DNA of 64,000 nt from contig NZ_CP151800.1 in the NCBI RefSeq assembly GCF_038449125.1, positions 3,196,406 through 3,260,405 on the forward strand, in the 5' to 3' direction. Positions 1 through 64,000 of this stretch are shown piece after piece. Position 1 is the first letter of the stretch, and each line of letters opens with the position of its first letter. The stretch is from Kosakonia sp. BYX6 (lineage in GTDB: Bacteria > Pseudomonadota > Gammaproteobacteria > Enterobacterales > Enterobacteriaceae). The position numbers and the translations under genes are program-made. Under the pieces are notes generated by a model. The model was not told the origin of the DNA. It saw only the letters and a program-made list of their open reading frames with translations, and did not search any database.

Positions 1-197
1 CAATAAACGCCTGATGGCGCTTCGCTTATCAGGCCTACCCAACCTGTGCCGAACTTGTAGGCCGGAAAGGCGTAAGCCGCATCCGGCAATAAACGCCTGA
101 TGGCGCTTCGCTTATCAGGCCTACCCATCCTGTGCCGAATTTGTAGGCCGGATAAGGCGGTAAGCCGCCATCCGGCAATAAACGCCGATGGCGCCGC
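1..197. repeat. REP/BIME array (two units plus a partial third)
   Basis: Two near-identical units start at 1 and 87, and a truncated third starts at 176. Each opens with CAATAAACGCC, continues into a hairpin made of GCCTGATGGCGC and its complement, and ends in a second palindrome around GTAGGCCGG...CATCCGGC. This is the standard REP (palindromic unit) architecture found in enteric intergenic regions. It lies just downstream of ybhL, where such elements usually affect mRNA ends, and may continue left of the window. Confidence 0.85.
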
Positions 198-222
198 CAC
201 AAAGCGCCACCAAACAAATGCC

Positions 223-930
223 TTAACGTCGGTTGCCGAAAATCCGCAGCAGCATCAGGAACAGGTTAATAAAGTCGAGATACAGCGTTAACGCGCCGAG
301 AATCGAGTACTTACGCAATTGCGCAGTGTCGCTGACGTTAATCTGCTGACCGATGTTTTTCAATTTTTGCGTGTCGTAGGCTGTCAGGCCAACGAAAATC
401 ACCACGCCGATATAGGTCACCGCCCACATCAGCGCTTCGCTTTTCAGCCAGAAGTTGACCAGCGAGGCGAGCACAATACCGATAAGCCCCATAAACAGCA
501 TATTGCCGAAGCCGCTGAGATCGCGCTTGGTGGTGTAGCCATACAGGCTCATCGCGCCGAACATCCCGGCGGTGACCACAAAGGTCGCGGCGATCGATTG
601 CGCAGTGTAGACCAGCAAAATACTGGAGATGGTCAGCCCGGTGAGCGCGGAATAGAGCATAAATAGCGAAGTGGCGACGCCCGCGCTCAGTTTATGAATC
701 ATCCCGGAAAGAACAAACACCAGCGCCAGTTGGGCGATGATCAGGCCAAAGAAGGTTATCTGACTGGAAAAGACGAAGCTCATGATGGCTTCGCTGCGCG
801 CGGCGTACCAGGCGACAAACGCGGTCAGTAACAGACCGCAGGTCATCCAGCCATACACTTGCGCCATGTACGTTTGCAGACCGGTGCGGCTGCTCTGCAC
901 GATAGAATCGGAACGGGGGAAACGATCCAT
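223..930 (-). CDS. ybhL: YbhL, BI-1/YccA-family inner membrane protein
   Basis: The 235-residue protein matches E. coli YbhL (about 234 aa) almost throughout. It has about seven hydrophobic segments and the Bax-inhibitor-1 family C-terminal half (AYDTQKLKN, then a final helix ending LLRIFGNRR). I chose the ATG at 930 because an AGGAG lies just upstream and the protein then starts MDRFPRSDS as in relatives; an ATG nine codons earlier has no better support. Members are integral inner-membrane proteins, some linked to ion leak or protease interplay, but the function of YbhL itself is unsettled. It follows the moa operon on the same strand with a 56-base gap. Confidence 0.95.
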   Translation of the reverse strand: MDRFPRSDSIVQSSRTGLQTYMAQVYGWMTCGLLLTAFVAWYAARSEAIMSFVFSSQITFFGLIIAQLALVFVLSGMIHKLSAGVATSLFMLYSALTGLTISSILLVYTAQSIAATFVVTAGMFGAMSLYGYTTKRDLSGFGNMLFMGLIGIVLASLVNFWLKSEALMWAVTYIGVVIFVGLTAYDTQKLKNIGQQINVSDTAQLRKYSILGALTLYLDFINLFLMLLRIFGNRR

Positions 931-986
931 AATCACTCCTGATTGATGGGATAACACTATAAGGTTAACACATCATTGCCGACCTA

Positions 987-1439
987 TTACCAGCGTTTCG
1001 CTGCCTGTTTATCGCTGTCGCGGGCTTCGACCCAGCGCTCCCCTTCCGGCGTCGCTTCGCGCTTCCAGAACGGCGCGCGGGTTTTCAGATAATCCATAAT
1101 AAATTGTCCGGCTTCGAAGGCGCTGCTGCGGTGCGCGCTGGCGGCACCGACAAACACAATCTCGTCGCCCGGCCACAGTTCGCCAACGCGGTGATAAACC
1201 GTCACACGCCCAAGCGGCCAGCGGCTGCGCGCGTCGTCGACAATTTCCGCCAGCGATTTTTCGGTCATGCCGGGGTAATGTTCCAGGGTTAACGCACTCA
1301 CGCTGTCGCCCAGATTGTGGTTGCGCACTTTGCCGGTAAACGTCACAACTGCGCCGTCTTCGTCGCAGGCCGCCAGCCAGGTGTACTCCTCGCCGACATT
1401 AAACGCCGCGCGATCGACACAAATTCGCGTTTCGCTCAT
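987..1439 (-). CDS. moaE: Molybdopterin synthase catalytic subunit MoaE
   Basis: This 150-residue protein is the large subunit of molybdopterin synthase, which inserts two sulfurs from MoaD thiocarboxylate into cyclic pyranopterin monophosphate. Family landmarks include FTGKVRNHNLGD, the LEHYPGMTEK segment and the conserved KTRAPFWKRE near the C-terminus containing the active-site lysines. The start at 1439 gives the usual family length; the open frame runs 21 codons further upstream into moaD. Only one base separates the moaD stop from this start, so the two subunits are probably translationally coupled. It is the last gene of moaABCDE. Confidence 0.97.
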   Translation of the reverse strand: MSETRICVDRAAFNVGEEYTWLAACDEDGAVVTFTGKVRNHNLGDSVSALTLEHYPGMTEKSLAEIVDDARSRWPLGRVTVYHRVGELWPGDEIVFVGAASAHRSSAFEAGQFIMDYLKTRAPFWKREATPEGERWVEARDSDKQAAKRW

Positions 1440-1440
1440 C

Positions 1441-1686
1441 TCAACCTCCGGTGACCGGTGGGAAAAAGGCCACTTCATCACCGCTTGCCAGCGGGTGGTC
1501 AAAACTGACTAACGTCTGGTTGACCGCCGCCAGCAGTTTGCCCTCTTCCAGCGCCAGTTCCCAACGTCCGCCCTGCGCAACCAAATGCTGGCGCAGCGCT
1601 TCAACGGAGGGGAAAACCGTGTCGACGGAGATGCTGTCGCAGCCGACCAGTTCACGCACCTGCGCGAAAAACAGTACGTTAATCAT
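1441..1686 (-). CDS. moaD: Molybdopterin synthase sulfur carrier MoaD
   Basis: An 81-residue ubiquitin-fold protein ending in the obligatory Gly-Gly (FFPPVTGG). The terminal glycine is adenylated by MoeB and turned into a thiocarboxylate that donates sulfur within the MoaD-MoaE heterotetramer. The start at 1686 ([13 protein letters not shown]) gives exactly the E. coli length and overlaps the end of moaC by 8 bases, a typical coupling arrangement. Everything visible fits a normal functional copy. Confidence 0.97.
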
Positions 1687-2164
1687 GGTTATCTGCCCTG
1701 AAATCCCCCGATTTGCCGCCGCTTTTCGCCAGCAGACGCACCGGGCCAATCACCATATCTTTTTGCACCGCTTTGCACATGTCATAGATGGTCAGCGCGG
1801 CGACGGAAGCCGCGGTTAACGCTTCCATCTCCACGCCGGTTTTACCGCTCAGGCGACAGACCGCTTCAACGCGCACGCGGTTGTGTTCCGGCTGGGCCTG
1901 TAGCAGCACTTCCACTTTGCTGAGCAACAGCGGATGGCACAACGGGATCAGTTCCCAGGTGCGTTTTGCCGCCTGGATACCGGCGATACGCGCGGTGGCG
2001 AAGACATCGCCTTTATGGTGGCTGCCGTCGACAATCATCGCCAGCGTTTGCGGCAGCATAGTGACAAAGGCTTCGGCGCGCGCTTCACGCACGGTTTCCG
2101 CTTTGGCGGAGACATCCACCATATGCGCTTCGCCGTCGGCGTTAATATGGGTCAGTTGTGACAT
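1679..2164 (-). CDS. moaC: Cyclic pyranopterin monophosphate synthase MoaC
   Basis: This 161-residue protein has the same length as E. coli MoaC. It converts the 3',8-cyclo-GTP made by MoaA into cyclic pyranopterin monophosphate, the second half of step one of molybdenum cofactor synthesis. Visible signatures are the [10 protein letters not shown] segment, the [12 protein letters not shown] loop and [19 protein letters not shown], which carries the catalytic lysine region. The gene lies 3 bases downstream of moaB and overlaps moaD, consistent with one polycistronic message. Confidence 0.97.
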
Positions 2165-2167
2165 AAC

Positions 2168-2680
2168 TTACTTCTTCAAATGGGAATGGAAATTACACGG
2201 GCGCGTGCGCGCATCGAGTTGCGGCTCGATGATGTTTTCCCATGCGGTGCGGCAGGCTTTGGTCGAGCCGGGCATGGCGAAAATCAGCGTCTGGTTGGCC
2301 ATGCCAGCCAGCGCGCGCGATTGCAGCGTCGAGGTGGCAATGTCTTCAAACGACAGCATGCGAAACACTTCGCCAAAGCCGTCAATCACGCGATCAAACA
2401 GCGGCAACAACGCTTCGGGAACCTGATCGCCCTCGGTAAAGCCCGTGCCGCCGGTAATCAACACGACTTGCACCTCTTCGCTGGCGATCCATGCAGAAAC
2501 TTGCGCGCGAATGGCGTAGCGGTTCTCTTTCACAATTGCTTTATCGACCAGTTGATGACCGGCATCGTGCGCGACATCGCGCAGATAATGGCCGGAGGTA
2601 TCATCGTCTTCACCACGGCGGTTCGACACCGTCAAAATAGCAAGCCTTACCGGGATAAACTCCGCGCTGACCTGGCTCAT
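2168..2680 (-). CDS. moaB: MoaB, MogA/MoaB-family molybdopterin-binding protein
   Basis: A 170-residue member of the MoaB/Mog fold that binds molybdopterin. The signature LITGGTGFTEGD and the later AMPGSTKACRTAWE segment are intact. In E. coli this protein is not essential for cofactor synthesis, since MogA does the adenylylation; its exact role is unresolved. The gene is 17 bases downstream of moaA and 3 bases upstream of moaC. Confidence 0.96.
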   Translation of the reverse strand: MSQVSAEFIPVRLAILTVSNRRGEDDDTSGHYLRDVAHDAGHQLVDKAIVKENRYAIRAQVSAWIASEEVQVVLITGGTGFTEGDQVPEALLPLFDRVIDGFGEVFRMLSFEDIATSTLQSRALAGMANQTLIFAMPGSTKACRTAWENIIEPQLDARTRPCNFHSHLKK

Positions 2681-2697
2681 GTCATTCTCCTTGCGGC

Positions 2698-3687
2698 TTA
2701 ACCGCCGATGTATGAAAGGTTTTGCGTAATACCTGTATTGCCCTGATGCAGGAAATGCGTCTGTTTTTTATGCGTTAACGCGCTCGCGATACGCTGTTCG
2801 AGCATCAGTTGCTGGGCGTCAGCTTGCAGCAAGTCGCGCAGATCCACGCCGCCATCGCCAAACAAACATAAATGGAGTTTGCCGGTGGACGACACGCGCA
2901 GGCGGTTGCAGCTGGCGCAGAAATCTTTTTCATACGGCATGATAAGACCGATTTCACCGACATAATCCGGGTGGCAGAACACTTGCGCCGGGCCGTCGCT
3001 GCGCTGGCGCAACTGGTGGATCCAGCCGCGTTTGAGCAGTTCGTCGCGCAAAACCATGCCGGAGAGGTGATGGTTGCGAAACAGTTCGCTTCCTTCGCCG
3101 GTCTCCATCAGTTCAATAAAGCGTAGCTGGATGGGGCGGGATTGGATCCACGCCAGAAAGGTGTCGAGCTGGTGGTGATTCACGTCGCGCATCAGCACGG
3201 TGTTGACTTTGACTTTGGCAAAGCCCGCCGTGAATGCGGCGTCGATACCCTCCATCACCTGGCGGAATTTATCCTGACCGGTAATGGCATGAAACTGGCG
3301 GGCATCGAGACTGTCGACGCTGACATTGATGGCGGTAAGCCCGGCATCGCGCCACTGGGCGACATCGCGGGAGAGGCGATAACCATTGGTGGTAACAGCA
3401 ATCTGGCGGATGGCGCTGTTTTCGCGCACCGCTGCGATGATGTCGGCGAAATCGCGACGCAGCGACGGTTCACCGCCGGTCAGGCGCACTTTTTCGGTGC
3501 CCATCGCGCTGAAGGCGCGGGTCACCCGACGAATTTCTTCGACGCTCAGAAAGCCATTATTGTTGACGCCGCTCGGTTTGTAGCCGTTCGGCAAGCAGTA
3601 GGTGCAACGAAAATTGCACACATCGGTGATCGACAAACGCAAGTAGAAGAACTTACGCGCGAACGCATCAGTCAGTTGTGAGGCCAT
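2698..3687 (-). CDS. moaA: GTP 3',8-cyclase MoaA (radical SAM)
   Basis: MoaA starts molybdenum cofactor synthesis by turning GTP into 3',8-cyclo-GTP using two [4Fe-4S] clusters. The SAM-cluster motif C-x3-C-x2-C is at residues 24-31 (VCNFRCTYC), the second cluster cysteines are in [10 protein letters not shown] with a third at LHLCLF, and the protein ends in the required Gly-Gly (SYIGG). The frame is open for 78 more codons, but the ATG at 3687 with an upstream GGAAAGG gives the 329-aa family length and leaves room for the riboswitch leader. First gene of the operon. Confidence 0.97.
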
Positions 3688-3711
3688 GTACACCTTTCCA
3701 AATACGGGAGA

Positions 3712-3800
3712 TGCAGTCATTTCTTTCTGCACCCTGGCAGCGAAACCTGTCGGTTTGCTACGGCCAAAGCACCATGTCGTTTGATTTAGGTGGCAGAGGC
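3712..3800 (-). ncRNA. Moco-RNA-type riboswitch in the moaA leader
   Basis: On the minus strand the 5' UTR of moaA contains an outer stem pairing the region at 3797-3788 (TCTGCCACCT) with 3734-3725 (AGGGTGCAGA), with one bulge. Inside are short helices around GACATGGTGC and GTAGCAAACCGACAGG, followed by a run into the ribosome-binding site. Position, size and the enclosed sequence resemble the E. coli moaA Moco RNA, a conserved structured leader thought to sense molybdenum or tungsten cofactor. I recognised this by pairing and recall; a covariance-model search was not possible. Confidence 0.75.
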
Positions 3801-3880
3801 TTGAGTGTATGTTACGGAGTAACGCTAAAATTGCTGTTGGCGATAGTAGCGCGAACGTTGGGCTTTCGCCATCACGATTG

Positions 3881-3906
3881 TCGTTATATAAACCGATACA
3901 TAGCGA
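3881..3906. promoter_or_regulatory. ModE binding site upstream of moaA
   Basis: TCGTTATATA (3881-3890), six bases, then TACATAGCGA (3897-3906): an imperfect inverted repeat with the ModE consensus arms and the same 26-base span as the site upstream of modA in this window. ModE-molybdate activates moa transcription in E. coli, so this site probably couples cofactor synthesis to molybdate. Confidence 0.8.
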
Positions 3907-4045
3907 CATAATCGTGCACATTCGCTACAGAGTACGTGAAAATCGCGCTTTTGCTTTGATATGTGTCATTTTCAGCTCTGCGCGGCATCGTCTTTTGGTG
4001 GTATTTAGGCTAACGTAGCGCGATTAATTATCTTAAGGAATTACT

Positions 4046-4954
4046 ATGCGCAATCGCACACTTGCAGACCTGGATCGTGTTGTTGCCCTCGGCGGCGGGC
4101 ATGGCCTCGGGCGTGTGATGTCTTCGCTGGCCTCACTGGGATCGCGACTTACTGGCATTGTGACCACCACCGATAACGGCGGGTCAACCGGGCGAATTCG
4201 CCGCGCTGAAGGCGGTATCGCCTGGGGCGATATGCGCAACTGTTTGAATCAATTGATCACCGAACCGAGCGTGGCCTCGGCGATGTTTGAGTACCGTTTT
4301 AGCGGTAATGGCGAACTTTCCGGTCATAACCTCGGAAACTTGATGTTAAAGGCGCTCGATCACCTGAGCGTGCGGCCTCTGGAAGCCATCAATTTAATTC
4401 GCAATTTATTAAAGGTCGACGCCATTTTAATTCCGATGTCCGAGCAACCCGTGGATTTAATGGCCACCGACAGCGAAGGCAATGTGGTTTACGGCGAGGT
4501 CAATATTGACCAACTGCACGCGCCGATACAGGAATTGATGCTTTCACCCAAAGTGCATGCCACTCGCGAAGCGGTACAGGCCATTGCGGAAGCGGACTTA
4601 ATTATTATTGGCCCCGGCAGCTTCTACACCAGTTTATTACCGCTGTTATTGCTTGATGATCTAGCTCAGGCGCTTCGCCGCACACCAGCGCAGGTGGTGT
4701 ATATCGGCAATCTTGGTAAAGAACTCAGCCCCGCCGCCGCCAGCCTGTCGCTGGAAAATAAGTTGTCCATTATGGAGCAGTACATCGGTAAGCGAATTAT
4801 TGACGCGGCCATTGTTGGGCCAAAAGTCGATGTCAGCATGGTGCATGATCGGCTGATCATTCAGGAAGTGTTAGAAGCGAGCGATATTCCCTATCGTCAC
4901 GACCGCCATTTGCTGCACAACGCACTGGAAAAAGCGGTTCAGCAGCTTGGTTAA
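4046..4954 (+). CDS. ybhK: YbhK, YvcK/GluQ-type (CofD-fold) protein
   Basis: The 302-residue protein is the same length as E. coli YbhK and shares its N-terminal nucleotide-binding GGGHGLGRV at 16-24, [14 protein letters not shown], and [12 protein letters not shown]. The family (YvcK in Bacillus) has a 2-phospho-L-lactate-transferase-like fold, binds UDP-sugars in Gram-positives and affects gluconeogenic growth and cell shape there; the enteric role is unclear. It is divergent from moaA across 358 bases and reads toward eptA. A GC-rich hairpin at about 4962-4985 followed by TTTTCTT could end its transcript. Confidence 0.93.
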
Positions 4955-4989
4955 CCCGTAGGCGGGCATTTCCGGTCCGCCGCGGTTTT

Positions 4990-5014
4990 CTTAAGTTCTT
5001 AAGGTTGTCTTAAA
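4990..5014 (+). promoter_or_regulatory. PmrA (BasR) box upstream of eptA
   Basis: CTTAAG at 4998-5003, five bases, CTTAAA at 5009-5014: the PmrA direct-repeat consensus with the canonical 5-base spacer. A third CTTAAG hexamer lies 2 bases further upstream (4990-4995). The site is 45 bases before the eptA start and implies autoregulation of the eptA-basR-basS operon by BasR. Confidence 0.88.
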
Positions 5015-5058
5015 AAACGGCTGTCAGCATAGCGCTACTTTCATTGCAGGATCTGAAT

Positions 5059-6702
5059 ATGCGCATGCTTCATCTTCGTCGGCCCGCGTTGAGCCGCCTT
5101 CTTTTTATTTATCTTTTTACGCTGATCATCGCACTGGGCCTGAATATCGCCTTTTATCGCCAGGCATTTACCTTATTGCCGGTGAACACACTGCATAACT
5201 GGTTGGTGTTTCTTTCGATGCCGCTGGTCGCTTTCAGCGTCATTAATATTGTGCTCTGCCTGGCCTCGTTTATTCGCCTCGACCGGTTGGTCATTACGCT
5301 GTTTGTACTGGTCAGCGCCGCGGCGCAATATTTCATTTCGACGTTCGGTATTATTATTGACCGCTCGATGATCACCAATATTCTCGACACCACGGCGGCA
5401 GAAAGTTTCGCGCTGATGTCGACCAACATGGTGCTGACGCTGTTATTCACCGCACTTTTGCCGGTGATCGTCGCCTGGTGGATCAAAATTAAACCCAGCC
5501 GTTCCGCGTTACGCACTATTTCGCTGCGCATTGCGAGTGTGGTGATTTCCGCGCTGATTATCGTTGCTGTCGCGCTGCTGTTTTATAAAGATTACGCCTC
5601 GCTGTTTCGCAACAATAAAGAACTGGTGAAATCCCTTAGCCCGTCCAATTCTATTGCCGCGTCCTTGTCGTGGTATTCCCATAACCGTATGGACAACCTG
5701 CCGCTGGTGAAAATCGGTGAAGATGCGCACCAGCGCCCGGAAATGCAAAACGGCCCGCGCAAAAACCTGACGATTTTAGTATTGGGTGAAACATCGCGCG
5801 CGGCCGATTTTTCCCTCGGCGGGTATGCGCGTGAAACGAATCCGTTATTGAAACAGGACAATGTTGTCTATTTCCCGAACACCACGTCCTGCGGTACCGC
5901 CACCGCTGTTTCCGTGCCTTGCATGTTTTCCGGGATGACGCGCGCGCATTACGATGACCAGCTTGCGCATCATCAGGAAGGGTTGCTGGATATTATTCAA
6001 CGCGCGGGAATTCAGGTGCAGTGGAATGAAAACGACGGCGGTTGTAAAGGCGTGTGCGACCGCGTGCCACATAAAGATATGACGCAATTAAACCTGGCGG
6101 ATTACTGCATTAAAGGCGAATGCCAGGACGAAATTTTATTCCACGACCTCGCCAGTGATATCGATAAATTGCAGGGCGATGGGCTAATTGTTTTACATAC
6201 CATCGGCAGCCACGGGCCAACCTATTACAACCGTTATCCGCCGCAGTTCCGCAAATTCACGCCGACCTGCGATACCAACGAAATACAGACTTGTTCGCAG
6301 CAACAACTGGTGAATACCTACGACAACACGATTTTGTATGTCGACTATATTGTTGATAAAGCGATTAAATTGCTGCAGTCGAAGCAGGATAAGTTCACTA
6401 CCAGCCTGGTGTACCTCTCCGATCATGGGGAATCGCTGGGTGAAAATGGCGTCTATTTGCATGGTTTGCCCTACTCCATTGCGCCTGAAACGCAAAAACA
6501 TGTACCGCTGCTGATTTGGTTATCTGAGGATTATCAAAAACGTTACGCCATCAACAACCAGTGTTTGCAAAAAAATGCGCGCGAAAAGCAGGTTTCGCAG
6601 GATAATCTTTTCCCGACGATGTTGGGTCTATTGGGCGTCAGCACAAAAGAGTACCGCGCTGAAGACGATATTTTAACGCCGTGCCGGGAGCAGGCTAAAT
6701 GA
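5059..6702 (+). CDS. eptA: Lipid A phosphoethanolamine transferase EptA (PmrC)
   Basis: EptA transfers phosphoethanolamine from phosphatidylethanolamine to lipid A phosphates in the outer leaflet of the inner membrane, lowering surface charge and polymyxin binding. The N-terminal ~180 residues form five hydrophobic helices. The periplasmic sulfatase-fold domain shows the zinc/nucleophile motif set: GETSRA with E244, the nucleophile in SCGTATA at T280, and [11 protein letters not shown]. The ATG at 5059 has AGGA 7 bases upstream and gives 547 aa, the Salmonella length; a TTG at 5044 is less likely. It overlaps basR by 4 bases and follows a PmrA box. The locus is not at its K-12 position. Confidence 0.95.
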
Positions 6703-7370
6703 AGATTCTGGTGATTGAAGACGATGCCCTGCTGTTGCAGGGCTTGATTCTGGCGATGCAAAGTGAAGGTTACGCCTGCGATGGCGTCTCCACCGCACAC
6801 GAAGCGGCACTTTGCCTGGCGAACGGCCATTACAGCTTGATCGTGCTCGATTTGGGTTTACCCGACGAAGACGGTTTGCACCTGCTCACCCGGTTACGAC
6901 GGGAAAAATATACCCAGCCGGTGCTGATCCTGACCGCCCGCGATACCATTGAAGATCGCATTTCCGGGCTGGATACCGGCGCGGATGATTACCTGGTTAA
7001 ACCGTTTGCCCTCGACGAACTGAATGCCCGCATCCGCGCATTGCTGCGCCGCCATCATAATCAGGGCGATAACGAAATCACGCATGGTAATTTGACCTTG
7101 AATGTCACCCGCCGCCAGGCGTGGCTGGAGGGGCAATTGCTGGAGTTGACGCCGAAGGAGTACGCCCTGTTATCACGGCTGATGCTGAAAGCCGACAGCC
7201 CGGTGCACCGGGAAATTCTCTACAACGATATCTACAACTGGGATAACGAACCGTCGACCAACACGCTGGAAGTGCATATTCACAACCTGCGGGAAAAAAT
7301 CGGCAAATCGCGCATCCGCACGGTGCGTGGGTTCGGTTATATGCTGGTGCAACCGCAGGACAAGGACTGA
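6699..7370 (+). CDS. basR: Response regulator BasR (PmrA)
   Basis: A 223-residue OmpR-family regulator. The receiver domain has the acidic pair at E7-D8-D9, the phospho-acceptor D51 in [12 protein letters not shown]-loop ILTARD and the invariant lysine in YLVKPF. The winged-helix DNA-binding domain occupies about residues 125-220 ([33 protein letters not shown]). The match to PmrA/BasR, the ATGA overlap with eptA and the 3-base gap to basS make a pmrCAB operon. It should bind the CTTAAT-type repeats seen at 4998-5014 and 8595-8611. Confidence 0.95.
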
Positions 7371-7373
7371 CTG

Positions 7374-8486
7374 ATGGCGCTATTCAATTTCAGGCACTGG
7401 AGCATGCGCAACCGGCTGCTGCTGACCATCGGCGGCATTCTGGTGTTTTGCCAGTTGGTCAGCGTCTTCTGGCTCTGGCACGAAAGCGAAGAGCAGATCC
7501 AGTTGCTGGTGCAAAGCGCGGTTCATAACCATAACAACCGCAAACATATCGAACATGAAGTGCGCGAAGCGGTCGCCAGCTTGCTGGTGCCAAGCTTACT
7601 GATTATCGGCCTGGCGCTGCTGCTCTGTATGCAGGCGGTGAAAGCCATTACCCGACCGCTGTCGGAATTGCAGCGCGAGCTGAATAAACGCACGCCGAAT
7701 AATTTACAACCGATCACCCTGAACCACAGCGTCAGCGAAGTGGAAGCGGTGACCTCCTCAATTAACGAACTGGTTTCCCGGCTGACCTTGACCCTCGATC
7801 GGGAACGGCTGTTTACCGCCGATGTTGCGCATGAATTACGCACACCGCTCGCCGGGCTGCGGTTGCATCTGGAATTGATGGCAAAAACCAGCGGAGTGAA
7901 TGTCGAGCCGCTGGTCCAGCGCCTCGATCAAATGACGGAAAACATTGCGCAGTTGCTGCTACTGGCCCGCGTCGGGCAGTCGTTTTCGGCGGGTAGTTAC
8001 CAGCAAGTGATGCTGCTGGACGATGTGGTAACGCCGATGGCTGGCGAACTGGAAACGATGCTGGCTGCACGCGAACAAAAGCTTGTTGTGCAGGTGGAAG
8101 ACGAAGACAGGGCGGTTTCAGGCGATGCCACGCTGTTGCGGTTGCTTCTAAGAAACCTGGTGGAGAATGCGCATCGCTACAGCCCGGTAGGATCGACCAT
8201 TACCGTGCGCGTAGAACGCGCTGTAACGCCGATACTCGCCGTGGAAGACGAAGGGCCAGGTATCGACGAAAGCCGCAGTGGTGAGCTGAGTAAGGCGTTT
8301 GTGCGAATGGATAGCCGCTATGGCGGCACTGGTCTGGGGTTAAGTATTGTCTCAAGGATTGCGCAACTGCATGATGCGCAATTTTTCCTGCACAACCGCC
8401 TGAAACAAACTGGCGTGCGGGCCTGGGTTAACTTTAACTCGCCTGACAGAGGTATTGTCAGTAGCTCAGCACCCAAAGATGAGTGA
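7374..8486 (+). CDS. basS: Sensor histidine kinase BasS (PmrB)
   Basis: This 370-residue kinase has two transmembrane helices (about 15-35 and 67-88) flanking a short periplasmic loop. The loop keeps two acidic ExxE motifs, E37-S-E-E40 and E62-V-R-E65, matching the ferric-iron sensing motifs of Salmonella PmrB. The HAMP linker is followed by the H-box ADVAHELRTPL with H153, then N (LLRNLVENAHRYSP), G1 (DEGPGI) and G2 (GGTGLGLSIV) boxes. It phosphorylates BasR in response to Fe3+, Al3+ or mild acid. Its last 29 bases lie antisense to the micro-ORF at 8458-8550. Confidence 0.95.
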   Translation: MALFNFRHWSMRNRLLLTIGGILVFCQLVSVFWLWHESEEQIQLLVQSAVHNHNNRKHIEHEVREAVASLLVPSLLIIGLALLLCMQAVKAITRPLSELQRELNKRTPNNLQPITLNHSVSEVEAVTSSINELVSRLTLTLDRERLFTADVAHELRTPLAGLRLHLELMAKTSGVNVEPLVQRLDQMTENIAQLLLLARVGQSFSAGSYQQVMLLDDVVTPMAGELETMLAAREQKLVVQVEDEDRAVSGDATLLRLLLRNLVENAHRYSPVGSTITVRVERAVTPILAVEDEGPGIDESRSGELSKAFVRMDSRYGGTGLGLSIVSRIAQLHDAQFFLHNRLKQTGVRAWVNFNSPDRGIVSSSAPKDE

Positions 8487-8550
8487 AGCCAATCACTAAT
8501 GCCAGCGCGAAAGCGACGGCGAGAAACTCACGAATATTGATTTGTTGCAT
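8458..8550 (-). CDS. pmrR: Probable PmrR: 30-aa PmrA-controlled inner-membrane peptide
   Basis: This short frame encodes 30 residues: a polar N-terminus (MQQINIRE), one hydrophobic helix (about 9-22) and an aromatic C-terminus ending LWVLSY. A strong GGAGGAG Shine-Dalgarno sits 6 bases before the ATG, and a perfect PmrA box (CTTAAT-N5-CTTAAT) is 45 bases upstream. Salmonella and E. coli PmrR are PmrA-activated membrane peptides of 29-30 aa that inhibit LpxT, so that EptA can modify lipid A. Length, topology, the Phe/Trp/Tyr-rich tail (as I recall it) and the regulatory site all agree. It is antisense to the end of basS. The homology is weak by eye and rests mainly on context. Confidence 0.75.
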   Translation of the reverse strand: MQQINIREFLAVAFALALVIGFTHLWVLSY

Positions 8551-8584
8551 CAGACTCTCCTCCCGGAAAACGAAAGAGAGTCTG
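8551..8584 (-). promoter_or_regulatory. 5'-UTR hairpin around the pmrR ribosome-binding site
   Basis: A perfect 9-base inverted repeat, CAGACTCTC (8551-8559) and GAGAGTCTG (8576-8584), encloses a 16-base loop. In the mRNA the stem's 3' arm abuts the AUG and the purine-rich Shine-Dalgarno is split between the stem and loop. Such a structure could control translation of the peptide. The repeat is seen directly; its role is inferred. Confidence 0.55.
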
Positions 8585-8594
8585 ACAAAGCAAT

Positions 8595-8611
8595 ATTAAG
8601 CGGACATTAAG
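8595..8611 (-). promoter_or_regulatory. PmrA (BasR) box upstream of the micro-ORF
   Basis: On the minus strand this reads CTTAAT-GTCCG-CTTAAT, an exact match to the PmrA direct-repeat consensus with a 5-base spacer. It overlaps the stop codon of uvrB (8607-8609) and points toward the pmrR-like frame. No convincing -10 hexamer is evident downstream. Confidence 0.85.
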
Positions 8612-10631
8612 ACGCGGCAATAAACAGGTCGCGCAGTTGATGAAGCTGATCGCGCACTTTCGCCGCCTCTTCGAACTCCAGATTCTGCGCATGCTGCATC
8701 ATCTGCCCTTCCAGCTCGTGGATTTTCTGCTGCAATGCTTTCGGCGTCAGCGCCATTTCAGCGGCTTCAACCTGTGCAGGCGTACGCGATTTTCCGCGCC
8801 CTTTCGCGCGCGTTTTTGCCAACCCTTCGCCCATCGCCAGAATATCCACCACTTTCTTGTTCAGGCCCTGCGGCGTAATGCCGTGCTCGACGTTATAGCT
8901 GTGCTGTTTCTCGCGGCGACGTTCGGTTTCGCTAATCGCTTTCGCCATCGACGGCGTGATCTTATCGCCGTACAGAATCGCTTTACCGTTGATGTTACGC
9001 GCCGCACGACCGATGGTCTGAATCAACGAACGTTCGGAACGCAGGAAGCCTTCTTTGTCCGCATCAAGAATCGCCACCAGCGACACTTCCGGCATATCCA
9101 GCCCCTCACGCAGCAAGTTGATGCCCACCAGCACATCAAACTCACCGAGGCGCAAATCGCGGATGATTTCCATACGCTCGACGGTATCGATATCCGAGTG
9201 CAGGTAGCGCACCCGCTCGCCGTGCTCTTCCAGATATTCAGTTAAATCTTCCGCCATGCGTTTGGTGAGCGTGGTGACCAGCACGCGCTCGTTGATCTCC
9301 ACGCGTTTGCGGATTTCCGACAGCAAATCGTCAACTTGCGTAGCAACCGGACGCACTTCGATAATCGGATCGAGCAGACCGGTCGGGCGCACCACCTGGT
9401 CGATCACTTCGTCACCGGATTTCTCCAGTTCGTAGTTACCCGGCGTGGCTGAAACATAAATCGACTGCGGCGCCAGCGCTTCAAACTCTTCGAATTTCAG
9501 CGGGCGGTTATCAAGCGCCGACGGCAAACGGAAACCGTACTCTACCAGCGTCTCTTTGCGCGCCCGGTCACCGCGGAACATACCGCCGATTTGCGGGATC
9601 GTAACGTGGGATTCATCAATCACCAGCAAGCCATCGGCGGGCAGGTAATCGAACAGCGTTGGCGGCGGCTCGCCCGGCCCGCGCCCGGAGAGATACCGGG
9701 AGTAGTTTTCGATTCCCGAGCAATAACCCAGCTCGTTCATCATCTCCAGATCGAATTGCGTGCGCTGGCTCAGGCGCTGCTCTTCCAGCAGCTTATTGTT
9801 CGCCAGCAGCGATTTGCGGCGCTCGGCCAGCTCATCTTTGATCTCTTCCATCGCCTGCACAATACGCTCGCGTGGCGTCACGTAGTGCGTTTTAGGGTAG
9901 ATGGTGAAGCGCTGGATGCCGGCCGATTCAATATGGCCAGTCAGCGGGTCGAACAGTGAGAGGCGTTCCACCTCTTCATCAAACAGTTCGACGCGCAGCG
10001 CCAAATCGTCCGATTCCGCTGGGAAGATATCGATCACTTCGCCGCGCACGCGGAAGGTACCGCGCTGGAAGGCTTGATCGTTACGGGTATATTGCAGTTC
10101 CGCCAGGCGGCGCAGGATCGCGCGCTGATCGATGATCATCCCTTTGGTCAGGTGCAACATCATCTTCAGATACAGATCCGGATCGCCCAGACCGTAGATA
10201 GCGGAAACTGAGGCCACCACAATGACGTCGCGGCGTTCGAGCAGCGCTTTGGTGGCGGATAAACGCATCTGTTCGATGTGTTCGTTCACCGAGGCATCTT
10301 TTTCGATAAAAGTGTCCGAACTCGGGACATAGGCTTCCGGCTGATAATAGTCGTAGTAAGAGACGAAATATTCCACCGCGTTGTCCGGGAAAAACTCCTT
10401 CATTTCGCCATACAACTGGGCAGCCAGCGTTTTGTTGGGTGCCAGCACCATCGTCGGGCGTTGCAGGTCGGCAATCACATTAGCGATGGTGAATGTCTTC
10501 CCTGAACCCGTTACCCCGAGCAACGTCTGGTGCGCGAGACCGTCTTCCAGGCCTTCCTTGAGGCGACGGATAGCTTCTGGCTGATCGCCTGAAGGGCGAA
10601 AAGCGGAATTCAATTTGAACGGTTTACTCAT
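8607..10631 (-). CDS. uvrB: Excinuclease ABC subunit UvrB
   Basis: UvrB is the damage-verifying helicase-like subunit of nucleotide excision repair; it is loaded by UvrA and recruits UvrC. The 674-residue protein shows Walker A GVTGSGKT at 39-46, the beta-hairpin that clamps DNA ([16 protein letters not shown], about 92-107), DEAD-like DESHVT, helicase motif VI (QTIGRAARN) and the C-terminal UVR domain that contacts UvrC ([13 protein letters not shown]). Length and sequence are normal. A LexA box 77-96 bases upstream indicates SOS induction. Confidence 0.98.
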
Positions 10632-10707
10632 GAAAGGCTACCTGATGAAGGAATGAGCGAGCAGGTAACACATTTTACTCACCATGCTCGTATTTGCCAA
10701 CCACGAA

Positions 10708-10727
10708 TACTGGATGAAAAAACAGTA
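10708..10727. promoter_or_regulatory. LexA (SOS) box of uvrB
   Basis: TACTG-N10-CAGTA with an AT-rich core, a perfect match to the LexA consensus ends. It lies 77 bases upstream of the uvrB start, where the E. coli uvrB operator also lies, so uvrB should be SOS-inducible. Confidence 0.93.
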
Positions 10728-11028
10728 GCGGATTAGCCAATATGTTCTACGCCCCCTTAAGGCGCGGCTTCGCTCCTGAAATTTCAATGCGGACAAGACG
10801 AAACACTCTGTCTTTGAGGTTATCCCCAGAATTTTTCCTCTTTTAACATTTGTCAAGATAGCTTAAGAAAGTTTTGTGGCAATCGGTGACACTTTTCTTA
10901 CAGGCATTGATTTTATATAACTTGCTGATTATAAAGAGTTAAATTTAAAAGCCGTGTTTCGCATCAATTCTGGCGCAAGCCGCGTCCTTTCTCGCTTGCC
11001 GCGCGTTTTCTAACTCTAATACACAAGG

Positions 11029-11051
11029 TTATCCACAGGAATAGTGGATAA
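11029..11051. promoter_or_regulatory. DnaA box pair, far upstream of uvrB
   Basis: TTATCCACA at 11029-11037 is a perfect DnaA box. On the opposite strand TTATCCACT (11051-11043) differs at one base, giving an inverted pair with an 8-base palindrome (TTATCCAC...GTGGATAA) and a 7-base centre. A DnaA site associated with the distal uvrB promoter is described in E. coli, so this is likely its counterpart. It is about 400 bases from uvrB and 330 from the divergent ATPase gene. Confidence 0.7.
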
Positions 11052-11225
11052 CTGCCGCCAGGCCGGACACCCCGCCTTCCGGGAAAATCCCATTTCGTCC
11101 CAGAAACGGTCGGCTAAAAAATTTTTATCACTTCTTTTTGATAATTATCAGCTAACGAAGCGCGGGATCGGCATGCGATCATTCTCACACTTCGCATCTT
11201 TCCTGCACCACAATTCGCCACGCGA

Positions 11226-11242
11226 AGCACTGGCAAAGTGCA
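11226..11242. promoter_or_regulatory. NtrC-like enhancer site
   Basis: AGCACTGGCAAAGTGCA has the NtrC architecture GCAC-N7-GTGC with the consensus flanking A on the right and one mismatch on the left. Its centre is about 120 bases upstream of the start predicted from the sigma-54 promoter at 11328, a normal enhancer distance. A further half-site TGCACCA is at 11204-11210. The perfect 12-base palindrome TGATAATTATCA at 11139-11150 is unassigned. The prediction is from motif only. Confidence 0.5.
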
Positions 11243-11327
11243 GAATTTTTACCTGGGATCAATGCGCATCACGTTTTAATCATGCGTTTTCTCAGCCGTA
11301 TCCGAAAAAAAGCTTCTTTTTAGGTTC

Positions 11328-11343
11328 TGGCAAGCCTTTTGCA
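11328..11343 (+). promoter_or_regulatory. Sigma-54 (RpoN) promoter before the ABC ATPase gene
   Basis: TGGCAAG, four bases, TTGCA. The invariant GG (11329-11330) and GC (11341-11342) are exactly 12 bases apart, and only one base departs from the TGGCACG-N4-TTGC consensus. Transcription would begin near 11354, leaving a 28-base leader that holds AAGGAG at 11370-11375. A good motif in a good place, but not experimentally shown here. Confidence 0.7.
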
Positions 11344-11381
11344 AATCTCCCTTGTCATCAGATCCGAACAAGGAGCGGACA

Positions 11382-12104
11382 ATGTTGAGCTTACGTGCAG
11401 TTAATCAGTATTACGGCAACCAACATACCTTATGGGACGTCGACCTCGATCTCACCCCCGGCGTATGTACTTCTGTCATCGGCCTGCCAGGCATGGGTAA
11501 AACCACGCTGGTCAATTGCATTACCGGCTATTTACCCGTGGAAAGCGGCAGCATGATTTGGCAGGAAGCGGGCGGGCCGCCGCGCGACTTGCTGACGTTG
11601 CAAGCCGAGCACCGCAGCGCGGTGGGAATTGGTTATGTTCCACAGGACAGGCGGATCTTTTCGCAATTGAGCGTCGAGGAAAACCTGCATGTCGCCATGC
11701 TCGCCGCCAGCGAACCGGGCAGCACCATGAGCCGGGACATTTACGATCTGTTCCCGGAACTCTATGGTCTGCGCCAGGTACGCGGCGCGCAGTTGTCCGA
11801 CGACAACCAGCAGCAACTGGCGATGGCGCGCGCGCTGATCACTCGCCCGCGGCTACTGATTCTGGATGAACCGACGCGCGGGCTAGGCCAGGCGTTTATC
11901 CATAAACTTGGCAACCTGATCGTGCGGCTTAATCAGGACTTCGGCATGACCATTCTGCTGGCGGAGCAGCACTTGTCGTTTATCCGCCGGGTTGCCGATC
12001 GCTTCTGTTTGTTACATCGCGGGCGCAACGTCGCCGAAGGCGAGATTACACAGTTGGATGAGCCGATGCTGGCGCACTGGATGTCGCCGGAGTCAGTACG
12101 CTGA
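11382..12104 (+). CDS. Orphan UrtE/LivF-like ABC transporter ATPase with a degenerate signature
   Basis: A 240-residue ABC ATPase most like UrtE, the urea-transporter ATPase, and LivF. Visible are Walker A GLPGMGKTT (34-42), Q-loop YVPQDRRIF (Q88), Walker B LLILDEP (158-164), and the LivF-type switch region ILLAEQH. The ABC signature, normally LSGGQ, reads LSDDN at 138-142, followed by a normal QQQLAMARAL. ATG 11382 has AAGGAG 6 bases upstream; a TTG at 11352 would be the alternative. No permease or binding-protein gene lies nearby. Its sigma-54 promoter suggests nitrogen control. The final 59 bases overlap bioD tail to tail. It may be a partner for a distant urea or amide importer, or a decayed copy. 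Confidence 0.8.
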   Translation: MLSLRAVNQYYGNQHTLWDVDLDLTPGVCTSVIGLPGMGKTTLVNCITGYLPVESGSMIWQEAGGPPRDLLTLQAEHRSAVGIGYVPQDRRIFSQLSVEENLHVAMLAASEPGSTMSRDIYDLFPELYGLRQVRGAQLSDDNQQQLAMARALITRPRLLILDEPTRGLGQAFIHKLGNLIVRLNQDFGMTILLAEQHLSFIRRVADRFCLLHRGRNVAEGEITQLDEPMLAHWMSPESVR

Positions 12105-12768
12105 GATCAAGATAATGGCCTGTTTTTTCCTGTTCAGGCGCGTGGGCAAACCAGGGGATTTCGCCAATCAGCGGAGCCTGCATCACGCGCCGAAGCGTTG
12201 CCAAATATTCAGCATGACGTTTACCCGGTTTCACCACATCATTCGCAATCCAGCCCGCCAGCGTTAAGCCCGCCTGGCGAACCGCCTGCGCCGTTAACAT
12301 CGCATGGTTGATGCAACCCAGCTTCACGCCCACCACCAGAATCACCGGCAATTGTTCCTGCACGACCCAATCGGCGAACGTGAAGGTGTCAGAAAGCGGG
12401 GTAAACCAGCCGCCCGCCCCTTCCACCAGCAGCCACTCCGCCTGCGTTTCCAGCGTGCGCAGCCCGGCCGACATCACGTGCGCTTCAATCGGTTGCCCCA
12501 AATCGGCACTGACAATATGCGGCGACGTCGGCTCAGCAAAGGTGTACGGGTTCACCGTTTTATACGCCATCGGCAGGCTACTGTGATGCTGTAACGCTAG
12601 CGCATCGCTGTTGCGCAGCCCTTCAGCGGTCATTTCACTTCCTGAGGCCACCGGCTTATAGCCAGCGCTGCGAAAACCGTGCAGGTTCGCCGCCTGGAGC
12701 AGGGCGCAGCTCGCCACGGTTTTCCCTACTTCGGTGTCGGTGCCGGTGACAAAATAGCGATCAATCAC
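12046..12768 (-). CDS. bioD: Dethiobiotin synthetase BioD
   Basis: BioD closes the ureido ring of dethiobiotin from 7,8-diaminopelargonate, CO2 and ATP. The P-loop GTDTEVGKT is at residues 8-16, and [11 protein letters not shown] and the C-terminal [10 protein letters not shown] region are intact. The start is a GTG at 12768, overlapping bioC by 8 bases; starting here aligns with E. coli BioD. The 240-residue product is about 15 residues longer than E. coli BioD because the frame runs on as a Ser/Ala/Pro-rich tail ([14 protein letters not shown]) into the antisense of the ATPase gene. Last gene of bioBFCD. Confidence 0.95.
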
Positions 12769-13510
12769 GGGTGATAACTCCCCAAAAAAGTTGGTAGGTC
12801 AGCGGGAATTTTCCCTGTTGTTGCGGCCAGGCCAGTTCCAGACGTTGCAGCTTGCCGCGCGTGAGTCCTCGCTGCCTGCCGGCATGTAAATGTGTCGCGC
12901 CAATGCCTTTCAGCGAACGCAGCGCGCTGGCGGCATCGTCAAAATAGAGCGTCATACTCTCCACGCCGCAGCGTACTTGCCAGCCCTGCAACGCCTGTTC
13001 AATGGCGTCGACGGATAAGAAACGATTGGCGTGGGGAAGCGCATCCACCGCCCGCCAGGCCTGGTTCAACTCGGGTAATGACGCTTCTGCCAATGTGGTA
13101 AAAGCCAGGCAGCCGCCCGGTTGCGTAGCGCGGTAAAGCTCGCTAATGGCCTGGTGCAAATCGTCGCACCACTGCACCGCCAGGTTGCTCCACACCAGTG
13201 AAAACTGCGCATCGTCCAGCGGCATCGCTTCAATATCCCCGGCGACATAGCGCGAGGCACTGTGCTGGCGGCGCGCTTCATCAAGCATCGTCGCCGAGAG
13301 ATCCAGCGCTGTGACATCACTGCCCTTTTCGCGCCAGTAACGGCTCATTGCGCCCGGCCCGCAACCGGCGTCGAGCACGCGCGCTGGTGCGATACCCCCG
13401 AGGTGCATTAACAAGCTGTCGGCGCTCAGGCGCTGCAATTCGTCATGGCGGGCATAGCTTTGTGCGGCGCGACCGAAAGCGGCGGCGACCGCCTGTTTAT
13501 TCACCGGCAT
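12761..13510 (-). CDS. bioC: Malonyl-ACP O-methyltransferase BioC
   Basis: A 249-residue SAM-dependent methyltransferase that methylates the free carboxyl of malonyl-ACP so that fatty acid synthase can build pimeloyl-ACP for biotin. Motif I is [15 protein letters not shown]; further class-I features are [10 protein letters not shown] and AGDIEAMPL, with the BioC-typical LAVQWCDDL and [12 protein letters not shown] chose the ATG at 13510 ([15 protein letters not shown]), which matches E. coli BioC and overlaps bioF by 14 bases; an upstream ATG 11 codons earlier is deeper inside bioF. Confidence 0.95.
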
Positions 13511-14651
13511 GTAATACCTCCAGCAGACGGTCGATATCCGCAAACTCGTGGGCGGCGGTCAGGGTCAGACGCAGGCGCGCCGTCCCGGTTGGCACGGTGG
13601 GCGGGCGAATGGCGGTGACCAGGCAATCTTGCTGGCGCAGACGTTCAGCCAACTGCAATGCGCGGCGGTTATCGCCGACGATCAGCGGCTGAATCGCACT
13701 GGTAGAATCGGTCACCTTAAACGGCAGATCGGCGGTGCCTTCGCGAAAACGCGTGATCAGCGCGGCGAGTTTTTGCCGGCGGCCTTCGCCGTCTGCGCGC
13801 TGAATCACCTGCAATGCCGCGCTCAGCGCAACCGCCTGGGCAGGCGGCATTGAAGTGCTGTAGATCAGATGGCGGGCGAATTGCAGCAGATAATCGGCAA
13901 CGGTTTCGCTGCACAGCACCGCCGCCCCGCTGACACCAAAGCCTTTACCGAAGGTGACGATCAGGATTTCTGGCTTAATGCTATGCAGATGGCAACTGCC
14001 GCGCCCCTGCTCGCCCATCACGCCGATACCGTGCGCGTCATCCACCATCAGCCACGCCTGCGTCTGGTGGGTTGCATCGGCAATGGCGCGAAGCGGCGCG
14101 CTGTCGCCGTCCATGCTGAACACACCTTCAGTCACCACCAGTTGTTGCCCGCCGATCGGCTTGCCCAGCAGCGTGGCGAGTTGCCCGACATCGTTATGGG
14201 CAAAACGCCGCAGTTGCGCCGGACTCAGGCTGGCAGCTTCAAGCAGCGAAGCATGGCTGAGCTTGTCGGCGACAATGCGATCATCTTTGCCCGTTAAGGC
14301 GCTGATGACCGCCTGATTGGCGGAAAAACCAGAGATAAACAGCAGCGCGCGATCGTAACCCAGCCAGTCCGCCAGTTCGCTTTCCAGCGCCTGATGCGCC
14401 GCCGTATGGCCGATAACATGCCCCGAGCCGCCGCTGCCTACACCAAAACGCTCCGCACCCTGTTGCCAGGCGCGGATCACCGCCGGGTGCTGGCTTAAGC
14501 CGAGGTAATCATTGCTGGAGAAGTTTAAAAAACGCCGACCGTCCATGGTTAACCAACGCCCGGTCCCTTGTTCAACAGTACAACGCCGGCGCAGTGCATC
14601 CGCCGCGCGACGTTGTTCCAGCGCGGCATCAATGACGTGCTGCCAGGTCAT
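13497..14651 (-). CDS. bioF: 8-amino-7-oxononanoate synthase BioF
   Basis: A 384-residue PLP enzyme of the alpha-oxoamine synthase family, the same length as E. coli BioF. It condenses pimeloyl-ACP with L-alanine. The glycine-rich [15 protein letters not shown], the PLP-contacting [11 protein letters not shown] and the Schiff-base lysine in [13 protein letters not shown] are all present. It overlaps bioB by 4 bases (ATGA) and bioC by 14, so it sits in a tightly coupled operon. Confidence 0.97.
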
Positions 14652-15688
14652 ACGGCTGCCGCGTTGTAATACTGTTCGGTATCGGCGTGCAGGAGTTGCT
14701 GTTCAATCTGCTGTTGCTGTTCGTTGTCGCCGTTCAGCATCTCCGTCTGCTGCGGGTTCAGCCCCAGCTTGTGGAACAATTGCAGATCCTTGTCTTCTTC
14801 TGGGTTCGGCGTGGTAAGCAGTTTGCAGCCGTAAAACACCGAGTTCGCCCCGGCCATAAAACACATCGCCTGAGTTTGTTCGTTCATCTGTTCGCGACCG
14901 GCGGAAAGACGCACGTGTGAGGTGGGCATCATGATGCGCGCCACGGCGATGGTGCGAATAAAATCGAACGCGTCGACATCGTCGTTATCCGCCAGCGGCG
15001 TGCCTTTCACTTTCACCAGCATGTTGATCGGTACGCTTTCCGGTGGCGTCGGCAGGTTCGCCAGTTGCAGCAGCAAACCAGCCCTGTCTTTCACCGTTTC
15101 GCCCAGGCCTACAATTCCGCCGGAGCAGACTTTGATCCCGGCATCGCGCACTTTATCCAGCGTGTCGAGGCGCTCCTGGTAGGTGCGGGTGGTGATGATA
15201 TTGCCGTAGAACTCCGGCGAGGTATCAAGGTTGTGGTTGTAGTAATCCAGCCCGGCGGTCGCGAGGCGCTGCGCCTGGGTTTCATTGAGCGTACCGAGCG
15301 TCATACAGGCTTCCAGCCCCATCGCTTTCACGCCTTCGACCATCTGTTCCAGGTACGGCATATCGCGGTCATTGGGGTTTTTCCAGGCCGCGCCCATACA
15401 GAAGCGGGTTGAGCCCGCCAGCTTCGCTTTACGGGCCGATTCCAGTACCTGCTCAACTTCCATCAGACGTTCTGATTCCAGGCCGGTTTTATACCGGGCG
15501 CTCTGCGGGCAATATTTGCAATCTTCCGGGCAGGCGCCGGTCTTGATCGACAGCAATGTGCTGACCTGGACCTGGCGTGGATCAAAGTGCTGGCGGTGAA
15601 CTTGCTGCGCGTCAAACAGTAATTCCAGCAGTGGTTTTTCAAACAATTCGGTAACTTGCGACAAAGTCCAGCGTGCGTGGTGAGCCAT
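14648..15688 (-). CDS. bioB: Biotin synthase BioB
   Basis: BioB inserts sulfur into dethiobiotin using a radical-SAM [4Fe-4S] cluster and a sacrificial [2Fe-2S] cluster. The SAM cluster motif C53-x3-C57-x2-C60 ([11 protein letters not shown]) is intact, as are [13 protein letters not shown] and the [14 protein letters not shown] segment with the conserved arginine for the second cluster. The 346-residue length equals that of E. coli. First gene of bioBFCD, divergent from bioA across the 86-base BirA operator region. Confidence 0.97.
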
Positions 15689-15730
15689 CGGGCCTCTCCA
15701 AAGGGTGTTGTAAAATCGTTATTGGGTGTA

Positions 15731-15770
15731 GACTCGTAAACCTAAAACTTTTTAATTTGGTTTACAAGTC
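15731..15770. promoter_or_regulatory. BirA operator bioO between bioB and bioA
   Basis: A 40-base interrupted palindrome: GACTCGTAAACC (15731-15742) and GGTTTACAAGTC (15759-15770), 12-base arms with one mismatch. Span, arms and location match the E. coli bio operator, where biotinoyl-AMP-bound BirA represses both divergent promoters. Confidence 0.93.
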
Positions 15771-15774
15771 GATT

Positions 15775-17067
15775 ATGTCCCCGGATGATTTAACCTTCGA
15801 TCAACGCCATATCTGGCATCCTTACACGTCCATGACCTCTCCCCTCCCCGTTTACCCGGTGCACTCTGCGCAGGGCTGCGAACTGCAACTGGCCAGCGGC
15901 GAACGGCTGGTGGACGGTATGTCCTCCTGGTGGGCGGCGATCCACGGTTATGCTCACCCGGCGATAAGCGAGGCGATGAAAGCGCAAATCGACACGGTTT
16001 CCCACGTGATGTTTGGCGGAATCACTCATCAACCGGCGGTCGATTTGTGCCGCAAACTGGTGGCGATGACGCCGCAAGCGTTGGAGTGCGTGTTCCTGGC
16101 CGATTCCGGCTCGGTGGCAGTGGAAGTGGCAATGAAAATGGCGCTGCAATACTGGCAGGCAAAAGGCGAAGCGCGGCAGCGTTTTCTCACCTTCCGCAAC
16201 GGCTACCACGGCGACACGTTCGGCGCGATGTCGGTATGCGATCCAGACAACTCCATGCACAGCTTGTGGAAGGGCTATTTGCCGGAAAACCTGTTTGCGC
16301 CCGCGCCGCAAAGCCGTTTCGACGGCGAATGGGACGAGCACGATATGGTGGCGTTCGCGCGCCTATTGGCGGCACATCGTCATGACATCGCGGCGGTGAT
16401 CCTCGAACCTGTGGTGCAGGGCGCGGGCGGGATGCGCATTTATCACCCTGAGTGGCTCAAACGCATCCGCAAGATGTGCGATCGCGAAGGCATTTTGCTG
16501 ATTGCCGATGAAATCGCCACCGGTTTTGGCCGTACCGGCAAACTCTTTGCCTGTGAACATGCGGGCATCACGCCGGATATTCTGTGCCTCGGCAAAGCGC
16601 TGACCGGCGGCACCATGACCCTTTCCGCCACGCTGACCACGCGCAACGTAGCGGAAACCATCAGCAACGGCGAAGCGGGCTGCTTTATGCACGGGCCTAC
16701 CTTTATGGGTAACCCGCTGGCGTGCGCGGCGGCAACCGCCAGCCTGACGATTCTGGAAAGTGGCGACTGGCAAACGCAAGTCGCGGCCATTGAAGCCCAA
16801 CTGAAAGCCGAACTGGCTCCGGCAAAGCAGGCGAACACCGTCGCCGATGTGCGTGTTCTCGGTGCTATTGGCGTGGTGGAAACCCGCGCGCCGGTCAACA
16901 TGGCTGCCTTGCAGCGCTTCTTCGTCGAACAAGGCGTGTGGGTTCGCCCGTTTGGTCGCCTGATCTATTTGATGCCGCCGTATATCATCACCGCTGAGCA
17001 ACTCTCGCGTCTAACGCGCGCCGTTAATGCCGCCGTACTGCGCCCTGAGCTGTTCGCCGACGAATAG
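15775..17067 (+). CDS. bioA: Adenosylmethionine-8-amino-7-oxononanoate transaminase BioA
   Basis: BioA makes 7,8-diaminopelargonate using SAM as amino donor. This 430-residue class-III aminotransferase shows the PLP phosphate contacts [14 protein letters not shown], the [11 protein letters not shown] loop, the cofactor aspartate in [13 protein letters not shown] and the Schiff-base lysine in [11 protein letters not shown]. The ATG at 15775 lies immediately after the operator, as in E. coli; the frame continues 34 codons upstream through the operator but without a plausible start. Confidence 0.97.
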
Positions 17068-17118
17068 CCGGGGATGCACTACACTTCCAGGGTTACTTAC
17101 TGAGCAACCGGAGGACAC

Positions 17119-17799
17119 ATGGCAATTTTAATGGTACTGACCTCGCATGACACTCTCGGTGATACCGGCAAAAAAACCGGCTTCTGGCTGGAAGAGTTTG
17201 CCGCGCCCTGGTATGTCTTTCAGGACGCCGGGCTGGAGGTTGTGCTGGCCTCACCGGCGGGCGGACAGCCGCCGCTCGATCCCAAAAGCGATGAGCCAGA
17301 CTCGCAAACCCAGGACACAGAACGCTTTCGTAAGGATGAAAAAGCCCAACAGGCGCTCGCCAATACGCTGCCCTTGAGCCGCATTTCCGCCAGCGATTAC
17401 GATGCCGTTTTCTACCCCGGCGGACACGGCCCATTATGGGATCTGGCGGAAAACCCTATCTCCATCGCGCTGATTGAAAAATATTGGGCACAGGGCAAAC
17501 CGGTCGCGGCGGTCTGCCACGCACCAGGCGTGCTGCGCCACACGCACAAACCGGACGGCTCGCCGCTGGTTCAAGGAAAACGCGTAACGGGTTTTACCAA
17601 CACTGAAGAAGAGGCGGTTGGCTTAACGAAGGTGGTTCCGTTTTTAGTGGAAGATGCGTTAAAACAAGCAGGTGGGCAATTCGAACGTACCGATGATTGG
17701 GGCGTTTATGTGGTGACGGATGGGCATTTGGTGACCGGGCAAAACCCAGCCTCTTCCACCGCCGCCGCGCAAGAGTTGCTGAAATTACTGCATCGCTAA
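17119..17799 (+). CDS. DJ-1/PfpI-family (Hsp31-like) protein
   Basis: A 226-residue protein of the class-I glutamine-amidotransferase-like superfamily. The nucleophile elbow AAVCHAPG places cysteine at 133 and histidine at 134, with the paired acidic residue E25/E26 in FWLEEFAAPW and the FYPGGHGPLWDL loop. This pattern resembles HSP31/GLX3-type glyoxalase III (glutathione-independent methylglyoxal to lactate) rather than a true amidotransferase. The start has GGAGG upstream. It sits 51 bases after bioA and 19 before ybhB, a place where E. coli K-12 has no gene. The substrate is not established. Confidence 0.85.
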   Translation: MAILMVLTSHDTLGDTGKKTGFWLEEFAAPWYVFQDAGLEVVLASPAGGQPPLDPKSDEPDSQTQDTERFRKDEKAQQALANTLPLSRISASDYDAVFYPGGHGPLWDLAENPISIALIEKYWAQGKPVAAVCHAPGVLRHTHKPDGSPLVQGKRVTGFTNTEEEAVGLTKVVPFLVEDALKQAGGQFERTDDWGVYVVTDGHLVTGQNPASSTAAAQELLKLLHR

Positions 17800-17818
17800 T
17801 AAAAGGAGCACAAGTCAA

Positions 17819-18295
17819 ATGAAGCTGGTCAGTCATGATTTACGCGACGGCGAGAAGTTGCCGCATCGCCATGTGTTCAACGGCATGGGCTATGACGGCG
17901 ATAATATCTCCCCGCATCTGGCGTGGGACGAGGTGCCCGCCGGGACAAAAAGTTTTGTGGTGACCTGTTATGACCCGGACGCGCCGACCGGTTCCGGCTG
18001 GTGGCACTGGGTTGTGGCGAATCTCCCTGCCGACACGCGCGTACTGCCGCAGGGAGCCGGCTCCGGCCTCGCGGCGTTGCCGGATGGCGCAGTGCAAACG
18101 CGCACCGATTTCGGCAAAGCCGGTTATGGTGGCGCGGCACCGCCAAAAGGCGAAACACACCGTTATATCTTCACCGTTCACGCCCTTGATGTGGCGCATT
18201 TGGATGTCGATGAGAACGCCAGCGGCGCGATGGTCGGCTTTAATGTGCACTTCCATTCGCTTGCCAGCGCGTCTATCACCGCCCTTTTTAGCTAA
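17819..18295 (+). CDS. ybhB: YbhB, Raf-kinase-inhibitor-like/PEBP family protein
   Basis: A 158-residue cytoplasmic protein identical in length to E. coli YbhB. The phosphatidylethanolamine-binding fold signature is clear: VTCYDPDAPTGSGWWHWVVANLP near residues 42-63, then DFGKAGYGGAAPPKGETHRYIFTVHAL. The GxGGxxPPxGxxHRY segment forms the anion pocket. Its biological role in bacteria is unknown. AAGGAG lies upstream, and the short gap from the DJ-1-family gene suggests co-transcription. Confidence 0.95.
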   Translation: MKLVSHDLRDGEKLPHRHVFNGMGYDGDNISPHLAWDEVPAGTKSFVVTCYDPDAPTGSGWWHWVVANLPADTRVLPQGAGSGLAALPDGAVQTRTDFGKAGYGGAAPPKGETHRYIFTVHALDVAHLDVDENASGAMVGFNVHFHSLASASITALFS

Positions 18296-18408
18296 AAACA
18301 CGGGATTTACAGCCGATTGTACAAATCGGCTTCCCGTTTCGCTCAACTTAGTATAAAAAAGCAGGCTTTGAGCCATTCATTTCAACTTTGCATAGTCTGG
18401 AGCACCAC

Positions 18409-19692
18409 TTGAACACATCATCGGTTTCCCGTCTGGCGCTGGCGCTCGCTTTTGGCGTGACACTGACCGCCTGTAGCTCAACCCCGCCGGCAGAACGTCC
18501 GTCTGAACAAACAGCACCGGGTACGTCTTCCCGCCCCATTCTTAGCGCGGGCGAAGCGAAAAACTTCGTAGCAGATCGTTATTTCACCTCCATGACACCG
18601 GACAGCCCGGCATGGAAACCTTACGCGATTCGTCTGCCGGAAAAAGCGGATTTCGTGGTTGGGCCAGCCGGTACGCCGGGCGTGACGCACACCACCATTC
18701 AGGCGGCGGTTGACGCGGCAATCAACAAACACGCCAGCGATCGTCAGTACATCGCGGTGATGCCGGGTGAATACGAAGGGACGGTTTACGTGCCTGCCGC
18801 GTCTGGCAGCGTGACCATCTATGGTACCGGCGAGAAAGCAGCGGATGTGAAAATTGGCCAGGCGATCGATTCCGAAATGGATCCGACAAGCTGGCGTCGC
18901 CTGGTGAATCCATCAGGCAAATACATGCCAGGCAAACCGGCGTGGTACATGTTCGATAACTGCCAGAGCAAACGCACGCCGACCGTGGGTGTGATGTGTT
19001 CCGCCGTGTTCTGGTCGCAGAACAACGGCCTGCAACTGCAAAACCTGACCATCCAGAACACACTGGGCGACAGTGTGGATGCCGGTAACCACCAGGCGGT
19101 GGCGCTGCGCAGCGATGGCGATAAAGTGCAGCTCAATAACGTGAATATTCTGGGTCGTCAGAATACGTTCTTCGTCACCAACAGCGGCGTGGATAACACC
19201 CTGCGTACCGATCGTCAGACCCGTACGCTGGTGACCAACAGCTACCTGGAAGGTGATGTGGATATCGTGGCCGGTCGCGGCGCGGTAGTGTTTGATAACA
19301 CCGACTTCCGCGTGGTGAACTCCCGTACCCAGCAGGAAGGCTACGTGTTCGCACCGGCGACGCTGTCTAACCTTTATTACGGTTTCCTTGCCGTCAACAG
19401 CCGCTTTAACGCCTCTGGCGATGGCGTCGCGCAGTTGGGTCGTTCGCTGGATGTTGATGGCAACACCAACGGCCAGGTGGTGATTCGCGATAGCGTGATC
19501 AACGAAGGCTTTAACGTGGCGAAACCGTGGGCGGATGCGACTGTTTCCGGTCGTGCATACGCGGGTAACATCGGTACGGTGGATGATAAAGGCAACGTAC
19601 AGCGCGAGCTGAACGATGCGCAGTTCAACCGCATGTGGGAATTCAACAACCGTGGCGTCGGTAGCCAGGTTGTGGCAGAGCCGAAGAAGTGA
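18409..19692 (+). CDS. ybhC: YbhC, outer-membrane lipoprotein of the pectinesterase family
   Basis: The 427-residue product matches E. coli YbhC (427 aa). It begins with a lipoprotein signal ending LTACSS (lipobox cysteine near residue 22) and a Ser/Thr/Pro-rich linker, followed by the right-handed beta-helix of carbohydrate esterase family 8. E. coli YbhC is reported as an outer-membrane acyl-CoA thioesterase/pectin-methylesterase homologue, so the true substrate is uncertain. I chose the TTG at 18409 because GGAG lies 6 bases upstream and the length then matches; an upstream TTG at 18388 is in frame. Confidence 0.92.
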   Translation: MNTSSVSRLALALAFGVTLTACSSTPPAERPSEQTAPGTSSRPILSAGEAKNFVADRYFTSMTPDSPAWKPYAIRLPEKADFVVGPAGTPGVTHTTIQAAVDAAINKHASDRQYIAVMPGEYEGTVYVPAASGSVTIYGTGEKAADVKIGQAIDSEMDPTSWRRLVNPSGKYMPGKPAWYMFDNCQSKRTPTVGVMCSAVFWSQNNGLQLQNLTIQNTLGDSVDAGNHQAVALRSDGDKVQLNNVNILGRQNTFFVTNSGVDNTLRTDRQTRTLVTNSYLEGDVDIVAGRGAVVFDNTDFRVVNSRTQQEGYVFAPATLSNLYYGFLAVNSRFNASGDGVAQLGRSLDVDGNTNGQVVIRDSVINEGFNVAKPWADATVSGRAYAGNIGTVDDKGNVQRELNDAQFNRMWEFNNRGVGSQVVAEPKK

Positions 19693-19707
19693 TTCGGACG
19701 GAATAAC

Positions 19708-19737
19708 AAAAAACCTCGCCGCGGCGAGGTTTTTTTA
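19708..19737 (+). terminator. Rho-independent terminator after ybhC
   Basis: CCTCGCC and GGCGAGG form an uninterrupted GC stem (19714-19729) followed by seven T. Adjacent As make it possibly bidirectional, which would also serve the converging pgl transcript. Confidence 0.9.
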
Positions 19738-19775
19738 TGCCCGGATTTCGTTAAATGCCGGTTGATGCTTTGATT

Positions 19776-19804
19776 GCCGGATGGCGGCTACCGCCTTATC
19801 CGGC
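19776..19804. repeat. REP element
   Basis: Single palindromic unit GCCGGATGGCGG...CCTTATCCGGC between the ybhC terminator and the end of pgl, which converge here. Confidence 0.85.
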
Positions 19805-19857
19805 CGACGAATTTTTGCAAGCTGGATAAACGCAGCGCCATCGCGCAATACACAGCA

Positions 19858-20853
19858 TTAAAACGCGTTAACCACCACCCACATTGGCCCCTGGCCCACG
19901 GCGTAACGTCCTTTCTCGGTCAGCAGCCCCTGCGCGCCGGCGATTTCATACAGCGCAATGTGGTGAGATTTCTGCCCGGCGGCAATCAGGAATTTACCCC
20001 TGTTATCAATATTGAAGCCGCGCGGCTGGGTTTCCGTTGTCTGGAAACCTTCAACAGCCAGTACGCTGCCATCTTCCGACACGCTGAAAATGGTCAGCGT
20101 GCTGGAGGTGCGATCGCAGGTATATAAATGACGGCCATCCGGCGTGATATGAATGTCAGCGGCCCAGCGGGTACCGACAAAATCAGCAGGCATCATATCC
20201 AGCGTCTGCACACATTCAATCTTGCCGTGCGGATCGCTCAGTTGCCACACATCCACCGAACTGTTCAACTCGTTGACACAGTAGGCAAAACGCTGGTTCG
20301 GATGGAAGGCCATATGGCGTGGCCCGGCACCTTCAACGGTGGTGACTTCCGCTGGATCCTGCGCGGTCAGGTTGCCGTCGTCAGCCAGGGTGAAAAGGCA
20401 AATGCGATCCTGTTTCAGCGCCGGAACCCACAGCGTGCGGTTGTCCGGGGAGATATTGGAGGAGTGGCAGCCTTCCAGCCCTTCCACCACGTCCACGGTT
20501 TCGCCCGGAATGCCATCGTCGAGGCGGACAACGCTGACACTTCCGGCGTTGTAGGAGGCGCTAAACAGGAAACGGCCGCTGTGATCGGTAGAAATGTGCG
20601 TCGGGCTGCCCGGCAAGGGCGCTTCGGCGACATAGGTCAGCGCACCATCGTCAGGCGCGATACGGTAAGCGATAACGCGAAATTCAGGGCGAACACCCAC
20701 GTAGAGGTAACGTTTATCCGGGCTGACGACCATCGGCTGCACCTGGCCGGGAACATCCACCACCTGCACGAGTGTCAGGGTACCTTCGGAATTGAGACGC
20801 CAGACGTGGATCTGCTGGCTTTCAGGGCTGGCGGTATAAACGGTTTGTTTCAT
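19858..20853 (-). CDS. pgl: 6-phosphogluconolactonase Pgl
   Basis: Pgl hydrolyses 6-phosphogluconolactone in the oxidative pentose phosphate pathway. The 331-residue protein belongs to the cycloisomerase-2 seven-bladed beta-propeller type (not the DevB type) and matches E. coli Pgl/YbhE in length. Repeated blade segments are visible, such as [38 protein letters not shown] and [13 protein letters not shown]. The start at 20853 follows AAGGAG; an ATG two codons upstream is in frame but too close to the ribosome site. Divergent from ybhA. Confidence 0.96.
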
Positions 20854-21010
20854 GAACACTCCTTTCCTCTAAGTCTTCTCTGCATTAATTAACCAGGATA
20901 GCCGTTTTTTGCGGGTTGATGCTGAATTTAGCCGGCAGATTTTGCGCATCCAGCGACCCGGTGTACCATCCCCGGACATTTGCATTTCAACATCGACCAC
21001 GGAATACGAT

Positions 21011-21829
21011 ATGACTTCACGCGTTATTGCACTGGATTTAGACGGTACTCTCCTCACCCCGAAAAAAACGCTTCTGCCCTCTTCCCTTGAAGCACTGGCT
21101 CGTGCCAAAGCCGCAGGGCATCAACTCATTATCGTGACCGGTCGGCATCATGTTGCCATTCATCCTTTTTATCAGGCACTGGCGCTGGATACACCTGCAA
21201 TTTGTTGTAACGGCACTTATTTGTATGATTATCATGCAAAAAAAGTGCTATCCGCCGATTCGCTGCCAGTTTCGCAGGCAGAGCGTCTTATTGATTTGCT
21301 TGATGAGCACCAAGTTCACGGCTTGATGTATGTCGATAACGCCATGCTGTATGAAAAGCCAACCGGCCACGTGGAACGTACCAATAACTGGGCGCAATCT
21401 CTGCCGCCCGAGCAGCGCCCGGTTTTCCAACAGGTAGACTCCCTGCGCGCCGCCGCGAAAGAGGTCGACGCCATCTGGAAATTCGCCCTCACCGATGAAG
21501 ACACGCAAAAACTGAACACATTCGCGAAGCATGTTGAACAGACGCTGGGGCTGGAGTGCGAATGGTCGTGGCACGATCAGGTGGATATCGCCCAGGCCGG
21601 TAACAGCAAAGGCAAACGTCTTAGCGAATGGGTGGCCTCGCAGGGGATGTCGATGCGGGATGTTGTCGCATTTGGCGATAATTATAACGATATCAGCATG
21701 CTGGAAGCGGCGGGTGTCGGTGTTGCGATGGGCAATGCCGATGACGCGGTCAAAGCCCATGCTAACGTGGTGATCGGGGATAACACCGCCGACAGCATCG
21801 CCGAGTTTATCTATAAAGAACTGCTGTAA
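21011..21829 (+). CDS. ybhA: YbhA, HAD-superfamily pyridoxal phosphate phosphatase
   Basis: A 272-residue Cof-type HAD phosphatase identical in length to E. coli YbhA, which dephosphorylates pyridoxal 5'-phosphate and some sugar phosphates. Motif I DLDGTLL holds the nucleophile D9 and acid D11, motif II is IIVTGR, motif III lysine is in GNSKGKRL and motif IV is FGDNYNDISML. The start at 21011 matches relatives; the frame is open 34 codons upstream without a ribosome site. It ends one base before the convergent modC stop. Confidence 0.95.
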   Translation: MTSRVIALDLDGTLLTPKKTLLPSSLEALARAKAAGHQLIIVTGRHHVAIHPFYQALALDTPAICCNGTYLYDYHAKKVLSADSLPVSQAERLIDLLDEHQVHGLMYVDNAMLYEKPTGHVERTNNWAQSLPPEQRPVFQQVDSLRAAAKEVDAIWKFALTDEDTQKLNTFAKHVEQTLGLECEWSWHDQVDIAQAGNSKGKRLSEWVASQGMSMRDVVAFGDNYNDISMLEAAGVGVAMGNADDAVKAHANVVIGDNTADSIAEFIYKELL

Positions 21830-22888
21830 TCAGGCGGTAATCGACACGCTTTTTATCTGTGCGTACAGCCACTGACCGGGTTTCACGCTGAGTTCATCCC
21901 TGGCCCAGGGGCTGATACGCGCCCACAAGGTGCGGCTGCCGATTTCAAGTTGAACTTCTACCTGGCCGTCGACATCGAAACACTGCACCACTTTGGCGCG
22001 CAGGATATTACGAATACTGGTATTCATCGGCGGCTGTAGCACCAAAGAAACATCCGTTGCCTGAATGCGAATGCGCAGCGCGCTTTTTATTGGGCGATCG
22101 ACTTTGTTCACCCAAATATGCTGATCGCCCAGCGCCAGCGCCGTCATCTCGTAGTGCGGATGATGTTCCAGCACGACCACTTTTAGCACGCTGCTCTGCT
22201 GTTCTGGCGGTAGCCACGGGTTCATCACGCTGCTGCCCCAGACATCTTCGAGGCTGCCAAAGGCTTTCACCTCGCCTGCTTCCAGCACCATCACTTTATC
22301 GGCCAGATGCAAAATCTCATCCAGCGAATGGCTGACATATAACATCGGAATATTAATTTCGCGCGCCAGACGTTGCAGATATGGCAACAATTCGCGCTTG
22401 CGGGGAATATCAAGCGAAGCCAATGGTTCGTCGAGCAGCATCAACTCCGGTGCGGTTAATAACGCGCGACCAATCGCTACACGCTGCTTCTCGCCACCGG
22501 AAAGGCCGCCGGGTAAGCGGTCGAGCAGTGGTTCAATGCCCAACAACGCCACCAGCTTGTCAAATTGCCCGGCCATTGATTTTGCCATGCCATAACGCAG
22601 GTTGCCGCGCACTTTGTAATGCGGAAACAGACGCGCGTCCTGGAAAACATAGCCGACGCGGCGTTTCTCGGGCGGTAAACAGATCTTGCGCTCGGTATCA
22701 AACAGCACGCGATCGTTGAGCACAATGCGCCCCTGTTGCGGGTGCGTCAGGCCGCCGATGGCGTTAATTAATGAGGTCTTCCCGGCACCGGAAACACCAA
22801 AAACAGCCGTAATACCGCTGGCAGGCAGCGTTTCGGCAACACGTAATTGATGGGTGCCCAGAGTCTGGGTGAAATTGAGTTCCAGCAT
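21830..22888 (-). CDS. modC: Molybdate ABC transporter ATPase ModC
   Basis: The 352-residue ATPase has Walker [10 protein letters not shown] (about 32-40), signature [15 protein letters not shown], Walker [13 protein letters not shown] and the H-loop YVSHSLDE. The C-terminal third carries a MOP/TOBE molybdate-binding domain ([12 protein letters not shown]...[17 protein letters not shown]). It energises high-affinity molybdate import with ModB and ModA and lies 3 bases after modB. Length equals the E. coli protein. Confidence 0.97.
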
Positions 22889-22891
22889 GAC

Positions 22892-23581
22892 TTATCTCCC
22901 TGTCCGTTCACGGCTAATACGCGCCAGCCATTCTGAAATCAGCAATGAAATAAGCGCCAGAACAATCGAGATAATGCACAAGCGCGCAGCGGCGCTTTCG
23001 CCACCCGGCATCTGAATCAGGGTGTACATCGCCGAAGGAATGGTGCGGGTTTCACCTGGAATATTCGAAACGAAGGTAATAGTCGCGCCGAACTCGCCGA
23101 GAGAACGCGCAAAAGCCAGCACCGTCCCGACGATAATGCCCGGTAAAGTTAGCGGTAATGTGATGGTCAGAAAAACGCGCCAGCGCCCGGCACCGAGCGT
23201 GCGGGCTGCCTGCTCAAGTTTGGTATCCACGCTTTCCAGCGCAAGGCGAATCGCGCGCACCATCAACGGAAAAGACATGACTGCCGCCGCCAACACCGCG
23301 CCGCGCCAGCTAAATGCGAAGGTGATACCAAACCAGTCATATAACCATTGGCCGATAAAACCGCGTCGGCCCATCGCAATCAGCAATAAGTAACCGACGA
23401 CCACCGGCGGCAGCACCAACGGAAGATGCAGCACACTATCAAGGAGCGCTTTGCCCGGAAAGGTGCAGCGCACCAGCAACCAAGCAAAGAAGATCCCAAA
23501 GGGCAAACTGAATAATACCGCCAGGGAGGAGACTTTAAGGCTCAGCAGTACAGCCTGCCATTCGGGATCCGTCAATATCAT
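22892..23581 (-). CDS. modB: Molybdate ABC transporter permease ModB
   Basis: A 229-residue inner-membrane permease with about five transmembrane helices. The conserved EAA coupling motif is seen as EQAARTLGAGRWRVFLTITLPL, with the family VLAFARSLGEFGATITFVSN segment afterwards. It forms the homodimeric channel for molybdate and tungstate in the ModABC importer. Its start overlaps the last base of modA and it sits 3 bases ahead of modC, so all three should be co-translated. Confidence 0.97.
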   Translation of the reverse strand: MILTDPEWQAVLLSLKVSSLAVLFSLPFGIFFAWLLVRCTFPGKALLDSVLHLPLVLPPVVVGYLLLIAMGRRGFIGQWLYDWFGITFAFSWRGAVLAAAVMSFPLMVRAIRLALESVDTKLEQAARTLGAGRWRVFLTITLPLTLPGIIVGTVLAFARSLGEFGATITFVSNIPGETRTIPSAMYTLIQMPGGESAAARLCIISIVLALISLLISEWLARISRERTGR

Positions 23582-24354
23582 TAGTGCGTTGTAAATCCGT
23601 AACGTTTAAAGATTTCAGAAGCCTGCGGGCCTTTCAGGTAATCATAAAACGCGGTAACCGTCGCGTTTTTATGTCCGTCAATAATAGCCAGCGGGTATTC
23701 CACTTTTTGATGTGAATCTTCCGGGAAAGTCCCGACCACTTTCACGCCTTTACTGGCAACCGCGTCGGAGCCGTAAACAATGCCTAACGGCGCTTCGCTG
23801 CGTTCCACCAGCGCCAGCGCGCCGCGAACATCTTCAGCCGGTGCCAGTTTCGGTGACAACGTTTCCCAGGCACCCAGTTTTTGCAACGCTTCTTTGGCAT
23901 AAATACCGGCCGGAACGTGTTCCGGGTCGCCAACCGCCAGACGGCCATCTTTCAGCAGGCTGTTCCAGTTGGTTTTCGCATCAATGTTGATGTTGCCCTG
24001 CGCGCTGCTTTTCGGCGCAACAACCACCAGGCTGTTGCCAAGCAGCGTTTCGCGGGTCGCCGTGTCGATAGATTTTTTCTCTACCGCATAATCCATCCAC
24101 TTCTGATCCGCAGAGATAAACAGATCCGCCGGTGCGCCAGCTTCAATCTGGCGGGCCAGCGTTGAAGAAGAGGCGAACGAGGAAACCACGTCGACATTTT
24201 TCTCTTTTTTATAGGCCGCCGCGATATCCTGCATCGCATTGGTCAATGATGCCGCTGCAAAAACGGTAATTTTTCCTTCTTCAGCCAGAGCGTGCCCGGC
24301 TACAGAAAGCGTTAATGTCGCCCCGGCAAAAAGGCGTAACCATGTACGTGCCAT
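23581..24354 (-). CDS. modA: Periplasmic molybdate-binding protein ModA
   Basis: This 257-residue protein begins with a Sec signal peptide (positive MARTWLR, hydrophobic core, cleavage near ALA|EE at about residue 24). The mature part is a cluster-D solute-binding protein that captures molybdate or tungstate; oxyanion-contact segments FAAASLTNAM, SFASSSTLARQI and DVRGALALVER are visible. First gene of modABC, preceded within 19 bases by a ModE site, so it should be repressed when molybdate is plentiful. Confidence 0.97.
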   Translation of the reverse strand: MARTWLRLFAGATLTLSVAGHALAEEGKITVFAAASLTNAMQDIAAAYKKEKNVDVVSSFASSSTLARQIEAGAPADLFISADQKWMDYAVEKKSIDTATRETLLGNSLVVVAPKSSAQGNINIDAKTNWNSLLKDGRLAVGDPEHVPAGIYAKEALQKLGAWETLSPKLAPAEDVRGALALVERSEAPLGIVYGSDAVASKGVKVVGTFPEDSHQKVEYPLAIIDGHKNATVTAFYDYLKGPQASEIFKRYGFTTH

Positions 24355-24372
24355 TTGTAACTCCTGTGAGTG

Positions 24373-24398
24373 TCGTTATATATATTGAAACATAACGA
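24373..24398. promoter_or_regulatory. ModE operator of modABC
   Basis: TCGTTATATA (24373-24382), six bases, AACATAACGA (24389-24398): inverted ModE arms with the same 26-base span as the site at 3881-3906. Only 18 bases separate it from the modA start codon, consistent with repression by ModE-molybdate. Confidence 0.9.
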
Positions 24399-24498
24399 TA
24401 TTACCAGACTTTTTCTGTGGTTAGGTAATACCCATCAAGAATTAGAGATACATCTAATATATCGGCAGGAATTCATTAGATCTTGAATGGAAGAAAGA

Positions 24499-24524
24499 CA
24501 AACGCCCACGAATGTGGGCGTTTT
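24499..24524 (-). terminator. Rho-independent terminator after acrZ
   Basis: ACGCCCAC and GTGGGCGT form an 8-base stem with a GAAT loop (24502-24521), followed on the minus strand by a T-rich stretch. It separates acrZ from modA. Confidence 0.8.
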
Positions 24525-24532
24525 GGAAAGGA

Positions 24533-24682
24533 TCAGCGCTGCTGGCTGTTACGGTTCCGGTGACCAATACCGGAAAACACGTTGAACACTTCACCCAGGC
24601 CATAAATCAGCCCGAGGATGATAGCCATTACCACGGGAACCATGATCACGGCAAAAACCAGGCTTTTCAACAACTCTAACAT
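24533..24682 (-). CDS. acrZ: AcrZ, small AcrAB-TolC accessory membrane protein
   Basis: This 49-residue single-span inner-membrane protein starts [18 protein letters not shown] and is nearly identical to E. coli AcrZ over the first 40 residues (to FNVFSGIG); the last nine (HRNRNSQQR) differ. AcrZ binds the AcrB multidrug pump along its transmembrane surface and shifts its drug preference. The gene lies between modE and modA, as in E. coli. It has its own terminator. Confidence 0.93.
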
Positions 24683-24845
24683 GGTCGTCTCCAGATTGTG
24701 TGAGGGGGGCATTCTAGCTTGAATGTTGTGAAAAACACTCGCCTTTTGTGCGATTGATTTCGCAGCTTTGCCATCATTATCACCCCCTGGCTAGGCTTGC
24801 TGGCGGTTTTCCTTCACAATAGTCCTTTTGCCAGGACATTGCGTA

Positions 24846-25634
24846 ATGCAGGCTGAAATTCTCCTCACTCTCAAACTCCAGCAGCGCCTTTTCGCCGATC
24901 CCCGCCGTATCGCGCTGCTAAAACAGATCGCGCAGACCGGCTCCATTAGCCAAGGCGCGAAGAATGCGAGCATCAGTTATAAGAGCGCGTGGGACGCCAT
25001 TAATGAGATGAATCAGCTCAGCGAACATACGCTGGTTGAACGCGCCACCGGCGGTAAAGGCGGCGGCGGCGCAAGGGTGACGCGTTATGGTCAACGGTTG
25101 ATTCAGCTTTATGACTTGCTGGGTCAGATTCAGCAAAAAGCCTTTGATGTGCTGAGCGACGATGACGCCCTGCCGCTCGACAGCCTGCTGGCGGCGATCT
25201 CCCGCTTCTCTTTGCAAACCAGCGCCCGCAATCAGTGGTTCGGCACCATTACGTCGCGCGATCACGAGCAAGTGCAGCAACACGTTGAAGTGCTACTGGC
25301 GGATGGCGAAACCCGCTTCAAAGTGGCGATCACCGCGCAAAGCGCCGAACGCCTCGGTCTTGATGAAGGCAAAGAAGTGCTGGTGCTGCTGAAAGCGCCG
25401 TGGGTCAATATCACCCAGGATGCGCAGCAAGCCGCTAAGGCAGATAACCAACTTACCGGGAAAATCAGCCATATCGAGCGCGGCGAGCAGCAAAGCGAAG
25501 TGTTGATGACGCTGCCGGACGGCCAGGTGCTATGCGCGACGGTTCCCTCACAAGAAGTGGATAATTTGCAGGAACAGGGGGAAGTGACGGCATATTTTAA
25601 TGCCGATCGCGTCATTCTCGCCACGTTATGCTAA
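24846..25634 (+). CDS. modE: Molybdate-responsive regulator ModE
   Basis: The 262-residue regulator has an N-terminal winged helix-turn-helix (about 20-85, with SISQGAKNASISYKSAWDAINEMNQL and the TGGKGGGGARVTRYG wing) and two C-terminal MOP domains (about 125-260) that bind molybdate at the dimer interface. It represses modABC and activates moa and molybdoenzyme genes; its target sites are visible at 3881 and 24373. The ATG at 24846 gives the E. coli length; an in-frame ATG six codons earlier is less supported. Confidence 0.97.
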   Translation: MQAEILLTLKLQQRLFADPRRIALLKQIAQTGSISQGAKNASISYKSAWDAINEMNQLSEHTLVERATGGKGGGGARVTRYGQRLIQLYDLLGQIQQKAFDVLSDDDALPLDSLLAAISRFSLQTSARNQWFGTITSRDHEQVQQHVEVLLADGETRFKVAITAQSAERLGLDEGKEVLVLLKAPWVNITQDAQQAAKADNQLTGKISHIERGEQQSEVLMTLPDGQVLCATVPSQEVDNLQEQGEVTAYFNADRVILATLC

Positions 25635-25701
25635 TCGCATTGACAAGCTAAACCATTGCAAGTATCCCTGAGTTTCTTTGCTGCAAAAAATGGGATATCT
25701 C

Positions 25702-27177
25702 ATGTCGTCATTGCAAATTTCGCAAGGCACGTTTCGTCTTAGCGACACCCGTACACTGCATCTTGAACAGTTAACCCTGCAAGCAGGTGAAAGTTGGGCG
25801 TTTGTCGGTGTCAACGGAAGCGGAAAATCGGCGCTGGCTCGCGCATTAGCAGGTGAATTGACGTTACTCAATGGCGAGCGTCAGTGCCAGTTCACTCGCC
25901 TGACCCGCCTCTCTTTTGAGCAGTTACAAAAGCTGGTCAGCGAAGAGTGGCAGCGCAACAACACCGATATGCTCAGCCCCGGCGAAGAGGATACCGGTCG
26001 CACCACCGCCGACATCATCCAGGATGAGGTCAAAGATGCGCAGCGTTGCGCAGAACTCGCCGCACAGTTTGGCATTACTCATCTGCTTGAACGGCGCTTC
26101 AAATACCTTTCTACCGGCGAAACCCGCAAAACACTGCTCTGCCAGGCATTGATGTCCGAGCCGGAACTGCTGATCCTCGACGAACCGTTTGACGGGCTGG
26201 ATGTGAACTCTCGCCAGCAGTTAGCCGATCTTCTCGCACGCTTAAACGCCGAAGGCTACACCGTTGTGCTGGTGCTTAACCGCTTCGATGAAATCCCGGA
26301 TTTTGTGCAGAACGCAGGTGTGCTGGTGGATTGCACCCTGACAGAAACCGGCGAAAAATCAGCCCTTTTGCAACAGGCATTGATTGCGCAACTGGCGCAC
26401 AGCGAGAAACTGGCCGGGATCGCGCTACCGGAACCGGATGCCGCGCCCGCCCGCGAAACGCTGGATGCCGCCGCCCCGCTGATTGTGCTAAACGACGGCG
26501 TGGTTTCCTATAACGACAAGCCGATCATTAATCATCTTTCATGGACGGTGAAACCGGGCGAACACTGGCAAATCACCGGGCCGAATGGTGCTGGCAAATC
26601 AACACTTTTAAGCCTGATAACCGGCGATCATCCGCAAGGTTACAGCAATGACCTGACGCTGTTTGGCCGACGCCGCGGCAGCGGTGAAACCATCTGGGAT
26701 ATCAAAAAACATATTGGTTATGTCAGCAGCAGCCTGCATCTGGACTATCGCGTGAGCACCAATGTGCGCAATGTGATCCTGTCCGGTTATTTCGATTCCA
26801 TTGGCATTTATCAGGCCGTGTCGGATAAGCAACACAAACTGGCGCAGCGCTGGCTGGAGATTTTAGGCTTTGACGCACGCACCGCCGACGCGCCGTTCCA
26901 CAGCCTTTCGTGGGGCCAGCAGCGCTTAGCATTGATTGTTCGCGCGCTGGTCAAACACCCAACACTGCTGATTCTTGATGAGCCACTGCAAGGTTTGGAT
27001 CCGCTGAACAGGCAATTGATTCGCCGCTTTATTGATGTGCTGATTAATGAAGGGGAAACCCAGCTATTATTTGTATCCCACCATGCGACAGATGCGCCGT
27101 CGTGCATTACTCACCGGCTTGAATTTGTCCCGCAGGATGACGGCTATCGCTATCAACTTGGTGCAACGACTAAGTAA
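25702..27177 (+). CDS. modF: ModF, twin-domain ABC ATPase
   Basis: A 491-residue soluble protein with two ABC ATPase modules. The first has Walker A GVNGSGKSA, signature STGETRKTLLCQAL and Walker B LLILDEPFDGLD; the second has GPNGAGKSTL, SWGQQRLALIVRAL and LLILDEPLQGLD. It lacks membrane segments and resembles the photorepair-protein PhrA/ModF group; its function is unresolved, and ModF is not needed for molybdate transport. It is 67 bases after modE, as in E. coli. The ATG at 25702 matches the E. coli start (MSSLQISQGTFRLSD). Confidence 0.94.
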   Translation: MSSLQISQGTFRLSDTRTLHLEQLTLQAGESWAFVGVNGSGKSALARALAGELTLLNGERQCQFTRLTRLSFEQLQKLVSEEWQRNNTDMLSPGEEDTGRTTADIIQDEVKDAQRCAELAAQFGITHLLERRFKYLSTGETRKTLLCQALMSEPELLILDEPFDGLDVNSRQQLADLLARLNAEGYTVVLVLNRFDEIPDFVQNAGVLVDCTLTETGEKSALLQQALIAQLAHSEKLAGIALPEPDAAPARETLDAAAPLIVLNDGVVSYNDKPIINHLSWTVKPGEHWQITGPNGAGKSTLLSLITGDHPQGYSNDLTLFGRRRGSGETIWDIKKHIGYVSSSLHLDYRVSTNVRNVILSGYFDSIGIYQAVSDKQHKLAQRWLEILGFDARTADAPFHSLSWGQQRLALIVRALVKHPTLLILDEPLQGLDPLNRQLIRRFIDVLINEGETQLLFVSHHATDAPSCITHRLEFVPQDDGYRYQLGATTK

Positions 27178-27410
27178 CCGCTTTGTTCTGGCGAACATCT
27201 GGAATATAGCTTTTTGTCCTGTGCGCTGATTGCCTGACTCTCCCTGATGACTTATAACCTCCCCTGTGCGTTGTCCGGCTTTGGCCGGCAGCGCCTGCGT
27301 TGTTGTACAGCAACCGCGACATTTTAGGACGAATCAAACTCGCCGGACGAACCCTGTTATCACGCGGCTTTTCCGGCGTTTACACGACAAACCGGACGGC
27401 AGAGAAATCA

Positions 27411-27426
27411 GTGTAAACGATTCCAC
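27411..27426. promoter_or_regulatory. External gal operator OE
   Basis: GTGTAAACGATTCCAC is identical to the E. coli gal OE core. It binds GalR/GalS. Its centre is 113 bases from the internal operator, matching the E. coli repression-loop spacing. Confidence 0.95.
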
Positions 27427-27427
27427 T

Positions 27428-27474
27428 ATTTTATCCCATGTCACACTTTTTACCTCTCTGTTATGCTAAGGTTA
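27428..27474 (+). promoter_or_regulatory. gal CRP site and P1/P2 promoters
   Basis: The ATGTCACAC element (27438-27446) is the conserved half of the E. coli gal CRP site. Downstream are the -10 hexamers TATGCT (27462-27467, P2) and TAAGGT (27467-27472, P1), overlapping by a few bases as in E. coli, where CRP-cAMP favours P1 and inhibits P2. Confidence 0.85.
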
Positions 27475-27504
27475 ATTCATATCAAATGCTTGATGGAGTC
27501 AAAT

Positions 27505-28521
27505 ATGCGAGTTCTGGTTACAGGTGGTAGCGGTTACATAGGAAGTCATACCTGCGTCCAACTGCTGCAAAACGGCCATGACGTTATCATCCTCGACAAC
27601 CTCTGCAACAGTAAGCGCAGCGTGCTGAATCAAATTGAACGCTTTGGCGGCAAAAGCGCGCTGTTTGTTGAAGGCGATATCCGCGACGAAGCGCTGCTGG
27701 CGGAGATCCTGCACGATCACGCCATCGAAGCGGTTATCCATTTCGCCGGGTTGAAAGCCGTTGGCGAATCCGTCGCCAAGCCGCTGGAATATTACGATAA
27801 CAACGTCAACGGTACGCTGCGCCTGATTAACGCCATGCGCGCCGCCAATGTTAAAAACTTCATTTTCAGCTCCTCGGCCACCGTTTACGGCGATCAGCCG
27901 AAAATCCCTTATGTCGAAAGCTTCCCGACCGGCACCCCGCAAAGCCCGTACGGTAAAAGCAAACTGATGGTTGAACAGATCCTCACCGACCTGCAAAAAG
28001 CGCAGCCAGAGTGGAGCATCGCATTGCTGCGCTATTTCAACCCGGTTGGCGCACATCCGTCAGGCGAAATGGGTGAAGATCCACAAGGCATTCCGAACAA
28101 TTTGATGCCGTACATTGCCCAAGTCGCCGTGGGTCGTCGCGATTCGCTGGCGATATTCGGCAGCGATTACCCCACCCCGGACGGCACTGGCGTGCGCGAT
28201 TACATCCATGTGATGGATCTGGCCGACGGTCACGTCGCCGCCATGCAGCAACTGGCGGGCAAACCGGGCGTGCATATTTACAACCTCGGCGCCGGTGTCG
28301 GCAGCAGCGTGCTGGATGTGGTTAACGCCTTCAGCAAAGCCTGCGGCAAACCGGTGGCGTGGCACTACGCACCGCGTCGCGAAGGCGACCTCCCGGCCTA
28401 CTGGGCCGATGCAACGAAAGCGGATAAAGAGCTGAACTGGCGCGTTACCCGCACGCTTGATGAAATGGCAGAAGATACCTGGCGCTGGCAGTCCCGCCAC
28501 CCGCAGGGCTATCCCGATTGA
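27505..28521 (+). CDS. galE: UDP-glucose 4-epimerase GalE
   Basis: GalE interconverts UDP-galactose and UDP-glucose with bound NAD+. The Rossmann motif GGSGYIGSH is at residues 7-15, the catalytic serine is in [10 protein letters not shown] and the Tyr-x3-Lys dyad in [12 protein letters not shown]. The 338-residue length equals E. coli. The start at 27505 with TGGAG upstream agrees with relatives; the frame is open 14 codons further into the promoter. First gene of galETKM, and it contains the internal operator. Confidence 0.98.
27524..27539. promoter_or_regulatory. Internal gal operator OI inside galE
   Basis: GTGGTAGCGGTTACAT matches the E. coli gal internal operator. It lies in galE codons 7-12, so one sequence serves both the P-loop of the enzyme and DNA looping by GalR. 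Confidence 0.92.
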
Positions 28522-28531
28522 AGGAAGGGCA

Positions 28532-29578
28532 ATGACGCAATTTAACCCGGTCGATCACCCGCATCGCCGTTATAACCCGCTTGCTGATCAGTGGATTTTG
28601 GTTTCGCCGCATCGTGCTAAGCGCCCCTGGCAGGGGGCGCAAGAGACACCAGCCAGGCAGACGCTGCCTGCGCATGACCCGGACTGTTTCCTCTGTCCGG
28701 GGAATACGCGTGTTACCGGCGATAAAAACCCGGATTACACCAGCACGTATGTGTTTACCAATGACTTCGCCGCGCTGATGACCGACACGCCAGACGCGCC
28801 AGAAAGCCATGATCCGCTGATGCGCAGCCAGAGCGCGCGCGGCACCAGCCGCGTAATCTGCTTCTCGCCGGATCACAGCAAAACGCTGCCGGAACTGAGC
28901 GTCAGCGCGCTGGAAGAGGTGGTGAAAACCTGGCAACAACAAACGGCTGAACTGGGCGAAACCTACCCGTGGGTGCAGGTCTTTGAGAACAAAGGCGCGG
29001 CGATGGGCTGCTCCAACCCACATCCGCATGGTCAGGTGTGGGCAAACAGTTTTCTGCCCAACGAAGCGGAGCGCGAAGACCGCTTACAGAAAGCCTACTT
29101 TGCTGAACAACGCTCGCCGATGCTGGTGGATTACGCCCAGCGCGAATTAAAAGATGGCAGCCGGACGGTGGTGGAAACGGAACACTGGCTGGCGGTGGTG
29201 CCGTACTGGGCCGCCTGGCCGTTCGAAACCTTGCTGCTGCCGAAAGCGCATATACAACGCATCACCGATTTAAGCGATGCACAGCGCAGCGATTTGGCGC
29301 TGGCATTGAAAAAGTTGACCAGCCGCTATGACAACCTGTTCCAGTGCTCTTTCCCCTACTCCATGGGCTGGCACGGCGCGCCGTTTAATGGCGAAGATAA
29401 CGCGCACTGGCAGTTGCATGCGCATTTTTACCCGCCGCTGCTGCGTTCCGCCACGGTACGTAAATTTATGGTTGGTTATGAAATGCTTGCCGAAACCCAG
29501 CGCGATTTAACGGCAGAACAAGCCGCTGAACGTCTGCGTGCGGTCAGCGACATCCATTTTCGCGAATCCGGAGAATAA
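28532..29578 (+). CDS. galT: Galactose-1-phosphate uridylyltransferase GalT
   Basis: GalT exchanges UMP between UDP-glucose and galactose-1-phosphate in the Leloir pathway. It has 348 residues, as in E. coli. The catalytic nucleophile motif HPHGQ is present in [11 protein letters not shown], with the zinc ligands in CFLCPGN and the structural iron site region [11 protein letters not shown]. The ATG at 28532 has AAGG upstream and lies 10 bases after galE. The frame extends 25 codons upstream into galE. Confidence 0.98.
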
Positions 29579-29580
29579 CA

Positions 29581-30729
29581 ATGAGTCTGAAAGAGAACAC
29601 ACAGTCCCTGTTTGCTGAAAAATTCGGCTACCCTGCCACCCACACAATTCAGGCTCCGGGCCGCGTAAACCTGATCGGCGAACATACCGACTATAACGAC
29701 GGTTTTGTGCTGCCTTGCGCCATTGATTACCAAACCGTCATTAGCTGCGCGCCGCGTACCGATCGCCAGGTGCGGGTGATTGCCGCCGATTATGACAATC
29801 AGATCGACGAATTTTCCCTCGATGCGCCAATCGTCACGCACGACAGCCAGCAATGGTCCAACTATGTTCGCGGCGTGGTGAAACATCTGCAAAAACGCAA
29901 TGCGAACTTTGGCGGCGCGGATTTAGTGATCAGCGGCAATGTGCCGCAAGGCGCTGGCCTGAGTTCTTCTGCTTCGCTGGAAGTGGCGGTCGGTACTGTT
30001 TTCCAGCAGCTTTACCATTTGCCGCTGGACGGCGCGCAAATCGCCCTTAACGGCCAGGAAGCAGAAAACCAGTTTGTTGGCTGTAACTGCGGCATTATGG
30101 ATCAGCTGATTTCCGCGCTCGGCAAAAAGGGCAGCGCGCTGCTGATCGACTGCCGCTCGCTCGGCACCAAACCCGTTTCCATGCCGGCGGGCGTGGCAAT
30201 CGTCATCATCAATAGCAATTTCAAACGCACGCTGGTGGGCAGCGAATACAACACCCGCCGTCAGCAGTGCGAAACCGGCGCGCGCTTCTTCCAGCAAAAA
30301 GCGCTGCGTGATGTGAGCATTGATCAGTTCAATGCCGTTGCGCACGAGCTGGATCCGCTGGTGGCGAAACGCGTTCGCCATGTATTGAGTGAAAACGCCC
30401 GCACGGTGGAAGCGGCGAGCGCGCTGGAGAAAGGCGATCTGCAACGTATGGGCGTGTTAATGGCGGAATCTCATGCCTCTATGCGCGATGATTTCGAAAT
30501 TACCGTACCGCAAATCGATACCCTGGTTGAGATCGTCAAAGGGGTTATCGGCGATAAAGGCGGTGTACGCATGACCGGCGGCGGCTTTGGCGGCTGTATT
30601 GTCGCGCTGATGCCGGAAGCGCTGGTGCCCGCCGTGAAACAGGCGGTGGAAAAACAGTACGAAGCGAAAACCGGCATTAAAGAAACCTTCTATGTATGCA
30701 AACCTTCACAGGGAGCGGGACAGTGCTAA
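29581..30729 (+). CDS. galK: Galactokinase GalK
   Basis: GalK phosphorylates alpha-D-galactose at C1. The 382-residue GHMP kinase carries the galactokinase signature [19 protein letters not shown] near residues 27-45, the phosphate loop [13 protein letters not shown] (about 125-137) and motif 3 [17 protein letters not shown] lies just before the ATG, 2 bases after galT. Its end overlaps galM by 7 bases, keeping the operon coupled. Confidence 0.98.
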
Positions 30730-31763
30730 GTGAAACCTCTGTGGCAGCCCCCGATGGCTTGCCTGTTCGTCTCATCACGCTGCGTAACAGCGGCGGAATG
30801 GTGGTGACGCTGATGGATTGGGGCGCGACGCTACTTTCTGCGCGCGTGCCGTTAAAAGATGGATCCGTGCGTGAAGCGCTGCTCGGCTGCGCCACGCCGG
30901 AACATTATTGGGAGCAAAATGCGTTTCTCGGCGCATCGATTGGTCGCTATGCTAACCGTATCGCAAAGAGCCGTTTTAAGATTGGCGAGCAGGAATATGC
31001 CCTGACGCCAAGCCAGGGTGAAAACCAGTTACATGGCGGGCCCGAAGGCTTTGATAAACGCCGCTGGTGCATTGAACGGCAAAACGACAGCGAAGTGCTT
31101 TTCTCGCTGAGTTCGCCGGACGGCGATCAGGGTTTTCCCGGCAATGTGAATGCCAGCGCGTATTTCCGCCTCGGTGAAGATAACCGCCTGGCGATCGAAT
31201 ATCGGGCGACGACCGATCAGCCGTGTCCGGTGAACTTGACCAACCACGCTTACTTTAACCTCGACGGTGAGCAGTCCGACGTGCGCAGCCATACGCTGCA
31301 ACTGTTGGCAGATGAGTATCTGCCTGTCGATGAGATGGGGATCCCTACTGGCGGTCTGAAAAGAGTGGCACTCACCAGTTTTGATTTCCGGACGCCAAAA
31401 ACCGTGGCGGAAGAGTTCCTCATCGATGAGGATCAGCGTGCGGTGAAAGGTTACGACCATGCGTTTTTATTGCAGGCCAAAGGCGATGCCAGCCTGCCTG
31501 CCGCGCAATTGTGGTCTGCGGATAATCAGTTGCAGATGACGGTCTACACCAGTGCTCCGGCGTTGCAGTTCTATTCCGGTAATTATCTGGATGGCACACC
31601 GGCGCGCGGCGGCAAAGTTTACAGCGCCTGGCAGGGTCTGGCGCTGGAGAGCGAGTTTTTGCCCGACAGCCCAAACCGCCCGGATTACCCGCAACCCGAC
31701 TGCATTTTGCAGCCCGGCGACGAGTATGTCAGCCTGACGGAATATCTCTTCACCGCGTGGTAA
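30723..31763 (+). CDS. galM: Galactose-1-epimerase (mutarotase) GalM
   Basis: GalM converts beta-galactose to the alpha anomer used by GalK. The 346-residue beta-sandwich enzyme has the substrate-binding [11 protein letters not shown], catalytic His in [11 protein letters not shown] and the catalytic Glu near [14 protein letters not shown] chose the GTG at 30723, preceded by GGGAG within galK, because it gives the E. coli length; an ATG nine codons upstream is the other candidate. Last gene of galETKM, followed by a terminator. Confidence 0.95.
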
Positions 31764-31769
31764 TCCCCC

Positions 31770-31794
31770 GCCCTCCAACTGGAGGGCTTTTTTT
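31770..31794 (+). terminator. Rho-independent terminator of the gal operon
   Basis: GCCCTCC-AACT-GGAGGGC stem-loop followed by seven T, 6 bases after the galM stop. Confidence 0.95.
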
Positions 31795-31924
31795 CCGCTT
31801 TTTGCTGAAATATGCGCCAGTTATTGACGATTAATAACCTCTTGTTCACAAGCACCTTACACTCAGCGGCTATTTTCGCTATGGTTAAGGGTATTCGTTG
31901 CCGGGGCTTTCACTCTGGCAATAT

Positions 31925-31943
31925 AATGAGAATTGTTATCATT
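31925..31943. promoter_or_regulatory. Fur box upstream of gpmA
   Basis: AATGAGAAT-T-GTTATCATT, a 9-1-9 inverted repeat close to the Fur consensus, 25 bases upstream of the gpmA start. gpmA is Fur-repressed in E. coli, so iron control is expected here. Confidence 0.8.
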
Positions 31944-31968
31944 CAATCAGGCTCACAGGAGTAAGTGT

Positions 31969-32721
31969 ATGGCTGTTACTAAGCTGGTTCTGGTTCGTCA
32001 CGGCGAAAGCCAGTGGAACAATGAAAACCGCTTCACCGGTTGGTACGACGTTGATCTGTCCGAGAAAGGCGTTGGCGAAGCGAAAGCAGCAGGCAAGCTG
32101 CTGAAAGATGAAGGCTACACGTTTGATTTCGCTTATACCTCTGTGCTGAAACGTGCCATCCATACGCTCTGGAATGTTCTGGACGAACTGGATCAGGCAT
32201 GGTTGCCGGTAGAGAAAAGCTGGAAACTGAACGAACGTCACTACGGTGCGCTGCAAGGTCTGAACAAAGCAGAAACCGCTGAAAAATACGGTGACGAACA
32301 AGTGAAACAGTGGCGTCGCGGCTTTGCGGTGACCCCGCCGGCACTGACCAAAGATGACGAACGTTTCCCGGGCCACGATCCGCGTTACGCGAAACTGACC
32401 GAAGCGGAACTGCCGCAGACGGAAAGCCTGGCGCTGACTATCGATCGCGTTATTCCTTACTGGAACGAAACCATTCTGCCGCGCCTGAAAAGCGGTGAGC
32501 GCGTGATCATCGCCGCACACGGTAACTCCCTGCGCGCGCTGGTGAAATTCCTCGACAATATGGGCGAAGATGAAATTCTCGAACTGAATATCCCGACTGG
32601 CGTGCCGCTGGTTTATGAGTTCGATGAAAACTTCAAACCGCTGAAACACTACTACCTGGGTAACGCGGAAGAGATCGCCGCGAAAGCGGCTGCGGTAGCG
32701 AACCAGGGTAAAGCGAAGTAA
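31969..32721 (+). CDS. gpmA: 2,3-bisphosphoglycerate-dependent phosphoglycerate mutase GpmA
   Basis: GpmA interconverts 3- and 2-phosphoglycerate in glycolysis through a phosphohistidine. The 250-residue protein has the histidine phosphatase signature [10 protein letters not shown] (His near residue 11), the acidic catalytic region [16 protein letters not shown] and the second catalytic His in [13 protein letters not shown]. The start at 31969 (MAVTKLVLV) follows AGGAG. It stands alone behind a Fur site, between the gal terminator and a terminator shared with convergent aroG. Confidence 0.97.
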
Positions 32722-32753
32722 TAAAAAAACCGGACGTTTTTAATGCCCGGTTT
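32722..32753. terminator. Terminator between convergent gpmA and aroG
   Basis: AAACCGG (32727-32733) pairs with CCGGTTT (32747-32753). On the minus strand the stem is followed by a run of seven T, so it best serves aroG; it lies directly after the gpmA stop. Confidence 0.55.
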
Positions 32754-32760
32754 ATGCCGT

Positions 32761-32792
32761 AGGCCGGATGAGGCGAAACCGCCATCCGGCCT
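32761..32792. repeat. REP element
   Basis: AGGCCGGATGAGGCG...CGCCATCCGGCCT palindrome between the shared terminator and the aroG stop. Confidence 0.85.
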
Positions 32793-32798
32793 GTTTCA

Positions 32799-33851
32799 TT
32801 AACTGCGGCGGGCTTTCACGGCGGCCGCCAGTTGGCGCAGGATCGCGTCGGTATCTTCCCAGCCAATGCAGGCATCGGTCACACTCTTGCCGTACACCAG
32901 CTTTTCACCGCTTTCGAGGCTCTGATTGCCTTCTACCAGGTGACTTTCAATCATCACGCCGATAATTGCTTTTTCGCCACCGGCAATTTGCTGGCAAACG
33001 TCAGTACCCACTTCCATCTGCTTTTTAAACTGCTTGCTAGAGTTCGCGTGGCTGAAATCGATCATCACCTGCGGCTCCAGCCCGGCTTTGTTCAGACCCG
33101 TTTTCACTTCCGCCACGTGCTTCGCACTGTAGTTCGGCTCTTTACCGCCGCGCAAAATGATATGACAGTCGCCGTTGCCCGCCGTATTCACAATGGCGGA
33201 GTGGCCCCATTTGGTCACAGATAAGAAGCAGTGCGGCGCGCTGGCAGCGTTGATCGCATCGATCGCCACTTTGATGGTGCCGTCGGTGCCGTTTTTGAAA
33301 CCCACCGGGCAAGAAAGGCCGGAAGCCAATTCGCGGTGTACCTGGGATTCCGTGGTACGCGCGCCAATCGCGCCCCAGCTCATCAGATCCGCCACATATT
33401 GCGGCGTGATCATATCGAGGAACTCCCCCGCCGCAGGCAGGCCACTGTCATTGATTTCCAGCAGCAGCTTACGCGCGATGCGCAGACCGTCGTTAATCTG
33501 GAAACTGTTATCCATATGTGGGTCGTTGATAAGCCCTTTCCAGCCAACCGTGGTGCGCGGTTTCTCAAAATAGACACGCATAACCACTTCCAGCTCGCCT
33601 TTCAGTTCTTCACGTAGCGTCAGCAGACGCGAGGCATATTCCTTTGCCGCAACCGGATCATGAATGGAACAAGGGCCGATCACCACCAGCAGGCGATCAT
33701 CATTACCGCGCAGGATCTGATGAATCGCTTTGCGGGCATGAGAAACAGTGCGGGCGGCATTTTCTGTGGCGGGGAATTTTTCAAGGAGTGCTACAGGCGG
33801 TAATAACTCGTTGATCTCTTTAATACGTAAATCGTCGTTCTGATAATTCAT
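32799..33851 (-). CDS. aroG: Phe-sensitive DAHP synthase AroG
   Basis: AroG condenses phosphoenolpyruvate and erythrose-4-phosphate, the first step of the shikimate pathway. This type-I DAHP synthase has 350 residues as in E. coli; active-site segments LLVVIGPCSIHDP, MRVYFEKPRTTVGWKG, GARTTESQVHRELASG and MIDFSHANSSKQ are intact. The start at 33851 aligns with E. coli; an ATG two codons upstream also exists. A TyrR box sits about 70 bases upstream, consistent with Phe-TyrR repression. Confidence 0.97.
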   Translation of the reverse strand: MNYQNDDLRIKEINELLPPVALLEKFPATENAARTVSHARKAIHQILRGNDDRLLVVIGPCSIHDPVAAKEYASRLLTLREELKGELEVVMRVYFEKPRTTVGWKGLINDPHMDNSFQINDGLRIARKLLLEINDSGLPAAGEFLDMITPQYVADLMSWGAIGARTTESQVHRELASGLSCPVGFKNGTDGTIKVAIDAINAASAPHCFLSVTKWGHSAIVNTAGNGDCHIILRGGKEPNYSAKHVAEVKTGLNKAGLEPQVMIDFSHANSSKQFKKQMEVGTDVCQQIAGGEKAIIGVMIESHLVEGNQSLESGEKLVYGKSVTDACIGWEDTDAILRQLAAAVKARRS

Positions 33852-33921
33852 GATCATTCCAGTGTGAACATATTTTCTGTAATAAAAGCAATCCGTCCAA
33901 TCTATCTCGCTCGCGGCGAAG

Positions 33922-33939
33922 TGTAAACATGATTTTACA
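33922..33939. promoter_or_regulatory. TyrR box upstream of aroG
   Basis: TGTAAA-N6-TTTACA, a perfect TyrR consensus, within a longer palindrome (GAAGTGTAAA...TTTACACTTC). It fits the aroG operator of E. coli. Confidence 0.93.
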
Positions 33940-34169
33940 CTTCGGGCGGATAATTCCTGGAATTTGCATAAAGCGTGCTTAAAGGTAGCAAGCGATGATT
34001 TCCCGACTACACTTTTTAACTGTAAATACCTTTGTTTTGCATTTTTTCGTTATTCCATGCTGCCATCATTGGCAGAAATGGCATCTTTGACCACTGAGCG
34101 TGATAATTCGTTCGCGCTGCTTTTGTCGGCCAGTACGGCGGCGGAAACGACCAGAACAGGAGCATCATG

Positions 34170-34547
34170 ATGAAAATGAACAAATTAGCGACACTTTTAC
34201 TGACAACTACCCTGACCCTGGCAGGCGGCGCAGCTTATGCTGCTGACGCTTCGTCTTCAACCACCGGTAACGGCGATGCGAATGCGGCGGCAGAAGCGGG
34301 TCAGGTTGCACCTGACGCGAAACAAAACATCGCGCCGAATAATGTTGATAACAGCAACATCAACACCGGCAACACCAATACCAACTCCACTTCTACTCAG
34401 CACCAATCCGGGCATATGAGTAAAGATGAGGTGCATAAAAACACCATGTGTAAAGACGGCCGTTGCCCGGACGTGAATAAGAAAGTCGAAACCGGTAATG
34501 GCACCAATAATGATGTCGATACCAAAACTGACGGCACCACGCAGTAA
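34170..34547 (+). CDS. ybgS: YbgS-like small periplasmic protein
   Basis: A 125-residue protein with a Sec signal peptide ([11 protein letters not shown]... cleavage near AYA|AD, residue 24). The mature part is low-complexity, rich in Asn, Thr, Asp and Gly, with a C-terminal block ([21 protein letters not shown]) containing two cysteines, then a tail [13 protein letters not shown] almost identical to E. coli YbgS. Its role is unknown. Two ATGs are adjacent; the second (34170) lies 7 bases after AGGAG and is preferred. It has its own terminator. Confidence 0.9.
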
Positions 34548-34568
34548 CCGTGAAGCCGTAACAAAAGA

Positions 34569-34596
34569 GGAGAGCTTCGGCTCTCCTTATTTTTTG
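34569..34596 (+). terminator. Rho-independent terminator after ybgS
   Basis: GGAGAGC-TTCG-GCTCTCC hairpin with a UUCG tetraloop followed by TTATTTTTT. Confidence 0.92.
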
Positions 34597-34662
34597 CTTC
34601 CTGCCCGGTAAAAATCTGCAATGATGTAGCCGTTAATTAACGGTTATAAGGAAGGATCCAGA

Positions 34663-35595
34663 ATGGCGCATTCACACTCGCACGCCCCTGCTGATGCCAA
34701 TGCTCGCCGTCTGCTGCTGGCATTTACTGTCACCGCAGTTTTCATGCTGATAGAAGTCGTGGGCGGGATTATTTCCGGCTCGCTGGCGCTGTTGGCCGAT
34801 GCGGGCCATATGCTTACCGACGCTGCCGCCCTGCTTTTCGCTTTACTCGCCGTTTATTTCGCTCGCCAACCGCCCAGCGCCCACCGTACGTTTGGCTGGC
34901 TGCGCCTGACCACGCTGGCGGCGTTTGTCAACGCGCTTGCGTTAGTGCTGATTACCGTGTGGATCGTCTGGGAAGCGATTCAGCGTTTCAATCACCCACA
35001 GCCGGTCGCGGGCTTTACCATGATGGTCATCGCCATCGCCGGGCTGTTAGCGAATGTGCTGGCATTCTGGTTGTTGCATCGCGGCAGCGAAGAGAAGAAT
35101 TTGAATGTTCGCGCCGCCGCCTTGCATGTGCTCGGCGACTTGCTCGGTTCGGTTGGCGCGATTATCGCCGCACTGGTGATTATGGTGACCAACTGGACGC
35201 CCATCGATCCCATCCTGTCAGTGCTGGTTTCGGCGCTGGTGTTGCGCAGCGCATGGCGGTTGATGAAAGAGAGCGTTAATGAACTGCTGGAAGGTGTGCC
35301 GGGTTCGATGGATATTGCCGCGTTACAACGCCATTTGCGCCGTGCCATTCCGGAAGTTCGCGATGTGCACCACGTTCACGTTTGGCAAGTGGGTGAAAAA
35401 CCGTTGATGACATTGCATGTACAGGTCATTCCGCCGCGCGACCATGACAAACTGCTCGGCGAGATACACCATTTTCTGGCGCATCATTACGATATCGCAC
35501 ATGCAACGGTTCAGATGGAGTACCAGCCCTGTAGCGGGCCTGACTGCCATCTCGGCGAGACGCAGCCGGACCACCACCACGGGCATCATCATTAA
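34663..35595 (+). CDS. zitB: Zinc efflux transporter ZitB (CDF family)
   Basis: A 310-residue cation diffusion facilitator that exports Zn2+ by proton antiport. Six transmembrane helices occupy about residues 17-200, with metal-site motifs [12 protein letters not shown] in helix 2 and [11 protein letters not shown] in helix 5. The cytoplasmic C-terminal domain follows ([13 protein letters not shown]). Histidine-rich ends (HSHSHAP at the start, DHHHGHHH at the end) probably bind metal. Its stop overlaps that of convergent pnuC by 4 bases. Confidence 0.95.
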
Positions 35596-36311
35596 TGCGA
35601 CAGCGCGTGAGAACCCCGCTCACGCGCGGTATTAATCCACAACCGGCTACCGTTCAGTGCAATGAAGGTCAGGATCATATACTCCAGCGACATCGCCCAC
35701 ACGCCTTGCAGCGCGAAGATCACCACGCTAATCACGTTGATGATGACCCACAGCAGCCAGTTTTCGACGTATTTGCGCGTCATTAGAATCATCGCCACGA
35801 TCGACAGCACCATCATGCAAGAATCCCAGAACGGGAAGGCGTCAGGTTGCAGTTCCGGCATCACCACATTCAGCCCCAGCGTTTGCATCAGGCTAACCGC
35901 AATTCTGGTCAGAAAAGCAAAAACGGGGTTGATAAACACCGTCATCAGACCGATGGCGACAACGCATACGACAAGCCAGGTGAGCGCTTTGGGCAGCGGT
36001 AACCAGCGGATGTGCAATGCGGCCTCGTGTTGTGATGTTTGCCGCGACCAGGCGTACCAGCCGTAAATGTTGGCGGCGAAGAAAAAGAGCTGCAACAACA
36101 GGCTGGCATAAAGCTGGATTTGGAAGAAGATGATGGCGAACAAGGTAACGTTAATCAGGCCAAAGGCGTAATTACTGATCTTTTCGAGACTCGCCAGCCA
36201 GATGCAAAGTAAACCCGCCAGCGTGCCTACGGCTTCAATCCATGAAAGATCGTATCCCCCAGTGCCAATGGGAATATGCACCAGGATGTTCTGTGTACTA
36301 AAAAAATCCAT
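35592..36311 (-). CDS. pnuC: Nicotinamide riboside transporter PnuC
   Basis: A 239-residue inner-membrane facilitator with about seven to eight hydrophobic segments, equal in length to E. coli PnuC. It imports nicotinamide riboside for NAD salvage. Conserved substrate-site segments such as [15 protein letters not shown] and FPFWDSCMM are visible. It lies 38 bases downstream of nadA on the same strand, forming the nadA-pnuC operon expected to be under NadR control. Confidence 0.95.
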
Positions 36312-36349
36312 TCTTTCCCCAGAGCGTAACGTTACGCGTGATTAATTAT

Positions 36350-37393
36350 TCAAGGACGTAGTGTAGCCGCAAAATCGAGCATGCGGTTAAGCGGCAGCAG
36401 CGCCTTTTCACGCAATGCGGCGTCGACCTGTATCTCATGTGCCGCGCCGCCATGTTCCAGCCCTTCTGCAATCGCTTGCAGGCCGTTCATCGCCATCCAC
36501 GGGCAATGCGCACAGCTGCGGCAGGTGGCCCCTTCGCCTGCGGTTGGTGCCTCGAACAACTCTTTTTCCGCCACGGCTTGTTGCATCTTATAAAAGATAC
36601 CGCGGTCAGTGGCGACAATCAGTTGCGGGTGCGGCAGCGTTTTCGCAGCGTTGATTAACTGGCTGGTTGAACCCACTGCATCCGCGAGGTTCACCACCGC
36701 TTGCGGGGATTCCGGGTGCACAAGAATGGCGGCTTCGGGGTAAAGCGCTTTCATGCGCATCAGCGCCTGGGTTTTGAACTCATCGTGTACGATGCACGCT
36801 CCCTGCCAGCACAGCACATCTGCGCCGGTCTGTTTCTGCACATAGCTGCCGAGATGGCGGTCCGGTGCCCAAATGATTTTTTCACCCAGGATGTCGAGAT
36901 GCTCGATAAGCTCAACGGCGATGCTGGAGGTCACCACCCAATCCGCACGGGCTTTTACCGCGGCAGAAGTATTGGCGTAAACCACGACGGTGCGATCCGG
37001 ATGGGCATCGCAGAAGGCACTGAATTCATCAATCGGGCAGCCGAGATCGAGCGAACATTCCGCGTTCAACGTCGGCATCAGGATGGTTTTTTCCGGGCTG
37101 AGGATTTTAGCGGTCTCCCCCATAAAACGCACCCCGGCGACCAATAACGTTGATGCCGGGTGTTTGGCACCGAAGCGCGCCATCTCCAGCGAGTCGGAAA
37201 TACAGCCGCCCGTCTCTTCTGCCAGTTGTTGAATCTCCGGGTCGGTATAGTAATGCGCGACCATTACCGCGTTGCGCTCTTTGAGCAAACGCTTGATTTT
37301 CTCACGGTAAAACTGTTTTTCATTCAGGCTCAGCGGCACGGGTTTTGGCGGAAAGGGGTAGACTGCGGCTTCGGGATCAAACATTACGCTCAT
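36350..37393 (-). CDS. nadA: Quinolinate synthase NadA
   Basis: NadA condenses iminoaspartate with dihydroxyacetone phosphate to quinolinate in de novo NAD synthesis, using a [4Fe-4S] cluster. The 347-residue protein keeps the conserved cysteine regions [21 protein letters not shown] and the C-terminal [18 protein letters not shown]. The start at 37393 (MSVMFDPEA) equals the E. coli start; the frame is open 27 more codons toward the NadR site. Transcribed with pnuC. Confidence 0.97.
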
Positions 37394-37466
37394 TTTGCTT
37401 ACTCGTTTTGCTTGCTTAACACAATAACCAGAACAATGGTTCAGAACGGTGTTATCACACCACCTG

Positions 37467-37484
37467 TGTTTCATATACTAAACA
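37467..37484. promoter_or_regulatory. NadR box upstream of nadA
   Basis: Minus strand TGTTTA-N6-GAAACA: one mismatch from the NadR consensus TGTTTA-N6-TAAACA, 73 bases before the nadA start. NAD-bound NadR should repress nadA-pnuC. Confidence 0.85.
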
Positions 37485-37559
37485 AGATAGCCGATCGTGC
37501 AAATATTGTCGTGGTGAATTTTTGGGTTGTAAAAACGAGAAGAGCATTCAGCAACAAAC

Positions 37560-37591
37560 GCCTGCTGGCGCTGCGCTGCGCTTAGCAGGCC
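37560..37591. repeat. REP-like element
   Basis: GCCTGCTGGCGCTGC...CTTAGCAGGCC palindrome between nadA and the end of the tRNA operon; related to but diverged from the other REP units here. Confidence 0.7.
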
Positions 37592-37629
37592 TACGATTAG
37601 GGTTCGAATCTTTTTGAATTGCAGAAAGC

Positions 37630-37656
37630 AAAAAAGCGCCTTTAGGGCGCTTTTTT
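37630..37656 (-). terminator. Rho-independent terminator of the tRNA operon
   Basis: AAGCGCC-TTTA-GGGCGCTT with A- and T-runs on both sides, directly beyond the last tRNA-Lys; it could work in both directions. Confidence 0.9.
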
Positions 37657-37660
37657 ACAT

Positions 37661-37736
37661 TGGTGGGTCGTGCAGGATTCGAACCTGCGACCAATTGATT
37701 AAAAGTCAACTGCTCTACCAACTGAGCTAACGACCC
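37661..37736 (-). tRNA. tRNA-Lys (UUU), last in the operon
   Basis: 76 bases on the minus strand from GGGTCGTTAGCTCAG to an encoded CCA. D arm TTAGCTCAGTTGGTAGAGC, anticodon loop CTTTTAA (UUU) and T loop GTTCGAATCC are canonical. Identical to the other three tRNA-Lys genes here. Confidence 0.98.
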
Positions 37737-37756
37737 TTTATGGGGTTTCTTCGAAG

Positions 37757-37857
37757 TGGTGGGTCGTGCAGGATGACTTGGCTTTCGCCTCGCCCTACGG
37801 GCCGTTGCTGAAGCAACGTTATCCTTCACGTTCAACACCGTCACCAATATGAAAACT
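37757..37857 (-). repeat. tRNA-operon spacer repeat A with duplicated tRNA-Lys 3' end
   Basis: About 100 bases. On the transcribed strand it ends with ATCCTGCACGACCCACCA, an exact 18-base copy of the tRNA-Lys 3' end (37757-37774), preceded by about 60 bases shared with the spacers at 37982 and 38265, including a GTTGCTTCAGCAAC hairpin. Confidence 0.85.
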
Positions 37858-37933
37858 TGGTGGGTCGTGCAGGATTCGAACCTGCGACCAATTGATTAAA
37901 AGTCAACTGCTCTACCAACTGAGCTAACGACCC
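37858..37933 (-). tRNA. tRNA-Lys (UUU)
   Basis: 76-base gene, identical in sequence to the tRNA-Lys at 37661-37736, with anticodon UUU and encoded CCA. It is fourth in transcription order. Confidence 0.98.
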
Positions 37934-37981
37934 GCTCGGGTAGTGACTTCGAAGATAATTTTGTCTCGGAACCACATTAAG

Positions 37982-38083
37982 TGGTAGATCGTGCAGGATG
38001 ATCTCGGCTGTCGCCTCGACCTACGGGCCGCTGCTGACGCAACGTTATCCTTCACGTTTAACATCGTCACATCGATGTTAAAT
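37982..38083 (-). repeat. tRNA-operon spacer repeat B (diverged)
   Basis: Same organisation as spacer A. The duplicated tRNA end (37982-37999) has two mismatches to the real tRNA-Lys end, and the core has several changes, some of which look compensatory within its hairpins (CTGTCGCC/CGACCT region). Confidence 0.8.
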
Positions 38084-38159
38084 TGGTGGGTCGTGCAGGA
38101 TTCGAACCTGCGACCAATTGATTAAAAGTCAACTGCTCTACCAACTGAGCTAACGACCC
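38084..38159 (-). tRNA. tRNA-Lys (UUU)
   Basis: 76-base gene identical to its neighbours, 3 bases from the tRNA-Val gene upstream, so these two must be separated by processing of one precursor. Confidence 0.98.
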
Positions 38160-38162
38160 GAG

Positions 38163-38238
38163 TGGTGGGTGATGACGGGATCGAACCGCCGACCCCCTCC
38201 TTGTAAGGGAGGTGCTCTCCCAGCTGAGCTAATCACCC
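38163..38238 (-). tRNA. tRNA-Val (UAC)
   Basis: 76 bases on the minus strand from GGGTGATTAGCTCAG to an encoded CCA; anticodon loop CTTACAA (UAC), T loop GTTCGATCC. Second in transcription order, as in the E. coli lysT-valT cluster. Confidence 0.98.
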
Positions 38239-38264
38239 GATACTACGCTGGATAATGCATTACT

Positions 38265-38364
38265 TGGTGGGTCGTGCAGGATGACTCGGCTTTCGCCTCG
38301 CCCTACGGGCCGTTGCTGAAGCAACGTTATCCTTCACGTTTAACATCTCCACCGCGATGTTAAT
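38265..38364 (-). repeat. tRNA-operon spacer repeat C with duplicated tRNA-Lys 3' end
   Basis: Nearly identical to spacer A. The 18-base duplicate of the tRNA-Lys end is at 38265-38282. The spacer follows the first tRNA-Lys of the operon and precedes tRNA-Val. Confidence 0.85.
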
Positions 38365-38440
38365 TGGTGGGTCGTGCAGGATTCGAACCTGCGACCAATT
38401 GATTAAAAGTCAACTGCTCTACCAACTGAGCTAACGACCC
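38365..38440 (-). tRNA. tRNA-Lys (UUU), first in the operon
   Basis: 76-base gene identical to the other tRNA-Lys copies. It heads the Lys-Val-Lys-Lys-Lys transcription unit, 49 bases beyond the predicted promoter. Confidence 0.98.
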
Positions 38441-38488
38441 ACTTTTGCATTGCTTCAGGCTTAAGAGATATCCCGTGGCAACGGCGGC

Positions 38489-38521
38489 ATATATTACTGA
38501 TTTAAGAATTCAGCGCAACAA
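38489..38521 (-). promoter_or_regulatory. Predicted promoter of the tRNA operon
   Basis: Minus strand TTGTTG (38521-38516), 18 bases, TAATAT (38497-38492), followed by the GC-rich stretch GCCGCCG typical of stringently controlled stable-RNA promoters. The call is by eye. Confidence 0.5.
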
Positions 38522-38566
38522 CAATTTCGACGAACATCACTTAACTGCTTATGATTCATGCGACAA

Positions 38567-38592
38567 GACCAGAAAAACCACGATTTCTGGTC
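38567..38592 (-). terminator. Probable terminator after cpoB
   Basis: Perfect 9-base stem GACCAGAAA...TTTCTGGTC with an 8-base loop, 13 bases beyond the cpoB stop. The T-run is weak, so termination may be partial. Confidence 0.5.
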
Positions 38593-38604
38593 ATGCGCTA
38601 TGCA

Positions 38605-39408
38605 TTACATCGAACCAAGGCGTTTTTGTGCTTGTTTCGCGCCATCGGTACCAGGGTATTTACTGACCACCTGCTGGTAAACCGCTTTCGCTTTAGCACT
38701 GTCTCCCTTGTCTTGCATAATCACGCCGACTTTAAACATCGCGTCAGGCGCTTTAGGCGACTTCGGGAAATTTTTCACCACGGAGGCGAAATAGTACGCC
38801 GCATCGTCTTTTTTACCCTTGTTGTAATTCAACTGCCCGAGCCAGTAGTTGGCATTCGGAATGTAAGTTGAATCAGGGTATTTTTTGACGAAGTTCTGAA
38901 ACGCGGCGATAGCATCATCCTGGCGGGATTTATCCTGCACCAGGGCAATCGCTGCGTTGTAATCAGTATTAGCGTCACCGCTCTGTACCGGCGTGCCCGT
39001 ACTGGCCGCGTCGTTATTCGCGCCAGCATCCGCTGCCGGAGCCTGCGTTGCCGCACCGCTCTGATCGCCAGAAGCCTGCTGCGCCTGCCCCGCTCCACCG
39101 CCGCTAAGATTGCCGATTTGCTGCAAAATTTGCTGTTGGCGTTCAACCACCTGATTCAGTTGATACTGACTTTCCTGGATTTGCCCACGCAGGGTGTCAA
39201 TATCGGCCTGATTATCGGAGAGTTGCTGCTGGAGTTGAGTTAAAAGCTGACTGTGAGCATTAGAAATACGCTCAAGTTGAGTGACACGGTCTTCGACCGA
39301 GCCTGAGCCGACACTACTGATTGGCGCCTGAGCATTAGCGGCCCAGGGGGCCGCTATGCCAACCAGTAACGACAGACTCAACAGATGGTGTCTGAAGTTA
39401 CTGCTCAT
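38605..39408 (-). CDS. cpoB: Cell division coordinator CpoB (YbgF)
   Basis: A 267-residue periplasmic protein with a signal peptide (cleavage near ANA|QAP, residue 26), an N-terminal trimerising coiled coil (about 35-100, Gln/Leu-rich), an Ala/Gly/Asp linker and a C-terminal TPR domain (PNANYWLGQLNYNKGKKDDAAYYFASVVKN region). In E. coli it couples the Tol system to PBP1B-LpoB during septation. Slightly longer than the 263-residue E. coli protein because of the linker. It is 9 bases downstream of pal. Confidence 0.95.
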   Translation of the reverse strand: MSSNFRHHLLSLSLLVGIAAPWAANAQAPISSVGSGSVEDRVTQLERISNAHSQLLTQLQQQLSDNQADIDTLRGQIQESQYQLNQVVERQQQILQQIGNLSGGGAGQAQQASGDQSGAATQAPAADAGANNDAASTGTPVQSGDANTDYNAAIALVQDKSRQDDAIAAFQNFVKKYPDSTYIPNANYWLGQLNYNKGKKDDAAYYFASVVKNFPKSPKAPDAMFKVGVIMQDKGDSAKAKAVYQQVVSKYPGTDGAKQAQKRLGSM

Positions 39409-39417
39409 GCAATTCTC

Positions 39418-39960
<543 letters not shown>

Positions 39961-39966
39961 TTATTA

Positions 39967-41259
39967 TTACAGATACGGAGACCAGGCAGGGAATTTGACC
40001 TGTCCATCAGTCGCCGGAATACGCGCTTTGAAACGCCCATCTGTAGAAACCAGATTCAGCACGGATCCCATCCCCTGAGAAGAGCTATAGATGACCATTG
40101 TGCCGTTAGGTGCCAGACTTGGCGTTTCATCCAGGAACGTCGACGACAGAACTTGTACGCCACCCGCTTCCAGATCTTGTTTAGCGATGTGCTGCTGACC
40201 ATTGTCAGAGCTAACCATCACCATAAATTTACCGTCGCTGCTCACGTCTGCATCCTGGTTCTGAGAACCCTGCCAGGAGATGCGCTGTGCCGCGCCGCCG
40301 TTAATGCTGACTTTATAAACCTGCGGACGACCCGCCTGGTCGGAAGTAAAAGCCAGGTTCTGGCTATCCGGGAACCAGGTCGGTTCGGTGTTGTTGCTGC
40401 GACCATCGGTCACCTGGCGAATCTGACCGGAACCAATGTCCATCACATAGATGTTCAGGCTACCGGTTTTCGACAGGGCGAACGCCAGCTTGGTACCGTC
40501 CGGCGAGAATGCCGGTGCACCGTTATGACGCGGGAAGGAAGCCACCTGGCGAATGCTGGCGTTAGCCAGCGTCTGGATAACCAGCGCGGAACGGCCGCTT
40601 TCGAAGGTCACGTACGCCAGTTTCGAACCGTCCGGAGACCATGCGGGCGACATCAGCGGCTGCGGTGATTTGTGAACGAGGAACTGGTTATAGCCATCGT
40701 AATCGGAGACGCGCAGTTCGTATGGGAACTGGCTGTTCGCCGTCTGAACGACATAGGCGATACGGGTACGGAACGCGCCTTTAATGCCGGTCAGTTTTTC
40801 AAACACTTCATCACTGGCGGCATGAGCGGCATAACGCAGCCACTGTTTGTTCACTTTAAAGGAGTTTTGCGCCAGCACGGTACCCGGCGCACCACCGGTA
40901 TCAACCAGCTGATAAGCGACGTTGTAGCTGCCGTCAGGATTTGGGGTCACCTGACCGACAATCACCGCATCGATGCCCAGCGCAGACCATGCGGCCGGCT
41001 GAACTTCTTGTGCGCTGCCCGGCTGCTGCGGCAAACGGGAGCGATCGAGCGGGTTGAATTTACCGCTGTTGCGCAAATCCGCAGCAACGATACCGCCAGC
41101 ATCCTCAGGTGCGGCGCCAGGGCCAGCCCATTGGAAAGGCACAACGCCAATCGGACGTGCCGAGTCCACCCCTTGGGTGATCTCGATACGTACTTCTGCG
41201 TGCAGCACGGCTGCCCACAGCATTAAAAAACCAAATGCAACACGTAATGCCTGCTTCAT
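39967..41259 (-). CDS. tolB: Periplasmic translocation protein TolB
   Basis: TolB binds Pal and TolA in the periplasm. This 430-residue protein has a signal peptide cleaved before EVRIEI (about residue 21), an N-terminal alpha/beta domain and a six-bladed beta-propeller whose blades show [46 protein letters not shown] and similar repeats. Two adjacent ATGs exist; the second (41259) has proper spacing from GGGAG and gives the E. coli length. A 131-base gap separates it from tolA. Confidence 0.97.
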
Positions 41260-41390
41260 CATATCTCCCTTATCCGGGCGGAAAACCCGCGATAACTTAG
41301 CAGAATTTTAACAAACCAATAAGACAAAACTACCCGCGTTGGAACCACTTTCACACCCTTTTCCCCGCCAGGTCGCGAGGAAAGTGTACC

Positions 41391-42632
41391 TTATGGTTTG
41401 AAGTCCAGCGGCGCATTTTTGAACACTTCATACACAGCCTGACTTGGCGGCTTCGGCATTTTTGCCTGTTTTGCGGCTGCCAGTGCGGCCTGACAGAGTG
41501 CCGGGTCGCCCCCTTCAGACTGAATATCTAACAGCATGCCATCAGGTGCCAACTTGACGCGTAACGTACAGGTTTTCCCCGCGTAGGAGGAGGCGTCATA
41601 GAAGCGGCTTTCGATCGCCGATTTAATCTGCCCTGCATAGTTACTGATATCCGCGCCGGAAGCACCGTTGTTCTTATTGTTACCTGAACCTGACGGTGCT
41701 GCATTGTTGCCTTTCGCTCCACCACCCGTTTTCGGGGCATTCTTACCGGAGCTCAAGTCACCAAACAGATCGTCAACGCCTGCGGCGGCTGCGGCTTTTT
41801 CGGCGGCGGCTTTCTTCGCGGCGGCAGCCTTTTCAGCGGCTGCTTTCTTATCCGCTGCTGCTTTTTCTGCTGCGGCGGCTTTCTTCTCGGCTGCGGCCTT
41901 TTCTGCCGCGGCAGCTTTTTCGGCGGCCGCTTTCTCCGCCGCTGCGGCTTTCTCGGCGGCGGCCTGCTTAGCAGCTTCCGCCTGCGCTTTCTTCGCGGCG
42001 TCAGCCTCGGCTTTTTTCTTCGCGTCGGCAGCGGCTTTGGCCGCTTCAGCTTCAGCTTTTTTCTGTGCATCTGCTGCGGCTTTCGCGGCGTCGGCTTGCG
42101 CCTTTTTCTGGGCATCCGCAGCAACTTTCTTCGCGGCTTCTTCCGCCGCTTTTGCTTGCGCATCGGCTTTGGCTTTCGCGTCAGCCGCCGCTTTCGCAGC
42201 CGCCTCTTCAGCCTGTTTCTGCTGCTGTTGCGCCTGCTTTGCCGCTTCTTCCGCTTTCTTCTGTTGTTCAGCTTGTTCGCGAGCCGCTTCCTGCGCCTGC
42301 AAACGTTCCTGCTCAAGCTGTTTCAGACGTTCCTGCTCGGCGGCCTGTTTTTCACGCAGCTCTTCCGCCTGCTGTTGCGCCTGTTTTTCACGCTGCTCTT
42401 GCGCGCGTTTAGCGCTGGATTGCTGCTGCTGTTGGCGGTTGTAATTCTCCACCACCGCGCCCGGATCGACCATTACGGCGTCGATCGAGGAGCCACCGCC
42501 GCCGCCCGCAGAAGCATCAATATGCTCATCGAACGAACTCCAAATCAGTAGCGCCACCAATATTACGTGCAGCACTACCGAGATGATTATCGCTCGCTTA
42601 AGCTTGTCGTTTTGTACGGTTGCCTTTGACAC
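41391..42632 (-). CDS. tolA: Tol system spanning protein TolA
   Basis: A 413-residue protein with one N-terminal transmembrane helix (about 13-34, which contacts TolQR), a long Ala/Lys/Glu/Gln helical domain II (about 60-290, many AAAEKAAA and AEAAKAAADAKK repeats) and a globular C-terminal domain (YAGQIKSAIESRF...KTCTLRVKLAPDG) that binds TolB, Pal, colicins and phage proteins. It is slightly shorter than the 421-residue E. coli protein, with the difference probably in the repeat domain. The repeats make this DNA prone to length change. Confidence 0.96.
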   Translation of the reverse strand: MSKATVQNDKLKRAIIISVVLHVILVALLIWSSFDEHIDASAGGGGGSSIDAVMVDPGAVVENYNRQQQQQSSAKRAQEQREKQAQQQAEELREKQAAEQERLKQLEQERLQAQEAAREQAEQQKKAEEAAKQAQQQQKQAEEAAAKAAADAKAKADAQAKAAEEAAKKVAADAQKKAQADAAKAAADAQKKAEAEAAKAAADAKKKAEADAAKKAQAEAAKQAAAEKAAAAEKAAAEKAAAAEKAAAEKKAAAAEKAAADKKAAAEKAAAAKKAAAEKAAAAAGVDDLFGDLSSGKNAPKTGGGAKGNNAAPSGSGNNKNNGASGADISNYAGQIKSAIESRFYDASSYAGKTCTLRVKLAPDGMLLDIQSEGGDPALCQAALAAAKQAKMPKPPSQAVYEVFKNAPLDFKP

Positions 42633-42671
42633 TCTCGGTTCCCAAAAACTGTCCGCCTGTTAAGCCGGTGA

Positions 42672-43100
42672 TCAGATAGGCTGCGTCATCAAGCCAACCG
42701 ATTTCACACCCGCGCTATGTAACAGGTTCAGCGCTTTAATGATTTCATCGTAAGGCACGTCTTTCGCCCCGCCGATTAAGAACACGGTTTTCGGATTGGA
42801 TTGCAGGCGACGCTGCGCCTCCGCAATCACTTGTTCAGGTGGCAGTTGATCCAGACGATCTTTTTCCACTACCACGCTGTACTGTCCGACACCGGAAACC
42901 TCAATAATGACCGGAGGATCGTCATTGGTGCTGACGGTCTGCGACTCCGTCGCGTCCGGCAGATCGACCTCTACGCTCTGTGTGATGATCGGTGCTGTCG
43001 CCATAAAGATCAGCAGCAACACAAGCAACACGTCCAGCAACGGTACAATGTTGATTTCGGACTTAACAGCACGGCTGCCCCGTCCACGCGATCTGGCCAT
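42672..43100 (-). CDS. tolR: Tol system subunit TolR (ExbD family)
   Basis: A 142-residue protein with one transmembrane helix (about 18-38) that carries the conserved proton-path aspartate in EINIVPLLDVLLVLLLIFM. The periplasmic domain follows (VEVDLPDATES...IGGAKDVPYDEIIKALNLLHSAGV). It works with TolQ to turn proton flow into movement of TolA. It lies 3 bases after tolQ. Confidence 0.97.
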   Translation of the reverse strand: MARSRGRGSRAVKSEINIVPLLDVLLVLLLIFMATAPIITQSVEVDLPDATESQTVSTNDDPPVIIEVSGVGQYSVVVEKDRLDQLPPEQVIAEAQRRLQSNPKTVFLIGGAKDVPYDEIIKALNLLHSAGVKSVGLMTQPI

Positions 43101-43103
43101 GGC

Positions 43104-44197
<1,094 letters not shown>

Positions 44198-44294
44198 TTT
44201 ACATCCCGGTAATGCACAAAAGGTTAGAGCGTTCAAACTTCGCTACTATACGCGCGGGAAAGGTGGTTTGGAATGGGTTCAAGTAAACGGAGAG

Positions 44295-44323
44295 TAAAAA
44301 TTTATGGGCTTTTGCAAGCCCAT
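44295..44323 (-). terminator. Terminator after ybgE
   Basis: ATGGGCTT-TTGC-AAGCCCAT hairpin (44304-44323), followed on the minus strand by AAATTTTTAC. It separates the cyd and ybgC-tol transcription units. Confidence 0.75.
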
Positions 44324-44345
44324 GAGGATAGCGGATATTTCTTAT

Positions 44346-44639
44346 TCAAAAGAAGAAAAAAATCAGACCCGCAAGCAGGACCAGATCGGCAATCAGCGGG
44401 CAAAAAATACCCTGCCAGCGTACCGCGCGAGGACGGAAACCAACCCCGTGGATAACCCCGGCGCAGACCGCCCACATCAATAACAGACCGTGCCAAATTT
44501 CCAGCTCGCTGGTTTTGGCCGCGAAGCGCGAAGGATCCCAAAAGATGCACCCCGCCAGCAGTAATGCCATCACTAAGGAAAGGGCCCTTAACGGGCCCTT
44601 ATCCATTACCGCATACAGTTTTGCGATAATGTTATCCAT
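44346..44639 (-). CDS. ybgE: YbgE, cyd-operon membrane protein
   Basis: A 97-residue protein with about three hydrophobic segments (LSLVMALLLAGCIFW, GLLLMWAVCAGVIHGVGF, CPLIADLVLLAGLIFFF). It belongs to the YbgE family that is nearly always encoded after cydABX. Its function is unknown, with a link to cytochrome bd suggested only by gene position. It starts at the last base of the cydX stop codon. Confidence 0.93.
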   Translation of the reverse strand: MDNIIAKLYAVMDKGPLRALSLVMALLLAGCIFWDPSRFAAKTSELEIWHGLLLMWAVCAGVIHGVGFRPRAVRWQGIFCPLIADLVLLAGLIFFFF

Positions 44640-44752
44640 CAGTGTTCTTCTTTCCCGGCTTTCGACGCTTCAACATGTTCCAGCGCCAACGCGGTAATCA
44701 CTCCAAAAGCACAGGCAAGAAGCGTTCCTAAAATCCATGCGAAATACCACAT
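44639..44752 (-). CDS. cydX: CydX, small subunit of cytochrome bd-I oxidase
   Basis: The 37-residue protein MWYFAWILGTLLACAFG... has one transmembrane helix and a charged tail ending GKEEH, closely matching E. coli CydX. It packs against CydA and stabilises the heme b595/d site. A longer frame upstream on the same strand is an overlap with cydB. It lies 14 bases after cydB and touches ybgE. Confidence 0.96.
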   Translation of the reverse strand: MWYFAWILGTLLACAFGVITALALEHVEASKAGKEEH

Positions 44753-44766
44753 ATTCTGCTCCTTAC

Positions 44767-45906
44767 TTAGTACATAGAGTGGGTGTTGCTTTCGATGTGT
44801 TCTTTGGTGATGCGACCGAACATTTTCCAGTAACACCAGGTGGTGTACAGCAGAATGATCGGCACGAACACCAGCGCCACATAGGTCATCAGGTTCAGCG
44901 TCAGCTGAGTCGATGTCGCATCCCACATGGTCAGGCTTGCTTTCAGCATGGTGCTTGACGGCATGATGAACGGGAACATCGCGATGCCTGCGGTCAGGAT
45001 GATGCACGCCAGCGTCAGTGAAGAGAACACGAACGCCCAGGCGGCTTTATCCAAACGCGCGGTCAATACGGTCAGTAGCGGCAGCACCACGCCCAGCGCA
45101 GGGATCGCCCACAGCAACGGCATGTTATTGAAGTTGGTCAGCCAGGCGCCGGCCTGCACCGCCACTTCTTTGGTCAGCGGATTCGATGGCGCGTGATGAT
45201 CCATCACAGATGTCACCACATAACCGTCAATACCGTACACCACCCATACGCCAGCCAGTGCGAAGCAAACCAGCGTCACCAATGCGGCGATTTGCACGGT
45301 AGCGCGAGCGCGCAGATGCAGTTCGCCCACGGTGCGCATTTGCAGGTAAGTCGCGCCCTGAGTGAGGATCATCCCAACGCTGACGATACCGGCCAGCAGA
45401 CCAAACGGGTTCAGCAGCTGGAAGAAGTTACCGGTGTAGAACAGACGCATATCGTTATCAAGGTGGAACGGTACGCCTTGCAGCAGGTTGCCAAAGGCCA
45501 CGCCAATCACCAGCGGCGGCACGAAGCTACCTACGAAAATGCCCCAGTCCCACATGCCGCGCCAGCGCACGTCTTCAATTTTCGAACGGTAGTCAAAACC
45601 TACCGGGCGGAAGAACAATGACGCCAGTACGAGGATCATCGCCACATAAAAACCGGAGAACGCCGCAGCGTAAACCATCGGCCATGCGGCGAACAGCGCG
45701 CCGCCCGCGGTGATGAGCCATACCTGGTTACCGTCCCAGTGTGGCGCGATGGAGTTAATCATCACGCGGCGTTCGGTGTCGCTACGACCCAGCACGCGGG
45801 TTAACATCCCCACGCCCATGTCGAAGCCGTCGGTGACCGCAAAACCAATCAGCAGAATGCCAACCAGCAGCCACCAGATAAAACGCAATACTTCATAATC
45901 GATCAT
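44767..45906 (-). CDS. cydB: Cytochrome bd-I ubiquinol oxidase subunit II CydB
   Basis: A 379-residue inner-membrane protein with about nine transmembrane helices, the E. coli length. It starts MIDYEVLRFIWWLLVGILLIGFAVTDGFDMGVGML; the acidic residues in the first helices and the family motif HWDGNQVWLI are intact. It pairs with CydA in the high-affinity quinol oxidase used in low oxygen. It lies 15 bases after cydA. Confidence 0.97.
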   Translation of the reverse strand: MIDYEVLRFIWWLLVGILLIGFAVTDGFDMGVGMLTRVLGRSDTERRVMINSIAPHWDGNQVWLITAGGALFAAWPMVYAAAFSGFYVAMILVLASLFFRPVGFDYRSKIEDVRWRGMWDWGIFVGSFVPPLVIGVAFGNLLQGVPFHLDNDMRLFYTGNFFQLLNPFGLLAGIVSVGMILTQGATYLQMRTVGELHLRARATVQIAALVTLVCFALAGVWVVYGIDGYVVTSVMDHHAPSNPLTKEVAVQAGAWLTNFNNMPLLWAIPALGVVLPLLTVLTARLDKAAWAFVFSSLTLACIILTAGIAMFPFIMPSSTMLKASLTMWDATSTQLTLNLMTYVALVFVPIILLYTTWCYWKMFGRITKEHIESNTHSMY

Positions 45907-45921
45907 TTGACGACTCCTGTC

Positions 45922-47490
45922 TTAGCGTGCCGGTTGAGAAGCCACAGAGGACTGCTCGTAGTGATAGCGACCTGTTTTCAGACTGCTCGGCCCAAGGCGA
46001 GCAAATTTGAACATCAGGAACACTTCCGCCACCATAAACAGCGTATAAAGGCCGCAAATCAGAATCATTGAGAACAGCAGATCGCCCACGGTTAACGATG
46101 AGTTCGCGACAGCGGTCGGCAACACTTCGCCAATCGCCCATGGCTGACGGCCGTACTCCGCCACAAACCAACCGGCTTCGATGGCGATCCACGGCAACGG
46201 GATACCGTACAGCGCAGCGCGCAGCAGCCATTTTTTCTCACCGATGCGGTTACGAATCACGGTCCAGAACGACGCACCGATAATCAGCAGCATCAGCACG
46301 CCACACGCCACCATAAGGCGGAACGCAAAGTACAGCGGCGCAACACGCGGAATAGAATCTTTGGTGGCTTGCTGGATTTGCGCATCGGTCGCATCGGTCA
46401 CGTTCGGCGTATAACGTTTGAGCAGCAGACCGTAACCGAGGTCTTTCTTCACGTTATTGAACTGGTCGCGAACAGACTGATCGGCAGAGCCAGAACGCAG
46501 TTGCTCCAGCAACTGGTACGCTTTCATCCCGTTACGGATACGCTCTTCGTGCTGCACCATCAGATCTTTCAAGCCGATAACTGGCGTATCCACCGAACGG
46601 GTGGCGATGATGCCGAGCGCGAACGGGATCTGGATAGCGAATTTGTTCTCTTGCTTATCCTGGTCAGGAATACCAAACAGAGTAAACGCCGCCGGAGCCG
46701 GTTGGGTTTCCCACTCCGCTTCGATGGCAGCCAATTTGGTTTTTTGCACGTCGCCCATTTCGTAACCGGATTCGTCACCCAGTACGATAACGGAGAGCAC
46801 TGCAGCCATACCGAAGCTGGCAGCAATGGCAAAGGAGCGTTTCGCGAAAGCGACGTCGCGACCGCGCAACAAATAGTAGGAGCTGATGCCGAGAATGAAG
46901 ATCGCGCCGCAGGTGTAGCCAGACGCAACAGTGTGAACAAATTTCACCTGCGCAACCGGGTTGAGCACCAGTTCGGCGAAGCTCACCATTTCCATACGCA
47001 TAGTTTCGAAGTTGAAATCAGAGGCGATGGGGTTTTGCATCCAGCCGTTTGCGACCAGGATCCACAATGCAGATAAGTTGGAGCCAAGTGCCACCAGCCA
47101 GGTGACCGCCATGTGCTGTACTTTGCTCAGACGATCCCAACCGAAGAAGAACAGACCCACAAACGTGGATTCGAGGAAGAAGGCCATCAGACCTTCAATG
47201 GCCAGCGGCGCACCGAAGATATCCCCAACATAGTGGGAATAGTAAGACCAGTTAGTCCCGAACTGGAACTCCATTGTCAGACCGGTTGCCACGCCCAGCG
47301 CGAAGTTGATACCAAACAACTTGCCCCAGAACTTGGTCATATCTTTATAGATCTGTTTGCCGGAGAGGACGTAGACCGTTTCCATGATGGCCAGCAAGAA
47401 CGCCATACCGAGCGTCAGTGGCACAAACAGAAAGTGGTACATCGCGGTCAAGGCAAACTGTAAGCGTGACAGTTCGACTATATCTAACAT
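45922..47490 (-). CDS. cydA: Cytochrome bd-I ubiquinol oxidase subunit I CydA
   Basis: CydA carries hemes b558, b595 and d and the quinol-binding Q-loop. The 522-residue protein shows the heme ligand region [22 protein letters not shown] (His19), the GREP-type heme pocket FVHTVASGY with His186 region, and the long Q-loop (about 250-330: [27 protein letters not shown] onward) of the L-type subfamily. The second of two adjacent ATGs (47490) has better spacing to AAGGAG. First gene of cydABX-ybgE. Confidence 0.97.
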
Positions 47491-47850
47491 CATGACTCCT
47501 TGCTCATCGCATGAAGACTCCGAGAGTGACCCTCGTTAAACGAGGATTCACACGCATGCCCCAATACAAATTTGTTGCACAGTTTTATTCACTTTCTAAC
47601 TGTCTTATTGAAGATAGAAATGAATAAAAAAAGTTACAACCAGGTTAATAAAAAACTCGAATTGATCTCGCGAATATATTACTCCGTAAACCCCTTGCAA
47701 TAAAAAGGTTTTTATCGGATATGTTTTGCGTTTTTCGACAGCGATCAATTTATAGCGAATTTACCACTTAGCGGTCAATTTGATCGGCGACAATTTAACG
47801 ATTTTTGACCGTTTTTCCAAGCATTTAAATATTGATTTAAATCATTATTC
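47491..47850 (-). promoter_or_regulatory. cydA leader and control region
   Basis: The first 60 bases upstream of cydA match the E. coli cydA leader, including the hairpin CCTCG-TTAAA-CGAGG (47531-47545). Further upstream the DNA is very AT-rich, with TTGATTTAAATCAT at 47832-47845, one base from an FNR site (TTGAT-N4-ATCAA), and several TTAAT-type stretches that suit ArcA. In E. coli several promoters here respond to ArcA and FNR; I could not assign individual promoters. Confidence 0.65.
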
Positions 47851-48245
47851 ATTATTCGTGTTAATTTTGTATTTAACGTTTCCACGCAGTAATACCAGTG
47901 TTAATGGCATGTTTATTGTAACGCAAGGTATGGTTACCAATCGACGGATAAAGCAAGATAAGGCGAGGCAGTTTGGGGATGAGTAAACGAAACGGGAGAG
48001 TCATTTTGGATAATGAAAAATCATCCTATTAGCCTTTTTATGTTATTTCACAATTATCTTACCTTTGAGGTTATTATTGTTAACACCGTTCTGGAATCAT
48101 TTGGAAAAAAGCCCGGCACCTTCTCTTCTTACCGATTCTATTCATAACGGTGATTTTTTCGCCCCTCCAGCACGCCTGTTAGCGGACGTCATAACATCCA
48201 TTGCGTGGACATTCACTGAATGCGCTGCGAGCCATAAACGCAGGC
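47851..48245. other. Gene-poor gap between cyd and suc; nothing recognised
   Basis: About 400 bases, AT-rich on the left and mixed on the right, without a frame that has a ribosome site and recognisable product. In E. coli K-12 the mngR-mngA-mngB genes occupy this junction; I see no clear remnant of them. Confidence 0.6.
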
Positions 48246-48336
48246 AATAAAAAAGGCCGCTACGGGGGCGGCCAACCATGTCGAGAATGTCTGCTCCCCT
48301 ACATGGGGGAGCACGATCTTTTTATTTGATAATGGA
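48246..48336 (-). ncRNA. sdhX: SdhX (RybD)-like 3'-UTR small RNA
   Basis: The transcript tail after the sucD stop contains an AT-rich single-stranded start, a perfect hairpin GCTCCCC...GGGGAGC (48293-48312 region), a linker with GACATTCTCGACATGG and a strong terminator. In E. coli and Salmonella the sdhCDAB-sucABCD mRNA is processed at this place to SdhX, an Hfq-bound RNA of about 40-100 bases that represses ackA. Position and architecture agree; processing cannot be seen from DNA. Confidence 0.6.
48247..48275 (-). terminator. Rho-independent terminator of sdh-suc
   Basis: GGCCGC (48255-48260) pairs with GCGGCC (48268-48273); on the minus strand the stem is followed by six T. It ends the nine-gene transcript and the SdhX-like RNA. 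Confidence 0.9.
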
Positions 48337-49206
48337 TTACTTAATCACGGATTTCAGCGCTTCGCCGATATCGGCCAGGCTGCGAACGGTTTTCACGCCT
48401 GCGGCTTCCAGCGCGGCGAATTTCTCATCCGCTGTCCCTTTGCCCCCAGCGATGATGGCGCCAGCGTGGCCCATACGTTTACCTTTCGGCGCGGTCACAC
48501 CGGCGATGTAACCCACCACCGGTTTGGTGACGTGGTCTTTGATGTACGCCGCCGCTTCTTCTTCCGCGCTCCCGCCGATTTCACCGATCATGACGATCGC
48601 TTCTGTCTGCGGGTCTTCCTGGAACAGTTTCAGGATATCGATAAAGTTAGAACCCGGAATCGGGTCGCCACCGATACCCACACAAGTGGACTGACCGAAA
48701 CCGTAATCCGTGGTCTGTTTCACCGCTTCATACGTCAGCGTACCGGAGCGGGAAACGATGCCGATTTTACCCGGCTGGTGAATATGACCCGGCATGATGC
48801 CGATTTTGCATTCGCCAGGGGTGATAACGCCAGGGCAGTTCGGGCCAATCATGCGCACGCCTGCTTCGTCCAGCTTCACTTTCACCGTCAGCATATCCAG
48901 CGTCGGGATACCTTCAGTAATGGTGATAATCAGTTTGATGCCCGCGTCGATCGCTTCAAGAATCGAATCTTTGCAGAACGGCGCCGGAACATAAATTACC
49001 GTCGCGGTCGCGCCTGTGGTGTCCACGGCTTCACGCACGGTGTTGAACACTGGCAGACCGAGGTGCGTGGTGCCGCCTTTACCTGGCGTCACACCGCCAA
49101 CCATCTGCGTACCGTAAGCAATCGCCTGCTCAGAGTGGAAAGTCCCCTGGCTACCGGTAAAGCCCTGGCAGATAACTTTGGTGTTCTTATCAATCAAAAC
49201 AGACAT
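48337..49206 (-). CDS. sucD: Succinyl-CoA synthetase alpha subunit SucD
   Basis: SucD binds CoA and carries the phosphohistidine of the ADP-forming synthetase. The 289-residue protein shows the CoA-site [15 protein letters not shown] (about 16-30), GGVTPGKGG, the NCPGVITP segment and the active-site histidine in [17 protein letters not shown] (His near 247). The length equals E. coli. Its start shares the last base with the sucC stop. Confidence 0.98.
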
Positions 49207-50372
49207 TATTTCCCCTCCACTGCGGCAACAACCTGCTGCGCTGCATCCGTCAGACTTTTCGCTGCGATAATATTCAGGCCGCTGTCCGCCAGACGCTTGG
49301 CGCCCAGTTCAGCGTTGTTACCTTCCAGACGCACAACCACCGGCACGTTAACACCCACTTCTTCCACCGCACCGATAATACCGTCGGCGATCAGGTCGCA
49401 ACGCACGATGCCGCCGAAGATGTTAACCAGAACCGCTTTCACGTTCTCATCGGACAGGATGATTTTGAATGCTTCGGTTACGCGCTCTTTGGTCGCGCCG
49501 CCGCCCACATCCAGGAAGTTAGCCGGTTCGCCGCCGTGCAGTTTCACGATGTCCATGGTACCCATCGCCAGACCTGCGCCGTTAACCATACAACCGATGT
49601 TGCCGTCCAGCGCAACGTAGTTCAGTTCCCAGTGTGCCGCCTGCGCTTCGCGCGGATCTTCCTGAGACTGGTCGCGCATTTCGCGCAGTTCCGGCTGGCG
49701 GAACAGTGCGTTGCCGTCCGCGCCCAGTTTGCCGTCGAGGCAAATCAGGTCGCCCTGTTTGGTGATAACCAGCGGGTTGATTTCGATCAGCGCCAGGTCG
49801 CGCTCAAGGAAAATGGTCGCCAGGCCCATGAAAATTTTGGTGAACTGCTGAACCTGTTTGCCTTCCAGACCCAGTTTGAACGCCAGGTCACGCCCCTGAT
49901 ACGGCATCGGGCCGGTCAGCGGGTCAATGGTGGTTTTGTGGATCAGGTGCGGGGTTTCTTCCGCCACTTTTTCAATTTCCACACCGCCTTCAGTCGAAGC
50001 CATGAACACCACGCGACGGGAGCTACGGTCAACCACCGCGCCCAGGTACAGCTCTTTGTCAATATCGGTCGCGGCTTCCACCAGAATCTGGTTCACCGGC
50101 TGGCCGTTAGCGTCTGTTTGGTAGGTTACCAGGCGTTTACCCAGCCAGTTTTCCGCGAAGGCGCGAATATCTTCTTTGCTGTTGACGACTTTTACGCCAC
50201 CCGCTTTACCACGGCCACCAGCGTGGACCTGGCATTTTACGACCCACGGACCTGCGCCAATTTTCGATGCCGCTTCTTCTGCTTCACGCGGGGTAGTACA
50301 GGCGTAACCAACCGGAGTCGGCAGACCTGACCGGGCAAAAAGCTGTTTCGCCTGATACTCGTGTAAGTTCAT
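49206..50372 (-). CDS. sucC: Succinyl-CoA synthetase beta subunit SucC
   Basis: SucC holds the ATP-grasp nucleotide site and conveys specificity of succinyl-CoA synthetase. It is 388 residues, the same as E. coli. The ATP-grasp N-terminus [20 protein letters not shown], the [16 protein letters not shown] loop, [12 protein letters not shown] metal-binding region and the [12 protein letters not shown] segment are all intact. A 121-base REP-bearing gap separates it from sucB. Confidence 0.98.
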
Positions 50373-50426
50373 GTGTTCTATCCATCCTTCAGGTAATCAT
50401 TATCAGGGTGTCTGTCGCGTTTTTTC

Positions 50427-50485
50427 GCCGGATAGCGTTTCGCTTATCCGGCCTACTACTTTTATGGCCCGGCGCAAACCGGGCC
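50427..50485. repeat. REP element and GC-rich hairpin between sucB and sucC
   Basis: GCCGGATAGCG...CTTATCCGGC (50427-50453) is a REP unit; next to it GGCCCGG...CCGGGCC (50466-50485) forms a second stem just after the sucB stop. Such hairpins inside operons often set different stability for upstream and downstream segments. Confidence 0.85.
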
Positions 50486-50493
50486 TGGACCGA

Positions 50494-51714
50494 CTAGACG
50501 TCCAGCAGCAGACGCGTCGGATCTTCCAGCAGCTCTTTAATCGCCACCAGGTAGCCCACAGACTCACGGCCGTCGATCAGACGGTGATCGTAAGAGAGCG
50601 CCAGGTACATCATCGGCAGGATCTCAACCTTGCCATCCACCGCCATCGGGCGATCTTTAATGGCGTGCATGCCAAGGATCGCGCTCTGCGGCGGGTTGAT
50701 GATAGGCGTGGACATCAGCGAGCCAAACACGCCGCCGTTGGTGATGGTGAAGTTACCGCCGGTCAGATCTTCAACGGTCAGTTTGCCGTCACGGCCTTTC
50801 AGCGCCAGTTCTTTGATTTTCTTCTCGATATCCGCCATGCCGAGGGTGTCGACATCGCGCAGCACCGGTGTAACCAAGCCACGCGGCGTGGAAACGGCCA
50901 TGCTGACATCGAAATAGTTGTGGTAAACCACGTCATCGCCATCGATGGACGCGTTCACTTCCGGGTAGCGTTTCAGCGCTTCCACCACGGCTTTCACGTA
51001 GAACGACATAAAGCCCAGACGGATGCCGTGACGTTTTTCAAACGCGTCACCGTACTGCTTACGCAGATCCATGATCGGCTTCATGTTGACTTCGTTAAAC
51101 GTGGTCAGCATGGCAGTGGAGTTTTTCGCTTCCAGCAGACGCTCAGCCACGCGTTTGCGCAGGCGGGTCATCGGAACGCGTTTTTCAGTGCGGCCCGCCA
51201 GTTGCGGCGCCGGACTGGCTGCCGGAGCAGGCGCCGGTTTCTCTTCTTTTGCCGGGGCTTTCGCCAGATGCTTATCCACATCTTCGCGGGTGATGCGACC
51301 GCCAACACCGGTGCCTTTAATGGCACTGGCTTCAAGATTGTGCTCAGCCAGCAGACGACGGATCGCCGGGCTCAGCGCGTCGTTGGTCTGATCTTCCAGC
51401 GACGCCTGCTGGCGCTGGGCTGGCGTGGACGCTTTCTCTTCCGATTTCGCGCTGCTCTCTTTGCCAGCGCTGTTGCCTTCTTTCAGGCGGCCAAGGATCT
51501 GGCGGGAAGTGACGGTGGTGCCTTCATCTTCCAGAACCGCATCCAGAATACCGTCCGCTGAAGCCGGGACTTCCAGTACCACTTTGTCAGTTTCGATTTC
51601 GACCAGAACCTCATCGCGCTTGACGCTATCGCCTGGTTTTTTGTGCCAGGTCGCTACGGTCGCGTCAGCTACGGACTCGGGCAGATCGGGAACAAGAATA
51701 TCTACGCTACTCAT
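50494..51714 (-). CDS. sucB: Dihydrolipoyl succinyltransferase SucB (2-oxoglutarate dehydrogenase E2)
   Basis: SucB is the E2 core of the 2-oxoglutarate dehydrogenase complex. The 406-residue protein has one lipoyl domain with the lipoyl lysine in [12 protein letters not shown] (K44), an Ala/Pro linker, the E1/E3-binding domain ([32 protein letters not shown], about 115-146) and the catalytic domain ending [15 protein letters not shown] with the active-site His-x3-Asp-Gly. It lies 14 bases downstream of sucA. Confidence 0.98.
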
Positions 51715-51728
51715 TATTTATCCTTTAA

Positions 51729-54536
51729 TTAATCGACGTTCAGCGCGTCATTTACCAGATCTTGTTGCTGTTTCTGGTGAACGGAGAGATATCCCACCGC
51801 CGGAGAGGCGGAGGCCGGGCGACCTGCATAACGCAGACCGGCCCCAAACGGAATCACATCACGGAAATGATGCTGGCTGCAGTACCACGCGCCCTGGTTA
51901 AGCGGCTCTTCCTGGCACCAGACAAAATCATGTACGTGAGCATAAGGTTTCAGCGCTTCCTGCACCGACTGGTGCGGGAACGGGTAAAGCTGCTCGATAC
52001 GCACGATAGCGACATCTTTCTGGTCGTTTTTACGACGCTGCTCGAGCAAGTCGTAATAAACCTTACCAGAACACATCACAACGCGCTTAACGCCTTGCGG
52101 ATCAAGATCATCCACTTCACCAATCGCTGGCATAAAGGTGCCGTTCGCCAGTTCGTCCAGCGTTGACACCGCCTGCGGATGACGCAGCAGAGACTTCGGC
52201 GACATCACTACCAGCGGGCGGCGCATACCGCGCAGCGCCTGGCGACGCAGCATGTGGTAAACCTGCGCCGGGGTGGACGGAACACAGACTTGCATGTTCT
52301 GTTCCGCACAAAGTTGCAGGTAGCGTTCCAGACGCGCGGAGGAGTGCTCCGGTCCCTGCCCTTCGTAACCGTGCGGCAACAACATTACCAGGCCACACAT
52401 ACGTCCCCATTTTTGCTCGCCGGAACTGATGAACTGGTCGATAACCACCTGCGCGCCGTTGGCGAAATCACCAAACTGCGCTTCCCAGATGGTCAGCGTG
52501 CGCGGTTCGGCGGTGGCATAACCGTATTCAAACGCCAGCACCGCTTCTTCAGAAAGGACGGAGTCCCACACGCGGAACTGACCCTGCGAGTTATGAACAT
52601 GCGCCAGCGGCGTATAAGTTGAACCGTTCGCCTGGTTGTGCACCACCGCGTGACGATGGAAGAAGGTGCCGCGCCCGGAGTCTTCACCGGAAAGACGCAC
52701 GGCAATGCCTTCATCCACCAGCGTGGCGTAAGCCAGCGTTTCCGCGCCGCCCCAGTCGAACAGCTTCTCGCCGCTCGCCATCAATTGGCGGTCGCCGTAG
52801 ATTTTCGCCACACGAGACTGCATTTCAATCTCGTCCGGCACCGTACTGATGCGTTTCGCCAGCTCTTGCAGGCGCTTCATCTCAACCTTGTTCGGGTAGC
52901 TCTCATCCCATTCGTGGTTGAGGTACGGCGACCAGGTGAAAGAGTGCATGTTCATTGGGCGCCATTCGGCAACCACGCATTCACCCGCGTCCAGCGCATC
53001 GCGATAGACGTTCACCATTTCGGTGGCGTCTTCGAGGGTGATGGTTTTGTCCTGCTCCAGACGGTCGGCGTAAATTTTACGCGGCGTCGGGTGCTTTTTG
53101 ATTTTCTGGTACATCAACGGCTGGGTTGCGCTTGGCTCGTCGGCTTCGTTGTGGCCATGACGGCGGTAGCATACCAGGTCGATGAAAACATCGCGTTTGA
53201 AAGTGTTACGGAAGTCGAGCGCGACGCGGGTTACAAAGGCGACCGCTTCTGGATCATCGGCGTTCACGTGGAAAATCGGCGACTGCACCATCTTACCGAT
53301 ATCGGTACAGTACGGCGTCGAGCGGGCATCCAGCGGGTTAGAGGTGGTGAAACCGACCTGGTTGTTAATCACAATGCGCACTGTGCCACCCACTTCGTAG
53401 CCGCGCGCTTTGGACATGTTCAGGGTTTCTTGTACCACGCCCTGGCCTGCGACAGCGGCGTCACCGTGAATGGTGATCGGCAGCACTTTGTTGCTGCTCG
53501 GCTCATCCAGGCGATCCAGACGCGCACGCACAGAACCGATAACCACCGGGCTGACGATTTCAAGGTGCGACGGGTTAAACGCCAGCGCCAGGTGAACCAG
53601 GCCGCCTTCGGTTTCCACGTCGGACGAGAAGCCCATATGGTATTTCACGTCGCCAGTGCCGAGGTGTTCTTTATGTTTACCGGCGAACTCGTCGAACAGA
53701 TCTTGCGACTGTTTACCCAGCACGTTGATCAGCACGTTCAGACGACCACGGTGCGCCATACCCAGCACCACTTCGCGGGTGCCGCTTTTGCCCGCGTGGC
53801 GGATCATCTCTTTGAGCATCGGGACCAGTGCGTCGCCACCTTCCAGCGAGAAGCGTTTCGCGCCGGGGAATTTCGCGCCCAGGTAACGCTCCAGGCCTTC
53901 TGCTGCGGTCAATTCGCTCAGGAAGCGTTTTTTCTCTTCGCTGCTGAAGCTTGATTTACCCGCCGCCGATTCGATGCGCTGTTGGATCCAGCGTTTCTCT
54001 TCGGTGCTGGTGATGTGCATGTATTCCGCACCAATTGACCCGCAGTAGGTCTCTTTCAGGGCGTGAATCAGTTCGCCCAGCGGCATGGTGTCTTTGCCGA
54101 TAGCAAATGAACCGACATTGAAGCTGTTCTGGAAGTCCGCTTCGGTCAGGTCATGATAAGAGGGGTCGAGATCGGCAACCCTTTCCTGCTGCCACAGTCC
54201 CAGCGGATCGAGGTTCGCATGCTGGTGGCCACGGAAGCGGTAGGCGTTGATTAATTGCAGGACTTTAACCTGCTTAACGTTGGTGTCAGGGTCGGAAATC
54301 GAGGAAGAGTAACGTGAAGCATCCTTCGCCAACTGGCGGAAATAATCACGCGTTTTGGAATGGAATTGATCCGGTTTGACTCCGGTGCCCGGTAACTGCT
54401 GGAACATAGATCGCCAGTTAGCATCTACCGAGTCAGGATCGGTTAAGAAGTCTTCATAGAGCTGTTCTATCCAGCTCTGGTTCGACCCAGAGAGGTAAGA
54501 AGAGTCTAACCAGGCTTTCATTGCGCCGTTCTGCAT
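51729..54536 (-). CDS. sucA: 2-oxoglutarate dehydrogenase E1 SucA
   Basis: SucA decarboxylates 2-oxoglutarate with thiamine diphosphate. The 935-residue protein has the N-terminal E2-binding segment WLDSSYLSGSNQSWIEQLYEDF, the ThDP-binding HRGRLNVLINV and GDAAVAGQGV regions, ICYRRHGHNEADEP-like VCYRRHGHNEADEPSATQP and the C-terminal transketolase-like EEAVLAFEYGYA. Two residues longer than E. coli. It follows sdhB after a 363-base REP-containing gap that in E. coli has an internal promoter. Confidence 0.98.
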   Translation of the reverse strand: MQNGAMKAWLDSSYLSGSNQSWIEQLYEDFLTDPDSVDANWRSMFQQLPGTGVKPDQFHSKTRDYFRQLAKDASRYSSSISDPDTNVKQVKVLQLINAYRFRGHQHANLDPLGLWQQERVADLDPSYHDLTEADFQNSFNVGSFAIGKDTMPLGELIHALKETYCGSIGAEYMHITSTEEKRWIQQRIESAAGKSSFSSEEKKRFLSELTAAEGLERYLGAKFPGAKRFSLEGGDALVPMLKEMIRHAGKSGTREVVLGMAHRGRLNVLINVLGKQSQDLFDEFAGKHKEHLGTGDVKYHMGFSSDVETEGGLVHLALAFNPSHLEIVSPVVIGSVRARLDRLDEPSSNKVLPITIHGDAAVAGQGVVQETLNMSKARGYEVGGTVRIVINNQVGFTTSNPLDARSTPYCTDIGKMVQSPIFHVNADDPEAVAFVTRVALDFRNTFKRDVFIDLVCYRRHGHNEADEPSATQPLMYQKIKKHPTPRKIYADRLEQDKTITLEDATEMVNVYRDALDAGECVVAEWRPMNMHSFTWSPYLNHEWDESYPNKVEMKRLQELAKRISTVPDEIEMQSRVAKIYGDRQLMASGEKLFDWGGAETLAYATLVDEGIAVRLSGEDSGRGTFFHRHAVVHNQANGSTYTPLAHVHNSQGQFRVWDSVLSEEAVLAFEYGYATAEPRTLTIWEAQFGDFANGAQVVIDQFISSGEQKWGRMCGLVMLLPHGYEGQGPEHSSARLERYLQLCAEQNMQVCVPSTPAQVYHMLRRQALRGMRRPLVVMSPKSLLRHPQAVSTLDELANGTFMPAIGEVDDLDPQGVKRVVMCSGKVYYDLLEQRRKNDQKDVAIVRIEQLYPFPHQSVQEALKPYAHVHDFVWCQEEPLNQGAWYCSQHHFRDVIPFGAGLRYAGRPASASPAVGYLSVHQKQQQDLVNDALNVD

Positions 54537-54822
54537 CGTGATCCCTTAAGCATTGTTATGCTTATTTCGCCGTGGATAACTACGACGTATGCCGATTAGC
54601 GTACGTCCCAGGGTTCACTGCGAGCTCTGCGGCCCGCGAAGGAACCTTTAAAAACTGCCCTAATCTTCATTGTTTGGGCTGCGACTGCGTTGGCTGCCTT
54701 CGCTTACCCCAGTCACATAAGTTCACTATGCTCCTGGGGATGCGCTCAGTTGCCGCCTTGTCTCGCGCCAAACACTTCGATTATGTGTTGGTGGCGGTTT
54801 TTAAAGATTTCCTGCATTTATT

Positions 54823-54890
54823 GCCCGGTGGCGCTTCGCTTACCGGGCCTACAAACGCCGTAGGCCGGATAAGCGTCAGCGCCATCCGGC
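54823..54890. repeat. Paired REP units (BIME) between sdhB and sucA
   Basis: GCCCGGTGGCGCTTCGCTTACCGGGC (54823-54848) and the inverted GTAGGCCGGATAAGCG...CGCCATCCGGC (54860-54890) form a two-unit BIME immediately after the sdhB stop. The remaining 280 bases toward sucA hold no recognisable gene. The unit matches the elements at 60074 and at 1-197. Confidence 0.88.
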
Positions 54891-54899
54891 ACTGATTAC

Positions 54900-55616
54900 T
54901 TAGGCACTGCGCTGTAACAACATCGACTTGATATGACCGATAGCGCGCGTCGGGTTCAGCCCTTTAGGACATACACTGACGCAGTTCATGATGCTATGGC
55001 AGCGGAATACACTGAAAGCATCGCTCAACCCTTCGAGGCGGCTGTCGGTTTCGGTATCGCGGCTGTCGATCAGGAAGCGGTACGCCGCCAGCAGACCAGC
55101 CGGGCCGATAAACTTCTCTGGGTTCCACCAGAACGATGGGCAAGATGTCGAGCAGCACGCGCAGAGAATACATTCGTACAATCCGTCGAGTTTTTCGCGC
55201 TGTTCGGGTGCCTGTAAATGCTCCCTTGCTGGCGGATTTTGCCCATTATTCAATAAGTAAGGTTTGATCTTCTCATATTGAGCATAGAATTGTCCCATGT
55301 CCACTACCAAATCTCTGATCACCGGCAGGCCAGGCAGAGGACGAATGACAATCTTCTGCTTGCCATCGCCGAGCGCGGAAATCGGAGTGATACACGCCAG
55401 CCCATTCTTGCCGTTCATGTTCAGACCATCGGAACCACACACCCCTTCACGACACGAGCGGCGAAACGACAGTGTAGAATCCGTTTCTTTCAGCTGGATT
55501 AAGGCATCCAGCAGCATCATGTCGCGCCCTTCTTCCGCTTCCAGCGTGTAATCCTGCATGCGCGGAGCGTCATCAACATCCGGGTTATAGCGATAAATCG
55601 AGAATTCGAGTTTCAT
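54900..55616 (-). CDS. sdhB: Succinate dehydrogenase iron-sulfur subunit SdhB
   Basis: SdhB passes electrons from FAD to ubiquinone through three iron-sulfur clusters. It is 238 residues, as in E. coli. The [2Fe-2S] site is CREGVCGSDGLNMNGKNGLAC (about 55-75), and the [4Fe-4S] and [3Fe-4S] clusters are in CILCACCSTSCPSFWW and FRCHSIMNCVSVCPKGLNPTRAIG. It lies 15 bases after sdhA. Confidence 0.98.
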   Translation of the reverse strand: MKLEFSIYRYNPDVDDAPRMQDYTLEAEEGRDMMLLDALIQLKETDSTLSFRRSCREGVCGSDGLNMNGKNGLACITPISALGDGKQKIVIRPLPGLPVIRDLVVDMGQFYAQYEKIKPYLLNNGQNPPAREHLQAPEQREKLDGLYECILCACCSTSCPSFWWNPEKFIGPAGLLAAYRFLIDSRDTETDSRLEGLSDAFSVFRCHSIMNCVSVCPKGLNPTRAIGHIKSMLLQRSA

Positions 55617-55631
55617 TATCCTGTCTCCGCA

Positions 55632-57398
55632 TTAGTAAGTACGAATCTTCGGCGGGAACGCCGGACGCAGTTTCGGTTCCATATTGACGCTACGACGCGT
55701 CATGGATTCCGTTTCTGGCAGGTACAGGGAATGACACAACCAGTTTTCATCGTCACGATCCGGATAGTCGAAGCGGCTATGCGCGCCACGGCTCTCAGTA
55801 CGGAAGTTTGCAGACACCGCCGTTGCGTAGGCAGTTTCCATCAGGTTATCTAACTCCAGGCACTCAACGCGCTGGGTGTTGAACTCGCTGGAGGTATCGT
55901 CCAGACGGGCATTTTTCAGGCGTTCGCGAATCACTTTCAGTTGCTCAAGGCCTTTCGCCATCGCATCGCCTTCACGGAACACCGAGAAGTTATGCTGCAT
56001 ACACTCTTGCAGCGCTTTGCGAATGGTGACCGGATCTTCGCCGTCGCGGTTGTTGTTCCAGCGGTTGAGACGCTCCAGCGAGGCTTCAACATCCGATTCG
56101 CTCGCATCACGCAGCGCACCTTGTTCGGCAATGGATTCCTGCAAATGCAGGCCCGCCGCGCGGCCAAACACCACCAGGTCGAGCAATGAGTTGCCGCCCA
56201 GACGGTTGGCGCCGTGAACCGATACGCAGGCGATTTCGCCCACCGCGAACAGCCCAGGAATCACCACATCTTCGCCCTGCGCATTCACCGTCAGCGCCTG
56301 GCCGGTCACTTTGGTCGGAATGCCGCCCATCATATAGTGGCAAGTCGGGATCACCGGGATCGGCTCTTTCACTGGATCGACGTGAGCAAACGTGCGCGAC
56401 AATTCAAGGATCCCCGGCAGGCGCGATTCCAGCACCTCTTTACCCAAGTGATCGAGTTTCAGCTTGGCGTGCGGTCCCCATGGGCCTTCGCAGCCGCGCC
56501 CTTCACGGATTTCGATCATGATGGAGCGCGCAACCACGTCGCGTCCCGCCAGATCTTTCGCATTCGGCGCATAACGCTCCATAAAGCGCTCGCCGTGTTT
56601 ATTCAGCAGGTAGCCGCCTTCACCGCGACACCCTTCGGTAACCAGCACCCCCGCGCCCGCGATGCCGGTCGGGTGGAACTGCCACATTTCCATATCCTGC
56701 ACCGGCACACCGGCACGCAGTGCCATACCGACGCCGTCACCGGTGTTGATATGCGCGTTGGTGGTGGACTGATAAATACGCCCTGCACCGCCGGTCGCCA
56801 GCACGGTTGCGCGCGCTTTAAAGTAGACGACTTCGCCGGTTTCAATGCACAGCGCCGTACAACCGACCACCGCGCCATCCGGGTTTTTCACCAGATCCAG
56901 CGCATACCACTCGGAAAAAATAGTCGTGTGGTTTTTAAGATTTTGCTGATAAAGCGTGTGCAGCAATGCGTGACCAGTACGGTCCGCCGCCGCTGCGGTG
57001 CGTGCCGCTTGCTCGCCGCCGAAGTTTTTCGACTGGCCGCCAAACGGGCGCTGATAGATACGACCGTCATCAAGACGGGAGAACGGTAGGCCCATATGTT
57101 CCAGCTCAAGAATCGCTTCCGGGCCGGTTTTACACATATATTCAATGGCGTCCTGGTCACCGATGTAATCGGAACCTTTTACCGTGTCATACATGTGCCA
57201 TTCCCAGTTGTCTTCATGGGTATTGCCCAGCGCAACGGTAATACCGCCCTGCGCAGAGACAGTGTGGGAACGGGTTGGGAAAACTTTAGAGAGCAGCGCA
57301 CAGGTTTGCCCGCTCTGGGAAATTTGCAGCGCCGCGCGCATACCTGCGCCACCTGCGCCAATGACAACAGCATCAAATTCTCTGACTGGCAGTTTCAT
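55632..57398 (-). CDS. sdhA: Succinate dehydrogenase flavoprotein SdhA
   Basis: SdhA oxidises succinate with covalently bound FAD. The 588-residue protein has the Rossmann motif [14 protein letters not shown] (12-25), the flavinylation histidine in [13 protein letters not shown] (H45), the substrate-site HPTG and the catalytic arginine in [16 protein letters not shown] and EGRGC...PWGPHAKL regions. The start at 57398 ([11 protein letters not shown]) equals E. coli and shares its A with the sdhD stop. Confidence 0.98.
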
Positions 57399-57745
57399 TA
57401 CACACCCCACACCACAACGAATCCATAAATCACGTAAACCGCAAGCGCAACGACAATCGCCAGTTGCAAAATCAGGCGCAAGGCCACTTGCTTAACGTAG
57501 TCGGTCAATACCTGCCACATGCCAATCCAGGCATGGATCAAAATCGAAAACAGCGCCAGCAGGGTAAAGACTTTCGTAAAGGCGGAGGAGAAGAAACCCG
57601 TCCAGACAGCCCAGGTCAGATCGCCAGTGACAGCGAAAAAGCCGACCATATAAATGATGTAGAGCGTCAGGACAATAGCGGTAGCACGGACCAGAATAAA
57701 ATCATGTACGCCGTTGCGTCCTAATGCGGAGGCGTTGCTTACCAT
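57398..57745 (-). CDS. sdhD: Succinate dehydrogenase membrane anchor SdhD
   Basis: A 115-residue three-helix membrane anchor that helps bind heme b and ubiquinone. The heme ligand histidine lies in [23 protein letters not shown], and the quinone-site tyrosine and aspartate follow in that segment. The start at 57745 ([16 protein letters not shown]) is identical to E. coli; it overlaps sdhC by 7 bases. The frame continues upstream within sdhC without meaning. Confidence 0.97.
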
Positions 57746-58128
57746 ACGAGGACTCCTGCGAGAATTGAAAGCACGACAGTGATCACAAAAGAAAGCGTAG
57801 CGGAACGTTTTCCTGCTTCGAAGGTTTCTTCCAGCCAGCCAAAATCCATCATCATGTGACGAATGCCGCCCACAGCGTGATAAGCCAGCGCCGTCAGGAT
57901 GCCCCACAGGATGAATTTAACGAAAAAGCTGCTCATGATGGCAGAAGCGGTCAGGAAGCCTTCTTCAGATGACAGCGACAAGCCCAGTAACCACAACAGA
58001 ATGCCGACCGCCACAAAAGTTATGACGCCGGAAACGCGGTGGAGAATGGAAGCTATAGCCGTAACAGGAAACCGGATTGTTGTTAGATCCAGGTTGATAG
58101 GTCTTTGTTTTTTCACATTTTTTATCAT
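57739..58128 (-). CDS. sdhC: Succinate dehydrogenase cytochrome b556 subunit SdhC
   Basis: A 129-residue three-helix membrane subunit. The quinone-site residues in [19 protein letters not shown] (Ser27 and Arg31 region) and the heme ligand histidine in [16 protein letters not shown] are present. The start at 58128 ([10 protein letters not shown]) gives the E. coli length; an ATG five codons upstream is in frame. First gene of the sdh-suc operon. Confidence 0.97.
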
Positions 58129-58301
58129 GAATAACGCCCACATGCTATTCTTATAGTTTCCTTCCTCCGGTCTGCGTGCGGGTCAGACAGCGTCCTTTTC
58201 TATAACTGCTCGTCATGCAAAAAATTAGCTTCCAGATGCTAAACGACAGGTTACAACGCTGGGTGGCTCGGGATTGCAGGGTATTCCGGAGACCTGGCGG
58301 C

Positions 58302-58330
58302 AGTATAGGTCGTTCACAAAATCATTACAA
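58302..58330 (-). promoter_or_regulatory. sdhC promoter
   Basis: Minus strand TTGTAA (58330-58325), 17 bases, TATACT (58307-58302). The surrounding sequence, including the 5' UTR, matches the E. coli sdhC promoter region, where ArcA represses and CRP activates. Confidence 0.85.
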
Positions 58331-58440
58331 TTAACCTACATATAGTTTGTCGGGTTTTATGCAGAACAGTGACGCCCATCACGATAACAACATTCTTTTA
58401 AATTTTAATCATCTGATTTGACAAAACTTAAACAATATTG

Positions 58441-58470
58441 TTACAAACAACGCCAGAAAGAGCTTATAAT
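58441..58470 (+). promoter_or_regulatory. Distal gltA promoter
   Basis: TTACAA (58441-58446), 18 bases, TATAAT (58465-58470). The region from here to about 58570 is closely similar to the E. coli gltA upstream region, which contains two promoters controlled by ArcA and CRP. It leaves a leader of about 300 bases in which I see no gene. Confidence 0.75.
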
Positions 58471-58777
58471 TCGCAAAAGTTATGGGGTCTTGCTTTCACC
58501 TGAGAATAAGTTATGTAACAGTTGATGGTATTGACCGATTTAATCAGGACAGTTATTAGTGATATACAGGTTTGATAAATTCGGACTGCTAAGACGCTGA
58601 TTTGCTGTTTTTTCACTGTATTTTCAATGTGTATCTGCACGCGCCTATCGCTCTGTACCCTGGTACCTCCTCTCAACAGAGCAGCGAGCTAAATAACAAA
58701 CCGTTAACATTGACGACAGATGAAGGCAAATTCGACGGCTGGCGGTCTTAAGCAATAAGGCGCTAAGGAGACCGTAA

Positions 58778-60064
58778 ATGGCTGATAAGAAAGCAAACCT
58801 CACCTACAATGGTGACACTGCTATTGAACTGGATGTGCTAAAGGGCACGCTCGGTCAGGACGTGATTGATATCCGTAGTCTCGGTTCAAAAGGAATGTTT
58901 ACTTTTGATCCTGGTTTCACCTCTACCGCATCATGCGAATCAAAAATCACCTTTATCGACGGTGACGAAGGTATTTTGTTGCACCGTGGTTTCCCGATTG
59001 ACCAACTGGCCACTGAATCCAACTACCTGGAAGTGTGCTACATCCTGCTTTACGGCGAAAAACCGACGCAGGATCAGTTTGACGAGTTCAAGCTGACTGT
59101 CACTCGCCACACGATGATCCACGAGCAGATTACCCGTTTGTTCCACGGCTTCCGTCGCGATTCCCACCCGATGGCAGTGCTGTGCGGTGTGACCGGCGCG
59201 CTGGCGGCGTTCTACCACGATTCGCTGGACGTGAACAACCCTCGCCACCGCGAAATCGCTGCGTTCCGCCTGCTGTCCAAAATGCCGACCGTGGCGGCGA
59301 TGTGTTACAAATATTCGCTCGGCCAACCTTTCATCTATCCGCGTAATGACCTCTCCTACTCCGGTAACTTCCTGCATATGATGTTCGCAACGCCTTGCGA
59401 GCCTTATGAAGTGAACCCGGTGCTGGAACGCGCGATGGATCGTATTCTGATCCTACATGCGGATCATGAGCAGAACGCCTCCACCTCCACAGTCCGTACC
59501 GCAGGTTCTTCAGGCGCGAACCCGTTTGCCTGTATCGCCGCGGGGATCGCGTCACTGTGGGGACCCGCGCACGGCGGTGCCAACGAAGCGGCACTGAAGA
59601 TGCTGGAAGAGATCAGCTCCGTGAAACACATTCCGGAATTCCTGCGTCGCGCCAAAGACAAGAACGATTCGTTCCGTCTGATGGGCTTCGGTCACCGTGT
59701 CTATAAGAACTATGACCCGCGCGCGACCGTGATGCGTGAAACGTGCCACGAAGTGCTGCGTGAACTGGGCACCAAAGACGATCTGCTGGAAGTGGCGATG
59801 GAGTTGGAGCACATTGCGCTCAACGACCCGTACTTCATCGAACGCAAACTTTACCCGAACGTCGATTTCTATTCCGGTATCATCCTGAAAGCGATGGGTA
59901 TTCCGGCTTCCATGTTTACCGTTATCTTCGCGATGGCGCGTACCGTGGGCTGGATTGCGCACTGGAACGAAATGCACGACGACGGCATTAAGATTGCGCG
60001 TCCGCGTCAGCTTTATACCGGCTACGATAAACGTGAATTTAAGTCAGACCTGAAAAAGGATTGA
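58778..60064 (+). CDS. gltA: Citrate synthase GltA (type II, hexameric)
   Basis: GltA condenses acetyl-CoA and oxaloacetate, the entry step of the TCA cycle. This 428-residue protein is one longer than E. coli and has the NADH-sensitive type II layout with an N-terminal beta-domain. Catalytic residues lie in [27 protein letters not shown] (His near 265), [15 protein letters not shown] (His near 306) and YPNVDFYSG (Asp near 363). AAGGAGA precedes the ATG. Divergent from sdhC. Confidence 0.98.
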
Positions 60065-60073
60065 TGGCTTAAC

Positions 60074-60129
60074 GCCCGGTGGCGCTTCGCTTACCGGGCT
60101 TACAAATTCGCGTAGCCGCCATCCGGCAA
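60074..60129. repeat. REP element plus partial unit between gltA and nei
   Basis: GCCCGGTGGCGCTTCGCTTACCGGGC (60074-60099) is identical to the unit at 54823-54848; a partial GTAGCCGCCATCCGGC follows, abutting the convergent nei stop. Confidence 0.85.
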
Positions 60130-60130
60130 C

Positions 60131-60922
60131 TCAACGTTGACACCCAGGACACCAATAAAACGGCCGCGACGACAGGGTCGTTTTCTCAATCACCCCGCCG
60201 CAACGCTCGCACATATCCCCTGCCCGATGAAACACCTTAAAACGAAACAACGCGCCGTGATGTTTGTTGTCATCCACCACGCCACGGGTCTGGTATGACA
60301 AACGCGGAATAGCCAATAACGCATTAGCCAGTACATCGAGTTGAGTGTCCGTCAATTGCGACGCATTGCGCTGTCCTGCCAGTCCGCTTTGCCAAAGGAT
60401 CTCTACACGCAGATAGTTGCCAAGCCCGGCGAGAAACGCCTGATCGAGCAATAACCCGGAGAACTGACGGCGGCGAAAACGGGGCGACAACAGGCGTGCT
60501 TTCACCTGCTCCACGGTAAGCGCCATATCCAAAACATCCGGCCCAACGCGCTGTAAAAACGGGTGCTGCGCCAGTTGTTCAGGGGTGAGAATGGCGATGT
60601 CTGACGCGCTGTAAAGCAAAATCGCCTTATCGGCGGCTTGCAGCCGCACCCGCAGCACGCGGTTGGTTTGTGGTGATTCACCGGCCGCCACCACGCGCCA
60701 GACGCCGTAAAGTTGATTGTGGCTGTAGAGCGTCAACCCGCCGGAAAAGTGGGTGAGCAGCGCTTTACCTCGGGTTTCAATACGTTCGACATGCTGACCA
60801 ACCAAACCTGCGGCAAAGCCGGTTAATTGCGGTAGCGCAAACCAAACATCGGTTAACGGTTTACCCTGAATAGCGGTTTCAAGCGTGTCCGCCGCGCGGC
60901 GGATCTCCGGGCCTTCCGGCAT
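60131..60922 (-). CDS. nei: Endonuclease VIII Nei
   Basis: Nei is a bifunctional DNA glycosylase/AP lyase that removes oxidised pyrimidines. The 263-residue protein starts MPEGPEI with the catalytic proline (P2) and E3, has the conserved lysine in the [12 protein letters not shown] region, the helix-two-turn-helix with [14 protein letters not shown], and ends in a four-cysteine zinc finger (CERCGG...FYWCPGCQR). It is the last gene of the ybgI-pxp-nei operon, 14 bases after pxpA. Confidence 0.97.
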
Positions 60923-60936
60923 TAAAAACTCCTTAT

Positions 60937-61674
60937 TTAACGGGCGGTAACCGTGATGCCATTTGCAGTGAGCGCTGCGTATAGCTCAGCAGCAAACAGC
61001 ACGGCCTTCTCACCATCGCCGTGGATACAGACCGTTTCAGCCTGCACAGGGGCATACCCGTCGCGCACACTTTTCACTCGCCCGTGTTGCACCATCTCCA
61101 GCGTTTGCGCCAGCGCCAATTTTTCATCGTCAATTAACGCACCCGTCTCACCGCGCGGCACCAGGCGGCCATCGTGCCGATAACCGCGATCGGCAAACAC
61201 TTCCTGTCGCGTTTTCAGATCGAAACGCTCTCCGGCGCGAATCAATTCGCTGCCCGCTAGGCCTACCAGAATCAACGATGAGTCGAAATCGTGCACTGCT
61301 TTGGCAATCGCGTCGGCGAGCGCGACGTCATCTGCCGCCTGGTTGTACAACATGCCGTGCGGTTTCACATGCGCCAAAGTACTGCCCTTGGTGCGCACCA
61401 TCGCCGCCAGCGCGCCAATTTGATACAGCACATCGGCGTAAACAATTTCCGGCGGGAGATGCATTTTCTGACGACCGAAGTTTTCCCGATCGCGAAAAGA
61501 GGGGTGTGCGCCAATGGCGACACCGTGTTCCAGCGCGAGCGCCACGCTGCGCAACATGGTCGCGGCATCGCCCGCGTGAAAACCGCAAGCGATGTTCACC
61601 GACGTGACAAATTTCATCAGAGCAGCATCGTTCGCGCAGCCTTCGCCAAGATCGGCATTTAAATCAATCTTCAT
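60937..61674 (-). CDS. pxpA: 5-oxoprolinase subunit PxpA
   Basis: A 245-residue LamB/YcsF-family protein, one residue longer than E. coli PxpA (YbgL). With PxpB and PxpC it hydrolyses 5-oxoproline (pyroglutamate) to glutamate using ATP, removing a damage product of glutamine. Family signatures [45 protein letters not shown] and [11 protein letters not shown] are intact. It overlaps pxpC by 11 bases. Confidence 0.96.
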
Positions 61675-62596
61675 CCCGCAGCCGCCAGGTCAGTTGTTCA
61701 AGGTAGTGCTGTTGTTCGTGCCGCGCCTTCAGCGCTTCATCCAGCGAGCACGGCACAAAGTGCACCGGCTGCCCGAGGCGAATTTGCGCCAAATGGTACA
61801 TATCGGCTTCGATAATGCAGGCAATGCGCGGGTAACCGCCGGTGGTTTGGCAATCATTCATCAACACAATCGGCTGACCGTTGGCGGGCACTTGCACAAC
61901 GCCCGGCAACAGCCCGTGGGAAAGCAGCTCGCGGGCGGTATTACGCAGCAAAGGCTGCCCTTGCAGGCGATAGCCCATCCGGTTGCTTTGCGGGCTGATG
62001 TGCCACGGCAAACGCCAGAACGCCGCCTGCGAGGCGTCATCGAATTCATGATATTCCGGCCCCGGTAACGCGCGAATTCGGTTATTCCACAGCAGTTGTT
62101 TGACGCCCTGCGAGGTACGAAAAGTCGGCGCTTTCTCGCTCAACGGCAGCGTATCGCCATCACGCAATAGCCGCCCTTCCAGCCCGCCAATGCCGGTTTT
62201 CAGATCGGTACTGCCCGAGCCCATCACATCTGGCAGCGCAAAACCACCCGCCACCGCCAGGTAACTACGCACACCGTGCAGCGGCCTTTTCAGCACCAGC
62301 CGTTGCCCGGCTCTCGCGGCGAACCGCCAGCCGGTCCACACCGCTTCGTCGTCTAATTTCGCCTCGCAACCTGCGCCGGTCAGCGCAAACCAGCAATCGC
62401 GACCGAACACCACTTCACACTGGCCGAGGGTAATTTCCAGCGCTGCCGCTTGGGGCGCATTGCCCACCAGCGCGTTGGCAATCTGCAGTGCCGGGCCGTC
62501 CAGCGCGCCGCAGTAGCTGACGCCGGACTGGCGCAGCCCGCCGCGTTTACCGCCCTGCAACGTGGTGTAAATGCCCGCGCGGATAATGCTTAACAT
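61664..62596 (-). CDS. pxpC: 5-oxoprolinase subunit PxpC
   Basis: A 310-residue allophanate-hydrolase subunit 2-like protein that with PxpB forms the part of 5-oxoprolinase acting on the phosphorylated intermediate. Family segments include [27 protein letters not shown] near residue 20-46, [18 protein letters not shown] and [14 protein letters not shown]. It overlaps pxpB by 7 bases and pxpA by 11, so the three subunits are coupled. Confidence 0.96.
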
Positions 62597-63246
62597 ACGC
62601 CCTCCTTGCGCGGGATAAACCGCAACGTGTCGCCGGGGCGCAGCAGTGCCGGTTCGGGCAATCGGGGGTTAAACAGGGCCAGATCGGTGCGGCCAATCAG
62701 GTTCCAGCCGCCGGGTGTTTGCAGTGGGTAGATACCCGTTTGTGCCCCGCCAATGCCCACCGAACCGGCGGGCACACTGACGCGCGGTTCGGCGCGCCGC
62801 GGAGTCGCCAGCGCCTCCGGCATGCCGCCCAGGTACGGGAAGCCCGGCTGAAAACCGATAAACCACACCACGTAATCGATGGAGGCATGCAGCTCAACCA
62901 CCTGCTTTTCGCTCATGGCGCAGTGTTCAGCCACCAGCCCGAGATCCGGCCCGGCATCGCCGCCATACAGCACCGGGATCTCGATAGCGCGGGATTCCGG
63001 CTCCAGCGCTTCACTCTCTTCCCACCAGCGCTGCAAACGTTCGATGGCATCCAACGCCAGCGAATCGGGATCGCGCAGCACAACGGTGATGTTATTCATG
63101 CCCGGAATGGCTTCCACCACCTCCGGGAACCCGGCCAGACGCTGCGTCAGCCGCCAGATGCGTTTTTGGGTCGCCAGTTGCACGGGCGGCTCCAACTCCA
63201 GTACCACAGCCGTTTCCCCTAACAAATAACAACGTGCTCGCTGCAC
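62590..63246 (-). CDS. pxpB: 5-oxoprolinase subunit PxpB
   Basis: A 218-residue allophanate-hydrolase subunit 1-like (KipI) protein, the same length as E. coli PxpB. Typical segments are GEAVVLE-like [27 protein letters not shown], the [18 protein letters not shown] active-site loop and [33 protein letters not shown]. It lies 11 bases after ybgI. Confidence 0.96.
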
Positions 63247-63257
63247 TTGCCTGCTCC

Positions 63258-64000
63258 TTACGCCGGGTTAGGAATGTCGATAAAGGTGACGTCGAGTTCG
63301 GTGTTTTCATTGAGCCAGTCGCTCAATGCGCGAATACCGCCGCGCTCGGTGGCATGGTGGCCTGCGGAGTAGAAATGCAGCCCTTGTTCACGCGCGGAGT
63401 GAATGGTCTGCTCCGACACTTCGCCGGTGATAAACGCATCGACGCCAAAACTGGCCGCTTTATCGATAAATCCCTGGCCGCCGCCGGTGCACCATGCCAC
63501 GCGGGTGATTTTTTCAGGCCCGGTGTCGCCACACCACAGCGGTTTGCGTCCAAGGCGCGCTTCAATCCACGAGGCCAGTTCCAGCCCCGGCACCGGCATG
63601 GATAATTCGCCCCACGGCAGCAACGCTTCGATTTCGCCCATCACCGTAATGCCGAGCAACGCCGCCAGTTGCACGTTATTGCCCAGTTCCGGGTGCGCAT
63701 CGAGCGGCAGGTGATAGCCGTAAAGGTTAATGTCGTTCGCCAAAAGCGTTTTCAGGCGGTTACGCTTCATGCCGCGAATAATCGGCGCTTCGTTTTTCCA
63801 GAAATAACCGTGATGGACAATCACTGCATCGGCTTCCAAACGCACGGCTTCGTCGAGCAAGGCCTGGCTGGCGGTCACGCCGGTGACAATTTTCTGTACC
63901 GTTTCGCGCCCCTCAACTTGCAGGCCGTTCGGGCCATAGTCGCTGAACGCCGCACTGTTGAGTTTTTCGTTAATCAGTTTTTCCAGTTCGGTATTTTTCA
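63258..64000 (-). CDS. ybgI: YbgI, Nif3-family metal-binding protein (5' end cut by one base)
   Basis: The frame reads to the window edge: the last bases on the plus strand are ...TTTTTCA, so the start ATG lacks only its A, which would be base 64001. The complete protein would be 247 aa, the E. coli length. The NIF3/YbgI dinuclear-metal site is visible in VIVHHGYFW, the [12 protein letters not shown] and [21 protein letters not shown] segments and [31 protein letters not shown]. The family is hexameric; it is linked to GTP cyclohydrolase I type 2 by name but its true activity is unresolved. It heads the pxp-nei operon. Confidence 0.95.

Follow-up and report, generated by a model that had tools for sequence, protein, structure and literature searches.

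The pmrR locus of a Kosakonia-type enterobacterium and a widely conserved hairpin over its Shine-Dalgarno sequence that may guard against read-through translation

Results

A PmrA box and a 30-codon frame between uvrB and basS

The window analysed here, a stretch of 64,000 nucleotides from Kosakonia sp. BYX6, carries the genes and regulatory elements listed in Table 1. On the minus strand, CTTAATGTCCGCTTAAT at 8611-8595 is an exact PmrA box, which lies 44 nt before the pmrR ATG and holds the uvrB stop codon TAA (uvrB end 8607) in its first half-site. It is the sole exact match within the 64-kb window; when up to two mismatches were allowed, five matches were found against 2.35 expected, a number reached by 7 of 100 shuffles. 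GGGAGGAG lies upstream of the ATG at 8550, which starts a 30-codon frame that ends at 8458 on the minus strand, overlaps the end of basS (8486) by 29 nt and is translated as MQQINIREFLAVAFALALVIGFTHLWVLSY. The single hydrophobic helix of this peptide was assigned by eye from its hydrophobicity. The peptide is encoded once in the genome. Judged by PmrB, which is 86-88% identical, the closest relatives with a name are Kosakonia and an Enterobacter sp.

The initial annotation had described an exact PmrA box, a strong Shine-Dalgarno sequence (SD) and, antisense to the end of basS, a frame of 30 codons encoding one helix, with the box inside the end of uvrB and the tail of the frame inside basS; the sequence confirms all of these features. 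It had also called the gene unusually placed, a claim that our comparison does not support: E. coli pmrR is likewise convergent with pmrB and overlaps its end, and the copies found in our scan, which was confined to the pmrB end, adjoin or overlap it. Its assignment of the frame to PmrR stood, its view of the placement did not, and the hairpin over the SD had been overlooked.

Table 1. Genes and regulatory elements at the pmrR locus of the window
Feature	Position	Strand	Remarks
pmrR, 30-codon frame	8458..8550	-	one hydrophobic helix, C-terminal HLWVLSY; overlaps basS 3′ end by 29 nt; dN/dS 0.19
PmrA box CTTAAT-N5-CTTAAT	8595..8611	-	exact; uvrB stop codon inside
Predicted -10 hexamer CAGACT	8579..8584	-	10 nt after box; placed by conservation in pmrR and eptA promoters
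Predicted transcription start of PmrA-driven mRNA	8571..8572	-	inferred from -10 position (6-8 nt on)
Left arm of SD hairpin, CAGACTCTCTTTC	8572..8584	-	overlaps -10; folds with 8551-8563; covariation
Right arm of SD hairpin, GGAGGAGAGTCTG, Shine-Dalgarno	8551..8563	-	ends at start codon
Rfam RF02052 (STnc630) match, full length	8451..8619	-	39.5 bits, below 55-bit gathering score
uvrB	8607..10631	-	codirectional, upstream; expected read-through source; named by reading sequence, then used as BLAST query
basS/pmrB sensor kinase	7374..8486	+	convergent; NF008025, 554 bits
basR/pmrA response regulator	6699..7370	+	NF007928, 387 bits
eptA/pmrC phosphoethanolamine transferase	5044..6702	+	NF008619, 956 bits; start assigned mechanically, true start may be further in
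PmrA box of eptA promoter	4998..5014	+	2 mismatches; -10 spacing as at pmrR

The locus recurs beside pmrB in many genomes

The 3′ side of pmrB was scanned in 80 loci and in 100 genomes (the best 100 after the window's own, of 210 matches in 392 genomes), some of which represent the same organism. A pmrR candidate was found in 114 of 181 regions including the window, and in 110 after four loci with three-mismatch boxes and hydrophilic frames (L021, L059, L168 and L169) were dropped from the counts. Records were obtained for 27 of 28 further regions, four of them longer refetches of earlier loci, so that box and frame recur in 137 records, some of which show one genome twice, with 99 distinct leaders, a recurrence that speaks against chance. 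By genome, pmrR was found beside pmrB in 70 of the 100 and not in 30. Of the 110 records, 55 have uvrB upstream of pmrR, 31 have proP and the remaining 24 have a different gene; from their translations we take these other neighbours to include flavin reductase, MsrA, UmuD, ArnT, aldo-keto reductase, esterase, aminotransferase, fimbrial, MFS, acid phosphatase and LipA genes.

Some arrangements departed from this pattern. In one genome (G074; L224 and L231), pmrR occurs twice on a single contig; about 6.5 kb with fimbrial-type genes separates the copies, and the one adjoining uvrB is without the conserved W. In L237 (about 3010-3240), a pmrR-like frame lies directly upstream of, and codirectional with, eptA and is followed by a second PmrA-box-like site. 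A contig titled Chryseobacterium (L012) carries enterobacterial pmrB and pmrR beside uvrB and is probably mislabelled or contaminated.

The frame is very probably PmrR

The RefSeq pmrR of E. coli (29 aa) is convergent with and overlaps pmrB and lies before proP. According to the available part of PMC8129183, pmrR overlaps pmrB, is read in the direction opposite to eptA-pmrAB, is driven by PmrA and encodes an inhibitor of LpxT, an activity reported for both E. coli and Salmonella (PMC8129183 and PMC8004244, available sections). The same part of PMC8129183 describes a PmrA-constitutive strain that became susceptible to polymyxin when the PmrA box of pmrR was deleted and regained resistance when lpxT was deleted as well; this box-deletion phenotype is the one expected from loss of PmrR.

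The window frame likewise overlaps pmrB convergently, follows a PmrA box and encodes about 30 aa with one helix and the residues F and W. Alignment with PmrR, which the initial annotation had proposed as a check, gave a divided result: M1, F22 and W26 are shared, and are invariant among the 27 aligned peptides, but identity to E. coli PmrR is 28% and the window peptide gave no family match to the curated PmrR model (NF033224, 30-bit cut-off) at E <= 1. The model matches 9 of the 27 aligned peptides at E <= 0.01. Because the curated model misses the window peptide, the identity is based on position, operator, leader and residues. On a profile built from 21 peptides of the proP group, the window peptide scored 8.2 bits, a value reached by 9 of 5000 shuffles, and 40 peptides of the uvrB group scored from 0.7 to 22.1 bits.

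The frame is a coding sequence under purifying selection. In the first 20 codons of the Kosakonia-type loci, pN/pS was 0.27 (dN/dS 0.19) in frame compared with 1.8 and 2.5 in the shifted frames. Across six groups, dN/dS was 0.12-0.40 and pN/pS 0.27-0.52 in frame versus 0.75-5.4 in shifted frames. The missing match to the curated model and the low identity would also suit a different PmrA-driven one-helix peptide with another target, a reading that we consider very improbable: locus, operator, leader, length and the invariant F22 and W26 are all shared, intermediate sequences bridge the groups, and the range of uvrB-group scores on the proP-group profile also speaks against it. With its convergence on pmrB, the PmrA operator and -10 spacing of known pmrR, its length and topology, the three invariant residues, purifying selection and an LpxT-type gene in the genome, the frame is assigned with high confidence to PmrR, here in a Kosakonia-type enterobacterium. 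As such it is known biology in a new species.

LpxT candidates occur in genomes with and without pmrR

The genome of the window encodes a PAP2-family protein (L197:1414-2118) that we regard as the LpxT candidate; it was called by its neighbourhood because its best NCBIfam match was under the cut-off, and it sits between what we take, by eye, to be MepS-like and GTPase genes. Counterparts 55-85% identical to this candidate were found in 77 of 80 genomes, namely in all 50 pmrR-positive genomes searched (of 70) and in 27 of the 30 pmrR-negative ones. The three genomes of the 80 searched that had no counterpart were all without pmrR (p about 0.05 by hand arithmetic), a weak indication of co-occurrence. 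The pmrR-negative genomes comprise several genera, and LpxT was nonetheless present in 27 of the 30. Elsewhere in the own genome, a PmrA-box-like site on the minus strand (3114456-3114471, L190) lies about 0.3 kb before a plus-strand gene (L195:1318-1923) that matches a YbjG-type undecaprenyl-diphosphatase model.

The Shine-Dalgarno sequence is paired in a stem kept by compensatory change

In the window, the SD lies in an unbroken stem of 13 pairs, two of them G-U, with a folding energy of -21.3 kcal/mol and a z score of -4.5 to -5.2. The SD is the right arm, the stem closes at the start codon, and the left arm holds the -10 hexamer of the promoter. The repeat was also considered as an intrinsic terminator and rejected in that role, as no terminator-like site scored there in the window.

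When 67 distinct leaders that follow a codirectional gene were aligned by sequence, 83.1% of the cells were paired compared with 74.1% after shuffling (0 of 500 shuffles reached the observed value), and sliding the alignment lowered the paired fraction to 38-52%. The covariation score was 0.246 versus 0.113 in shuffles (0/500), and 71 cells were changed on both sides versus 28 (0/500). Two other counts in the same leaders were not extreme: 8 pairs had a double change versus 5.8 in shuffles, a number that 29 of 500 shuffles reached, and there were 22 further pair types versus 19.6, reached by 68 of 500. The best column pair, 35-56, occurred as CG in 33, AU in 15, GC in 8 and GU in 8, and the RNAalifold consensus contained only six pairs, three of them with double changes. 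When 86 leaders were placed in a fixed, unfitted register, 590 of 860 cells were Watson-Crick pairs against 516 +/- 8 in 1000 shuffles (maximum 545), and the best register relative to the pmrR -10 and start codon was 0 in 70 of the 86.

To handle relatedness, we used a home-made simulation on the PmrB tree as the null (L043 was left out of one simulation). In 32 codirectional loci, 234 of 320 cells were Watson-Crick pairs compared with 142 +/- 20 in the simulations, none of 1000 reaching that number, and nine divergent loci showed no excess (34 of 90 versus 30; 328/1000). The stem over the SD is thus kept by compensatory change. G-U exceeded A-C in the core of the pmrR-sense strand (31 versus 7) in the sequence alignment only; no such asymmetry was seen in the fixed register (GU 77, AC 67), nor in the tree-based test of the 32 codirectional loci, where 561 of 1000 simulations were as extreme. 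The G-U excess of the alignment may reflect constraint on the SD.

Control leaders rarely folded in this way. With thresholds of dG <= -8 and z <= -2 only, 68 of 73 codirectional pmrR leaders and 3 of 26 others passed, as did 7 of 44 eptA leaders (median z 0.04). Of 62 long ORFs in the window, 33 have an SD-like start, and 2 of these 33 passed.

The hairpin mostly accompanies a codirectional upstream gene

When the SD was additionally required to pair with the left arm, 67 of the 73 distinct leaders behind a codirectional gene had the hairpin (dG <= -8, z <= -2), as did 2 of 26 others. By codirectional neighbour, it was present in 36 of 41 leaders behind uvrB, all 24 behind proP and 7 of 8 behind other genes. 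In all 26 remaining leaders, the nearest gene-sized frame, which was taken as the neighbour, points away, at a distance of about 775 nt in two of them; this label had been given by default and held when it was checked afterwards. On the PmrB tree, orientation changed twice, which provides one to two independent pairs. The association between orientation and hairpin is therefore strong by counts but includes few phylogenetic events, and we regard it as suggestive.

Among the exceptions, L118 has uvrB 4 nt upstream and no hairpin, and in L099, L116, L120, L124 and L128 the hairpin is weak or misses the SD. Conversely, a hairpin is present in L201 and L131 although neither has a codirectional neighbour; the L131 genome also has a second copy beside uvrB.

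The predicted -10 hexamer lies inside the left arm

An A at position +12 from the box end and a T at +16 are present in 98 of 99 distinct pmrR leaders, and the eptA promoters have the same A in 41 of 42 and the same T in 42 of 42 distinct sequences. Since the two promoters conserve this pair of bases, the -10 hexamer is placed inside the left arm. Transcription starting 6-8 nt further along would begin at the end of the arm. At K. pneumoniae pbgP, PmrA footprint edges lie at -19 and -22 from the mapped starts (PMC2565834, available part), a spacing that fits the predicted pmrR start by analogy. A start at this position should produce a PmrA-driven mRNA that lacks the hairpin.

In folding predictions for the long RNA, the mean probability that the SD is unpaired was 0.00 behind proP, 0.08 behind uvrB and 0.16 behind other codirectional genes, versus about 0.4 in the short RNA started by PmrA. 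Loci without a codirectional neighbour gave 0.36 for the long and 0.35 for the short RNA. For the window, the probabilities were 0.0 and 0.2, respectively. The modelled freedom of the SD in the short RNA, at about 0.4 on average and 0.2 in the window, is thus only modest, which counts against the guard function proposed in the Discussion.

Box and hairpin together also occur away from pmrB

A covariance model of box plus hairpin, applied with strict filters, matched 83 of 392 genomes and matched the own genome once; none of the 30 genomes in which pmrR was not found beside pmrB was among the 83. Twelve hits were fetched, nine of which (L232-L236, L238-L240 and L242) lie away from pmrB, with no match to pmrB, pmrA, eptA, uvrB or proP at E <= 1e-15 within about 3 kb. 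At about position 3000 of each of these nine loci, PmrR-like one-helix peptides ending in F-I/L-x-x-YLF stand behind a PmrA box, and in seven of them a gene that we take, by eye, to be LipA-like is located within 3 kb. The script-chosen starts in L232, L233, L238 and L239 are probably one ATG too early. In some of the loci the SD is covered by a strong stem (-19.1 kcal/mol in L234 and L242); because the hairpin was part of the query, the nine are not independent proof of it.

The Rfam family STnc630 covers the pmrR gene

The Rfam model RF02052 (STnc630) matched the window over its full length with 39.5 bits (E 3.4e-6), below its gathering score of 55 bits, and reached 177 bits at a locus of E. 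coli type and 175 bits at one of Salmonella type; a Klebsiella-type locus (L006) had no match at E <= 0.01. Ribosome profiling of EHEC indicates that STnc630 is translated, listing it as a 166-nt RNA with 502 RNA reads, 572 footprint reads and a ribosome coverage of 2.45, together with the SD aacggagga (PMC5331693, available portion). This SD has the same letters as that of E. coli pmrR, a match made by letters and not by coordinates. The word pmrR does not occur in the available text of PMC5331693, and no link between STnc and pmrR was found among the open-licence papers searched.

Discussion

The operator, -10 hexamer, SD and frame of pmrR, and the conservation of all four, come from the present comparison, and inhibition of LpxT is assigned by orthology. 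By that orthology, a one-helix membrane peptide activated by PmrA would act as an inhibitor of LpxT, leaving the 1-phosphate of lipid A available to EptA. Read-through RNA from uvrB in the window, or from proP in E. coli and Salmonella, would carry both arms of the repeat; these would fold and hide the SD, and no PmrR would be made from such RNA. RNA started at the PmrA promoter would be without the left arm, its SD would be freer, and the peptide would be produced only when PmrA is active.

The combined interpretation, a PmrR ortholog whose hairpin serves as a read-through guard, is the one that we favour with moderate confidence. The covarying pairing and the conserved -10 position are observed; from them we infer where transcription starts, that translation is blocked and that the hairpin acts as a guard, and we rate guarding as the function of the hairpin slightly above an even chance. 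Evenly poised, in our judgement, is the stronger proposal of a dedicated guard, in which the choice of promoter would set translation, PmrR would be strictly PmrA-dependent behind an active neighbour, and the guard would decay where the neighbour is divergent. The left arm in the window begins only 22 nt after the stop codon of uvrB. Read-through does occur in E. coli K-12: in SEnd-seq data cited in the available part of PMC10687069, upstream transcripts end inside the pmrR coding sequence, and by gene order the upstream gene is proP.

The SD would be hidden in any RNA that contains both arms, so the hairpin might instead regulate the PmrA-driven mRNA itself, with a start upstream of the left arm and an SD opened by temperature, a small RNA, Hfq or a helicase; the reported upregulation of lpxT at host temperature (PMC8129183, available part) would suit this. 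We consider it unlikely. For such a start, the -10 would have to lie within or next to the PmrA box, whereas A +12 and T +16, both conserved, place it in the left arm; the proP-linked stems, at -19 to -26 kcal/mol, have a very high stability for an RNA thermometer; and the loss of the hairpin at loci with a divergent neighbour would be left unexplained. We give about the same low weight to the possibility that the inverted repeat is a 3′-end structure of uvrB or proP, a stabiliser or exonuclease block that covers the SD incidentally. The repeat does come after the upstream stop codon and track codirectional neighbours, and E. coli upstream transcripts stop just past it, inside the pmrR coding sequence (PMC10687069, available part). 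However, its register to the pmrR -10 and start codon is near-fixed beside unrelated upstream genes, and its failure to score as a terminator in the window also speaks against this role.

Rather less probable still is that the repeat is a 3′ structure of the convergent basS/pmrB mRNA, which would explain the need for 103-126 bp after pmrB reported in the available sections of PMC8004244, where the same DNA is predicted to form stem-loops as the pmrB 3′ UTR. In those sections, colistin resistance failed with a construct ending at +86, was partial at +103 and full at +126, and pmrB mRNA was about 315-fold lower in the +86 than in the +126 construct. These ends coincide with borders of the pmrR elements, which by hand arithmetic lie in E. 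coli-type DNA after pmrB at +67 to +97 (hairpin), +94 to +99 (-10) and +110 to +126 (PmrA box). Against a pmrB 3′ structure, pmrB is convergent at all loci, yet the hairpin is mostly lost beside a divergent upstream gene; G-U exceeds A-C in the pmrR-sense strand of the sequence alignment; and in the same sections the pmrB ORF alone, with no downstream DNA, gave the highest pmrB mRNA, with no difference in half-life. The pmrR elements nevertheless offer a reading of this puzzling downstream-DNA effect at E. coli pmrB, for which either pmrR or the pmrB 3′ end may be responsible.

By balancing LpxT against EptA, PmrR influences the surface charge that governs tolerance to polymyxin and bile salts. 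If a read-through guard operates, it would account for pmrR being kept tightly off behind uvrB or proP unless PmrA starts the RNA, and its design would amount to a simple sequence rule that can be searched for in other short genes behind active neighbours. The hairpin is widely conserved, and both it and the guard reading seem new within the open-licence papers searched; no description of an SD hairpin was found in the available parts of PMC8004244, PMC4651636 and PMC10687069.

The gene closest to the window frame is PmrR itself (E. coli WP_000797657; NF033224), with the same convergent overlap with pmrB, PmrA box, one-helix peptide of 29-30 aa and conserved F and W. It differs from the window in its sequence (28% identity, with the curated model missed) and in having proP rather than uvrB upstream. 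The present locus thus extends PmrR beyond the sequences covered by the current curated model. STnc630 spans the same elements, from PmrA box, -10 and SD hairpin through the entire pmrR frame, and is filed as an enterobacterial sRNA although its model holds a DNA operator, a promoter and pmrR; a database correction is indicated, as the family takes in the pmrR gene and is more than a plain sRNA. For the proposed guard, the closest parallels are phage T4 gene e and the fold-back inhibition of IS10, in which the SD is sequestered in read-through RNA. There, as would be the case at pmrR, a long RNA hides the SD, and a short RNA that starts inside the repeat leaves it free. Those are genes of a phage and a transposon, whereas pmrR is a chromosomal gene of a two-component regulon, with its -10 inside the left arm.
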